This document shows, in pieces, positions 1 through 50,311 of a stretch of 50,311 nt of DNA. Made by a program: the position numbers and the translations under genes. The notes beneath the pieces were generated by a model. It was not told the DNA's origin, searched no databases, and worked only from the letters and a program-made list of their open reading frames with translations. Each line of letters starts with the position of its first letter. Positions within the stretch are counted from its first letter, which is position 1. Location of the stretch: positions 1-50,311 of the forward strand of contig SCPZ01000123.1 of the NCBI GenBank assembly GCA_004299305.1, written 5' to 3'. This stretch comes from Methylobacter sp. GTDB lineage: Bacteria; Pseudomonadota; Gammaproteobacteria; Methylococcales; Methylomonadaceae.

Positions 1-12
1 AATGGCGCAGGA

Positions 13-93
13 TTTTTGTTCGTCTGCAAGGCGTAAAAATGGGCGCATAGCGAGCTATGCAACCATTTTTACAACGCAGCAGACGGGCAAAAA
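13..93. repeat. Long imperfect hairpin, dispersed-repeat candidate
   Basis: Three nested inverted repeats form one 81-bp stem-loop: 13-27 pairs with 79-93 (two G-U pairs), 33-42 pairs with 63-72 exactly, and 45-51 pairs with 54-60 exactly. There is no open reading frame and no T-run beside it. It looks like a miniature palindromic repeat, not a terminator. Whether it recurs in the genome cannot be seen here. Confidence 0.65.
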
Positions 94-225
94 GACCAGT
101 CAGGTGGGTATATTTTTCGCCGGAAATCGCCTTATTGTTGATGTGGCAATTTACACTTCATCTTAGATTGTGGTGGTCCTGAATTGATAAGTTGAAAAGG
201 AAAACTTAATTCGAAATACTTAAGC

Positions 226-254
226 TTGACATTGGTGTAGTGTAACTATAGAAT
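226..254 (+). promoter_or_regulatory. Sigma-70 promoter of the cold-shock gene, with long leader
   Basis: A perfect -35 box TTGACA (226-231) is separated by 17 bases from -10 TAGAAT (249-254). Transcription would begin near 261, giving a leader of about 147 nt before the ATG at 408. Leaders of this length are typical of cspA-family mRNAs, where they control cold-dependent stability and translation. The ribosome site is TAGGA at 394-398. Promoter and leader are read from sequence; thermoregulation is inferred from the family. Confidence 0.75.
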
Positions 255-407
255 ACCCCTAGCTTGAAATAGTTTTACCGTTATGCTTATCTTTACGAAG
301 TTCTTCATGTAATTGTTCGTCCTGTTATCATTAAGTAATTCTCTAATTTCCCAGCTCCACCAGCTCTTAATAGGGCTATTAGTTACTAAAAAATAGGATT
401 ACACTAA

Positions 408-608
408 ATGACTACAGGTACAGTTAAATGGTTTAATGCTGAAAAAGGCTTCGGTTTTATTCAGCAAGAAAACGGCCCAGATGTTTTTGTTCACTTTCGC
501 AATATTAACAGCTCAGGTTTTAAGTCTCTTGATGAGGGGCAAAAAGTACAGTTTACTGTCACTCAAGGACAAAAAGGCCCGCAAGCAGAAGAAGTAACAC
601 TCATCTAA
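408..608 (+). CDS. Cold-shock protein, CspA family
   Basis: A 66-residue single cold-shock domain, the normal size for the family, probably acting as an RNA chaperone in the cytoplasm. The two RNA-binding motifs are visible: KGFGFI (RNP1, about residues 13-18) and VFVHF (RNP2, about 26-30). The opening [16 protein letters not shown] is the classic N-terminus. The gene is monocistronic, with its own promoter upstream and a strong terminator 12 bases after the stop. Which numbered Csp paralogue it matches, and whether it is cold-induced or constitutive, cannot be decided from sequence. Confidence 0.95.
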
Positions 609-620
609 TTGCACGTAAAA

Positions 621-652
621 AACCGTAGCTCTTCCGGGGCTACGGTTTTTTT
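621..652 (+). terminator. Intrinsic terminator of the cold-shock gene
   Basis: A perfect 9-bp stem (621-629 with 639-647), extended by A-T pairs, is followed by a run of T. It ends transcription just after the stop codon at 608. Confidence 0.9.
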
Positions 653-659
653 ATGCCTG

Positions 660-925
660 GTAATAAGTATTGGTCGTAATTATTCTCTATTCTTGTAGCG
701 AAGTGTAAGGTGACGGTAGGGCGTTGGTGGCCGCTGCGGTTACTGGTACGGGGGGGCGTGGATGATTGGGTTCAATCGGCGGATACGAAATTTGCATGAT
801 CGGCAGTGTGGGGGTATGGTCCCGTTATTTCGCCTGATCGTAATACAAGATGTTTTGGGTTTAAAAAATTGTTAATGACCCAAACGGCATAATCTCGTAA
901 AATTACCTCCAGTTTTGTTTTTTAC
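660..925. other. Intergenic stretch without a recognisable gene
   Basis: No coding region or RNA gene is recognised between the cold-shock terminator and the carA leader hairpin. No dapB or dnaJ, common upstream neighbours of carA, is present. A CATAAT at 888-893 could be a -10 box for carA, but no -35 at proper spacing is visible. Confidence 0.5.
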
Positions 926-959
926 AACGGGATGAGTCCTTAAGGGTTCATCCCGTTTT
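926..959 (+). promoter_or_regulatory. Terminator-like hairpin in the carA leader (possible attenuator)
   Basis: A perfect 10-bp stem (926-935 with 948-957) with a 12-nt loop is followed by only four T bases, and lies about 20 nt before the carA start. A weak terminator in this position would suit attenuation or protection of the 5' end. No leader peptide was seen. Regulation by pyrimidines or arginine is plausible for carAB, but nothing in the sequence proves it. Confidence 0.5.
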
Positions 960-979
960 GCGCATTTGAGGTGACGTGT

Positions 980-2107
980 TTGACTAGGTCTGCTTTATTG
1001 GTATTGGAGGATGGAACGGTTTTTAACGGTGCAGCCATAGGTGCGGATGGGTGTTCCGTTGGAGAAGTTGTTTTTAATACGGCTATGACGGGGTATCAGG
1101 AAATTCTTAGTGATCCTTCTTATGCCCGGCAAATTGTGACCTTAACCTATCCCCATATTGGCAATATTGGGACGACTCGCGAAGATGATGAGTCTACTGA
1201 TGTTTTTGTCAGTGGTCTGGTGATCAGGGATTTGCCGTTGCTGGCCAGTAACTGGCGTAGCGAAAAAACTTTGCAGCAATATTTGCTTGATAATAATGTT
1301 GTCGCCATTGCCGACGTCGATACCCGTAAATTAACTCGGCTTTTGCGTGACAAAGGTGCGCAGCGCGGTTGTATTATGGCGGGCGAGTCGGTTGATTTGG
1401 ATATTGCAAAAAAAGCCATTGAAGGCTTTCCAGGGTTGAAAGGGATGGATCTGGCTAAGGAAGTCACTGCTGCCCGGCCTTATGAATGGACTGAAAATAT
1501 TTGGCATTTGCAGAATGGACATACGCAAGCCGAAAATCTTACCAAGCATGTTGTGGCTTACGATTTTGGCGTTAAGCGCAATATCCTTAGGTTATTAGCT
1601 AATCGCGGTTGCCGAGTCACTGTTGTTCCTGCAACCACACCCGCTGAAACAGTATTGTCGATGAACCCTGATGGTGTTTTCCTGTCTAATGGTCCAGGCG
1701 ATCCTGAGCCCTGTACCTATGCCATAGAGGCTATTAAGAAAATATTGGAAAAGAAAATTCCGGTATTCGGGATTTGTCTGGGGCATCAGTTATTGGCTTT
1801 GGCCAGCGGGGCAAAAACCGAGAAAATGAAATTCGGTCATCATGGCGCTAATCATCCGGTTCAGGAGATAGCCACGGGCAGGGTTATGATCAGTAGTCAG
1901 AATCATGGCTTTGCGGCTAATGAGGACAGTCTGCCGGATAATTTAATAGCAACTTACCGGTCATTATTTGACGGCAGTTTGCAGGGTATCAAGCGGACCG
2001 ATTGCCCTGCCATGAGTTTTCAAGGTCACCCTGAAGCGAGTCCGGGGCCTCACGATGTGGAGTCATTATTCGATGATTTCATCGAGATGATGGAGCAAGT
2101 CTCGTAG
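980..2107 (+). CDS. carA: Carbamoyl-phosphate synthase small (glutaminase) subunit
   Basis: CarA releases ammonia from glutamine and channels it to CarB for carbamoyl phosphate, the precursor of arginine and pyrimidines. The N-terminal CPSase small domain opens [12 protein letters not shown]. The C-terminal class I glutamine amidotransferase has the nucleophile Cys in [12 protein letters not shown] and the His of [11 protein letters not shown] place the start at TTG 980, which gives the family-typical N-terminus [12 protein letters not shown] and sits about 9 nt after GAGG (967-970). A GTG at 971 is the alternative. The protein is about 375 residues, the usual length. carB follows after 199 bases. 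Confidence 0.97.
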
Positions 2108-2158
2108 GGTAGCGTAGCAGCTCATACGTATCAACTTAAGGTGTAACGCCACGAAGTT

Positions 2159-2188
2159 CACGAAGAAAAACAATCTGTTTTCTTCGTG
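2159..2188. repeat. Hairpin between carA and carB
   Basis: A perfect 11-bp stem (2159-2169 with 2178-2188) has an 8-nt loop, and an outer GCCACGAAG copy starts at 2148. No T-run follows, so it is more likely a dispersed palindromic repeat or an mRNA processing/stability element than a terminator. Confidence 0.6.
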
Positions 2189-2306
2189 GCTTAAGTAATT
2201 TGTTTTCAGTTCATTGATTTAACGCACTTTAGTTTGGTGTTTATTGGGTTGGCGTAACCCGGCCATACTACATAACTAACAGCAACATAATGGTAACGCA
2301 TACAAA

Positions 2307-5300
2307 ATGCCAAAAAGAACCGACATAAAATCGATTTTATTACTGGGTGCCGGCCCCATTGTTATTGGTCAAGCCTGTGAATTTGATTATTCAGGCACGC
2401 AAGCTTGTAAAGCGCTAAGAGAAGAAGGCTATCGCGTTATTTTGGTCAATTCCAATCCGGCAACGATCATGACCGACCCGGATATGGCTGATGCGACCTA
2501 TATCGAGCCTATCGACTGGCAAACTGTAGAAAAAATCATCGCAAAAGAGCGCCCCGACGCAATATTGCCGACCATGGGCGGGCAAACTGCATTGAACTGC
2601 GCGCTGGATCTTGACGCGAATGGTGTTTTGGAAAAATACGGCGTCGAGATGATTGGCGCGACCAAAGAAGCGATTAACAAAGCCGAAGACCGCGAGTTGT
2701 TCAATCAAGCGATGCGCAAAATCGGGTATGAGGTCGCAAAGTCAAAAACCGCACATTCGATGGAAGAGGCTCTGGCTGCTCAGCAGGAAGTGGGTTATCC
2801 GACCGTTATTCGGCCTTCATTTACCATGGGTGGCAGCGGTGGTGGTATCGCCTATAACAAGGAAGAGTTTGTCGAAATCTGCGAGCGTGGCCTGTATTTG
2901 TCGCCAACCAACGAGTTATTGATTGAGGAATCGGTGCTGGGTTGGAAAGAATATGAAATGGAAGTGGTGCGTGATTCCAAAGACAACTGCATCATTGTCT
3001 GCTCTATTGAAAACTTCGACCCGATGGGCGTGCATACCGGTGATTCGATCACCGTAGCGCCAGCGCAAACCTTAACCGATAAGGAATACCAGATTCTGCG
3101 TAATGTCTCGCTGGCGGTGTTACGCGAGATTGGTGTTGATACTGGCGGTTCCAATGTGCAGGTTGCCATTAACCCCAAAGATGGCCGGTTGATTGTTATC
3201 GAGATGAACCCGCGTGTATCGCGTTCGTCTGCGTTGGCGTCCAAGGCGACCGGTTTTCCGATTGCTAAAGTAGCGGCAAAACTGGCGGTAGGTTACACGC
3301 TCGATGAATTGAAAAACGAGATCACCGGCGGCGCAACACCGGCATCGTTCGAACCGACCATTGATTATGTGGTCACCAAGGTGCCGCGCTTTACCTTTGA
3401 AAAATTCCCGCAAGCGGACGACCGTTTGACTACGCAGATGAAATCTGTTGGTGAAGTTATGGCTATAGGTCGTACTTTTCAGGAATCGCTGCAAAAAGCT
3501 TTGCGTGGCTTGGAAATCGGCATCAGCGGTCTCGATGAAATTATCGATTTGAACCGGGGAGATGCTCGGGAAAAAATGCAGCGAGAGATGCGTCATCCTG
3601 GGCCGGATCGTTTGTTGTATGTCGCTGATGCATTTCGTAGCGGCATGACTTTGGAGGATGTGCATGAGGCTAGTAAAATTGATCCTTGGTTTTTGGCCCA
3701 AATTGAAGATTTGGTGATTACTGAAAAAACCTTATCGACTAAAACCTTGTCGACATTGAAAGCGGGGGAGCTGTATAAATTAAAGCGCAAAGGTTTTTCC
3801 GATATACGTTTGGCCAAGTTGTTGGATACGTCCGAGTCTGAGGTGCGCAATGTGCGGCATAAACAGAACATTCGCCCGGTCTATAAGCGCATCGATTCTT
3901 GTGCGGCTGAGTTTTCGTCTGATACGGCGTATTTGTATTCGACGTATGAGGAAGAATGCGAAGCGAGGGTTTCCGATAAAGAAAAGATCATTATTCTCGG
4001 TGGTGGGCCGAATCGTATCGGGCAGGGTATTGAGTTCGATTATTGCTGTGTACATGCAGCATTGGCTTTGCGTGAAGATGGTTATGAAACCATTATGATT
4101 AATTGTAATCCTGAAACGGTTTCTACCGATTTCGATACCTCGGATCGTTTATATTTTGAGTCATTAACGTTAGAAGATGTGCTGGAAATTGTGCATATTG
4201 AACAGCCCAAAGGCGTGATTGTGCAATATGGCGGGCAGACGCCGCTGAAATTAGCGAGGGCATTGGAGGCTGCGGGTGTGCCTATTATCGGTACATCGCC
4301 CGACTCGATTGATTTGGCTGAAGACCGTGAGCGTTTTCAAAAATTACTGGAAAGACTGAATCTAAAGCAGCCGCCTAATGCGACGGCGCGCTCTGTTGAG
4401 CAGGCGATTAATGCGGCAAAAGAGCTGGGCTATCCCTTGGTTGTTCGTCCTTCTTATGTTTTGGGCGGTCGGGCAATGGAAATCGTCTTTAATGAAGAAG
4501 GTTTGCAGCGTTATATGAAGGAAGCGGTCAGTGTTTCCAATGATTCGCCGGTATTGCTGGATCGTTTTCTTGATGATGCGGTCGAAATGGATGTTGACGC
4601 GATTTATGACGGGGAGCAGGTATTAATCGGCGGCTTGATGGAGCACATCGAGCAAGCCGGTGTACATTCAGGTGATTCCGCGTGTTCGTTGCCTCCGTAT
4701 GAATTAGCGCAGGAGATTCAGGATAAATTGCGCGAGCAAGTAACTAAAATGGCGGAAGCCTTGGGCGTTGTGGGTTTGATGAATACCCAGTTTGCGATTC
4801 AAGGCGAGGATATTTATGTGCTTGAGGTCAATCCCAGGGCTTCGCGGACTGCGCCTTTTGTGTCCAAAGCAACCGGTTATCCGCTGGCTAAAATTGCGGC
4901 TCGTTGTATGGTTGGGCAAACTTTGGCGCAACAAGGTATTACCAAGGAGCGTATCCCGGCTTATTATTCGGTTAAAGAAGCGGTGTTTCCATTTGTTAAA
5001 TTTCCAGGCGTCGATCCGTTGTTGGGGCCTGAAATGAAATCAACCGGTGAAGTGATGGGGGTAGGTAAAACTTTTGGTGAAGCTTTTGCCAAATCTCAGC
5101 GTGCCGCGGGTGTTAATTTGAATCACAGCGGTAAGGTCTTGATCAGTATTCGTGATGCAGATAAAGCCAAGGCGCCTGATGTCGCTAGGATGCTGGTGGA
5201 TAAGCAATATGAAATTGTCGCCACCGGCGGCACGGCAAGGTACCTTAAAGACGCGGGTATTCCTTGTGAAGTGGTTTATAAGGTTAACGAAGGGCGGCCT

Positions 5301-5525
5301 AACACAGTTGATATGATTAAAAACGATCAGGTTCAGCTGATTATTAATACGACGGAAGGCGCCAAAGCCATTTCGGATTCATTTACCATGCGTCGGGAAG
5401 CTTTGCAGCACCGCGTAACCTATTACACAACGATGGCCGGAGCAAGAGCCGCCTGTTACGCGTTGGGCGAATTGGATGCAGGCGACGTGAATTGCTTGCA
5501 GGATTTGCATAAGAGTTTGAGTTAA
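2307..5525 (+). CDS. carB: Carbamoyl-phosphate synthase large subunit
   Basis: CarB makes carbamoyl phosphate from bicarbonate, ammonia and two ATP. At 1072 residues it has the full length of the family. Two homologous halves are clear: [17 protein letters not shown] opens the first, and [16 protein letters not shown] (about residue 560) opens the second. Each carries an ATP-grasp domain, with [20 protein letters not shown] and [20 protein letters not shown] as matching active-site segments. The C-terminal MGS-like allosteric domain (about 940-1072, containing [10 protein letters not shown]) is where UMP and ornithine act in E. coli. No defects are seen. Confidence 0.98.
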
Positions 5526-5530
5526 GACGG

Positions 5531-5573
5531 AAGGCTAAAGGCTAAAAGAGCGGCGGCTTTCGCCTTTAGTCTT
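5531..5573 (+). terminator. Hairpin after carB
   Basis: Bases 5531-5542 can pair with 5562-5573 over 12 positions, including one G-U pair. The left arm holds two direct AAGGCTA heptamers. There is no clean T-run, so termination is only possible, not assured; it may instead be a repeat element. Confidence 0.45.
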
Positions 5574-5604
5574 TCGCCTAAAAAATAATTATCGGAGTTT
5601 TAAA

Positions 5605-6081
5605 ATGAATAAAGTACCTCTCACCGTCAAAGGTGCAGAAAAATTACGTGTCGAGTTGGAAGAATTAAAGTCGGTTGTACGTCCGCGTATTATAGCCTCG
5701 ATTTCCACTGCCAGGGCACACGGTGATTTGAAAGAAAACGCCGAATATCATGCTGCGAAAGAGCAGCAAAGCTTTACTGAGGGTCGTATTTCTGAAATTG
5801 AAGCAAAACTTTCCAATGCGCAAATTATTGATGTTACTAAGGTAGATGCTAATGGCAAGGTGGTGTTTGGTGCAACAGTAGAAATAGAGGATATTGAATC
5901 CGAGAGAAAGGTGACGTATCAGATTGTTGGTGAAGATGAGGCTAATATCAAGGAAGGTCGTATTTCAATCGGTTCGCCAATAGCGAGAGCTTTGATCGGT
6001 AAAGAGGTTGAAGATGTTGTGACGGTCAAGGCGCCGGGCGGCAATGTTGACTATGAAATTATTTCGATTGAGTATATTTGA
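5605..6081 (+). CDS. greA: Transcript cleavage factor GreA
   Basis: GreA enters the secondary channel of RNA polymerase and stimulates cleavage of backtracked RNA. The 158-residue protein has the usual length. Its N-terminal coiled coil carries the tip motif in [16 protein letters not shown], with the catalytic acidic pair (D and E of D-x-x-E-N). The C-terminal FKBP-like domain runs from about 80 and contains [20 protein letters not shown] at 5594-5597 precedes the ATG at good spacing. A heptamer repeat begins at the base after the stop codon. Confidence 0.97.
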
Positions 6082-6178
6082 GGTTCAAGGTTCAAGGTTC
6101 AAGGTTCAAGGTTCAAGGTTCAAGGTTCAAGGTTCAAGGTTCAAGGGAATTAAGTCCTTGCACCTTTTACCTTGTACC
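6082..6178. repeat. Heptamer array GGTTCAA x9 with a degenerate inverted array
   Basis: Nine perfect GGTTCAA units run from 6082 to 6144, starting at the base after the greA stop. After a 13-base gap come three contiguous heptamers, TTGCACC, TTTTACC and TTGTACC (6158-6178), which are degenerate copies of the reverse complement TTGAACC. The two arrays can pair as an imperfect stem between the convergent greA and yhbY genes, possibly serving as a bidirectional terminator. A perfect nine-fold heptamer array should be prone to slippage, so copy number may vary between strains. Confidence 0.9.
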
Positions 6179-6183
6179 CAAGT

Positions 6184-6450
6184 TCATTTATCAGGGTTTA
6201 ATCTGTAAATAACTGCGATTTGTCCAATGCTCTGAATGAGCTCTGCTCCCGTGGCAGCGCAGATTTTTTCGCTGATCTGTTTGCGATCTTCCCTTTCGGC
6301 GCGTATTCGCGCTTTAATCAGTTCGTGGCTGTCGAGCGCCAATTCAATCTCTGCCAGCACGGCTGCTGTAAGTCCTGATTGACCAATCATAATGACGGGC
6401 TTTAAGCTATGTGCTTGAGCCCGGAGTTTTTTCTTGTCTGCAGAGTTCAC
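6184..6450 (-). CDS. yhbY: RNA-binding protein YhbY, CRM domain
   Basis: An 88-residue stand-alone CRM domain protein associated with pre-50S ribosomal particles. The family motif is seen in KPVIMIGQSGLTAAVLAEIE, and the basic KARIRAEREDRKQI segment follows. The start is GTG at 6448-6450, preceded on the minus strand by AGGA about 7 nt away. It is divergent from rlmE and convergent with greA, which matches the usual gammaproteobacterial arrangement greA-yhbY-rlmE-ftsH. Confidence 0.93.
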   Translation of the reverse strand: MNSADKKKLRAQAHSLKPVIMIGQSGLTAAVLAEIELALDSHELIKARIRAEREDRKQISEKICAATGAELIQSIGQIAVIYRLNPDK

Positions 6451-6497
6451 TCTTTATTCCTAAATCAAAAGCCTAAATTTTACACTAAAATATAATT

Positions 6498-7115
6498 ATG
6501 GGACGAAGTAAAAGTAGCAGTCGCTGGATGCAGGAGCATTTTGCTGACGAATACGTCAAAATGGCGCAAGCTCAGGGTTATCGTTCACGTGCGGTTTTTA
6601 AATTGAAAGAAATTCAGGATAAGGATCAGCTTATCAAGCCGGGGATGAATATCATCGATTTGGGTGCGGCTCCTGGTGGATGGTCGCAGTTTACACGACC
6701 GATTATCGGTAAAAAAAATAAGATTATTGCCTTGGATATTTTGCCTATGGATCCGTTGGAGGGTGTCGATTTTATACAGGGCGATTTTCGTGAGCAAGCT
6801 GTGCTGGATCAATTGTATGCCGTTCTTGATGGCGCTCCGGTCAATCTGGTGATGTCGGATATGGCGCCAAATATGAGTGGCAACAAAGGTGTAGACCAGC
6901 CTAGTGCTATTTATTTAGGGGAGCTGGCTTTAGAGACTGCCAGGGCTGTATTAACAAAAGATGGTGTTTTTCTGGTGAAGTTATTTCACGGTGCAGGATT
7001 TGAAGAGTTTTTTAAGGACGTTCAGCAATCCTTTGCAAAGGTGTCTATCAGGAAGCCAAAAGCTTCAAGATCAAGAAGTAATGAAGTTTATATTTTAGCT
7101 AAAGGCTTTAAATGA
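6498..7115 (+). CDS. rlmE: 23S rRNA 2'-O-methyltransferase RlmE (FtsJ/RrmJ)
   Basis: RlmE methylates U2552 of 23S rRNA using S-adenosylmethionine. The 205-residue Rossmann-fold enzyme has the SAM-binding [13 protein letters not shown] (about 53-65), the [10 protein letters not shown] segment, and the K-D-K-E tetrad residues, the third in VKLFHG. The start codon ATG 6498 gives the conserved N-terminus [12 protein letters not shown], yet no Shine-Dalgarno sequence precedes it: the upstream 20 bases are almost all A and T. ftsH follows after 149 bases with its own probable promoter. Confidence 0.96.
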
Positions 7116-7209
7116 TCTTTTGTTGCCCTAATATTTGTAATACGAGGTGTGCCAGATAATAATGCTGGTGAGTTCCAGATAAATAACGACAGTCAGGAAA
7201 GTTAACTCC

Positions 7210-7218
7210 TGATATAAT
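7210..7218 (+). promoter_or_regulatory. Extended -10 promoter upstream of ftsH
   Basis: TGATATAAT is a perfect extended -10 element (TG-n-TATAAT). No good -35 is visible at 16-18 bases, which is normal for this promoter type. Transcription would start about 40 nt before the ftsH start codon. Confidence 0.6.
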
Positions 7219-7264
7219 TACTCAGTTTTTAAATCGAGAGCCGATCAGGCCCAGGGTGTGTAAC

Positions 7265-9196
7265 TTGAACGATATGATGAAAAATATAATCCTATGGGTC
7301 GTCATTGCAGTTGTATTGATGTCCGTATTTAATAATTTCGGCCCCCAAAATGATAGGGCTGATTCGTCGATGTCTTATTCGCAATTTATTGAGTCGGTAA
7401 AAGCAGGCCAAGTTCAGCAGGTGATGATTGAAGATAATATCATTAAAGGCAAGATGCAGGGTGGGCAGATTTTCAAAACTTATGCGCCTTCGGATCCCCA
7501 TTTGGTAGATGATTTATTGGCAAATGGCGTTGAAATTAAGGCTGTTCCGCCTGAACAACCTTCTATGTTAATGCAGCTGCTGGTTTCTTTTGGGCCGATG
7601 TTATTGCTTATTGCAGTGTGGGTTTTCTTTATGCGGCAAATGCAGGGCGGTGCAGGTGGCGGTCGTGGCGCAATGAACTTCGGCAAAAGTAAAGCGCGTA
7701 TGCTTGAGGAAGATCAGATTAAAGTTACCTTTGCTGATGTGGCTGGCTGTGATGAGGCTAAGGAAGAAGTTGTCGAAATGGTCGATTTCCTTAAAGATCC
7801 GGCAAAATACCAAAAATTAGGCGGCAAAATTCCTCGCGGTGCATTGATGATCGGTCCTCCAGGAACAGGAAAAACCTTGCTGGCTAGGGCTATTGCCGGT
7901 GAGGCTAAGGTACCGTTTTTCACTATTTCCGGTTCGGATTTTGTTGAAATGTTTGTCGGTGTGGGTGCGTCCCGTGTACGCGATATGTTTGAGCAAGCTA
8001 AAAAACATGCGCCCTGCATTATTTTTATTGACGAAATTGATGCTGTCGGTCGTCAGCGCGGTGCCGGTTTGGGCGGTGGGAATGATGAGCGTGAACAGAC
8101 TTTAAACCAATTGCTGGTTGAAATGGATGGGTTTGAGGGCAACGAAGGTATTATTGTTATTGCTGCTACAAACCGTGCGGATGTGTTGGATAAGGCTTTA
8201 TTGCGTCCGGGGCGATTTGATCGTCAAGTAACGGTAGGTCTGCCTGATGTCAGGGGGCGTGAGCAGATTCTTGCTGTGCATGTTAAAAAAGTGCCTATTG
8301 CTGATGATGTTGAGGTTAAGTATATAGCGCAAGGTACGCCGGGGTTTTCTGGAGCTGATTTGGCTAATTTAATCAATGAAGCCGCTTTATTCGCCGCCAG
8401 AATGAATAAGCGAGTTGTGAGTATGGCTGATCTGGAAAAAGCCAAAGATAAATTGATTATGGGGGTTGAAAGAACTTCTATGGTCATGAATGAGAAAGAA
8501 AAGAAAATGACCGCTTATCATGAAGCGGGGCATGCTATTGTTGGTAGGCTGGTTCCTGAGCATGATCCTGTTTATAAGGTCAGTATTATGCCTAGAGGTC
8601 GTGCGCTGGGTATTACCATGTTTTTGCCTGAACGAGATCAGTACAGTGCCAGCAAGCAAAAATTGGATAGTATGATTTCCAGTTTATATGGCGGTCGTAT
8701 CGCCGAGGAAGTGGTTTTTGGTCGCGAGCAGGTGAGTACCGGTGCATCCAACGACATTGAGCGCGCCACGGAGTTGGCTAGAAATATGGTGACTAAGTGG
8801 GGCTTTTCTCAGCGTCTAGGGCCGTTATCATACAGCGAAGAGGAAGGTGAAGTCTTTTTGGGGCGTTCGGTGACGCAGCATAAAACGGTTGCAGAAGAGA
8901 CTTCTCATACTATTGACGAAGAGATTCGCTCTTTCATTGACAGAAATTATGAGCGAGCTGAATCAATCCTGAAAGAAAATATTGATATTCTACATACCAT
9001 GGCGGAAGCGCTGATGAAATATGAGACCATCGATAAACATCAAATTGATGATTTGATGGCTCGTAAGCCGGTAAGGGATCCCCAGGGTTGGGATGACAAG
9101 CCTCCTTCTCATGGTGATGTCATAACGGATGATGTTAAAAATAAGGGTGATATAAAAAATGAGAAATCAATTGGTGGGACTGCTGAGCAGAGCTAA
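7265..9196 (+). CDS. ftsH: ATP-dependent zinc metalloprotease FtsH
   Basis: Membrane-bound AAA+ protease that degrades regulatory and misassembled membrane proteins. Two transmembrane segments ([17 protein letters not shown] and [12 protein letters not shown]) flank a small periplasmic domain. The AAA module has Walker A GPPGTGKT, Walker [12 protein letters not shown] and an RPGRFDRQV second region of homology. The zinc site is HEAGH. I choose TTG 7265 ([11 protein letters not shown]), 8 nt after AGGG at 7253-7256; GTG 7256 and ATG 7274 are alternatives. The variable tail after about residue 605 is polar and low in complexity, as usual. folP does not follow. Confidence 0.98.
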
Positions 9197-9271
9197 GGGT
9201 TGACACTAAAGTAGTAGCTCGCGAAAATAAACTGCCTCGGATCATGGATTAAATTTGTTTATAATCAGCGG

Positions 9272-9340
9272 GTCTGTGGCGGCTTTGATCAGGGTGGTGC
9301 GAGTTATCTAAAGGAGAGGTGTATGCCTCTCCTTTTTTGT
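9272..9340 (+). ncRNA. Possible small RNA or short leader between ftsH and glmM
   Basis: A perfect TATAAT (9260-9265) lies about 46 bases before a strong intrinsic terminator, so transcription from it would give an RNA of roughly 65-70 nt with no start codon and ribosome site of note. The -35 region is poor (TCGGAT at 17 spacing). The alternative is that only the terminator is real and simply closes the ftsH transcript. No known RNA family is recognised. Confidence 0.3.
9311..9338 (+). terminator. Intrinsic terminator after ftsH
   Basis: A perfect 9-bp stem (9311-9319 with 9326-9334) with a 6-nt loop runs straight into T residues. It separates ftsH transcription from glmM. Confidence 0.88.
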
Positions 9341-9424
9341 ATGTGATTTATAAAGATTAGCGGCCTAGAGTCGACTTTTGTCTTTAATTTTTTATCCGTT
9401 CATCCATTTTTAGGTTTTAGAATC

Positions 9425-10765
9425 ATGGCGAAAAAATATTTTGGAACTGATGGCATCAGAGGAAAGGTGGGCGAGTATCCAATAACGGCAGATTTCTTTT
9501 TGAAGTTGGGTTGGGCTGCCGGGCGAGTGTTTGCAAGCGAAGGGCATGGTTTTGTTCTGGTGGGTAAGGATACGCGTATTTCGGGCTATATGTTTGAGTC
9601 TGCATTGGAAGCGGGATTAACTGCCGCAGGGGTTGATACTCGGTTGTTAGGTCCCATGCCGACGCCAGGTATAGCTTATTTAACCCGGACTCTAAGGGCG
9701 CAAGCGGGTATCGTCATTAGCGCTTCTCATAATCCCTATTATGATAATGGAGTTAAGTTTTTCTCGGTGCAGGGAACGAAATTACCCGATGAACTAGAAC
9801 GAAAAATAGAACGGCATATTGATTCCCAGATGACTACAGTAGAGTCGTCAAAATTGGGCAAGGCGAAACGGTTGGTTGATGCCGCCGGTCGTTATATAGA
9901 GTTTTGCAAGGCCAGCGTGCCGACTCGACTGGATTTTAGCGGCATGAGGATCATAATCGATTGCGCTCATGGAGCAACTTATCATATAGCGCCGCATGTG
10001 TTTAGTGAGGTAGGTGCAGAAGTTGTTACGATTGGTGCGGAACCTGACGGCCTTAATATTAATGACGAGTGCGGAGCAACCAAGCCGGAGAGGTTGGCGG
10101 CAACGGTTTTGGCTTATCGTGCGGATTTTGGTATTGCTCTGGATGGTGATGGTGATCGATTGGTAATGGTTGATCATAAAGGCGAAATCGTTGATGGTGA
10201 TGAGCTTATTTATATTATTGCTAAAGCAAGGCTGAATGTAGGATTAATGTCTGGACCTGTTGTGGGTACGTTAATGACAAATTTGGGTATGGAGCACGGA
10301 CTAAAGAGGTTGGGTATAAATTTAATTAGAGCTAATGTGGGGGATCGTTACGTCATGGAGATGTTGGTGGAGCATAAAGGGATTTTAGGTGGCGAAAACT
10401 CCGGGCACATCATTTGTTTGGATAGGACGACAACGGGTGATGGTATTATTGCTGCCTTGCAGATTATGGCGGAAATGCAGGATAGCGGTAAAAGTCTACA
10501 CGAATTGAAGTCGGGCATGCAAAAATACCCACAAGTTCTGGTAAACGTTAAAGCTAACAAGAAGATAAATCCGGATGAGGATACGCGTATACAAAAAGCG
10601 GTTAAAGCTGTTGAGAAAAAACTGGGCGATGGTGGTCGGGTATTGTTAAGAGCTTCGGGTACAGAGCCATTAATTCGCGTAATGGTAGAAGGGCAACAGG
10701 AAGATTTGGTTAAAAATTACGCGCATCAAATAGCTGATGATGTTAAGAAAGCAATCGAAGCTTGA
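9425..10765 (+). CDS. glmM: Phosphoglucosamine mutase
   Basis: Interconverts glucosamine-6-phosphate and glucosamine-1-phosphate on the way to UDP-GlcNAc for peptidoglycan and LPS. The 446 residues match the family length. The phosphoserine is Ser101 in [13 protein letters not shown], the Mg2+ loop is [10 protein letters not shown], the sugar-binding loop is GGENSGHI, and the phosphate-binding loop is [12 protein letters not shown] near the C-terminus. The opening [11 protein letters not shown] is typical. The usual folP upstream neighbour is replaced by 228 bases with a terminator, so glmM probably has its own promoter. tpiA follows closely. Confidence 0.97.
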
Positions 10766-10820
10766 ATTAGGTGCTATTAATGGATATTATAAGTGGTTTG
10801 ATTCTATGTGAGGAGTGGTG

Positions 10821-11567
10821 ATGCGTCGGTCTCTAGTTGTAGGAAATTGGAAGATGAATGGAACTCTTGCCAGTGCTGAGTTGCTTGCAAAAGGCATTAT
10901 CGCAGGATTGGGAAGGGAGAGTGCTGATATCGCGGTATGTGTGCCTTACGTATATTTGCCCAGAGTGAGTGAGTTAGTTAAAAATACTTCGTTGGCATTG
11001 GGTGCGCAAAACGTTGCGGATAAGTCTTCAGGGGCTTATACCGGTGAGGTTTCGGCTGCGATGCTAAGTGAATTCAATTGCAAATATGCTCTTGTAGGGC
11101 ACTCTGAAAGGCGCAGTTATTACGGAGATACTGACGAATTGGTAGCCGCACGTTTTTGTCAGGCACAGGAACAAAATATTATTCCTGTTCTGTGTGTGGG
11201 TGAAACGTTGGAGCAACGTGAACAAGACCAGACTTTTGCTGTGATTAATGCTCAGCTTGATGCCGTTATTAACTTGGCAGGCATCGCAGCTTTTGGCGCA
11301 GCAGTGATTGCTTATGAGCCGGTTTGGGCCATCGGAACAGGAAAAACGGCAACAGATGAGCAGGCTCAGGAGGTTCATCGGTACATAAGGCAGTATCTTG
11401 CTGCTAAAGATCAAAATGTTGCCGATAAAATACAAATTTTATATGGCGGTAGCGCTAAGCCGGAAAATGCAAAAGGCTTGTTTGCGATGCCGGATATTGA
11501 TGGCGGTTTAATTGGTGGGGCTTCGTTGGATGCGGAATCCTTTTTAAAGATTTATCATTCAATTTAG
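10821..11567 (+). CDS. tpiA: Triosephosphate isomerase
   Basis: Interconverts dihydroxyacetone phosphate and glyceraldehyde-3-phosphate. The TIM-barrel signs are NWKMNG (catalytic Lys), the His of VGHSERR, the catalytic Glu in AYEPVWAIGTGK (the flexible loop follows), and the phosphate-binding YGGSAKPEN and GGLIGGASL. ATG 10821 is preferred over the in-frame GTGs at 10815 and 10818 because AGGAG (10811-10815) then sits 5 nt upstream. At 248 residues it is of normal length. It lies between glmM and secG, as in many gammaproteobacteria. Confidence 0.97.
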   Translation: MRRSLVVGNWKMNGTLASAELLAKGIIAGLGRESADIAVCVPYVYLPRVSELVKNTSLALGAQNVADKSSGAYTGEVSAAMLSEFNCKYALVGHSERRSYYGDTDELVAARFCQAQEQNIIPVLCVGETLEQREQDQTFAVINAQLDAVINLAGIAAFGAAVIAYEPVWAIGTGKTATDEQAQEVHRYIRQYLAAKDQNVADKIQILYGGSAKPENAKGLFAMPDIDGGLIGGASLDAESFLKIYHSI

Positions 11568-11585
11568 AGTAAGTTAAACTTTATT

Positions 11586-11996
11586 ATGTATCAGGTAATT
11601 ATTGTTGTTCATGTGCTGTTAGGTTTAGGGGTTGTTGGATTGGTATTAATGCAGCAAGGCAAAGGGGCTGATGCAGGTGCTGCTTTTGGTACGGGTTCTT
11701 CAGGATCCGTTTTTGGAGCTCAGGGTGCTGCGTCATTTTTATCCCGGGCTACAGCAATTTTGGCAACTTTGTTTTTTATGACCAGTTTGGGGCTTGCAGT
11801 GTTAAACGGTAAACAGGGCGCAGCTTATGATTTAATGAACGCCCCTAAAGTTGAACAGGATACGCTTGGTATTCCTGATGTGGGTGGTGCAAAAGGCGTG
11901 GGTAATATCTCTTCAGCGCCTGACCTTAAGTCGGAAGAAGTGCCTGTTGCTGCTCCGGCAGTTTCTGGAGCAGAGCAAGCAACTGAAAAAAAGTAA
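11586..11996 (+). CDS. secG: Protein-export membrane protein SecG
   Basis: Small subunit of the SecYEG translocon. Two membrane segments are visible, about residues 3-22 and 53-73, joined by the glycine-rich cytoplasmic loop with [13 protein letters not shown] and GSSGSVFG, the family signature. The C-terminal tail (about 80-136) is polar and alanine-rich, as is common. It is 18 bases after tpiA and about 85 bases before tRNA-Leu, the conserved order. Confidence 0.96.
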
Positions 11997-12081
11997 TAGA
12001 TATTGTTTATGGCACAATTAAATACGTTGTAGAAAATAATTAAAAGTGTGTATTGAATAGTATCTTTACGATTATGTTTTA

Positions 12082-12166
12082 GCCGATGTGGTGAAATTGG
12101 TAGACACGCCATCTTGAGGGGGTGGTGACGAAAGTTGTGCCGGTTCAAATCCGGCCATCGGCACCA
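12082..12166 (+). tRNA. tRNA-Leu (anticodon GAG)
   Basis: The 7-bp acceptor GCCGATG (12082-12088) pairs with CATCGGC (12156-12162), then A and an encoded CCA (12164-12166). The anticodon loop TTGAGGG with stem CCATC/GGTGG gives GAG. The long variable arm GACGAAAGTTGT and the TTCAAAT T-loop mark a class II leucine tRNA. Its place downstream of secG is the conserved gammaproteobacterial location. Confidence 0.97.
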
Positions 12167-12171
12167 AATAT

Positions 12172-12207
12172 ACCCCACTAGGGATTTTCCTAGTGGGGTG
12201 TTTTTTT
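12172..12207 (+). terminator. Intrinsic terminator after tRNA-Leu
   Basis: A perfect 11-bp stem (12172-12182 with 12189-12199) with a 6-nt loop is followed by G and seven T. It closes the secG/tRNA transcript and sets off the chemosensory cluster. Confidence 0.95.
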
Positions 12208-12357
12208 GTTTGTTACAATGAAAATGTGGGAATAAGTTTCTAGATTAGAAGTGCAATGCAGCAAAATAATTAGGCTATACTTGGCCAGTTAAACGCAGGG
12301 TGCTGTAATATTCGCACGAGGTTTTTCTTTGAAAATTAGAGATTAGTGGAGAAAACA

Positions 12358-12720
12358 ATGGCAAGTATTCTTGCAGTTGACGATTCGGCTTCAATGAGAA
12401 AAATGGTTTCATTTACTTTAAGAGCTGCTGGATACGATGTCGAAGAGGCAGTGGATGGAGTTGATGCTTTAGAGAAAGCGCAAGCCAGAAAATTTGATTG
12501 TGTGGTAACCGATGTCAATATGCCAAATAAAGACGGGATTACTTTAATTAGAGATTTGCGAGCACTTCCAGATTATAAATTTATTCCAATGCTGATGCTG
12601 ACAACCGAGTCAGGAATCGAAAAAAAGCAAGAAGGTAAAGCTGCCGGTGCAACAGGATGGATGGTTAAGCCTTTCAATCCTGATCAATTATTAAAAACGT
12701 TACTAAAAGTTTTAGGTTAG
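12358..12720 (+). CDS. cheY: CheY-type response regulator
   Basis: A single receiver domain of 120 residues. The acidic pair D8/D9, phospho-acceptor D52 in VVTDVNMPNKDG, the T82/T83 pair and K104 in MVKPFNPDQ are all in place. I take ATG 12358, 7 nt after GGAG at 12347-12350; the in-frame GTG 12346 would be upstream of that site. First gene of the cluster and presumably the diffusible output of CheA. Whether its target is a flagellar switch, pili or something else cannot be told, since no motor gene lies nearby. Confidence 0.92.
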   Translation: MASILAVDDSASMRKMVSFTLRAAGYDVEEAVDGVDALEKAQARKFDCVVTDVNMPNKDGITLIRDLRALPDYKFIPMLMLTTESGIEKKQEGKAAGATGWMVKPFNPDQLLKTLLKVLG

Positions 12721-12771
12721 TTGATATTATAGTGCTTAAGTGTGGTGTATTAAGTGCATGCGGGAAAGTCT

Positions 12772-12813
12772 ATGCCTATTGATATGTCTCAAGCCCATGC
12801 GACTTTATTCTAA
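12772..12813 (+). pseudogene. 13-codon mini-ORF copying the start of cheA
   Basis: The reading frame MPIDMSQAHATLF plus stop closely repeats the true cheA start MSIDMSQFHQVFF, and the DNA just upstream (AAGTCTATG) matches too. It lies 109 bases before the cheA stop-free frame ends up at its own ATG (12922), and nothing homologous continues after the stop. It may be a relic of a partial tandem duplication of the cheA 5' end, or a short upstream ORF that influences cheA translation. Confidence 0.6.
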
Positions 12814-12921
12814 ATGTTTAGATAAATGGTTTTAAGTGTTTATCTAGGCAAGGGTCAATAAAGAAAGTTTTGGGTTACATTAATCTTGTTTAAATGAATT
12901 TAGGCGCACACAGGTAAGTCT

Positions 12922-15030
12922 ATGTCTATTGATATGTCACAATTCCATCAGGTCTTTTTTGAAGAATGTTTCGAAGGCCTGGAAGCAATGGAGTCAGGAT
13001 TGTTAACTCTCGATATGGGGGATATTGATTCAGAAATAATCAATACCATTTTCAGGGGGGCTCATTCTATAAAAGGCGGCAGTGGAACTTTTGGTTTTAC
13101 TGTTGTCGCGGAATACACCCATATTATGGAAACCCTACTTGATGAAATGCGAGATGGGCGTAGACAGGTAACCCAGCCAGCAGTAGATGTCTTGCTGGGG
13201 TCTGTGGACTGTCTTAGAGAAATGTTGACAGCGATACAGAATAAACAAAATATTAATAATGCCAGCGTAGCAAAGCATAAAGCGGCTTTGGAAGTTGTGC
13301 TTAATGGCGGTTCGATGGTTGAAGCGTCAGCGCCATCGGTCGAACAGGAATTGGCGGCTGAAGAGGTTGCTGTCAATATCGATCCTGATATTGTTGAAGA
13401 AGAATCCGGTGAATTGGAAGAGCAGGGTTGGAAAATAGCGTTTTGCCCTTATTTGGATTTGCTTAAAACCGGTAATGATCCGGTAAGACTATTTCGAGAG
13501 TTGAACGAGTTAGGTGAATTAACAACCCTTGCTAACATTCAGGATATTCCTGGTTTTTATGAATTAGACCCGGAGGAATGCAATATTTCTTGGGATTTGA
13601 AAGTTGTCGGTGATATTTCTGGCGATGAAATCAGGGAAATATTTAATTGGGTCGAAGGCGACTGTGAAATGGAAATTCAGCCGCTCGCCAAGACCGTAAA
13701 ATCAGCCCCCGTTGTAAATGAAGTCACTCCTGAACCCGTCGCAGTAATCACACCTAATAACCCTACTCCAAAACCCCTTGAAGTCAAAGCTAAGGTGGTT
13801 GCAGAAAACAAAAAATCGGATTCTCAAGACTCTGAGAATGAAGCAGCAAAAACTACAGCAAAAGCCAGTTCGATTCGGGTGGACACCGACAAAATAGATA
13901 CTTTAATCAATATGGTTGGTGAGGTTGTGATCACTCAATCCATGCTTGGGTTAGTGGGTGAGAACTTTAGCATGGATAAAGTCGGTCAATTGAAAAGAGG
14001 GTTGGCCCAGTTAGAACGGCATACTAGGGATTTACAACAAAGCGTCATGAATATTCGGATGCTTCCGATCAGTTTTGTTTTTAGCCGGTTTCCACGGTTA
14101 GTACATGATATCAGCAGTAAATTAGATAAAAAAATTGTACTGAAACTGGTTGGTGAAAACACCGAAGTTGATAAAGCCGTTGTCGAATTGATCAATGATC
14201 CGTTGGTTCATTTAATCAGGAACAGTCTGGATCACGGTATAGAAATGCCGGCGGATAGGGTCGCGGCAGGTAAGCCGGAAACTGGAACCATAGAGTTGAA
14301 AGCGTATCACCGTGGCGGTCATATTGTCATAGAAATCATTGATGATGGGCGCGGATTAGATAAAGATAAATTGCTGGCAAAGGCTATAGAAAAAGGACTG
14401 ATTGAAGAAAATAACCTTCTTACCGAAAAACAGATATTTGAACTGATTTTTATGCCGGGTTTTTCTACAGCCGAGCAGCTCACTGATATTTCCGGGCGCG
14501 GAGTGGGCATGGATGTTGTTAGAAGGAACATCCAGTCATTGGGCGGCAATATAGAAATTATTTCGGAACTGGGTAAGGGGACAACTATTGCGATCCATTT
14601 ACCGTTAACGTTGGCAATTCTTGATGGTCAATCTGTTGCGGTGGGAGATGAGACTTACATCGTACCGTTAGTCTCTATTATTGAATCAATTAATATTACG
14701 GAAAGAATGCTAAATAAAGTTGCAGGTAAAGGGGAGACCTTCCGCCTACGCAATGAATATTTACCTGTTATTAGAATGCGCAAAATCTTTAATGTTCATT
14801 CCGGAAATCCGACAAAATCAAAAGAGGGCGTCCTTGTAGTTGTTGAGGGTCAAGGTGAACTATGCTGTTTACTTGTAGATGAGTTATTAGGTCAACAACA
14901 GGTTGTTATTAAATCATTGGAAGCAAATTACCGACGGGTGGAAGGTGTTTCAGGTGCAACTATTTTGGGTGATGGTTCTGTTGCGCTGATTCTTGATGTT
15001 CCAGGTTTGGTGCGTTTTTCAATTCGCTAA
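12922..15030 (+). CDS. cheA: Chemotaxis histidine kinase CheA
   Basis: Cytoplasmic kinase that couples receptors to CheY and CheB. Domains in order: HPt (about 1-105) with phospho-His48 in RGAHSIKGGSG; a CheY-binding-like module (about 170-255) opening GWKIAFCPYLDLLKTGNDP; an acidic, proline-containing linker; the dimerisation helices from about 315; the ATP-binding domain with N-box LIRNSLDHGIE, G1 IDDGRGLD and G2 SGRGVGMDVV; and a C-terminal CheW-like regulatory domain from about 565. At 702 residues it is a full single-HPt CheA. A truncated copy of its start lies 150 bases upstream. cheW follows after 20 bases. Confidence 0.96.
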   Translation: MSIDMSQFHQVFFEECFEGLEAMESGLLTLDMGDIDSEIINTIFRGAHSIKGGSGTFGFTVVAEYTHIMETLLDEMRDGRRQVTQPAVDVLLGSVDCLREMLTAIQNKQNINNASVAKHKAALEVVLNGGSMVEASAPSVEQELAAEEVAVNIDPDIVEEESGELEEQGWKIAFCPYLDLLKTGNDPVRLFRELNELGELTTLANIQDIPGFYELDPEECNISWDLKVVGDISGDEIREIFNWVEGDCEMEIQPLAKTVKSAPVVNEVTPEPVAVITPNNPTPKPLEVKAKVVAENKKSDSQDSENEAAKTTAKASSIRVDTDKIDTLINMVGEVVITQSMLGLVGENFSMDKVGQLKRGLAQLERHTRDLQQSVMNIRMLPISFVFSRFPRLVHDISSKLDKKIVLKLVGENTEVDKAVVELINDPLVHLIRNSLDHGIEMPADRVAAGKPETGTIELKAYHRGGHIVIEIIDDGRGLDKDKLLAKAIEKGLIEENNLLTEKQIFELIFMPGFSTAEQLTDISGRGVGMDVVRRNIQSLGGNIEIISELGKGTTIAIHLPLTLAILDGQSVAVGDETYIVPLVSIIESINITERMLNKVAGKGETFRLRNEYLPVIRMRKIFNVHSGNPTKSKEGVLVVVEGQGELCCLLVDELLGQQQVVIKSLEANYRRVEGVSGATILGDGSVALILDVPGLVRFSIR

Positions 15031-15050
15031 TACAATACATAAAAGCAGAT

Positions 15051-15566
15051 ATGGCAGAAGAAGCTGAAAATAAAGATATTGACCAATATCACTATAGTAA
15101 AAACCTGGATAATGCAGTGCAGTATCTGAGTTTTGCCTTAGGTAAAGAAGAATATGGGGTTGATATTCTTCGAGTACAGGAAATACGAAGCTGGGAGCCT
15201 GTTTCCAGAATACCTAATGTTCCATGCTATGAAAAAGGTGTTGTTAATTTACGGGGTTCAATTGTGCCGATACTCGATTTGAGGGAACGGTTTAATTTGA
15301 GTAAAGCCGAATACACACCATTGACGGTAGTTGTGGTGTTGCAAACCGGCGATAGCAACAAAACACGTATTATGGGCGTTGTTGTCGATTCGGTCTCTGA
15401 TGTAATTAGCGTAGATAAAACTGAAATTCAAAGTGCTCCAGACTTTGGAACTAAAGTCAGTAACGAATTTATTAACGGGCTGGTATCGGTTAATGAACGC
15501 ATGGTGATGTTGCTTGATGTGGATAAGTTACTTAAATTAGAAGAATTGGATCAGGATGAGGGTTAA
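15051..15566 (+). CDS. cheW: Chemotaxis coupling protein CheW (first copy)
   Basis: Adaptor linking receptors to CheA. One CheW domain fills residues 25-160 of 171, with YGVDILRVQEIRSWEP, the conserved VVNLRGSIVPILDLRERF, and VVVDSVSDVISV. The N-terminal 25 residues are charged and probably unstructured. The paralogue at 18252 is clearly similar across the core, so the cluster has two couplers that could serve different receptors or CheA partners. It lies 20 bases after cheA and before a repeat-rich gap. Confidence 0.94.
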   Translation: MAEEAENKDIDQYHYSKNLDNAVQYLSFALGKEEYGVDILRVQEIRSWEPVSRIPNVPCYEKGVVNLRGSIVPILDLRERFNLSKAEYTPLTVVVVLQTGDSNKTRIMGVVVDSVSDVISVDKTEIQSAPDFGTKVSNEFINGLVSVNERMVMLLDVDKLLKLEELDQDEG

Positions 15567-15617
15567 AGTTTACGGCATCCAGTGTCTACATGGATGTAGG
15601 TAAAGGACATGCAGACG

Positions 15618-15660
15618 TGGACGCTTCGCCTACAGCGCCCACTTTGAGTGCTGTAGGCAA
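15618..15660. repeat. Degenerate REP-like palindrome
   Basis: GCCTACAGC at 15628-15636 pairs perfectly with GCTGTAGGC at 15650-15658 around a 13-nt loop. The element GCTTCGCCTACAGCGCCCAC closely resembles the core of the REP sequences that flank the transposase near 41 kb (GCTTCGCCTAAAGCGCCTAC), so it is probably an old member of that family. Confidence 0.55.
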
Positions 15661-15748
15661 TTGCTCCGTACATTGTACCCTACCTCCCCATCCTTGGTGG
15701 GGTACCTTCTGTATAATCGACATGGATGTGGGGAATGCATATATTGCA

Positions 15749-15826
15749 GGAGCAAACATTTGACCATGCGGTCGCGCTCATGGCTTTTACTTACGTTTTT
15801 GTAAGTAACGATTTTTCTGCTGCTCC
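15749..15826. repeat. Nested inverted repeat upstream of the receptor gene
   Basis: Outer arms GGAGCA (15749-15754) and TGCTCC (15821-15826) enclose two small hairpins, CCATG/CATGG (15764-15768, 15779-15783) and ACTTAC/GTAAGT (15789-15794, 15801-15806). It is non-coding. With the REP-like palindrome it fills most of the 312-base gap between cheW and the receptor gene, so the receptor may have a separate promoter, which I could not locate. Confidence 0.5.
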
Positions 15827-15878
15827 GAGTGGATGAATGTATTTGGCATGGTTTGTAACTTTTAAGAGGTAGCGTAGC

Positions 15879-18206
15879 GTGAAGATTAATATGCCGTTAA
15901 CGAACAATGAGGTCATTCTGAAAAAAGGTACCATCCTGGTTTCAAGAACCGATTTGATGGGACGTATTACCTACGTCAATGATGCGTTTGTTGAAATCAG
16001 CGGCTTCACCCGTGATGAGCTGATAGGGGCGGAACATAATATCGTTCGTCATCCTGACATGCCTGCGGAGGCTTATGAAGATTTATGGATAACCTTAAAA
16101 AAGCTTAGACCTTGGCAAGGATTGGTGAAAAACAGGTGTAAAAACGGTGATCATTATTGGGTTTCGGCAAATGCAATGCCGTTATTTAAAGATGGGAAAG
16201 TTTATGAGTATCTTTCTGTTCGGCATCCTCCAAAGCGTGACTTGATTCCGGCGACTGAGCTGTTGTACAAGAAAATCAGCGCTGGCGAAGTAAAATTAAA
16301 CCCTACAGGTTTGGCTTCGATGGCTAAATCTATTAATGAGATTGCCATAGCGAAAAAAAATGCTTTTGTTGTATTGGCTTTCCTGACGCCTATTTTTTTC
16401 CTGATGTATCGATTGTTCCTGACGCAGGAATATATTTTGTTAGCGGGTGTGGCCTTGTTAGCTATGATGGCATCGGCGGTCAGCATCAATATGAGTAAAG
16501 TGATAACCGAAACGCTGGAAACTGCAATCACTATTTGTTATAGATTGAGCAGTGGAAGCTTTGGAAATAAAGTGAACTTGAAACGAGAGGATCAGGTGGG
16601 TGATTTCCTGCGTGGTTTGTATTGTATGGAGGTTAAGTTGGGTGTGGATTTGGCCGATTATAAGCAAGATGCGGCAGAATCAAAACGGATTACCCAAGCT
16701 CTGGATAAAGTTCAATCCCCTGTCATGGTAGCGAATAAGAATTTTGAAATCATTTATATGAACGATAGCGTGCATAGATTATTCAAAACGGCAGAAAGTG
16801 ATATTCGCAAACAGATACCTGGTTTTTCTGCCGACAAATTGATGGGTTCTAATGTTGATCTATATCACCATACTATTAGAAGTGGGGTGATGGAAAAAGC
16901 ACAAGAATCATTCAAGTCGGAACTGATTATTGGTGGGCGGCATATGAATATTATTGCTACTCCCGTTAATGGCGATGATGGTGAACGTATTGGTTATGTT
17001 GCCGAATGGAAGGATAGTACTCATGAGGTTTTAATAGCCCAAGAGATTGACCATTTGGTACAAGGCGTTAAAGCCGGCGACTTAAGCTATCGCATAAGAT
17101 TAGAAGACAAGCAAGGCAGTCCTAAAGTACTGTCTGCCGGCATAAATGAATTAACAGATGTTATTGAAAGTGTGTTTGGTGATATTAACCGGGTGATGGA
17201 AAATATGGCTGAAGGTGATTTGACCACGGCCATTACTAATGAATATCAAGGTGTTTATGCTGAATGCAAGAATAATATTAATGGCACCTTGGCAAAGCTC
17301 AGTGAATTTATAATCCAAATCAGGGATGCCGCCGATTTTATTGATAGTTCGTCGCAAGAAATGGCCAGTGGTAATAACAATCTGTCACATCGAGCAGAAC
17401 AACAGGCCGCCAGCTTGGAAGAAACGGCTGCCAGCATGGAAGAATTGGCTAGTACTGTAAAAGCAAATGCGCAGAATACGATTCAAGCGACTGAAGTAGT
17501 TAATTCAGCAAGTCAATTAGCTCAAAAAGGCGGCACTGTGGTTAAGTCAGCTATCGCAGCAATGCAGGAAATTAATGAAAGCAGCAATAAAATTGCTGAA
17601 ATCATCGGTGTAATTGACGAGATTGCCTTTCAAACTAATTTGTTAGCATTAAACGCATCGGTAGAAGCGGCCAGGGCGGGTGAGCAGGGCCGTGGATTCT
17701 CAGTTGTTGCAACAGAAGTTCGCAACTTGGCGCAACGAAGCGCAACCGCTGCACAGCAAAGTAATGAATTGATCCAGAACAGTGTGCAGAAGGTTCGTGC
17801 CGGAACGGCATTTGTTAATGAAACAGGTGCGGCGCTAAATGAAATTGTCGAAAGCGTTGCGAAAGTTGGCGATATTGTTGCGCATATCGCCAGCGCTAGT
17901 TCAGAGCAATCAGCGGGTATCGAGCAGGTTAACCAAGCAGTTTCTCAAATGGATGATATTACTCAGCAAAATGCGGCTTTGGCAGAACAGGCGGCCGCAG
18001 GTAGTATCGCCATGAGCGAGCAATCTACTAATATGACCCAGTTGCTTAGTTTTTTTAGGGTTAATTCCAAGGGCGCCTCTGCAGCGACTAGATCCGTTGT
18101 GCGCAGTAAAGCGCCTGTTGCGCCAGTAAGACCCGCAGCCAAAAAAACTGCTGTTCAGGTTTTAAAGCCTAAAATCAATAGCAGCGATGAGTGGGAAGAA
18201 TTTTAA
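15879..18206 (+). CDS. Aer-like methyl-accepting chemotaxis protein (PAS, two TM, second PAS)
   Basis: Receptor with an N-terminal Aer-type PAS domain (about 10-120). The segment [10 protein letters not shown] (53-62), Trp70, Trp79 and KNGDHYWV (88-95) matches the FAD-binding PAS of E. coli Aer, so redox or oxygen sensing is likely. A hydrophobic hairpin at about 162-181 and 184-203 anchors it without a periplasmic domain. A second PAS-like region (about 270-380), HAMP-like stretches and the signalling domain follow, with tip [20 protein letters not shown]. The C-terminus EWEEF is a CheR-binding pentapeptide type. GTG 15879 follows AAGAGG and gives the same MKINMP start as the receptor at 47-50 kb. 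Confidence 0.93.
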
Positions 18207-18251
18207 TGTTGTTAATGCCGAAAACTATATAACCGACAGGAAACTATAACA

Positions 18252-18743
18252 ATGACAACAGATGTGCAGTCAAATAATAGTCGGGTTGAGCAATTTCTTA
18301 CCTTTCAACTCGCAGGCGAAGCGTATGGAGTTGAGATTTTGAAAGTACAAGAGATTCGTGGGTGGGAAGCTGTTCGGGTAATACCGAATACACCCGCTTT
18401 TGTTAAAGGCGTGCTGAATTTACGCGGATCCGTCGTGCCTATCATTGATTTACGTGAACGGTTTTCTTTAGAACACTGTGAATACTCTCCTAAAACGGTA
18501 GTTATTGTGCTCTGCGTTGAGCATGGTGCAAACCAGTTTGTAATGGGTATAGTGGCTGATGCTGTGTCTGATGTGCTGGATATTAACTTGGAAGATATTA
18601 AAAAAGCCCCAAACTTTGGTGCAAAAATTAATACGCGTTACATGCGGGGAATGCATGTGTATAAGAAAAAGATGATCATGCTCTTAGATGTCGATAAATT
18701 GCTCAATCCCGACGAGGTTGAGGGTATTGAAAGCTTGGTGTGA
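18252..18743 (+). CDS. cheW: Chemotaxis coupling protein CheW (second copy)
   Basis: A 163-residue CheW adaptor with YGVEILKVQEIRGWEAVRV, GVLNLRGSVVPIIDLRERF and VADAVSDVLDI. It is closely related to the CheW at 15051 but more divergent at the N-terminus, so the pair is an old duplication. It sits between the receptor and the ParA-type gene, only 3 bases from the latter, which implies translational linkage. Confidence 0.94.
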   Translation: MTTDVQSNNSRVEQFLTFQLAGEAYGVEILKVQEIRGWEAVRVIPNTPAFVKGVLNLRGSVVPIIDLRERFSLEHCEYSPKTVVIVLCVEHGANQFVMGIVADAVSDVLDINLEDIKKAPNFGAKINTRYMRGMHVYKKKMIMLLDVDKLLNPDEVEGIESLV

Positions 18744-18746
18744 TAG

Positions 18747-19514
18747 GTGAGAATTGTTGCAATAGTCAATCAGAAAGGTGGCGTTGGCAAAACGACGACG
18801 ACTGCGAATTTGTGTCATGCCATTGCAGAATCGGGCTTAAAAGTCACCGCTATCGATCTTGATCCGCAGGGCCATTTAGCTGTCTCTTTAGGTATTACAG
18901 CGCAGGGCGTTGGTGGTATCGATGAAGCTATGCTGAAACAGAAAAAAATTCATCAACAGCTTATTTCTGTCAGGGATAATTTGCACTTAGTTACATCAGG
19001 ACCAAAACTTAAGGAGATTGAGCATCTAGTCGGTAATAGTTCGCCTCGCGGTATTTTATTAAAAGATGCTTTGCATGAAGGTCTTAATGACCAGGATTTT
19101 GTTTTTATTGATTGTCCTCCATCTTCAGGGGTGCTGGTTGCGAACGCATTGATTGCAGCGGATGAAATTTTAATTCCAATGGCTAGTGATTTTCTTGCGT
19201 TGCAAGGGCTATCGCATTTAATGGGGACGATTAAACGCTTTGAAAAGGCTTTAAAGAAGGAATATAAAATATTGTTAGTAATGTCACGATATTCGCCAAA
19301 TAGAAGAATATCGAAACAGGTGTTAAATATTTTGCTTACGCATTTTCCTGAGCGAATATTAGCGACAGTTATTAGAGAAACGGCATTGCTTGCAGAGTGT
19401 CCCAGTTTTGGTAAAACAATTTTAGAATATAGTCCGAAAAGTCGTTCAGCAAGGGATTTTCGTAGCCTTGCTCATGATTTTCTTGAAGGCAAGGTGATGA
19501 ATGGCAACAAGTGA
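18747..19514 (+). CDS. ParA/Soj-type ATPase of the chemosensory cluster
   Basis: Deviant Walker A KGGVGKTTT, with Lys10 and Lys15, marks the ParA/MinD family; DLDPQGHLAVSLG and FVFIDCPPSSG are the A' and B motifs. At 255 residues there is no DNA-binding N-terminal extension, so it is the short type. ParA-like proteins in che clusters (PpfA of Rhodobacter, ParC of Vibrio) place or partition chemosensory arrays, and that is the likely role here. The start is GTG 18747, 3 bases after cheW. The gene overlaps the next by 14 bases. No ParB or ParP partner gene is visible. Confidence 0.88.
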   Translation: MRIVAIVNQKGGVGKTTTTANLCHAIAESGLKVTAIDLDPQGHLAVSLGITAQGVGGIDEAMLKQKKIHQQLISVRDNLHLVTSGPKLKEIEHLVGNSSPRGILLKDALHEGLNDQDFVFIDCPPSSGVLVANALIAADEILIPMASDFLALQGLSHLMGTIKRFEKALKKEYKILLVMSRYSPNRRISKQVLNILLTHFPERILATVIRETALLAECPSFGKTILEYSPKSRSARDFRSLAHDFLEGKVMNGNK

Positions 19515-20121
19515 AGAAAATGATTTAATTGGATACGATCCTTTAGCGTGGATGGAAGGCGATACCGATAAAAATGAAGAAGCAATCAACAACGAGGTTT
19601 GTGATAGCAATAATAAACCGGAAGAACAGCAGCTTATTGATAATGAAATTAGGGAGGCCGACGATTATTCAGATGATTCGATAGGAAATACTGAAGAAAG
19701 TACAATTCTAAATGTAACTAAAGAATCTGAATTAGCAATAGATGATGTTGCAGTTGAAAACGATAGTGCTTTGGCGGAAGAAATAGTAGGCGCTTTAAGT
19801 GATACAGGAGTGGTTGCCGAGGATTCTGTATCGGAGCAAACGGATGGATTGATAATCGATTTAGATGCTACGTTGAGTATTCAGAATGTTGTGAAGTTAC
19901 ACGAGAAGTTAAAAAATTTCATTGCTATAAATGAGCAAATTGAAATAAATGCATCTGATGTGTCGTCAATAGATACAACCACTTTGCAGTTACTTGTTGC
20001 ACTGAAAAGAGACGCAGTTAAGCTACAAAAGAAAGTAAGTATTATTTATCCATCCCCACGATTTGTTGAGTCGGCCAAGTTGCTGGGTCTGTTAGACGTG
20101 CTCGATGTTCATGACGTGTGA
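19501..20121 (+). CDS. Acidic protein with C-terminal STAS domain
   Basis: Residues 1 to about 115 are highly acidic and low in complexity, probably disordered, with a hydrophobic motif DPLAWM near residue 14 that could be a docking peptide. Residues about 118-206 form a STAS (anti-sigma-factor-antagonist-like) domain ending SAKLLGLLDVLDV. The usual phosphorylatable Ser region reads SSIDTTTLQLL, so Thr replaces the standard DSSG. The 14-base overlap with the ParA-type gene suggests coupled translation and a shared function, perhaps as the ParA partner. That role is inferred. No cognate anti-sigma kinase is seen. Confidence 0.75.
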   Translation: MATSEENDLIGYDPLAWMEGDTDKNEEAINNEVCDSNNKPEEQQLIDNEIREADDYSDDSIGNTEESTILNVTKESELAIDDVAVENDSALAEEIVGALSDTGVVAEDSVSEQTDGLIIDLDATLSIQNVVKLHEKLKNFIAINEQIEINASDVSSIDTTTLQLLVALKRDAVKLQKKVSIIYPSPRFVESAKLLGLLDVLDVHDV

Positions 20122-20149
20122 TGTTTGACGGACGGGAAACAGTTTAAAG

Positions 20150-20989
20150 ATGGCCATTGTTGAGAAGGTTCGCGAATTTAAGTTTACTGCGGATGACTTT
20201 AACTTTTTAAGAAAATTGTCCAATGAGCATTCAGGTATACAGGTTCCGGATGAAAGATTTGATATGTTTTATTCCAGGCTGTCCAAGCGGGTAAGGAAAC
20301 TTGGATTAGCCAATTTTAAGGAATATTGCCAGTATCTTAAAGATTATCCTGATCGCGAGTTTACTCAATTTATCAATGCGATAACCACTAATCTGACCGC
20401 TTTTTTTAGGGAAATGCATCATTTTGACTATGTTCGTGATACGGTTATTCCCGAAATATTAATTAGAAATAAAAGCTCTAGGCAGATCAGGGTGTGGTCT
20501 GCAGGTTGCTCTACGGGTGAAGAGCCTTACTCTTTGGCAATTACCTTGTTGGAAAATGTACCCGCTGATTGGGATATTAAGATTTTAGCAACTGATTTGG
20601 ATACCAATGTCTTGCAAACCGCATCGGAGGGCATCTACACCGAAGATCGTGTTAGTGACTTATCGGAAAATATACTTAAGCAGTGGTTTATGCGAGGTAA
20701 GTCAGCACAGTCCGGTCAAGTGAAGGTAAGACCTCAATTACAACAAGTTATTCAGTTTAAACAATTAAACTTGATGCAAGACTGGCCGATGAAATCCCAT
20801 TTTGATTTTATTTTTTGTCGTAACGTTCTGATTTATTTTGATCGTGAAACCAAGACGTTACTTGCGAAAAGATTTGCTCAAATGTTGCCTAGTCGATCAT
20901 GGTTATTTATCGGGCATTCAGAATCATTAAACCAGCTTTCAAATGAATTTGAGTTGGTTGCATGTACCAGTTACAGGAAAAACACGTAA
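20150..20989 (+). CDS. cheR: Chemotaxis methyltransferase CheR
   Basis: Methylates receptor glutamates with SAM for adaptation. The all-alpha N-terminal domain (about 1-90) includes SRLSKRVRKLGLANFKEY; the catalytic domain has VWSAGCSTGEEPYSLAIT (SAM site), LATDLDTNVL and FDFIFCRNVLIYFD. The 279-residue length is typical. It is 28 bases after the STAS gene and 6 bases before cheD. The EWEEF tails of the two receptors in the window would be suitable docking sites if this CheR is of the pentapeptide-dependent class. Confidence 0.95.
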   Translation: MAIVEKVREFKFTADDFNFLRKLSNEHSGIQVPDERFDMFYSRLSKRVRKLGLANFKEYCQYLKDYPDREFTQFINAITTNLTAFFREMHHFDYVRDTVIPEILIRNKSSRQIRVWSAGCSTGEEPYSLAITLLENVPADWDIKILATDLDTNVLQTASEGIYTEDRVSDLSENILKQWFMRGKSAQSGQVKVRPQLQQVIQFKQLNLMQDWPMKSHFDFIFCRNVLIYFDRETKTLLAKRFAQMLPSRSWLFIGHSESLNQLSNEFELVACTSYRKNT

Positions 20990-20995
20990 ATACCA

Positions 20996-21634
20996 ATGAG
21001 TATTAGCAATGATATTGGTCCACCCTCCATCGACGGTTTTGAACATATTAACAGGTATGTGGATAAAGAGCGTGGTGTGATCGCTGCAAAAATTTTGCCT
21101 GGTGAATACTACGTTACGCAGGAAGATGAATTAATTACAACAGTATTAGGGTCTTGTATATCTGCATGTATTCGGGATAAAGTGTCTGGACTGGGTGGGA
21201 TGAATCATTTTATGTTGCCGGAAACTACCGCAGATAAACTGAGGCAAGGTAATGAGTCTGTGGTGGGTAATGCAACCCGCTATGGAAATTATGCGATGGA
21301 GCATTTAATTAATACCATTCTGATGAATGGCGGCAAAAGAAAAAACTTGGAAGTTAAAGTATTTGGTGGTGGTAAAATCATTCCAACCTTAACTGATGTA
21401 GGTCTTAAAAACATTGATTTTATCTTGGAGTATATTGATACAGAGGGACTGTGTTTATTATCTCAGGACTTGGGCGATATTTATCCTAGGAAAATAATTT
21501 ATTTTCCTCGGACGGGGAGAGTTGGGATGAAAAAAATAGAGCATCTGCATAATGATACAATTATAAGAAGAGAGAAACAGTACTTTAACACTATTAAAAA
21601 TGCACCTGTTGAAGGTGAGGTTGAGCTTTTTTAA
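20996..21634 (+). CDS. cheD: Chemoreceptor glutamine deamidase CheD
   Basis: Deamidates receptor glutamines and in some bacteria couples to CheC. The catalytic Cys is in TVLGSCISACIRD and the His in LGGMNHFMLP; VKVFGGGKII is also characteristic. It has 212 residues, slightly longer at both ends than compact CheDs. No cheC is present in the window. A 50-base copy of its 3' end occurs again before the full cheB at 22243, evidence of a local duplication. Confidence 0.94.
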   Translation: MSISNDIGPPSIDGFEHINRYVDKERGVIAAKILPGEYYVTQEDELITTVLGSCISACIRDKVSGLGGMNHFMLPETTADKLRQGNESVVGNATRYGNYAMEHLINTILMNGGKRKNLEVKVFGGGKIIPTLTDVGLKNIDFILEYIDTEGLCLLSQDLGDIYPRKIIYFPRTGRVGMKKIEHLHNDTIIRREKQYFNTIKNAPVEGEVELF

Positions 21635-21643
21635 GAGTATACA

Positions 21644-22063
21644 ATGAATAAAATACGTGTATTGATTATCGATGATTCATTGTTAATCCGAAAGGTACTG
21701 ACTGAGATTTTAAATTCGTCTTCAGATATTGAGGTGGTTGGTACTGCAGAAGACCCTCTTATTGCTAGAGAGATGATTAAGGAATTAAATCCAGATGTAT
21801 TGACCTTGGATATTGAAATGCCGCGTATGGATGGGATAACCTTTTTGCGTAATTTGATGCGCCTCAGGCCTATGCCCGTTGTGATGATTTCAGCGCTCAC
21901 GGAAAGTAATGCCGAAGTTACTTTAACTGCTCTGGAGTTAGGGGCGGTAGATTTTATAGCTAAACCGACAATGGATGTGGAAAATACATTGAATGATTAC
22001 GCCGAGGACATCATTGCTAAGGTAAAAGTAGCGTCGCAGGCTAATATTAGAAGACTTGGATAA
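21644..22063 (+). CDS. Receiver-only CheB paralogue
   Basis: A 139-residue stand-alone receiver that is nearly the same as the receiver of the full CheB beside it (about four in five residues by eye). Asp10/Asp11, phospho-acceptor D56 in [12 protein letters not shown] and Lys107 in FIAKP are kept, so phosphorylation should still be possible. The methylesterase domain is gone; the frame ends QANIRRLG and stop, where the full copy continues into its linker. It arose by duplication and then deletion. It may act as a phosphate sink or a second CheY-like output, or may be in early decay, although its frame is clean. Confidence 0.85.
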
Positions 22064-22190
22064 TGAAGTCTAAAATCAAAAAAAAACTCTGGGACGGCAG
22101 CACTGGATCGCACGGAAAACATGTGCGTGTCGGAATGAAAAAACTCCGGAAATTTCAGTAATCGCTTGAAGTAAAGTGGTAGCAAGTAAC

Positions 22191-22242
22191 ATTAAAAATG
22201 CACCTATTGATGGTGACGACGGGCTTTTTTTAGAGTGGGTTT
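22191..22242 (+). pseudogene. Relic copy of the cheD 3' end
   Basis: ATTAAAAATGCACCT and the bases up to the next start codon repeat 21593-21643, the end of cheD and the short gap before the first cheB paralogue, with scattered changes. It is not an open gene. It marks the right-hand boundary of a tandem duplication whose unit was cheD tail plus cheB. The rest of the gap (22064-22190) shows no convincing remnant of a methylesterase domain. Confidence 0.8.
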
Positions 22243-23361
22243 ATGGGTAAGATACGCGTATTGATTATTGATGATTCAGCACTAATCAGGAAAATACTAA
22301 CCGAGGTTTTAAGTTCTTCACCTGATATTGAGGTAGTTGGTGCAGCGGCGGATCCTCTGATTGCCAGGGAAATGATTAAACAATTAAATCCGGATGTATT
22401 GACACTGGATATTGAAATGCCGCACATGGATGGGATTACTTTCTTAAGTAATTTGATGCGCTTAAGGCCAACGCCGGTTGTGATGATTTCTACGTTAACT
22501 GAGCATGGTGCAGAGGCTACTTTAAATGCTTTGGCGTTAGGCGCGGTAGATTTTATTGCCAAACCCAAAGTTGATGTCGTTAATACTTTGAATGAGTACG
22601 CAGAAGAAATTATTTCCAAGGTCATTGTTGCGGCACAAGCCAAAGTAGGTGGTGTTCATGACAGGATGATTAAGCCGAAAAGCTCTGTGGTAACTACTCC
22701 CGAGATTTCAGAAAAACACTCAGTCGATGTTATTCTGAAGCCTACTTCTACAAAAACACATATTGGTCCCACTAATAAGATAATTGCTTTAGGTGCGTCA
22801 ACCGGGGGGACGGAAGCGATTAAAGCGGTTGTTAAAGGATTTCCTGCAGATACCCCGCCTATTTTAATAACGCAGCACTTACCTGCGGCATTTAGTGAAT
22901 CATTTGTTCGACATATTGATCTTGCAACAGATATGTCAGCTTGTATTCCTAAGCATGGTCAAACGGTCGAACCGGGTAATATTTATCTTTCACCTGGAGA
23001 TAGGCATATGCTGGTGATTAGGGAGGGGGGTAAATATATTATTCATTTAAGCGACGGATTGCCTGTTAATCGCCATAAACCTGCGGTTGATGTCCTGTTT
23101 CGTTCAGTTTCGCAATGTGCAGGCGCTAATGCCATTGGTGTGCTATTAACAGGTATGGGCGCTGACGGAGCAGTAGGCATGAAAGAAATGCATGATGCTG
23201 GCGCCAAAACAGTTATTCAGGATGAGCAGTCCAGTGTGGTTTGGGGTATGCCTGGTGCTGCATTCAAGTTGGGCTGTACTGATTACATGGTATCGTTGGA
23301 AGAAATTGCGAATAAAGTTTTAAGCTTGGTTAAGCCGGGCAGTGTTGCCAAGGTTAACTAA
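22243..23361 (+). CDS. cheB: Chemotaxis methylesterase/glutaminase CheB
   Basis: Removes receptor methyl groups when phosphorylated by CheA. Receiver at 1-130 with D56 in [12 protein letters not shown]; linker of about 45 residues; catalytic domain with Ser186 in LGASTGGTEAI, His212 in ITQHLPAAFS and Asp308 in LTGMGADGAVGM. All catalytic residues are intact and 372 residues is normal length. It follows a relic of the cheD end and is the complete member of a duplicated pair. Confidence 0.95.
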   Translation: MGKIRVLIIDDSALIRKILTEVLSSSPDIEVVGAAADPLIAREMIKQLNPDVLTLDIEMPHMDGITFLSNLMRLRPTPVVMISTLTEHGAEATLNALALGAVDFIAKPKVDVVNTLNEYAEEIISKVIVAAQAKVGGVHDRMIKPKSSVVTTPEISEKHSVDVILKPTSTKTHIGPTNKIIALGASTGGTEAIKAVVKGFPADTPPILITQHLPAAFSESFVRHIDLATDMSACIPKHGQTVEPGNIYLSPGDRHMLVIREGGKYIIHLSDGLPVNRHKPAVDVLFRSVSQCAGANAIGVLLTGMGADGAVGMKEMHDAGAKTVIQDEQSSVVWGMPGAAFKLGCTDYMVSLEEIANKVLSLVKPGSVAKVN

Positions 23362-23524
23362 AAAATAGGCCGCAAAGGTATTTGATATTATCTTGCCAGT
23401 CTTTTTCGACTGTAGTTGGCAACGATTGCTTATGTAGATACACTCTTACTGTGATAGAGCAAGAACGTATTGTGCCAGGTGCAGAATTTTAAAAAATGTT
23501 ACTTTTTACGCTGTGTAATTAACT

Positions 23525-24139
23525 ATGACTAATCAGACTAAATCACAATTTATTGCAGTAGCTTCCATTACCTCGGAGTTAAGTGCGGTCATGGTGGTGG
23601 CCAAGGAAATATCATTAGCAGCGGCCAATGCTAAGGCTATTGCATTTAGGGCTGGAGATAAAGCAAAAGGATTTCAACCGATTACTGATTTTATTAATGA
23701 ATTGGCTAAAGAAACAATAGAACTGGTTACTAATATCAATATATATGCATTGGTGTTATATCGATTAACCGTCAATGAATTTCAAAAAACGACTGCTTAT
23801 AATAAATTTGAGTTGGCAGCAAAAATGGCTGAAAGTGATGGTGCCGTTTATGCTAACACAATGCAGGGGCCTGTGGATCATGCAAGGCTTTCAATGCAAG
23901 ATTGCCAGAGGCAGTTTAAACGGGATGTTTCGCAACTGCTAGGCCAGCTTGAAGCAGTGATGCATCATGCGCGTGCCGCACGGGTTATTGCTGCAAACTC
24001 AAGAATTGAAGCATCCCAGGCGGGTGAATATTTGCAGAGTCTACAAGCAGTTGCTGAAAGTGTGGATAAAGCTGCACATACCATTCATGATAATGTGCAA
24101 CGTTGCAGAATCGCATTATCTATTTATCGCAATAGCTGA
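23525..24139 (+). CDS. Small soluble protein with two degenerate receptor-tip motifs
   Basis: A 204-residue, mainly helical protein with no membrane segment or known sensor domain. Residues about 31-64 (LAAANAKAIAFRAGDKAKGF and onward) follow the receptor hairpin-tip pattern N-A-x-x-E-A-A-R-A-G, with the conserved Glu replaced by Ile39. Residues about 156-187 (AANSRIEASQAG and onward) match it again, keeping Glu162 but with Gln165 for Arg. So two tip-like helices occur in one short chain. It could be a receptor mimic, coupler or decoy binding CheW/CheA. It lies between cheB and the ODP-like gene. Function unknown; the resemblance is by eye. Confidence 0.65.
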   Translation: MTNQTKSQFIAVASITSELSAVMVVAKEISLAAANAKAIAFRAGDKAKGFQPITDFINELAKETIELVTNINIYALVLYRLTVNEFQKTTAYNKFELAAKMAESDGAVYANTMQGPVDHARLSMQDCQRQFKRDVSQLLGQLEAVMHHARAARVIAANSRIEASQAGEYLQSLQAVAESVDKAAHTIHDNVQRCRIALSIYRNS

Positions 24140-24171
24140 ATAGCTGCTAATTACAGGAAGCATTGTTTCTT

Positions 24172-24900
24172 ATGAAAACGACGAAGATATATGAAGGAAC
24201 GCACCAGTGGATTATGTTTGGAAGGGATGAAGGCAAGCCCAGTAATATAATCGACACCAATCAATATGTAGTACGTACGGCTAACCGTTGCCTGCTTTTG
24301 GATCCAGGTGGTGCCGAACTGTTCGCTCCTATGATGGCTGCTGTGTTGCATCATGCTCCAGTGGATCAAATAACGGACCTGTTTGCTTCGCATCAGGATC
24401 CTGATGTAATCTCGTCACTGGGTTTATGGGATCAGGCTTTAACAAATGCCAGGCTCCATGCGCCGGCTATTTGGGAAGGTTTTTTGCGGCATTACAGTTG
24501 TGAATCAATAGAGTATGTGCCTATCCCAGATAATGGCGGAACAATTAAATTAGAGTCTGTGGAATTGCAGATTATTCCTGCTCATTATTTGCACTCATCA
24601 GGGAATTTTCATGTCTATGATCCGCAAGCTAAAATTCTGATGTCCGGGGATGTGGGGGCAGCTTTTGAGGCGCCTGATTCTCCCGTGTTTGTTGATAATT
24701 TCGCAGTGCATGTTGAAAAAATGCGTCATTGGCATCAACGAATGATGCCGTCAAATCAAGCAAAAAGAGTCTGGATTGAACGGGTAAGAAACCTTGATAT
24801 TGATATTTTGGCTCCGCAGCATGGACGGATGTTTAGAGGTGATGATGTCAAGCGGTTTTTAGATTGGTTTGATGCTTTACAGGTAGGTATTGCTGTTTAA
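24172..24900 (+). CDS. ODP-like diiron metallo-beta-lactamase-fold protein, probable oxygen sensor
   Basis: A flavodiiron-type metallo-beta-lactamase domain without the flavodoxin part. Six metal ligands can be assigned: His74, Asp76 and Asp78 (SHQDPD), His138 (PAHYLHS), Asp160 (MSGDVG) and His217 (PQHGRM). This is the arrangement of the oxygen-binding diiron protein ODP found in the chemotaxis operon of Treponema denticola, so an oxygen- or iron-sensing role in this cluster is likely; an NO or O2 reductase partner role is less likely without flavin domains. ATG 24172 is preferred, though TTG 24163 is closer to AGGA. Last gene of the cluster, 32 bases after the double-tip gene. Confidence 0.82.
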   Translation: MKTTKIYEGTHQWIMFGRDEGKPSNIIDTNQYVVRTANRCLLLDPGGAELFAPMMAAVLHHAPVDQITDLFASHQDPDVISSLGLWDQALTNARLHAPAIWEGFLRHYSCESIEYVPIPDNGGTIKLESVELQIIPAHYLHSSGNFHVYDPQAKILMSGDVGAAFEAPDSPVFVDNFAVHVEKMRHWHQRMMPSNQAKRVWIERVRNLDIDILAPQHGRMFRGDDVKRFLDWFDALQVGIAV

Positions 24901-25276
24901 CAGATTTAAAACTTAGCCCGTTACATTTTTCTACGGGATTCAACCTGGTTAACCGGAGCCCATTTCCGGGCATCCAACTTAAGGTGGGGCAAAGCAGGAG
25001 TGTTTGCAAGCAGGGATTGCACTTCGCATGTCATAGTCTATTCGCGCTATAAACGCAGATCCAGAAATCGAACCGGTGCAATATATGCAGACCCATTCCA
25101 TTCGCCCTGGAATGGGTAGGCATGCTCATGGTTGACCACGAATGGCTTAATTTTGCTTGGAACTATGAGGTCCGTCATTCCGGCAGGGATGCCGGGATGA
25201 CGGTGCAGGCTAAGGTTCCTTGCTAAGTAGGAACAGGGAACCTATCTTCCGCAGCTTAAATTGAAAAGCTCGCGGA
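24901..25276. other. Convergent intergenic region with palindromic repeats
   Basis: No gene is seen in 376 bases between the ODP-like gene and the protease gene facing it. It holds a 13-bp stem (25172-25184 with 25191-25203, one G-U pair) of the widespread CATTCCGGC/GCCGGGATG type, a second hairpin with arms CCCATTCCA and TGGAATGGG near 25095-25119, and GGTTCC/GGAACC arms around 25214-25242. These may terminate both transcripts, but no clean T-run is present. Confidence 0.7.
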
Positions 25277-26680
25277 TTATTTATCCACTTTAATCGCCAG
25301 AAACACAGGACTACCCTGACGTTGTATTAAAACAGCGACCGATTTACCTGCTGGAAGCTTGTTGACTATTTTTTCAAAATCAGCCGCATCGCGGATGACG
25401 CTGTTCTGAATGCGTAAAATCACATCGCCACGTTGAATTCCGGCATCTTTGGCGGTGCCTTTGGCAACATCCTGTACTAACACGCCATTTTTAGCAATCT
25501 CCAAAGCTTTTCTTTGCTCATCGGTTAAATCAATGACATTAACGCCCAGTCGATTATGGGGTAGTTTTGGCGCCGCTTTGGCATCCGCCAATTTATCAGT
25601 TTCATCCGGTAATAGTCCTACTTTAAAGTCGATGGTTTTAGTTTCACCTTGTCTGATGATTTTTAAGGTAGCTTTGTCATTGATTGGTGTTATGCCTACC
25701 ATAGGCGGCAAATCACCCGAGGTTTCAATCTGCTGGCCATTAAATTCGGTGATAATATCGCCAATTTGCAATTCGGCCTTTTCTGCCGGGCTGCCGGGCA
25801 GCACTTTGGAAACCAAGGCCCCCTGCGGTTTTTTCATGCCAAATGATTCGGCCAGTTCCCGAGTTACATCTTGTATCTGCACGCCTAGCCAGCCATGTGC
25901 GGCTTTACCGGTGGCTTTTATTTGATCGACGACATTCATGACTACATCCATGGGTATGGAGAATGAAAGTCCCATAAAGCCGCCGGTACGGCTGTAAATC
26001 TGGGAGTTTATCCCAACGACTTTACCTTCCATGTTAAATAGCGGCCCGCCTGAATTACCCGGATTTATGGCTACGTCGGTTTGTATAAACGGTACATAAT
26101 TCCCGCCGGGCAAGCTGCGTCCTTTGGCGCTGACTATGCCCGCCGTTACAGATTGCTCAAACCCGAACGGCGAACCTATCGCCAATACCCACTCGCCTAC
26201 TTGTAGTTTGTTAGGCTCACCAATAGTTACTGCAGGCAAGTCTTTGGCCTCGACCTTTAATAGCGCAACATCGGTACGCGCATCGGAACCGATCAGTTTG
26301 GCTAACAGTTCACGGCGGTCGGAAAATTTGACTACAATTTCATCAGCATCTTTTACTACATGATGATTGGTTAATACATAACCATCCGGGGATATAATAA
26401 AACCCGAGCCTAAGGACGTAGTATCTCTTGGTACGTACCCGCCGCCCTGCTCATTTAAGAAGCGCTTAAAAAATTCTTCCATTTCGGGAGGCATTCCCTC
26501 TGGTAGTTGTGGTTCTTCGGGGGTGTTTTCAGCCTCAGGCGATGCTTTTTGCGTGGTGCTGATGTTGACTACGGCAACGCCATTGGTTTTTACCATTTCG
26601 GTAAAATCCGGTAATTGCGCTAAAGCATTTTGATTAAACAAAACAACTAGGAAAATACACCATTTGACTTTTTTGAGCAT
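25277..26680 (-). CDS. Periplasmic serine protease, DegP/MucD (HtrA) family
   Basis: Envelope quality-control protease and chaperone. A signal peptide (LKKVKWCIFLVVLFNQNALA) leads to a probable cleavage after Ala-Leu-Ala. The trypsin-like domain has His in LTNHHVVKDADE, Asp in DARTDVALLKV and Ser in NPGNSGGPLFN. Two PDZ domains follow (about 265-355 and 370-465). I take ATG at 26680, 6-7 nt after GGAG on the minus strand; the ATG 12 bases upstream overlaps that site. At 467 residues it matches MucD/DegQ. It stands alone here, away from the algU-muc genes that often accompany mucD, so which HtrA paralogue this is remains open. Confidence 0.95.
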   Translation of the reverse strand: MLKKVKWCIFLVVLFNQNALAQLPDFTEMVKTNGVAVVNISTTQKASPEAENTPEEPQLPEGMPPEMEEFFKRFLNEQGGGYVPRDTTSLGSGFIISPDGYVLTNHHVVKDADEIVVKFSDRRELLAKLIGSDARTDVALLKVEAKDLPAVTIGEPNKLQVGEWVLAIGSPFGFEQSVTAGIVSAKGRSLPGGNYVPFIQTDVAINPGNSGGPLFNMEGKVVGINSQIYSRTGGFMGLSFSIPMDVVMNVVDQIKATGKAAHGWLGVQIQDVTRELAESFGMKKPQGALVSKVLPGSPAEKAELQIGDIITEFNGQQIETSGDLPPMVGITPINDKATLKIIRQGETKTIDFKVGLLPDETDKLADAKAAPKLPHNRLGVNVIDLTDEQRKALEIAKNGVLVQDVAKGTAKDAGIQRGDVILRIQNSVIRDAADFEKIVNKLPAGKSVAVLIQRQGSPVFLAIKVDK

Positions 26681-26853
26681 ACAAATCTCCATTTAATACC
26701 ATTAATGAAATAACTTATGTTAGAAATAATAAACCGGATTATTGATATAAAATTGTGCTGTCACACTAAAAAGCTTTATTATCCATCAATAACAACTAAG
26801 CGTGTTAGAACAATAAATTTTCTCTCATTTGCCCGGCTGACTACCTTTTCCTA

Positions 26854-28467
26854 ATGTCTTATTCCCAAAATTACGATATCCTCATTATTGGCAGCGGCGG
26901 AGCGGGCCTAAGCTTGGCGCTTAAGCTGGCGGATCATTCGCTGCGTATCGCCGTGCTGTCTAAATTCGCCTTGACGGCGGGCAGCACCTATTATGCGCAA
27001 GGCGGTATATCGGCCGTTTTCGGGGCCGATGATTCTATTGAATCGCATATTGAAGATACGCTGGATGCCGGGGGCGGACTCTGTGATCCCGAAATTGTGA
27101 GGCTGACCGTGGTTCACGGCAAAAGTTCCATAGATTGGCTGAGGCGGCAGGGTGTTGTTTTTACCGAGGAGCAGACTGCATCCGGGGAAGTAAAGTTGCA
27201 TTTAAATCAGGAAGGCGGGCATTCTCACCGCCGCATCGTGCATACCGCCGATGCAACGGGCAAGGCTGTATCGTTATCGCTGATTGAACGCGCTCAAGAA
27301 CATGTCAATATCGACCTGTTCGAACATCATAATGTGGTGGAATTAATTACCCGTTCCAAGGAAGAAAAAAAACGGATTTTAGGCGCCTATGTCTTGGATT
27401 CAAAAAAACAACAGGTCAAGACAATAACGGCTCGTGTCGTAGTTTTGGCAAGCGGCGGCGCAAGCAAGGCTTACCTTTACAGCACCAATCCGCAAAGTTC
27501 AACCGGTGACGGCATTGCCTTGGCTTGGCGTGCGGGATGCCGCGTCAGCAATATGGAATTCATGCAATTTCATCCGACTTGTCTTTATCATCCGCATGCA
27601 CATTCTTTCCTGATTAGTGAAGCGGTAAGAGGCGAGGGCGGCAAATTAATCCTGCCGGACGGCTCCTCTTTTATGCAGCATTTTGATTCGAGAGAGGAAT
27701 TGGCGCCTCGGGATATAGTGGCCAGGGCCATCGATCATGAAATGAAGAAACGCGGCATAGACTGCGTTTATCTCGATATTAGTCACAAACCGGAACAATT
27801 TATACGAGAACACTTTCCTACAATTTACCAGCAGTGTCTTGAGTTTGACATAGACATCACCAAACAGCCGATTCCTGTTGTTCCGGCCGCGCATTATACC
27901 TGCGGCGGCGTGTTAACCGACAGTTATGCACGCACTGACATCGCCAACCTTTATGCCATAGGCGAAGTCGCCTGTACCGGCCTGCACGGCGCCAATCGCA
28001 TGGCCAGCAACTCGTTATTGGAATGCTTGGTGTTCGCAGAACGGGCCTGCGAGGATATTTTGCAGAAATTACCCGGCATTTTGCCACCGCCGCCTATCCC
28101 TGAGTGGGATGAATCAAAAGTCAGCGACTCCGATGAAGAAGTGGTTGTTTCTCACAACTGGGATGAACTGCGCCGTTTTATGTGGGACTATGTCGGCATT
28201 GTCAGGACCGATAAACGCCTAAGCAGGGCAATGAGTCGCGTGGAATTGCTGAAAAAGGAAATCGCTGAATATTACAGCAACTTTCGTGTTACCAGCGATT
28301 TGCTGGAATTGCGTAACTTGGTCATTGTTGCCGAGTTAATCATCCGTTGCGCCCAGCAGCGCAAGGAAAGCCGCGGCTTGCATTACACGCTGGACTACCC
28401 GGAAATCGATAGCAGTAGGCCTGCGCAAAATACGGTTTTGACACCGTGGACGACTAACCTCCGCTAA
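26854..28467 (+). CDS. nadB: L-aspartate oxidase
   Basis: Flavoenzyme oxidising L-aspartate to iminoaspartate, the first step of bacterial de novo NAD synthesis. The FAD-binding [13 protein letters not shown] is at about 10-22, with [13 protein letters not shown], the active-site HTADATGKA region, [20 protein letters not shown] and HYTCGGV typical of the NadB/succinate dehydrogenase flavoprotein family. The helical C-terminal domain reads [18 protein letters not shown], the NadB type. Its 537 residues are the usual length. It is divergent from the protease gene, and its last 4 bases overlap the lipoprotein gene on the other strand. nadA and nadC are not in the window. Confidence 0.97.
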
Positions 28468-28859
28468 GGCTCTAGCAGCGGCTTGATCGCCAACGCCGCT
28501 TGTTCACAGTCTATAGCCGATTTTTCGACGCGCCGACGCAAAAAAAGCCCAATACTTAAACCGTCAATATCACGAGAGGCATATTCGTTAAGGTCGGCGC
28601 ACATTTGTTGCATATGCTGCTCAGCCTGCATTAAAGCCTCAGATTTCTTACCCTCATCACTTTCCAGCAACATCATCACCTCGCTGGTCATCTGGTTTTG
28701 CAAACGGAACACCTCTTCTACATGATGTTCAAACGCTTCAAGTGATTGGGAATTTGCGCCATACCCACCAAAAAACGGAATAGCACAGCCTGATATTAAC
28801 GAAGCAATAGTAAATATTATTAAGCTTCGAAGAATAACCAACTCCTTCACATTCACCAT
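28464..28859 (-). CDS. Small hypothetical lipoprotein
   Basis: A 131-residue protein with a signal sequence and lipobox LISGC (Cys25), so it should be lipid-anchored in the envelope. There is no Asp directly after the Cys (the next residue is Ala), which favours the outer membrane under the usual sorting rule. The mature part is helical and rich in Met, Glu and Gln, like a short coiled coil, and has two Cys (CADLNEY, IDCEQA) that could pair. It ends against nadB with a 4-base tail overlap. I do not recognise the family. Confidence 0.75.
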
Positions 28860-29082
28860 TTTATTTTTTAAACCACACTTACAAGACTTATTACAGGTTT
28901 TTAATATACTATAAGTTCATCTCATTTGAGTATGAAAAGAACGATATTTACTCAACATTTTTTTATTTTACAGCAACAAAATGCCTTTATTCCCCTTGGT
29001 TTTTTTGTATTACTGACCCGTTCTAGGTGTATACTTCGTTACCCTTAATCCATAAAAATACAACAAATAAGGTGTCAAACTG

Positions 29083-30474
29083 ATGACTGAAAAGACAGCA
29101 AGCAAATACCTGCTTAACCTTGAAAAACACTTCGCCGCGGGCAATCCTGTATTACTGAAGGCCTCAAAAGTCTTTCAGGAGCTTGATCAAATTGAATACG
29201 ATCTGGGGCTCATCGAAATGGATGAAACGACTGCCAGTAAAAACTCATGGTGGCCAATCATCAGTTTGATTGGCGGAAATTCAACGGCTAAATCCAGATT
29301 TATTAATAACTATCTGGGCTCGGACGAGCTGTTTTCCGGCATTCAAACATCCAGTCACAAATTTACTGTGTTGCTGCACAATAATCAATCCAGCCCGACA
29401 ACCTTGCCCGGCACCGCACTCGATGTAGACCACCGGTTCCCGTTTTATCAAATCAGCCGTAAAATCGAGCAGCAGCAAGAAGGCGAAGGGGATCGCATTA
29501 ACTCTTACCTGGAATTGAAAACACTCAATAGCGACCGTCTGAAAAACAAGCTTTTCATTGATGCCCCCAATATCAGCGCTGCCCCGTCCAGTCCGGTTAT
29601 GTCACTGTTAACAAAACATATTGTTGAGAATTCCGATCTGGCTTTGATTTTTGTCGATGTTTTTGATTCAACAGCGCCACTGGTCGATGAATTAATAGAA
29701 AACATTATTCTCCATCAGGATTCAAATAGATTTGTTTACCTGATAGATAAACCGGCTGCAATGCTGAATTCGGCTACAAACAGCGAAATCATCTCTTCAT
29801 GGCAAAGAAAACTGGCCGGGTTGGGATTAAATACCGGCCAATTTATTGTCCTGTCCAGTCAGGAAGGCGGTAGTTCCCAAAATCCGGCCGACTTTGCCGC
29901 GATAGACCAACGCATAGCCAATGTAGGCTATGATCGTACTTACCGCGTGTTGAATTCGGTAGAAAAAAATATTCGTGAAATTAATAATGTGGTGATGCCG
30001 GAAGTAAAAAAAGCCATTCTTCAATGGAAAGACCGCTCGGCTTTTTCCAGCCTGATTGTGCTCGGATTTATTGCCACTGTCGCCATTTTTGCTGAAATAC
30101 AAACCGGTATTCTGGAGTTCTTGATAGACCCTATCATTGGGCCTGCAATAGTCCTCACCCTGATAGGCATCATGACGCCGCTACATATTATTTTCAGTAA
30201 ACTCCAGGCGAAATTAATAATAAGCCAACTTAATGCCCGGCAAAAAGAACTGCATTTAATGGAGAATTTAGCCGGTATTTTCGAAAAAAACCTGACCTTC
30301 AGTCGCATGATGTTGCCGATTTCCGAACCTATTGGTTGGAATAAAAAAACCAAACTCCGTTTGACGCAGACATCCAATAAAACCAAAGAATTGGTTCAGT
30401 TATTAAATGACAATTTCAGCACATATGATGGCTTATCCTTGACCGGTCATTTGGATTCAACGGATTTTAAATAG
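29083..30474 (+). CDS. Dynamin-like GTPase-fold membrane protein with eroded motifs
   Basis: A 463-residue P-loop protein. Residues 64-71 read GGNSTAKS, a G1 motif with Ala in place of the usual Gly before Lys-Ser. A Thr in SHKFTVLLH could serve as G2, and FIDAPNI (about 164-170) takes the place of DxPG. The NKxD base motif is not clear; YLIDKPA is the nearest. Two hydrophobic segments lie near the C-terminus (about 320-375), followed by an amphipathic tail. This build resembles bacterial dynamin-like or FeoB/YcjX-type membrane GTPases, but nucleotide hydrolysis is uncertain. It is 61 bases upstream of a small membrane protein that may be its partner. Confidence 0.65.
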   Translation: MTEKTASKYLLNLEKHFAAGNPVLLKASKVFQELDQIEYDLGLIEMDETTASKNSWWPIISLIGGNSTAKSRFINNYLGSDELFSGIQTSSHKFTVLLHNNQSSPTTLPGTALDVDHRFPFYQISRKIEQQQEGEGDRINSYLELKTLNSDRLKNKLFIDAPNISAAPSSPVMSLLTKHIVENSDLALIFVDVFDSTAPLVDELIENIILHQDSNRFVYLIDKPAAMLNSATNSEIISSWQRKLAGLGLNTGQFIVLSSQEGGSSQNPADFAAIDQRIANVGYDRTYRVLNSVEKNIREINNVVMPEVKKAILQWKDRSAFSSLIVLGFIATVAIFAEIQTGILEFLIDPIIGPAIVLTLIGIMTPLHIIFSKLQAKLIISQLNARQKELHLMENLAGIFEKNLTFSRMMLPISEPIGWNKKTKLRLTQTSNKTKELVQLLNDNFSTYDGLSLTGHLDSTDFK

Positions 30475-30535
30475 TATCCAGATAGCCGTAGGGCTATTTA
30501 TGTTCCTGCGGTTTGTAAGATAACTCTAGGCAACT

Positions 30536-31033
30536 ATGGATGTTCTAAAACAATACCTGCCGTTATGTTGGTTAAAAAATAACCCGTTAACGCTTCCGAG
30601 ATCAGTCGATTTTTTTAAACAAAATCTGTTGTTCTATTTTGTTGTTGAATATTTTATGCAGGCTAATATGACCGACGATCCGATAGAATCGTTTACCGAA
30701 GTCAGCCTACAAACATTTTTAACCCTTTTATTTATAGGCGTTATGTTGTTCTTTAACAGAACGCTATATGCTTATGTACAAGTGACGACAGCGATTATAT
30801 TTTGTGCCAATATAGTCGGTCTGTTCGTCGTGCCGGTGTTGATTTGGCTAACCATTAGCGAAGAACCTTCAAGTTATTATTTATTGAGTCTGCTTTTATT
30901 TTGGGATTATAGCCTGGTAACTTACATTATCAGGCAAGTTCTATCTATCAATGTTTTCGCCAGTTCAGTCTTGGCTTTGTTTTATTTTATAGCTACTTAT
31001 TTTGGCGCCTTTGCATTGGGACAACTACTGTAA
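30536..31033 (+). CDS. Hypothetical four-helix membrane protein
   Basis: A 165-residue protein whose hydrophobic stretches (about 60-75, 80-105, 115-130 and 140-163) predict about four transmembrane helices, after a polar N-terminal 45 residues with PLTLPRSVDFFKQN. The overall plan recalls small Yip1-domain proteins, but I see no diagnostic motif. It is co-directional with the dynamin-like gene and just before the Ter locus, and could belong to either. The start ATG 30536 has no strong ribosome site. Confidence 0.6.
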   Translation: MDVLKQYLPLCWLKNNPLTLPRSVDFFKQNLLFYFVVEYFMQANMTDDPIESFTEVSLQTFLTLLFIGVMLFFNRTLYAYVQVTTAIIFCANIVGLFVVPVLIWLTISEEPSSYYLLSLLLFWDYSLVTYIIRQVLSINVFASSVLALFYFIATYFGAFALGQLL

Positions 31034-31252
31034 TTGCCATCAAAAAACTATTGATTAACTGGCCGTCCTTCCTTGATGTTTACGCAAAATCCGGTGACTG
31101 ATTCCGCTTTTCGTGGCAGACTTGCAACATTTTTCAAACTATTTTGTTAGGGCTGTTTTCTTATCGCGGCAATACTATTGCTTTCTTGGGCGATGGGATT
31201 TATCTGGTTAAGAAGCAAATTTATTATGTATCTGTACTCAGGAGATTGATTT

Positions 31253-31828
31253 ATGGCTGTTTCACTCACTAAAGGCGGCAACATTAGCCTATCGAAGACT
31301 GACCCAACCCTTAAAAACCTGATTGTTGGCCTTGGATGGGATGCAAGACCCACCGATGGCGCAGATTTTGACCTGGATGCCAGCGCATTTATGGTCAAAG
31401 AAGATGGCAAGGTCAGATCCGACAGTGATTTTATTTTCTACAACCAGACTAAATCCGCTTGCGGTTCGGTTGAGCATACCGGTGATAACCGTACCGGCGC
31501 CGGTGATGGCGACGATGAAGCTGTTGTCGTACTACTCGATAAAATACCGGTTGATATTCAGCGCGTTATTTTTGTCGTCACTATTCACGAAGCCGATGCG
31601 CGTAAACAAAATTTCGGGCAGGTATCACATGCTTATGTCCGGGTGGTTAATAAAGATTCGAACAGCGAAGTCGCAAGGTACGACTTAAGCGAAGACGCTT
31701 CGATTGAAACCGCTATGATCTTTGGCGAAATCTACAAACACGGTGCTGAATGGAAATTTAAAGCCGTAGGTCAAGGATATGCAGGCGGATTGGCCGCTTT
31801 AGCCCGCCAACACGGGATTAATATCTAG
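31253..31828 (+). CDS. terD: TerD-family stress protein (first copy)
   Basis: Calcium-binding TerD domain of 191 residues, found in tellurite-resistance and general stress loci. The Ca2+-site acidic clusters are DFDLDASAF and [10 protein letters not shown], and the family signature [19 protein letters not shown] is intact. AGGAGA (31240-31245) sits 7 nt before the ATG. A near copy follows at 31915. It heads the Ter locus; no terC or terA is nearby, so classical tellurite resistance is less certain than a stress or signalling role. Confidence 0.93.
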
Positions 31829-31914
31829 CGCGAGACAAAAAAATTCCGTTAGTCGCTGTGCGGCTTTAACGGAGGTAATCAACTATAAACTTCAATAATA
31901 ATCAGGAGAGAATC

Positions 31915-32490
31915 ATGGCAGTATCACTTACGAAAGGCGGTAACGTTAACCTCAGCAAAGAAGCCCCCGGATTAAATAAAATCGCAGTAGGCTTAGGCTG
32001 GGATGCTCGTGCAACCGACGGCGCGGCGTTCGATTTAGACGCCAGTGTCTTCTTGGTTAAAATGGATGGCAAAGTTCGTTCAGACAACGATTTTTGTTTT
32101 TATAACAACAAGGTGGTCGGCGATGGTGCGGTTCAGCACATGGGCGACAACACCACCGGCGCAGGTGAAGGCGATGATGAAACAGTCAAGGTTGAATTAT
32201 CCAAAGTGCCCGGCGATTTGGATAAAATTGTGTTCGCGGTAACCATTCATGAGGCCGAAGCGCGTAAGCAGAATTTCGGCCAAGTCAACCATGCCTATAT
32301 TCGCGTGATAAATGAAGACGGCGGCGCAGAAATTGCGCGTTACGATTTGAGCGAGGACGCTTCAATTGAAACGGCTATGATTTTTGGTGAAATCTACCGT
32401 GTGGGTGCAGAGTGGAAGTTTAAAGCCGTCGGTCAAGGTTTTGCCGGCGGACTGGGGCCTTTAGCGGCTTCTTTTGGGGTTAATGTCTAA
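31915..32490 (+). CDS. TerD-family stress protein (second copy)
   Basis: A 191-residue paralogue of the TerD protein just upstream, same length and nearly the same ends, with AFDLDASVF and [10 protein letters not shown] as metal sites and [19 protein letters not shown] conserved. It has Asn/His changes around the middle loop ([16 protein letters not shown]). It most likely arose by tandem duplication, and could form mixed assemblies with the first copy. AGGAGAG precedes the start at good spacing. In E. coli plasmid loci such pairs are called TerD and TerE; which label fits here is not decidable by eye. Confidence 0.92.
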
Positions 32491-32569
32491 TTACAGGCGT
32501 AGGTCGGAATAGGCCAGCTAAGGCTCTACTGGGCAAAGCCGGGTCGCTAATTTAAAGCGGAACGATTTT

Positions 32570-32602
32570 ACAGATAACATCCCTTCAAGGGATGTTATCT
32601 GT
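32570..32602. repeat. 33-bp near-perfect palindrome
   Basis: Sixteen bases (32570-32585) are the exact reverse complement of 32587-32602 around a single central base. No T-run follows, so it is not a standard terminator. It lies in the 334-base gap (32491-32824) between the second TerD gene and the TerZ-like gene, in which no gene is seen. It may be a regulator binding site, a replication-resistant cruciform or a repeat. Confidence 0.75.
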
Positions 32603-32824
32603 CCCAGCTTAAATGGGTAGCCGCAAAGCCGAAGGGCGCGAGGCGGGTTTCTGGCGAGTTGCCGCAAACGCCGGTTCTCGTTGCCGCTCAAACCGGATTA
32701 TTCCGGGTCTACAAGTCTGCAAATAATAATCCCTAATCATCAAAAACAGTGCTGATATTAATGGTGACGAGGTTGTAAATCTCGTCTTCAAAAACAGCTT
32801 AGTTCATTTATTGAGGTAGTATGT

Positions 32825-33421
32825 ATGGCTATTAATTTACAAAAAGGGCAAAAAATCTCCTTGTCCAAAGAGTCCGGCGGCGCGTTGAGCAAGGTCGTCA
32901 TGGGACTGGGTTGGGACGCTAAAACAGCCCCGGTCGGCAAACTGAAAAGCTTGTTCGGCGGTGGCGGAAAAAGCGAATCCATTGATTTGGACGCTTCTTG
33001 TGTATTATTTGACGATCAAAACAAAGTTGTCGATATTATTTATTTTGGACAATTAAAAAGCCGCGACGGCAGCGTTATCCATACCGGCGACAATCGTTCC
33101 GGCGCAGGCGATGGCGATGATGAGCAAATCAAAGTTGATTTAGATCATGTTCCCGCTAATGTTAAATCGCTGGTATTCACCGTTAACTCGTTTTCCGGCC
33201 AGACTTTTGATGAAGTTGAAAATGCTTATTGCCGCATAGTCGACAGCAGCAATAATGCCGAAGTCGCCCGTTACACCTTGAGTTCGCAAGGTTCCCATAC
33301 CGCGCTGGTGATGAGCAAACTGTACCGGCATAACGGCGAATGGAAAATGCACGCGATAGGCGAAAACGGCGTCGGTCGAACCATTGATGCCTTGCTGCCG
33401 CAAATTACCATTCATTTGTAG
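32825..33421 (+). CDS. TerZ-like TerD-domain protein
   Basis: A 198-residue TerD-domain protein with a glycine-rich insertion (KSLFGGGGKSES, about 41-52) before SIDLDASCVLF, the TerZ/TerX type. The acidic sites SIDLDAS and GDGDDEQIKV, and RDGSVIHTGDNRSGAGD, match TerZ well. The C-terminal half is shorter and differs from the TerD pair. It starts the tightly packed second part of the locus: the ATP-grasp gene begins 6 bases after its stop. TerZ-like proteins occur beside the biosynthetic block in many Ter systems. Confidence 0.88.
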   Translation: MAINLQKGQKISLSKESGGALSKVVMGLGWDAKTAPVGKLKSLFGGGGKSESIDLDASCVLFDDQNKVVDIIYFGQLKSRDGSVIHTGDNRSGAGDGDDEQIKVDLDHVPANVKSLVFTVNSFSGQTFDEVENAYCRIVDSSNNAEVARYTLSSQGSHTALVMSKLYRHNGEWKMHAIGENGVGRTIDALLPQITIHL

Positions 33422-33427
33422 GCCTCA

Positions 33428-34453
33428 ATGAGGATTTGGTTTAATCAAACATTTTCGACCATACATGCAGTCTTTAGAAATCTTCGCCAGTCGGTTCCGG
33501 CAGGCGAAATCACCCTGATTTGCACTCACACCCATGCTCATGCCGCCGCCTTTTTGGCGGCGGATGAAAGCTATCTCGAACCCGGACAACTTTCCGATCA
33601 AGACTACCTTGAATGGTGCGTGGATTTTTGTCGGCAACATAACATCCAGTTATTTTGGCCCGGCAAAGCGGCGGCGCTGATTAGTAAACACCATTTCCTG
33701 TTTCAGTCGATTGGCGTACAAGTGCTGTCGGTCGCTGATTTCAACACGCTGACTTTATTGCATAACAAGGCGGATTTTTATTCCGCATTGAGTGCAGAGG
33801 TTGCACAGACCATGGATTTTATCGCTGTCAATGACCTTGACGGGTTTGATCGCGCAGTTGCGGATTTATCGGCAAAGCATCAAAGACTCTGTGTTAAGCC
33901 TGCGGTTTCGGTATTCGGTCTGGGCTTTCGGGTTTTAGATACGCAGCGCGACAGCATTAGCCAATTACTTGAAGGGGTTGAATACGAGATTCCGTTGCAA
34001 GAATTGCGCGCAGGTATGATTAACACCCCGGAGTTTGCCACCCTGTTGGTTATGGAACATCTGGGCGGCCCCGAATGGAGCGTCGATTGTGCCGGGCGGC
34101 ATGGCGAATTGCTGTGCGCCGTGCAACGCAAAAAATCGCAGTTGGCAGGCGGCGGGCAAATGATCGATAACAATGCCGAGATTGACGGCATGGTGACAAG
34201 ATTAACCGCGCATTACCGGCTTAACGGTTTGTTCAATATCCAGTTCAAGGAAGGCGAGTACGGCGTGCGTTTATTGGAGATCAATCCGCGCCCTTCGGGC
34301 GGTTTCGGCATGGCGTGTTTATCCGGCGCAAATCTTGCGAAGATTGCGTTGCAGGGTATTAAAGGGGAAGCGTGCCATCCGCCGAGTATTCGTTATGGGC
34401 TTAGGGTGACCGAGATTAATACTCCGATGGTGGTGATGCAGGAGGCGTTGTGA
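33428..34453 (+). CDS. Ter-associated ATP-grasp enzyme
   Basis: A 341-residue protein. Residues about 1-100 form a pre-ATP-grasp Rossmann-like domain; the ATP-grasp follows with the substrate/ATP lysine region LCVKPAVSVFGLGFRV and the metal-binding LLEINPRPSGGFGMA near 285-300. This matches the ATP-grasp family reported in the Ter-linked biosynthetic module (Pfam ATPgrasp_Ter), which would ligate an acid to an amine or similar group. Six bases after the TerZ-like gene. The substrate is unknown. Confidence 0.85.
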   Translation: MRIWFNQTFSTIHAVFRNLRQSVPAGEITLICTHTHAHAAAFLAADESYLEPGQLSDQDYLEWCVDFCRQHNIQLFWPGKAAALISKHHFLFQSIGVQVLSVADFNTLTLLHNKADFYSALSAEVAQTMDFIAVNDLDGFDRAVADLSAKHQRLCVKPAVSVFGLGFRVLDTQRDSISQLLEGVEYEIPLQELRAGMINTPEFATLLVMEHLGGPEWSVDCAGRHGELLCAVQRKKSQLAGGGQMIDNNAEIDGMVTRLTAHYRLNGLFNIQFKEGEYGVRLLEINPRPSGGFGMACLSGANLAKIALQGIKGEACHPPSIRYGLRVTEINTPMVVMQEAL

Positions 34454-34505
34454 TTAATCAGCTGCAAAAGAATGGCTAAGCTTGAAGGCATTAGCTGATG
34501 AATTA

Positions 34506-34569
34506 AGGGCGTGCCGCGCGCCAGGATGTACAGTTTCAATTATCGGCCAAGGCGCGTATGGCACGCCCT
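34506..34569. repeat. Inverted repeat between the ATP-grasp and AIM24 genes
   Basis: AGGGCGTGCC (34506-34515) and GGCACGCCCT (34560-34569) are exact inverted copies, with inner GCGCGCC/GGCGCG partly pairing. It is non-coding, looks like a dispersed REP-type element, and interrupts an otherwise tight gene series. Confidence 0.65.
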
Positions 34570-34623
34570 ACAGATCCTATTCAGCCTGCAAAGGCGGTTT
34601 GTTATAACTAAAGAGCAATAATC

Positions 34624-35448
34624 ATGACTAACATCGATCCTTTTGAAGTTGTAGAAAGCGAAAGCATACCGGGCGCGGTACTGGAAGTGGTGCAGTACAA
34701 AGCGCTGAAGGGTTCCGACGATTTGGATGTCGCGGAAAAAGTGTTTTTCGCCAATCAGGCCGACATTCATTTAAAGATGATTCGGGTGAAGCTGGATAAA
34801 AGCGAACTGCTGATCGAACCGGGCGCGTTGTATTTTATGAAAGGCGCGCTGCAATTGGAATCGAGCGCCCAGGGAGGCATCGCCCAAGGCTTGATGCGTA
34901 AATTCATGACCGGCGAAACCTTGTTCCAGTCGCGGATTAAAGGCACTGGCGAGATTTATTTGGAGCCCGGTTTCGGCCATTATTTATTGGTCAATGTCGA
35001 CAATGATGCGCTGATTTTTGACAAGGGCGTATTTCATTGCGCTTCTGCCGGTTTGGAGGTCAGCGCAAAAATGCAGCAAAACGTCTCCAGCGCTTTGTTT
35101 GGCGGCGAGGGATTCTTCCAGACCCAGGTAAAAGGTTCCGGCGTGGTTGTTTTAAACTCGCCGGTGCCTGTGTCCGAGCTGTTGATGTACGACTTGGCCG
35201 CCGGGGAGAAGTTGTCTGTCGACGGTAATTTCGCTTTTGTAAGAACCGCCGGTGTCAGCTTTCATGCGGAAAAATCGGGTAAATCATTATTCCAATCGGT
35301 GACCGGCGGCGAAGGATTATTACAAACCTTTACCGGTCCCGGCATGGTTTGGATAGCGCCAACCCAAGGCGTGTACGATAAGATGAAATTACAAAACAGC
35401 ATTGCTAATTTAAGTCACGCTCAAGGCAGCATGGGGACGCGTACTTGA
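34624..35448 (+). CDS. AIM24/TIGR00266-family protein
   Basis: A 274-residue beta-rich protein, with glycine-rich repeats KFMTGETLFQSRIKGTG, FGGEGFFQTQVKGSG and TGGEGLLQTFTGPG spaced about 70-95 residues apart, the three-fold pattern of the AIM24 beta-roll family. No signal peptide or membrane segment is seen, so it is probably cytoplasmic. Its biochemical role is not known; such proteins occur in Ter and phage-shock-like stress loci. The next gene starts at the last base of its stop codon, so it is translationally tied to the phosphoribosyltransferase. Confidence 0.85.
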   Translation: MTNIDPFEVVESESIPGAVLEVVQYKALKGSDDLDVAEKVFFANQADIHLKMIRVKLDKSELLIEPGALYFMKGALQLESSAQGGIAQGLMRKFMTGETLFQSRIKGTGEIYLEPGFGHYLLVNVDNDALIFDKGVFHCASAGLEVSAKMQQNVSSALFGGEGFFQTQVKGSGVVVLNSPVPVSELLMYDLAAGEKLSVDGNFAFVRTAGVSFHAEKSGKSLFQSVTGGEGLLQTFTGPGMVWIAPTQGVYDKMKLQNSIANLSHAQGSMGTRT

Positions 35449-36638
35449 TGCCAAACACATTAACCGTAACATTAGACACAGGAATCCTGCATCTCGACCT
35501 GGAACCCGGACACATCCCGCTTAAGCGGTTGCTGGGTTTCGCGGCCAGGGTCAGCAGCAAGCGCAAATTTTTGTTGGTCAGCAAGGTATTGGGCAAGCAC
35601 TACCCGGTTTCGCCGAAACTGATGAGCTGGTCTTATCGCGCCTTGGCTCGAGCGGTGTTAAAAAGCGGCGCAGGAGCGGGTTCGCTGTGGATAGGCATGG
35701 CGGAAACCGCAACCGGCCTGGGTTACGGCGTATTTGAGGCGGCCTGCCGCGAAGCTGCGGAGCGGGCTTTGTTTATCCAGACCACCCGTTATCATCTGGA
35801 CGGCATCGAACGGCTTGAGTTTGAAGAAGCCCATAGTCATGCTACTGACTTTTTCTTGTATTATCCTGAGCAGCCGAAACATCGGGAGCAGTTTTTAACA
35901 GCTGAAACCCTGGTTTTAATCGACGACGAAATCAGTACCGGGAAGACTTTTTTACGCCTGATTAAAGCCTACCAACACGTTAATCCCGGTTTGCGTAAAG
36001 TGTTTATTGTCAGTTTGGTTAATTTTGCCCATCCCGATGACCGCGCCGCGTTGGAAGCTCAAGCCGGTGTGGCGGTCGAATGGGTGTGTTTCAGGCAGGG
36101 CGTATTGCGTTTTGAGGACAGCCAAAACACCGCCATCGACAGTATCACCGTCAATGTCTCGGGCAATGGTACGTGTAAAAAAGCGCTGTTGGCTTGGCCG
36201 GGACGTTTAGGGTTGGATGCGCCGATCAGCTTGGACCAAGATGTAGCTGAGCAGTTATCTCGAAACGGACTTCGCTGCGATGAACGCCCAATCCTGGTTT
36301 TAGGCACCGGCGAATGCAACGCCCCCGCCTATTTATTGGGCCGGGAATTGGCAGCCCAAGGCTTTAAAGTTAAGGTGCAAAGCACCACCCGTTCGCCAAT
36401 TCATCAAGGCAACGATATTGGCAGGGTGTGCCGTTTTGAAGACAATTATGACGACGGCATCCCCAATTTTATTTACAACCTGAACCCGGACGATTACCGG
36501 GACATTATTCTTTGCCATGAAACGCCGCTGTGCGAATCGTTAAATGACCGGTTGCACGCATGGCAGGCCATTAGCGCAAGATTCGAACTTCAACCCGACA
36601 AACCCAACCATGCAAAGCTACATTTTTTTAGACCTTGA
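35448..36638 (+). CDS. Phosphoribosyltransferase with C-terminal TRSP domain
   Basis: The N-terminal phosphoribosyltransferase-fold domain (about 20-200) carries the PRPP-loop motif TLVLIDDEISTGKTFL, with the acidic pair and STGKT. The C-terminal domain (about 280-390) begins RPILVLGTGECNAPAYLLG and contains STTRSPIHQGNDI, the motif that gives the TRSP domain its name. This two-domain build (Pfam PRTase_2 plus TRSP) is specific to the Ter biosynthetic module and is proposed to make a nucleoside-like compound. ATG 35448 shares one base with the preceding stop (TGATG). Its 3' end overlaps the HAD gene by 29 bases. Confidence 0.88.
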   Translation: MPNTLTVTLDTGILHLDLEPGHIPLKRLLGFAARVSSKRKFLLVSKVLGKHYPVSPKLMSWSYRALARAVLKSGAGAGSLWIGMAETATGLGYGVFEAACREAAERALFIQTTRYHLDGIERLEFEEAHSHATDFFLYYPEQPKHREQFLTAETLVLIDDEISTGKTFLRLIKAYQHVNPGLRKVFIVSLVNFAHPDDRAALEAQAGVAVEWVCFRQGVLRFEDSQNTAIDSITVNVSGNGTCKKALLAWPGRLGLDAPISLDQDVAEQLSRNGLRCDERPILVLGTGECNAPAYLLGRELAAQGFKVKVQSTTRSPIHQGNDIGRVCRFEDNYDDGIPNFIYNLNPDDYRDIILCHETPLCESLNDRLHAWQAISARFELQPDKPNHAKLHFFRP

Positions 36639-37374
36639 CGACACACTGTTCCAAACCTTGAGAAAATGCGCACCCGGTGTGGATAATAGCAGCTTGGAAG
36701 CGCGGGCTTTTTTGCCGGACGGCTCGGCCAATTCCTTCGCCACCAAAAAGCAACAATGGTTGTGGTATTGGCTAGCCAAAGGCTTCAAAATCGTACCGGT
36801 CACGGCGCGCGATGTTCACGCCTTTGAGCGCGTCAACCTGCCGTTTCAGGAAGAAGTGGTGTTGAATCACGGCGCTGTGATCTTGGACAAGCAGCGCGGC
36901 GTCGATAAGGTATGGATGGACAAGATCATGCAAGCCTTGCCCGCGTACCATGAAAAGTTGTTGGAAGTGTGGGCGGAAGTTGAGCATTATGCAAAATGCC
37001 GCCCCGGTTTTAAACCCAGATTGGTCAACGATTTCGGCACAACCTGGTATGGCGTGATCAAACACAGCGACGGCACCGAAGCGATATTAAAAACCTTGCT
37101 GGATGAAATTATCATCGCGCATCCTCATGTTGTCGACGGCAGTTTATATTGGCATTTAAACGGCAACAATCTTGCGTTATTGCCGAAGATTATCAACAAA
37201 GAAAGCGCGGTGAGTTACTTGCTGGCAGGTTACAAACAACAGCATCCCGAAGTCTTAACCTTTGGCGCCGGAGACAGCAAAACCGATGCGCCGTTTATGG
37301 CCTTGTGCGATTACGCGTTGATTCCCAAAAATACCCAGCTGTTTCAAACGCTGGCTTTTGCCGAAACGCTATAG
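36610..37374 (+). CDS. HAD-family phosphatase of the Ter module
   Basis: HAD hydrolase of 254 residues. Motif I is FLDLDDTLFQT right at the N-terminus, motif II is in VPVTARD (Thr), and motif IV is FGAGDSKTDAPFM. The cap between them contains LNHGAVILDKQ and resembles the Cof/sucrose-phosphatase type. I start at ATG 36610 because the domain begins there; an upstream in-frame ATG at 36544 lies deep in the preceding gene. Presumably it dephosphorylates the product or an intermediate of the phosphoribosyl chemistry. The substrate is not known. Confidence 0.87.
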   Translation: MQSYIFLDLDDTLFQTLRKCAPGVDNSSLEARAFLPDGSANSFATKKQQWLWYWLAKGFKIVPVTARDVHAFERVNLPFQEEVVLNHGAVILDKQRGVDKVWMDKIMQALPAYHEKLLEVWAEVEHYAKCRPGFKPRLVNDFGTTWYGVIKHSDGTEAILKTLLDEIIIAHPHVVDGSLYWHLNGNNLALLPKIINKESAVSYLLAGYKQQHPEVLTFGAGDSKTDAPFMALCDYALIPKNTQLFQTLAFAETL

Positions 37375-37689
37375 AAATCGTAACTATTCAGCCACGGATT
37401 GACACAGATGCACACTGACGGAAACCGATATAGAGGAGGGTATAGAGGAGGGATGCCCTCGTTTCCAATTCCGACAGTCCATTACTTGGCCTTAGGCGAG
37501 AAACATGCCGATATGCAGACCTTCCAGGTTTTAAAAACCTGGAAGGTCTAACTTGCAACGTTTTGAACAAGCGGGACGTTGATGTATATAAAGATGAGTG
37601 TAGCGCTAGGAAACGAGGGTGAATTTTTTTATCAGTGTTTATCCGTCTAATCCGTGTTCCATTTTTCCAATTGCCGAGCAACTTACTAA
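37375..37689. other. Repeat-rich gap within the Ter module
   Basis: No gene is seen. The gap holds a pair of distant inverted arms, CACGGATTGACACAGATGC and onward (37393-37418) against 37632-37656; a 12-base direct duplication TATAGAGGAGGG (37429-37440 and 37441-37452); and a 78-bp palindromic element listed separately. The gap separates the HAD gene from the second phosphoribosyltransferase, where tight operon packing would be expected. Confidence 0.8.
37492..37569 (+). repeat. Palindromic element, left copy of an inverted pair
   Basis: About 78 bp, mostly matching the reverse complement of 40397-40473. Its core is the palindrome AGACCTTCCAGG...CCTGGAAGGTCT (37517-37549). With its partner it brackets the genes for the second phosphoribosyltransferase, the C-C lyase and TerB. 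Confidence 0.85.
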
Positions 37690-38856
37690 ATGACAATTCC
37701 TTTCACCGGCAGTTACAGCCTGGACGATGTACAGATCCTGTTAAAACCGATGACGATGCCGGACACGCCTGTCCACATCAAAGAAGCCTTAATCCAATCA
37801 GGCAGCAAACATTACTCGCAAATGCTGACCCATGAATCCTTGCCGCCGGAGAGTTATTTGCAGCTGTTTTATCAGGCGATGGTGTTAAACCAGCAGCGCA
37901 TGGCCGAACATTTGCTAGTGTTGGCGGCGCGCATCTTTGCCACGCGTCCGCACGGCATCACCCTGGTTTCGCTGGCCCGAGCCGGGACGCCGGTCGGCGT
38001 GCTGCTCAAGCATCTGCTCAAACGCTATTTCAACATTGAGGCCAGCCATTATTCCATTTCGATACTGCGGGATGTCGGCATAGATCAAAATGCCTTGCGC
38101 ACTATTTTGCAAAACCATGCGCCGGAGTCGCTGGTTTTTGTAGACGGTTGGACAGGGAAGGGCGTTATTGCGCGACAGTTAACGACCAGCTTAGAGGATT
38201 TTGCGGCCAGCGATGGCGTGGCTATTCCTGGTGAGTTATATGTGTTGGCCGATTTATCAGGCAGCGCGGCGGTTGCCGCGAGCTCGGAAGATTATTTGAT
38301 ACCCTCGTGCATCCTGAATGCCACCGTATCGGGCCTGATTAGCCGCTCGGTTTACGATCCACAGACAGCCTCGCCAAGCGATTATCATGGTTGCGTTTAT
38401 TACCGGCAATTTGAGCAGCACGATTTATCTCGTTATTTTATCGACACAATGCTGGCCTGCGTTGAACTTGCGTGGCAGGAGCATCAGGGGGAGCATGGAA
38501 GCAATACGGTAAAATCCTCTCCAGCCGGAAAGAGAGCTCATGAGCTGAAACGTATAGGATTGGGGTTTGGAAGCGGCTCCCATGACCGGTTACAATTACA
38601 AGCCACTTCCCAGGCGCTATTGCGCTGGATAACCGAATGTTACGGCATTGGACAGCACAATTACGTTAAGCCCGGCATCGGCGAAGCGACGCGGGTTTTA
38701 TTGCGCCGCGAAGCGCGGGTATTGTTGTTACGGGATTTGGATGGCGAGGCTACCCGGCATTTGCGTTGGCTGGCCGAATCCCGCTCGATTCCGATAGATG
38801 TTTTTACCGAACTGCCGTATCGAGCGGTAGCGTTAATCAAAGAGATGCAATTATGA
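37690..38856 (+). CDS. Second Ter-module phosphoribosyltransferase-like protein
   Basis: A 388-residue protein with a divergent phosphoribosyltransferase fold: ITLVSLARAGTPVGVLLK recalls the start of the core, and LVFVDGWTGKGVIARQL is a variant PRPP loop, with DGWTGKG in place of DDxxxTG. The first 60 residues are a module-specific N-terminal extension, and the C-terminal part (about 285-388) is a separate domain with a basic surface (RRVLLRREARVL-like segment). It fits Pfam PRTase_3 of the Ter module. Its stop overlaps the lyase start by 4 bases (ATGA), a sign of translational coupling. Confidence 0.82.
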   Translation: MTIPFTGSYSLDDVQILLKPMTMPDTPVHIKEALIQSGSKHYSQMLTHESLPPESYLQLFYQAMVLNQQRMAEHLLVLAARIFATRPHGITLVSLARAGTPVGVLLKHLLKRYFNIEASHYSISILRDVGIDQNALRTILQNHAPESLVFVDGWTGKGVIARQLTTSLEDFAASDGVAIPGELYVLADLSGSAAVAASSEDYLIPSCILNATVSGLISRSVYDPQTASPSDYHGCVYYRQFEQHDLSRYFIDTMLACVELAWQEHQGEHGSNTVKSSPAGKRAHELKRIGLGFGSGSHDRLQLQATSQALLRWITECYGIGQHNYVKPGIGEATRVLLRREARVLLLRDLDGEATRHLRWLAESRSIPIDVFTELPYRAVALIKEMQL

Positions 38857-39788
38857 ACACATCGCCAAAAACTTTTTCACCTTGGTGTTTAGGTGCGTCA
38901 CTGTATATGCCGGCGCATCGCCTTGATCTTATGGATTGTGCCAATGGCGAAAAACTGCAACCCTTGCGTTCGATGATTTTTTGTACCGAAGATGCCGTAT
39001 CTCATACCGAAGTAGACAGCAGCCTGCGTCATCTAGGGCTTTGCTTGCAAGGCTTTAGAGGCACGCCGACCCGATTCCGTTTTATTCGCGCCAGGAATCC
39101 GGAAATCCTGGCGCGGCTGTTGGATTTGCCCGATATTGAAAAAATCGATGGCTTTGTGCTGCCGAAATTTAACCAAACTAATTTTCACGCTTATTTCGAT
39201 CAATTGCAGGGCACATCGTTTAAGGTCATGCCGACGCTGGAAACCAGGGATGTTTTTGATCTCGGCGCGATGCGTGAATTGCGTCAGGGTTTGTCCCAGG
39301 ACGCTATTTTTGCGCGCATACTCATGCTGCGGATCGGCGGCAACGACTTAATGAATCTTTTAGGCATCAGGCGGCCAAGGGCTATGACCCTGTATGAAAC
39401 ACCATTGGGTCATGTCATAGCGCAGCTGGTTACGGCGTTTAAGCCCTACGGGTTCACATTGGCGGCGCCGGTGTTCGAATATCTGGACGACATCCCCACC
39501 CTGCAAAAAGAAATCAGGCTGGATTTGGCGCATGGTTTGGTCGGCAAAACAGCCATCCATCCGATACAGGTGCCGGTCATTGAAGCGATGTACAGCGTCG
39601 ATACTGAAGATTATGAAATGGCGCTCAGATTGACTCAAAGTTCGTCGCCCGCCGTATTCAGGATGCACGGTGCGATGTGCGAAGTGGCGACGCATCAGCA
39701 ATGGGGGAATGATATTTTAGACAGGCGATTGCGTTACGGCGACAAACAACCACGCGCCTTGCCGGAGTATACTGAGCTGTTTATTTAA
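38853..39788 (+). CDS. TIM-barrel C-C bond lyase of the Ter module (CitE/HpcH-like)
   Basis: A 311-residue TIM-barrel of the HpcH/HpaI/CitE superfamily. Segments FIRARNPEIL, IDGFVLPKFNQ, VMPTLETRDVF, ILMLRIGGNDLMNLLGI and GKTAIHPIQVPVIEAMY follow the barrel, with Arg, Glu and Asn/Asp at the metal and substrate sites; GKTAIHPIQ is the CitE-type C-terminal signature. The Ter-linked family (Pfam C-C_Bond_Lyase) is expected to cleave or form a C-C bond on a keto acid CoA-like substrate. ATG 38853 overlaps the preceding stop. The substrate is unknown. Confidence 0.87.
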   Translation: MNTSPKTFSPWCLGASLYMPAHRLDLMDCANGEKLQPLRSMIFCTEDAVSHTEVDSSLRHLGLCLQGFRGTPTRFRFIRARNPEILARLLDLPDIEKIDGFVLPKFNQTNFHAYFDQLQGTSFKVMPTLETRDVFDLGAMRELRQGLSQDAIFARILMLRIGGNDLMNLLGIRRPRAMTLYETPLGHVIAQLVTAFKPYGFTLAAPVFEYLDDIPTLQKEIRLDLAHGLVGKTAIHPIQVPVIEAMYSVDTEDYEMALRLTQSSSPAVFRMHGAMCEVATHQQWGNDILDRRLRYGDKQPRALPEYTELFI

Positions 39789-39896
39789 TACTGCAAGATA
39801 CAGGAAATTCTCACCACAAAGAACAGGAAGCTTTAACCCGAAAAAATAAGCCGTAAGAAAAAATCACAACACCCCAATTAACATCAGGAGAACACC

Positions 39897-40349
39897 ATGA
39901 GTTTCGATAATTTTCTAAGTCAATTAAAAAGCAAAGCCGGCGAGTTAAAAACAGAAGCCTTAAAATTCAAAAACAAGGAGTTTTTGAATGCCGCAATGGC
40001 AGGGTCGGCATTGGTCGCGATGGCCGATGGCAGCGTCAGTTCCGAAGAAAAACAGAAAATGGTTAAATTCATCGAAAGCCATGATGCGCTGTCGATTTTT
40101 ACCACCAGCGACGTGATCAAGGCCTTCCAGGATTTCGTAGGCCAGCTTGAATTCGATAAGGACATAGGCGAAGCCAAAGCTTACGAAGCATTGGGCAAAA
40201 TGAAGTCAAATGCCCAGGCCTCGCGCCTGTTGATTCGGATGATTATCGGCATTGCCTCTTCGGACGGGAATTTTGATGATGCCGAAAAAAATGTGGCCGT
40301 TAAAATAGCCAAGGAATTGGGGATTGATCCTGCGGAATTTGAATTGTAA
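39897..40349 (+). CDS. terB: TerB-family tellurite resistance protein
   Basis: A 150-residue all-helical TerB domain with the metal-binding acidic segments ALVAMADGSVSSEEKQKM and IGIASSDGNFDDAEKNVAVK, the two repeats typical of TerB. It is cytoplasmic and in other systems bridges TerC at the membrane with TerD proteins. No terC is in the window, so the membrane partner, if any, is encoded elsewhere. AGGAG near 39886-39890 precedes the start. Last gene of the Ter locus. Confidence 0.93.
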   Translation: MSFDNFLSQLKSKAGELKTEALKFKNKEFLNAAMAGSALVAMADGSVSSEEKQKMVKFIESHDALSIFTTSDVIKAFQDFVGQLEFDKDIGEAKAYEALGKMKSNAQASRLLIRMIIGIASSDGNFDDAEKNVAVKIAKELGIDPAEFEL

Positions 40350-40396
40350 GGCATTTCGGGGGCTGACAGCGAGAACCGGCGTTTCCGGCTTGCCGC

Positions 40397-40473
40397 TGTT
40401 CAGAACGTTGCAAGTTAGACCTTCCAGGTTTAAAAACATGGAAGGTCTGCATATAGGTATGTTTTTCGCCTAA
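40397..40473 (-). repeat. Palindromic element, right copy of an inverted pair
   Basis: The reverse complement of this 77-bp stretch aligns with 37492-37569 over its whole length, with only scattered changes. The core palindrome is at 40417-40448. It lies between TerB and the HicB-like gene. Confidence 0.85.
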
Positions 40474-40481
40474 CGCTTGAC

Positions 40482-40685
40482 TTGTTGTTTATAAGAGCAG
40501 TCAAATTTACATCATGGCAAGATGACACATTCTTTATTGGTTTCCTTAATGAATACCCTGATTGCCTGACTCAAGGCATAACCAAAGAAGAGCTTATCGA
40601 AAACTTGAAAGATTTATTAATCGATATTGAATCCGGTCAAGCGCCTTACATCCGTAAAGGCATAGATTACATCGTACCGTATTAG
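40482..40685 (+). CDS. HicB-like antitoxin, orphan
   Basis: A 67-residue protein with the partial RNase-H-like HicB fold: FIGFLNEYPDCLTQGITKEELIENL followed by LLIDIESGQAPYIRKG is the family pattern. No DNA-binding C-terminus is present, so it is the short form. The start is TTG 40482, without a clear ribosome site. HicB is normally next to the mRNA-cleaving toxin HicA, yet no HicA-like frame lies on either side. A REP sequence begins 21 bases after the stop, so the toxin gene may have been lost there. Confidence 0.72.
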   Translation: MLFIRAVKFTSWQDDTFFIGFLNEYPDCLTQGITKEELIENLKDLLIDIESGQAPYIRKGIDYIVPY

Positions 40686-40706
40686 AGAAAAAATCAATTT
40701 GATTAA

Positions 40707-40779
40707 CCGGAGTGAGTGCAAGCTTCGCCCCTAAAGCGCCTACTTTTGGTGCTTGCAACGCAGGCGAAGCCTGCACTCC
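40707..40779 (+). repeat. REP element, left flank of the transposase
   Basis: An imperfect palindrome with ends GGAGTG...GCACTCC and core AAAGCGCCTACTTTTGGTGC. The same element occurs reversed at 41338-41404 and directly at 50235-50300. Confidence 0.9.
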
Positions 40780-40802
40780 TGAAGCACCTCAATGGGCTGA
40801 CC

Positions 40803-41336
40803 ATGTTAAAACGTTATCAACATCGTCCCGCACATCTTTTGCTAGATAAAACCAGTTACTTTATAACCGGCAGCATTTACCAAAAACGTGAATTATTAAA
40901 CGATCAACTAAAAGTGCAGTTAATCGCCTTATTGAAACAAGTGTATGCAGAGTTTTGCTGGGCGTTGGAACATTGGGTGGTGCTGAATAATCACTATCAT
41001 CTGATAGCATTCAGTCATAAAGGAGCGGATTTACCGAAAATCATAGCGCGTGTGCATTATCAATCGGGGCAGTTGGTCAGAAAAGCCCATCCCTCTGATT
41101 TGCCTGTGTGGTGGAATTACTGGGATTATTGTCCGCGCGATGAAAAAGATTATTACATTCGTCTTAACTATTTGTTAAACAATCCGGTAAAACATGGCTA
41201 TACCAAAAACTTGGCTGATTATCCCTATTCCAGTTTTCATCAGTATATAGAAAAAGTTGGCAGGGAAAATCTGCGTCGTCAATTTAGCAACAACAAGAAA
41301 TACCAATCCTTAATTTTGAGCGAAGATGATTTTTAA
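40803..41336 (+). CDS. REP-associated tyrosine transposase (RAYT)
   Basis: Y1 HUH-type transposase of 177 residues, the normal size for this group. The HUH motif is His64-x-His66 in VLNNHYHLIAF, and the catalytic Tyr is in EKDYYIRLNYLLNNPVKHGY. The opening RPAHLLLDKTSYFITGSIY is typical. I choose ATG 40803 because the domain starts there and the longer frame would run through the REP. RAYTs are single-copy, vertically kept genes that recognise REPs and probably disperse them; this one lies between two inverted REPs. Confidence 0.9.
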   Translation: MLKRYQHRPAHLLLDKTSYFITGSIYQKRELLNDQLKVQLIALLKQVYAEFCWALEHWVVLNNHYHLIAFSHKGADLPKIIARVHYQSGQLVRKAHPSDLPVWWNYWDYCPRDEKDYYIRLNYLLNNPVKHGYTKNLADYPYSSFHQYIEKVGRENLRRQFSNNKKYQSLILSEDDF

Positions 41337-41337
41337 A

Positions 41338-41404
41338 CCGGAGTGCAGGCTTCGCCTGCCTTGCAAGCACCAAAAGTAGGCGCTTTAGGCGAAGCTTGCA
41401 CTCC
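41338..41404 (-). repeat. REP element, right flank of the transposase
   Basis: Nearly the reverse complement of 40707-40779, starting next to the transposase stop codon. Together they give the usual REP-RAYT-REP layout. Confidence 0.9.
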
Positions 41405-41666
41405 AAAGCCGCTCTTATGTCCTTGCGTTCTGGATTCCATCCGCCGTTAGAGCATGAAGCGAGTCTCTGTCGGAATGACGATGATACAATTAAGACAGCG
41501 CATCGTTTGCGATTGATATATTTTATTGCGTTCAGCACGTCGTGCTGGTTCCAAATCTCCAGATTGGGAACCCAGAAGGCGAAGCGCTGGCTTCGTGAAA
41601 TGGGAAGCTAGAGCTTCTGTAACTGAATTCCCAAGCTTGAGCTTGGGAGCTAGTGAATGAAATTTT

Positions 41667-42644
41667 ATGTCAGAAGAAAAGCGTAGATTCTTAGATTTGA
41701 TTGGAAATAATGACTATGGTGTTTTAAGAGCACAGTGGTCGGCTAGTTATACCTATTTGAAAAAATATCCCGATGTATTATGGTATCGTGGTGATCAAAT
41801 ATTTCATTACACAGACCTACTGGGCTTAATCGGAATCTTATCTAATAGGGGGTTCTGGTTATCTGATGCACGCTATTTAAATGATGCTGAAGAATTGCAT
41901 AATGGAGCAAATTTAACAGTAGAACTGATACAGAGGCTTCTGGTAAAAAAATGCTATGCTTCGTTTAAAGAAGTTCTGGAAGGAACTCTAGAAAAACTTA
42001 ATAAGACTTCATTCGATCATCACTATATATGCTCGTTTTCGATGGTTGCAGATACATTGGAGCATTGGAGAGCATACGCAATGAATGGAAGTGGAATATG
42101 TATAGGTTTCGACCTAAAGAACAAAACCGAATATCCACATTTTCGACTTGGTCCAAATTACTTTACCCAAAAAGTAATCTATGAGGACAATATTAAAATT
42201 TGGATACTGCTTTCAGTAATTCATAGATACAGGCATGAATTTACACAAGATCTGAAAGACCATTCTATAGACTTTAGAGATGACTATATCAATTCTATGG
42301 CTAGTTCCTTGTCATCAGTTTTTGTTAATTTCAAAAATAAGGCATTTCATACTGAACAAGAAGTGCGTCTTGTTGACTCATCAAGCAAAATCGATTTTTA
42401 CAATAAAAAATATCATAGAGTTTCAAATGGAATGATTGTTCCTTATGTATGTACTTATGATACAAAGTTGAAAAAGACATCTGGAGAAGAACTAAATCCA
42501 GACAATCTACCAATAAGTAAAATTATAGTAGGTCCAATAGCCAGTCAGGAATCAACTATTAATAGTATTAAGGATTTTATCTCTGATCTTGGTTTCGATA
42601 GTGAAATAGAGGTAGTGAAGTCCAACATTCCATACAGGGGATAG
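41667..42644 (+). CDS. DUF2971 protein
   Basis: A 325-residue protein with the DUF2971 pattern: FHYTDLLGLIGILSNRGFWLSDARYLNDAEE near the start (quoted in part: GFWLSDARYLNDAEE), ICSFSMVADTLEHWRAYA, GICIGFDLKN and a conserved KNKAFHTEQEVRLV further on. The family is common in accessory and defence-like regions, with no settled activity. It is visibly richer in A and T than the genes on both sides, which points to recent transfer. The 262 bases before it hold no gene, only short hairpins such as CCAAGCTTGAGCTTGGG. Confidence 0.8.
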   Translation: MSEEKRRFLDLIGNNDYGVLRAQWSASYTYLKKYPDVLWYRGDQIFHYTDLLGLIGILSNRGFWLSDARYLNDAEELHNGANLTVELIQRLLVKKCYASFKEVLEGTLEKLNKTSFDHHYICSFSMVADTLEHWRAYAMNGSGICIGFDLKNKTEYPHFRLGPNYFTQKVIYEDNIKIWILLSVIHRYRHEFTQDLKDHSIDFRDDYINSMASSLSSVFVNFKNKAFHTEQEVRLVDSSSKIDFYNKKYHRVSNGMIVPYVCTYDTKLKKTSGEELNPDNLPISKIIVGPIASQESTINSIKDFISDLGFDSEIEVVKSNIPYRG

Positions 42645-42864
42645 GTGGGCAACACAATTGTTTCGGCTCAAACTTGGACTTTTGCGAATACCAGAGTGTG
42701 AGAAGTACGACTATCTACTTGTGGTAATTAACCACGCCGTGGTTGAACCATTGATGATTAAGAAAGTTTCCGGCCTTTTTTCATTAAGGTTATTTTTGGT
42801 TATGGCAAACATTACATCAGTTATTAGTAGAAAATTTAACATTCCTAACCAAACCCACTAACCC

Positions 42865-45800
42865 ATGCTCCCCACCCTAGTCCGCTTCTCCATCCGTTTC
42901 TACGGCATCGTCATCGCGCTTGCAGTATTGATCCTGCTCTATGGCAGTTACCGCTTCGCCACCGCAGGCCTGGATATTTTTCCTGAATTCTCCCCTAAGC
43001 AGGTGATCATTCAAACCGAATCGCCCGGCCTGTCTTCGGAACAGGTTGAGGTATTGGTCACCCAGCAAATCGAAACGGCGGTCAGCGGCTTGATCGGCAT
43101 GAAGTCGGTGCGCTCCGAATCGATTCAGGGGCTGTCGATTATTATCGCGACCTTTGTCGAAAACAGCGATGTATACCGCAACCGCCAGCTGATCAGCGAA
43201 CGGCTGACTACACTGGCGGGACAACTGCCGCAGGGCATTACGCCGGTTGCGATACCGCTGTCTTCGTCTTCGGCGACGGTTTTAACTATCGGTTTAAACA
43301 AGGACGACCAAACCGATTTGATGGCTCTGCGCAGTCTGGTCGACTGGACGATAGTGCCGCGCTTGAAGGCTGTTCCGGGGGTTGCCGATGTCAATGTGTT
43401 CGGCGGGGACATTCAGCAATTGCAAATCCAGGTCGATCCGCTGCAATTGCATCGCTTTAACCTGACGCTGGAAGACATTATCCAGGCCGCGTCACAGGCC
43501 GGAAATATCCAGGGTGGCGGTTTTATCGAAAACAATAATCAGCGTTTTACGTTGCAGATGACCGGGCAACCCGCCACGCCGGAACAATTCGGCAAGATTA
43601 TCGTCAAGCGTGAGCAGGGGCGCAATGTGACGCTGGGCGAAGCAGCGACGATTGAATACGCTCCTGAGCCGCCGATCGGTGCGGCGCAAATTATGGGCAA
43701 GCCCGGCATCGTGATGATGGTGATCGGCCAATACGGAGCCAATACCTTGTCGGTGTCCCGGCAGGTCGAGCAAACCTTAAAAGAGTTCGAGCCTATTTTC
43801 ACCAAACAGTCTATTAACTTTTACTCGCACCTGTTCCGCCCTGCCGATTATATCGAACGCTCGCTGAGCAATTTGTCCGGGCATTTGCTGATCGGCGGCT
43901 TGTTCGTGTTGATTATCCTGTACCTGTTTTTGTTTAATTTCCGCACCGCGTTTATTTCCGCGTTGGCTATTCCGGTGTCGTTGATCGGCGCGGTCATTGT
44001 GCTGCTGGAAAGCGGGGTTAACCTGAATATCATGGTGCTTGGGGGGCTCGCTATCGCGCTGGGCGAGGTGGTTGACGATGCTATTATCGATACCGAAAAT
44101 ATTTTCCGGCGCTTGCGCGAGAATCGTTTGCTAGCCAAGCCGCTGCCGATTGCCGATGTGGTTTATAGCGCATCGCTGGAAGTGCGCAGCTCGGTGGTTT
44201 ACGCCAGTTTTATCGTCGCGCTGGTGTTTGTGCCGTTGTTGACCTTGAACGGTGTGGCCGGGCGCTTGTTTGCGCCGCTGGGCTATTCGTACATTCTGGC
44301 GATTTTAATGTCGCTGCTGGTCGCGCTGACCTTAACACCGGCGTTGTGTTACATGTTGCTTGGAAACACCGACCTCGCCAATGACGATCCGCCGCTGATC
44401 AGGCGTATCAAACCGTTGTACAAGGATTTGTTGGGTAAGGTTTCCAGGCATTTCAAGCCGGTGCTTATCGGCAGCATTATCGTTTGCTTGTCAGGCTTGT
44501 CGGCTTTTTTTAGTCTCGACAGCAAATTCTTGCCCGAATTGCGCGAAGGCCATTATATCGTCCACACCACCAGCATTCCCGGCACGGCGTTGCAGGAGTC
44601 GATACGAATCGGCAGCAAGCTGACCGAGCAGTTTATGACGATTCCCGGCATCCAATCGGTATCGCAATGGGCGGGCAGGGCGGAGCGGGGCGCCGATACT
44701 TACGGCAGTCATTACAGCGAGTATGAAGTGAGGCTTGAGCCGATGTCGGGTTCGGAGCAGCAGGAGATACTGGACAAACTAAGGGAGATTTTGAAGGATT
44801 TTCCTGGTATTTTATTCGAAGCCAACACCTTCTTGACCGAGCGGGTCGATGAAACCATTTCCGGTTACACCTCGCCGGTAGTGGTCAATATTTACGGCAA
44901 CGACCTGAATCAATTGGATGCCAAAGCCCAGGTAGTCGCCGATATTATGCGCGACATAGACGGCGCAACCGATGTGCAATTGCGCTCGCCGCCCGGTACG
45001 CCGTTGCTGCAAATCAACCTGAATCTCGACCAGCTCGGCTTTTGGGGCGTCATGCCTGCCCAGGTTGTCGATACCTTGCAGGCGGCTTACGAAACCCGCG
45101 TGGTCGGCAAAAACATCCAGGGCAATAAAATCTATAACGTCGCAGTGACCTTGACGCCGGAATTAAGGGCGCAACCCGAATCGATAGCCAAGCTGCCTAT
45201 CAGGACGCTAGACGGCACGATGATCTCGCTGGACCAGGTCGCGGAAATCAGGCATTCGGCCAGCCGCTACAACATCCTGCATCAAGGTTCGCAACGGCGG
45301 CAAACCGTGACCGGTAATGTGCTTGACCGGGATTTGGATGATTTTATTGCGGAGCTTAGAGAACGGGTATTAAAAGAGATTCCGTTCTCGGCGGATATTT
45401 ATCCCGAATTCACCGGCGCGGCGATTGAGCAGGCGCAGGCGCGAAAAGAGTTAATCCTGCATTCATTGCTGGCCGGAGCCGGAGTGCTGATTTTTATTTA
45501 TATCGCCATCGGCAGTATCCGCCATGTGTTGTTGACCCTTGCCAACCTGCCGTTTGCGTTGATCGGCGGGGTTGCCGCTGTGGTGCTGACCGGGGCTACT
45601 TTGTCGGTCGGTTCGGTCGTGGGTTTTGTGACACTGTTCGGCATCACCGTGCGCAACAGCATCATGCTGTTGTCGCACTATCGTTATTTGGTTGAAGTCG
45701 AAGGCAAGAGTTGGAACCTGGACACCGCCGTGCTGGGTGCTCAGGAGCGTTTGCCGTCTATCCTGATGACGGCGCTGGTCACCGCGCTGGCGATGTTCCC

Positions 45801-45963
45801 TATCGCGTTCAACAGCGATAATCCGGGACGCGAGATCATGGGGCCGATGGCGGCTATCATCATCGGCGGTCTGGCTTCTTCGACATTGCTGAACTTGTTA
45901 TTGCTGCCCGCTATTTTGCTGCGTTATGGAAAATTTAACAGCCAAACTGAAACCGATAGCTAA
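42865..45963 (+). CDS. RND heavy-metal efflux transporter, CzcA/CusA type
   Basis: Inner-membrane proton antiporter of 1032 residues with the RND plan: an N-terminal helix, two large periplasmic loops, and two sets of six membrane helices. The membrane segment GEVVDDAIIDTENIFRRL (about 399-416) carries the acidic proton-relay residues in TM4 of the HME subgroup that exports metal cations. SIPGTALQESI and EFSPKQVIIQTESPGLS are also typical of the HME group. Substrate choice cannot be read with confidence. The membrane-fusion protein and outer-membrane channel genes that normally accompany it are not in the window. It overlaps the next gene by 38 bases. Confidence 0.93.
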   Translation: MLPTLVRFSIRFYGIVIALAVLILLYGSYRFATAGLDIFPEFSPKQVIIQTESPGLSSEQVEVLVTQQIETAVSGLIGMKSVRSESIQGLSIIIATFVENSDVYRNRQLISERLTTLAGQLPQGITPVAIPLSSSSATVLTIGLNKDDQTDLMALRSLVDWTIVPRLKAVPGVADVNVFGGDIQQLQIQVDPLQLHRFNLTLEDIIQAASQAGNIQGGGFIENNNQRFTLQMTGQPATPEQFGKIIVKREQGRNVTLGEAATIEYAPEPPIGAAQIMGKPGIVMMVIGQYGANTLSVSRQVEQTLKEFEPIFTKQSINFYSHLFRPADYIERSLSNLSGHLLIGGLFVLIILYLFLFNFRTAFISALAIPVSLIGAVIVLLESGVNLNIMVLGGLAIALGEVVDDAIIDTENIFRRLRENRLLAKPLPIADVVYSASLEVRSSVVYASFIVALVFVPLLTLNGVAGRLFAPLGYSYILAILMSLLVALTLTPALCYMLLGNTDLANDDPPLIRRIKPLYKDLLGKVSRHFKPVLIGSIIVCLSGLSAFFSLDSKFLPELREGHYIVHTTSIPGTALQESIRIGSKLTEQFMTIPGIQSVSQWAGRAERGADTYGSHYSEYEVRLEPMSGSEQQEILDKLREILKDFPGILFEANTFLTERVDETISGYTSPVVVNIYGNDLNQLDAKAQVVADIMRDIDGATDVQLRSPPGTPLLQINLNLDQLGFWGVMPAQVVDTLQAAYETRVVGKNIQGNKIYNVAVTLTPELRAQPESIAKLPIRTLDGTMISLDQVAEIRHSASRYNILHQGSQRRQTVTGNVLDRDLDDFIAELRERVLKEIPFSADIYPEFTGAAIEQAQARKELILHSLLAGAGVLIFIYIAIGSIRHVLLTLANLPFALIGGVAAVVLTGATLSVGSVVGFVTLFGITVRNSIMLLSHYRYLVEVEGKSWNLDTAVLGAQERLPSILMTALVTALAMFPIAFNSDNPGREIMGPMAAIIIGGLASSTLLNLLLLPAILLRYGKFNSQTETDS

Positions 45964-46627
45964 AGACTCGGAAGCGATTATTCTGCTGCATGGGCTGGCA
46001 AGAACCAGCCGCAGCATGAATAAGGCGGCCAAGCTGTTGGCGGCTTACGGCTATAAAATTATCAATGTGGATTACCCTTCGCGTAGCGCAGACATCGGTT
46101 CCTTGGCGCAAACATACATCGCTCAGGCGTTAAAACAATGCGGCACGGAAGATATTAGAAAAATCCATTTCCTGACGCATTCGATGGGCGGTATTTTGTT
46201 GCGCGATTATCTGGCTAGCCAAAGCATCGATAAACTGGGTCGGGTAGTGATGCTGGCACCGCCCAATCAAGGCAGCGAAGTCGTGGATAAACTGGGCGGC
46301 TGGCGGCTGTTTTACACTTTAAACGGCCCAGCCGGATTGCAATTGGGTACTGACAGTAATAGCGTGCCGAATCAGCTGGGGCCGGTGAATTTTCCGCTTG
46401 GGGTTATCGCCGGTAATAAAACCGTCAATCCTTTGCTGTCGAGGTTGATCCCAGATGTCAACGACGGTAAGGTGTCGGTAAGCAGGACTCAAGTCGATGG
46501 CATGAAAGACTTTATCGTGATGCCGTATTCGCATGTCTTCATCATGCGGCGGCAAGCTGTTATAGAACAGGCGCTACATTTTATTCAGCAGGGTTGTTTT
46601 TATTCTCCTCTTTGCAACTGCTCCTGA
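45926..46627 (+). CDS. Alpha/beta-hydrolase, lipase/PGAP1-like
   Basis: A 233-residue hydrolase with oxyanion segment IILLHGLARTSRSM and nucleophile elbow FLTHSMGGILLRDYL (Ser86). The catalytic Asp may be in VNDGKVSV and the His in YSHVFIMR. No signal peptide is seen. It resembles the putative lipases and esterases that are common in gammaproteobacteria; the natural ester is unknown. The start lies inside the RND gene, 38 bases before its stop, so the two are probably translated together, which is an unexpected partnership. Confidence 0.85.
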   Translation: MENLTAKLKPIAKDSEAIILLHGLARTSRSMNKAAKLLAAYGYKIINVDYPSRSADIGSLAQTYIAQALKQCGTEDIRKIHFLTHSMGGILLRDYLASQSIDKLGRVVMLAPPNQGSEVVDKLGGWRLFYTLNGPAGLQLGTDSNSVPNQLGPVNFPLGVIAGNKTVNPLLSRLIPDVNDGKVSVSRTQVDGMKDFIVMPYSHVFIMRRQAVIEQALHFIQQGCFYSPLCNCS

Positions 46628-46652
46628 GTGGTTATAGGGGGCAAAAGCAACC

Positions 46653-47111
46653 TTAGCCCTGGTTTATATCCCGGTTATTTTTCTTATCGCTAGACATTAA
46701 CTGGGCTTGCAGGCGCTCATACATTTTTACTGTCAAGTCGCGCTCATTTTCGATCTTTTTAAGTTGATCCTTAGCTGCTAGGACCTCAAATTCAAGTTTT
46801 ATGGCGCGTTTAAGCCATTCATCGGTTGATGAGCTAAGTACCTTATTTTCTTCCTTTAACTCAAGAATATGCTGGTCTGAATGTTCTAAATACACAACGA
46901 CGGATTGTAGTTGGCTTTGAACCGCATAAAGCGATGCAACGCAATTTTTTACATCTTCAATCATTAGGACTTGCGCTTTGTAGCTTTGGGTCAGCGCATC
47001 TTCAAGCTGTTCAATCTGTTTTATGGCAGCATTATATTTTTCGCTGGCTTTGGCGGCTTGTTCATTGGCATTAGCCAGTGCGTTGCGATATTTTTTAGTG
47101 AAATTGAACAT
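46653..47111 (-). CDS. Hypothetical coiled-coil protein
   Basis: A 152-residue protein, helical almost throughout. Heptad-like spacing of Leu, Ile, Ala and Val is seen from about 20 to 130 (for example SEKYNAAIKQIEQLEDALTQ), ending in a polar DKKNNRDINQG tail. No catalytic motif, signal or membrane segment is visible. It faces the hydrolase gene and precedes nothing in its own direction. Function unknown. Confidence 0.7.
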   Translation of the reverse strand: MFNFTKKYRNALANANEQAAKASEKYNAAIKQIEQLEDALTQSYKAQVLMIEDVKNCVASLYAVQSQLQSVVVYLEHSDQHILELKEENKVLSSSTDEWLKRAIKLEFEVLAAKDQLKKIENERDLTVKMYERLQAQLMSSDKKNNRDINQG

Positions 47112-47250
47112 GATAGGCGTTATTTTTATGAGGATGAAAACCTAAAAAACCGACTGCTGGGTATGTTTGTAGGATAGAGAGTTTAGCTTTTTCAAGCAAT
47201 AAGTGTTATTACCTAGCCGTTAGATCACTGGCATTAAGTTAAGCCAAAAT

Positions 47251-47276
47251 GGAGTACAACGCTAGCCTTGTACTCC
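47251..47276 (-). terminator. Hairpin downstream of the receptor gene
   Basis: Nine bases (47251-47259) pair exactly with 47268-47276 around an 8-nt loop; read on the minus strand it is followed by ATTTTGG. It lies about 43 bases past the stop of the receptor at 47319-50135, so it is a plausible terminator for that gene, though weak in T. Confidence 0.55.
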
Positions 47277-47318
47277 ACGCCAAAAATGAGAGCCGTTAGA
47301 TATTGCGGCGCTCCTTGA

Positions 47319-50135
47319 CTAAAACTCTTCCCATTCCTCATTGGTCGGCGATTGGAATGGTTCGATTGCCGCCGCTTTCATGATCGGTGTTGTTGCTGGT
47401 TGCGGCAAGACGGTGCGAAAAGAACTGCCGCCACGCGCTGTGCTTGATTCAGCGTCTACTTTAAATTGCGCTACCGTGCTCGAAAGGCGCTGCGCCTGTT
47501 CTTCCAGCGATTCCGCAGCGGCGGCGGCTTGTTCCACCAGCGCGGCATTCTGCTGGGTTACGTCATCCATTTGGCCGATGGCTTGATTAACCTGTTCGAT
47601 GCCGGACGTTTGTTCCGCCGAGGCGGCGCTGATGTCAGTCATCATCACGGTAACGCCTCGAATCGAGTTGACGATTTCTTCCATAGTGCGGCCTGCTTCG
47701 GTTACCAGTTTGCTGCCGCCGGACACTTTAGCGACTGAATCATCGATCAGGGCTTTGATTTCTGCGGCAGCCGTTGCCGCCCGTTGCGCCAGATTGCGCA
47801 CTTCTACGGCCACCACCGCAAAGCCTATGCCTTGATCACCGGCCCTGGCCGCTTCGACGGCGGCGTTCAGGGCAAGGATGTTGGTCTGGAAAGCAATGTC
47901 GTCGATGACCGAAATAATGTCGCTAATCCTGCGCGAAGAATCGTTAATATCATCCATGGTCCGAACCACATGGTCGACTACCTCGACGCCTTTGCCGGCT
48001 ATGTCGGATGCGTCAACGGCAAGTTGGTTGGCTTGCTTGGCGCTTGCGGCATTATGTTGCACGGTGGAGGTCAGCTCTTCCATGCTGGCCGCCGTTTGTT
48101 CAAGGCTGGCGGCTTGCTCTTCGGTGCGATACGACAAGTCGTTATTGCCGGAGGCGATTTCCCTGGCACCGGTGTTGATGTTGTCGGTGGCTTCCTTGAT
48201 TTGATTGATGATTTCCTTGAGTTTGTCCACCGTAGTATTGGCATCGTCCTTGAGTTGTCCGAAACTGCCGACATAATCATTGGTGATGGTTTGGGTCAGG
48301 TCGTTACGGGACAGTGCAGCCAGTACGCGCACCACATCATTGATGCCGCATTCGGTAATTTCCATCAGTTCGTTAAGTCCGGTAGCGAGTTGTTTAAAGA
48401 AGTCGTCTTTGCCCCCCATGTCAATGCGCCCGGTGAAATCGCCCATGACTGCGCCATGCACAAGGGCCGCCACTTCCTGTTCCACCGCAACTTCAATAGT
48501 GCGGTCCCGCCATTCGGCCACCGCCCCCAGCCGTTGCCCCTGTTCGTTGATGACCGGATTGGCGTTCACTACCATAGACCGTCCGCCGAGATTTATTTTG
48601 GTGGTGTAGTTATTGTTAAAGTTGGAAAGCAGTTGTGCCTGATTCGCAGGGCTTGCGTGGAAAACGTCAATATTGGCGCCGACCAGGTTGGCTGCGGAGA
48701 AGTCGGGCAGGTGTTTACGAATATCCGCTTCGGCTGTGCTGAGAATATCGACCACCGATTTGTTGACATAAATGATGTTGCGTGCGTTGTCAGCGATCAT
48801 CACCCCGGTGCTGACGTTATCCAGGCCGATTTTGATGCGCAGGTTTTCATCGGCGATGCGTTTTCTCTCTTCCACTTCGAAACCTAGCTTGATTTGCATT
48901 GCTTTAAGGCTATTGATCACCTTGCCGATTTCATCATGGCGTTCAATGTCAATGGGGGTGCTGTAGTTGCCTTGGGAGATCTGGCCGAAGTGGCTGACAG
49001 CGGCGTCAAGAGGGCGCGTGATCGCGCGGATCAGGGCTATGCCCAGCCACAGCGCCAATGCAATGCCGGTTGTGACCAGACTGAAGGCGATGCTGCGAGT
49101 GTTGACATAGCGTAACTTGGCTGCCTCGAACTCTTGCTTGGCGACGTCGACTTGCAGTTGCAAGAGATTATGAATGTCAGCGCCAAGCGGTTCGTAGAGG
49201 GGGCGAACCTTGGTGCTAACGACTGTGTTAGCCAGCGCAATATCATTGGCGCGTAAAGCCGCGATGGCCTGTTTTAGGCCTTCCTCGACGAAGCGCTCCC
49301 GGTCTTTGGCGCACTTGGCAGCCAGTTCCTTTTCCTCCGGGGTGAGATAAGTGGCCATGTACGCAGCCCAGGTCTTGTTGATTTCTGCGATGTTTTCTTC
49401 CACTTCACCGGTGTTTTCCTTGATCTCCTGGGTGGTCGGATTGACAAGGCTGGCGGTGATGTGATCCCGGTTGATCAATAGCAGCTTTTGGATCGAAGCA
49501 ATCTGGGCTATCGGAATGGTGCGATCTTCATATACGGTGCGGAGACCTTCATTGGTAAGGCTCATGCCCAAAAGCCCCATGCCGCCAATGACCAGCAGCA
49601 GTATCGATAGCAGACCGACGACGGCGGTTAGGCGGGTTTTGATCTTGGGGTTTTTGAATAAATTGAGTTTTCCCAAAACAGTTGATTTTATGATCTTGCC
49701 ATCCTGGATTGTCAGCTTGCCCGCTTTGCCTTCGCGGAACAGTTGGTAGGCTGCGCTTGCTGCTTGGATTTGCTCAGGGTTGGGTTTGCTGCGTACCGAC
49801 AGATAACCGACCAACCGGTTGTTTTCGTGGATAGGCGTTGCATTAGCCAGCACCCAGTAATAGTCGCCATTTTTGCAGCGATTTTTAACCAAGCCTGTCC
49901 ACGGACGGCCCGCGTGTAAAGCTTTCCATAAGTCCTTGAATGCTTCAGGCGGCATGTCGGGGTGTCTAACGATATTGTGACTCGCACCTATCAGCTCTTT
50001 TTTGCTGAATCCGCTAATGCGAAGAAAGTCTTCGTTAATATAAGTAATCGTTCCTTGTAAATCAGTCTTAGATACTAGGGAATCGGTCTCTTTAAGCGTG
50101 TATTCCATGTTGGTTATCGGCATATTGATTTTCAT
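47319..50135 (-). CDS. Large methyl-accepting chemotaxis protein (Aer-type PAS plus periplasmic four-helix bundle)
   Basis: A 938-residue receptor. The N-terminal Aer-type PAS (about 10-120) has [10 protein letters not shown] (53-62), Trp70, Trp79 and [10 protein letters not shown]1 is at about 169-193 and TM2 at about 348-370; between them a roughly 155-residue periplasmic helical domain looks like a four-helix-bundle sensor. HAMP ([20 protein letters not shown]), a second PAS-like region, a further HAMP-like stretch and the signalling domain with [20 protein letters not shown] follow. The end is EWEEF. It therefore has two sensory inputs, intracellular redox and a periplasmic ligand. It stands alone at this locus. 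Confidence 0.94.
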
Positions 50136-50234
50136 AAACTATCTCTTATTAGTTGGTTGATTCATCGCGTGGTTTATTTATTGCGAGTTGCCTAAGGAAC
50201 GAGCATGAAATAAAGTGGACAACTGTGTGCGGCA

Positions 50235-50300
50235 GGAGTGCAAGCTTCGCCTAAAGCGCCTACTGTTGGTGCTTGCGCATGCAGGCGAAGCCTGCACTCC
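50235..50300 (+). repeat. REP element, distant copy
   Basis: GGAGTGCAAGCTTCGCCTAA at the left end and CTGCACTCC at the right end match the REP pair around the transposase at 40.7-41.4 kb, in the orientation of the left copy. It sits about 100 bases upstream of the receptor start codon on the other strand. Confidence 0.88.
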
Positions 50301-50311
50301 GACTATTGGCA

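Follow-up and report, generated by a model that had tools for sequence, protein, structure and literature searches.

The window, a 50,311-nucleotide stretch of a Methylobacter-like genome, contains a chemosensory cluster and, downstream of it on the same strand, two further genes (Table 1). The first of these lies between cheB (22243-23361) and a gene for an oxygen-binding di-iron protein (ODP), and encodes the protein studied here, which harbors two motifs resembling the hairpin tip of chemoreceptors and is referred to below as the two-tip protein. Names in the cluster were assigned with Pfam for the STAS, response-regulator and CheB genes and the receptor domain, and by sequence reading for the others. 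The ODP is a full member of the PF19583 family and matches the solved ODP 6qrq with an E-value of 1.5e-61. Its reading frame is listed from a TTG at 24163; an in-frame ATG at 24172, preceded by a purine-rich stretch, is the likelier start. Between the end of cheB and a point beyond the end of the ODP gene, a scan for promoters and terminators returned sites no more often than in shuffled sequence. The window also holds a stand-alone receiver domain (21644-22063) just before cheB, which closely resembles the CheB receiver as if it were a remnant of a cheB duplication, and two tandem, similar 191-aa genes (31253-31828 and 31915-32490) whose products look like TerD-type proteins.

Table 1 Features of the locus in window coordinates
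Feature	Position	Strand	Details
Chemosensory cluster upstream	12346..23361	+	cheY, cheA, cheW, PAS-containing receptor, cheW, parA, STAS, cheR, cheD, response regulator, cheB
Two-tip protein, 204 aa, soluble, predicted single-chain four-helix bundle	23525..24139	+	ATG start
Tip 1, residues 31-64	23615..23716	+	N35, R42, G44, G49, F50 kept; Ile39 at the Tsr E385 position
Connecting segment, residues about 88-137	23786..23935	+	far-end turn predicted at 105-109; site of family length variation
Tip 2, residues 156-187	23990..24085	+	N158, E162, G167, E168 kept; Gln165 at the R388 position; Ser172-Leu173 replace the turn Gly-Phe
Partner gene ODP	24163..24900	+	PF19583, 235.7 bits; PDB relatives 6qrq, 6qnm; ligand-type His/Asp conserved

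Two degenerate receptor tips in one short chain

Residue positions were anchored on E. coli K-12 Tsr (N381, E385, R388, G395 and F396). On this scale N35, I39, R42 and G49/F50 of tip 1 correspond to N381, E385, R388 and G395/F396, and in tip 2 the same positions are taken by N158, E162, Q165 and S172/L173. A preliminary description had assigned Ile39, Glu162 and Gln165 in this way, correctly as it turns out. To quantify the resemblance we built a canonical-tip alignment of 33 rows, composed of the window's tip and 32 rows (29 distinct) drawn from 30 of the 39 PF00015 matches in the same genome, and compared it by hhalign with three segments of the alignment of the two-tip family, with 100 column shuffles and the reversed alignment as controls. 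Tip 1 (residues 1-75) scored 78 (E 2e-16; shuffle maximum 24.6, reversed 9.4) and tip 2 (residues 130-204) scored 38 (E 8e-8; shuffle maximum 19.4, reversed 16.8), while the middle segment (76-129) showed no tip resemblance, its score of 8.3 falling inside its shuffle range (maximum 12.6). The two tips also match one another (score 29, E 1e-5; shuffle maximum 20.1). The controls and the blank middle segment rule out a chance resemblance between helices. The hairpin tip that marks PF00015 is present at both sites above all shuffles, in degenerate form, and the proposal of two tip motifs in this 204-residue protein is confirmed.

The Pfam MCPsignal model (PF00015) matches the window protein over residues 12-72, in two stretches, with 22.2 bits, short of its curated cut-off of 34.6 bits. 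Among 23 family members examined, 14 match at E ≤ 0.01, the best with an E-value of 1.4e-11; judged from these sequences at least one member probably passes the cut-off, and an annotator would see some members as simply short receptors. An unrelated helical family was considered and rejected, as Pfam and NCBIfam searches with the window protein and the 23 members returned mainly receptor families, other matches occurring in one or two members each, so that none fits consistently. Only general receptor models in these collections fit the two-tip protein. All PDB sequence matches at E ≤ 0.001 are cytoplasmic domains of receptors: 2ch7 (E 4.7e-5), 3ja6, 3ur1, 4jpb, 3g67 and 3g6b.

As the preliminary description stated, the window protein has no clear membrane helix; its top 19-residue hydropathy window, a borderline 1.65 at residues 8-26, lies within a helix of the predicted bundle. 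Across the family this value reaches at least 1.6 in 11 of 43 representatives, with a highest value of 2.28. The consensus motif for methylation sites occurs in none of the 43 representatives versus 28 of 32 receptor frames of the same genome. With no clear membrane helix, ligand domain or methylation consensus, the protein would be a short add-on receptor that lacks adaptation of its own.

Family spread and asymmetry of the tips

Matches at E ≤ 1e-5 were found in 73 of 201 Methylococcales genomes, among them Methylobacter, Methyloglobulus, Methylovulum and other relatives; in one of the 73 the match lies inside a 506-aa frame, which probably encodes a normal receptor. When 369 genomes of the class were searched with a profile, 21 of them had full-length matches (E 2e-85 to 5e-22). 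The next match was at 9e-16, and that match and the weaker ones lie mostly in longer, receptor-sized frames. Divergent members, found only beside an ODP gene, add nine genomes for a total of 30 of 369. Among 398 genomes of the phylum, E-values below 1e-25 were obtained in six, all Gammaproteobacteria, in a search that more divergent members elsewhere could escape. The family proteins are 192-299 aa long. Our collection of 126 ORFs in 121 loci contains 88 distinct sequences in 43 clusters, many loci being repeat views of the same genomes or sharing ancestry. Residue counts below refer to 43 representatives of 85% clusters, made from 125 ORFs after a partial frame (L089) and ORFs of at least 330 aa were left out; one member (L197) is weak, at 23 bits, and its tree placement is unsure.

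The decay of the tips is asymmetric and conserved, with tip 1 keeping Gly395/Phe396 and tip 2 keeping Glu385. The 385 position holds Ile (24), Val (9), Leu (6), Ala (2), Glu (1) or Met (1) at tip 1 and Glu (39) or Val (4) at tip 2. By contrast, at position 395 tip 1 has Gly in 41 and Ser in 2, and tip 2 has Gly in 2; at position 396 tip 1 is Phe in all 43, and tip 2 is Leu in 41 and Phe in 2. Position 388 is Arg (31), Gln (11) or Lys (1) at tip 1 and Gln (16), Arg (9) or others at tip 2, and the Asn381 position of tip 1 is kept in 43 of 43. In the receptors of the same genome, Glu occupies 385 in 30 of 32 rows and Phe occupies 396 in all 32.

Linkage and co-descent with ODP

The preliminary description had guessed at a tie to the neighboring oxygen sensor, and the tie is stronger than that guess. 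A same-strand ODP gene lies downstream of the two-tip gene in 120 of 121 loci; in the remaining locus the contig ends 142 bases past the two-tip gene. Counted by ORF, ODP is downstream of 125 of 126, with an overlap or a gap of up to 40 nt in 115, 41-200 nt in 5 and above 200 nt in 5. Each of the five ORFs with a large gap comes first in a tandem pair, and four of the five represent a single pair seen repeatedly. The genes adjoining ODP show no membrane or sensor domain, hydropathy being borderline in some members.

In a reverse survey at E ≤ 1e-40, 105 ODP places were found in 72 of the 369 class genomes, of which 104 could be scored (L325 has no scorable ODP ORF; L314 starts at a contig edge, leaving its upstream side unseen). 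A two-tip gene lies upstream of 33 of the 104, with 22 recognized by profile search and 11 divergent. We then inferred an IQ-TREE phylogeny of 84 ODPs: 36 hand-picked from the 121 two-tip loci, five from divergent pairs and 43 unlinked, leaving out loci that repeat a two-tip locus. A single branch with support of 100/100 parts all 41 linked from all 43 unlinked ODPs, in a tree for which the program warns of long branches; the linked ODPs thus occupy their own side, away from the unlinked ODPs sampled. Profiles of the two sets were applied to 58 further ODP ORFs. Six were clearly of the linked type (by at least 99 bits) and all six have a two-tip partner, while none of the other 52 does, 43 being clearly unlinked (by at least 43 bits) and nine undecided. 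The undecided nine differ by at most 20 bits between the models, eight leaning slightly to the linked type, and none has a two-tip neighbor. Upstream ORFs of L313, L321, L296 and L274, inspected by eye, are not two-tip proteins.

The two-tip tree parts into the types of the ODP tree with the minimum possible number of changes (support 96/96, 76/92 and 86/81), and pairwise distances in the two proteins correlate with r 0.854 (n 41), compared to a maximum of 0.257 in 1000 permutations. Seven candidate ligand-type His/Asp positions, whose roles we take from flavodiiron proteins, do not vary among the 41 linked ODPs. Of the seven, six can be placed in the unlinked ODPs and are likewise invariant there (43 of 43), so these residues do not distinguish the linked type. 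Linkage and co-descent, both read from sequence, identify the two-tip protein as a dedicated partner of the adjoining ODP.

A CheA, CheB, CheR, CheD or CheW gene was found in the fetched stretch of 56 of 77 loci checked by phmmer with the window's own genes, a search that may miss distant homologs. Among the 28 of these 77 loci listed, four (L264, L266, L092 and L093) place the pair directly between cheW and cheR or cheD. For loci from other orders with wide flanks, the same search detected such a gene in two of 20 (L264 and L266) and none in 18; L261 has a CheY-like match, L268 a receptor match and the remaining 16 neither. The pair therefore often travels alone and would have to act on arrays encoded elsewhere.

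Predicted fold and possible roles

Two AlphaFold models of the monomer (pLDDT 88.6 and 92.2) depict a single-chain four-helix bundle formed by two antiparallel hairpins, as a receptor-like reading requires, with both tips at one end; domain swapping between chains may still occur. In the second model DSSP assigns residues 2-107 to a single helix, yet that model superposes on a four-helix bundle, and its predicted tip-1 turn must be very tight. Foldseek gave no match to the predicted fold at E ≤ 0.001. In a VIA fold search designed four-helix bundles lead, and the periplasmic sensor bundles of PilJ and TorS are among the matches listed; receptor tip domains are absent from the best 50 rows, as expected, since each receptor chain supplies just half of a bundle. 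Almost all variation in length between the anchors checked falls in the connecting segment. The distance between residues 87 and 138 is 28, 30, 45-49, 51 or 53 among members, with the commonest length in 30 of 43 representatives and other lengths in 13.

ODP-coupled cytoplasmic receptors such as TDE2496 and Tm14 have one tip and dimerize. Tm14 of Thermotoga, presumably another receptor of this kind, is what we take 3g67, 3ur1 and 4jpb (titled methyl-accepting chemotaxis protein) to be. The two-tip protein is like these receptors in being soluble, in having no membrane or sensor module, in its gene being coupled to ODP and in its PDB matches, which include these three structures. It is unlike them in carrying two diverged tips within one chain of 192-299 aa and, for the window protein, in scoring under the MCPsignal cut-off. 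In Treponema denticola, a receptor of this kind (TDE2496, with ODP TDE2498) can modulate CheA, and deletion of the ODP alters CheA order in arrays in which the ODP position was unseen (PMC7666581). According to a review, ODP and its cognate receptors interact (PMC6978683), and ODP-receptor operons occur in two gene orders according to the TREND case study (PMC7319448).

That normal receptors have one tip per chain, as the preliminary description put it, is right in general but overlooks natural exceptions: DosM (PMC7534058) and the soluble single-chain MCP domains of Rhodospirillum centenum and others (PMC4692393). With the latter and with engineered Tsr~Tsr the two-tip protein shares the arrangement of two subunits per chain, that is, a covalent pseudo-dimer (PMC4692393). 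Those natural proteins are described there as single-chain MCP signaling domains with role unknown, and the available text of the R. centenum genome paper gives no architecture for them, whereas the two-tip bundle is short, has unlike tips and is tied to ODP. This short, asymmetric, ODP-tied form is a new variation on arrangements already known, namely ODP-receptor pairs, single-chain receptors and the double-tip DosM. The suggestion of an undescribed family holds insofar as Pfam and NCBIfam have no specific model for it and the literature searched does not describe any short two-tip partner of ODP; the main ODP study (Muok et al. 2019), however, lies beyond the reach of that search and may list such genes as receptors.

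We consider it probable, though well short of assured, that the two-tip protein, as the dedicated partner of the oxygen-sensing ODP, serves as a natural single-chain pseudo-dimer through which ODP reaches chemoreceptor arrays, in line with the receptor mimic first envisaged. The two hairpins would double back and pack together as a single four-helix bundle that carries both tips at one end. ODP, binding iron and oxygen, would dock on the bundle away from the tips, while the tip end would insert into the base plate of CheA and CheW next to ordinary receptors; a change in the state of ODP would then alter the bundle and shift CheA activity. Counting against this explanation, both tips are degenerate, so that array binding may be lost, and CheA/B/R/D/W genes were undetected near the 18 other-order loci.

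The same observations favor a different role, in which the protein is an ODP-specific scaffold or regulator off the arrays. It would then be a pseudo-receptor that retains its tips solely in order to fold or to hold ODP. We regard this role as unlikely, since conservation of Asn381, Gly395 and Phe396 at tip 1 and of Glu385 at tip 2 goes beyond the needs of a generic bundle, some pairs sit within che operons, and at least 7 or 8 matches were obtained in every one of the 21 genomes that have a full-length match, indicating that ordinary receptors are present. More improbable still, at about the same low level as each other, are two readings that keep the protein at the arrays. In one, it is a decoy or cap that joins receptor trimers, offers them an incomplete trimer interface and either restricts the growth of arrays or blocks control of the kinase, at times set by ODP. 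Dimers are joined by E385-R388' locks and F396 stacking (PMC8144572), and a trimer could be partly locked by a protein in which the lock residues are split, with tip 1 having Arg388 in 31 of 43 representatives and tip 2 having Glu385 in 39. Against this, the ODP precedent is a working receptor; blocking and signaling would be indistinguishable from the present data. In the other, the protein works like a small DosM. Its middle turn would open and two chains would swap, giving a rod that has a pair of tips at either end and connects two CheA/CheW layers. DosM itself is a natural receptor with two tips, its signaling domains lying one at each end, and like the two-tip protein most of its homologs lack a sensor domain (PMC7534058), 98% of them in one survey (PMC9321776); engineered single-chain receptors have been observed to swap (PMC4692393). 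However, in both AlphaFold models the bundle is closed and its tips are predicted at one end, unlike DosM, whose tips lie at opposite ends of an extended rod across two base plates (PMC7534058). The variable connecting segment also hardly fits a continuous coiled coil between the tips, although most representatives share one length, and its variation argues against a rod joining two arrays. DosM has been described with F9 arrays (PMC7534058), not with ODP, and it carries two full signaling domains, whereas the window protein falls under the MCPsignal cut-off and its tip 2 lacks the Gly-Phe turn. The early idea that the protein links two arrays is accordingly disfavored.

If the protein is a pseudo-dimer in the arrays, the fixed asymmetry of its tips suggests divided roles. 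In a receptor dimer one subunit faces the trimer axis and the other CheA/CheW (PMC4692393); tip 2, which keeps Glu385, might for example face the axis, and tip 1, which keeps Gly-Phe, CheW/CheA. The split lock may either fix this orientation or prevent homotrimers. A natural oriented receptor, its tips permanently split between inner (trimer-axis) and outer (CheA/CheW) jobs and serving as a methylation-free oxygen or iron plug-in, spread as a two-gene cassette across many gammaproteobacterial families, is a more tentative proposal, to which we give roughly one chance in three. Conventional mutations cannot separate the roles of identical subunits in trimers, for which reason Mowery et al. built single-chain receptors (PMC4692393); a natural chain with diverged tips would allow a direct test of the two roles. 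Such a protein would show a free sensor plugged into chemotaxis arrays via a very short receptor, and would provide a defined input for oxygen or iron in methane-oxidizing bacteria, which live along gradients of oxygen.

Several loci depart from the simple pair. Besides three strong ODP matches, the window's own genome has a fourth, weaker one. The window ODP and that of a second contig (C10) are linked, while no tip gene was found within 1.5-kb flanks of the ODP on a third (C11). The second contig (locus L090) carries two tandem, overlapping and diverged two-tip genes (3431-4057 and 4048-4638; 208 and 196 aa), the second of which overlaps the ODP gene; the two chains possibly form a heterodimer. 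There the ODP is followed by a PAS-type receptor, and L093 has a related tandem pair. In L315 and L316 a receptor-like ORF of 420-424 aa adjoins the pair, beyond ODP. ODP domains also lie in long open frames of 601-1186 aa, probably as fusions (L193 358-2196, L290 2-3562, L320 2182-4260 and L324 1410-3215), and L275, L309 and L310 each have a tandem pair of unlinked-type ODP genes. In L296 a 157-aa ORF (3537-4010), roadblock/LC7-like by eye, directly precedes an unlinked ODP and is perhaps a different partner of that branch.
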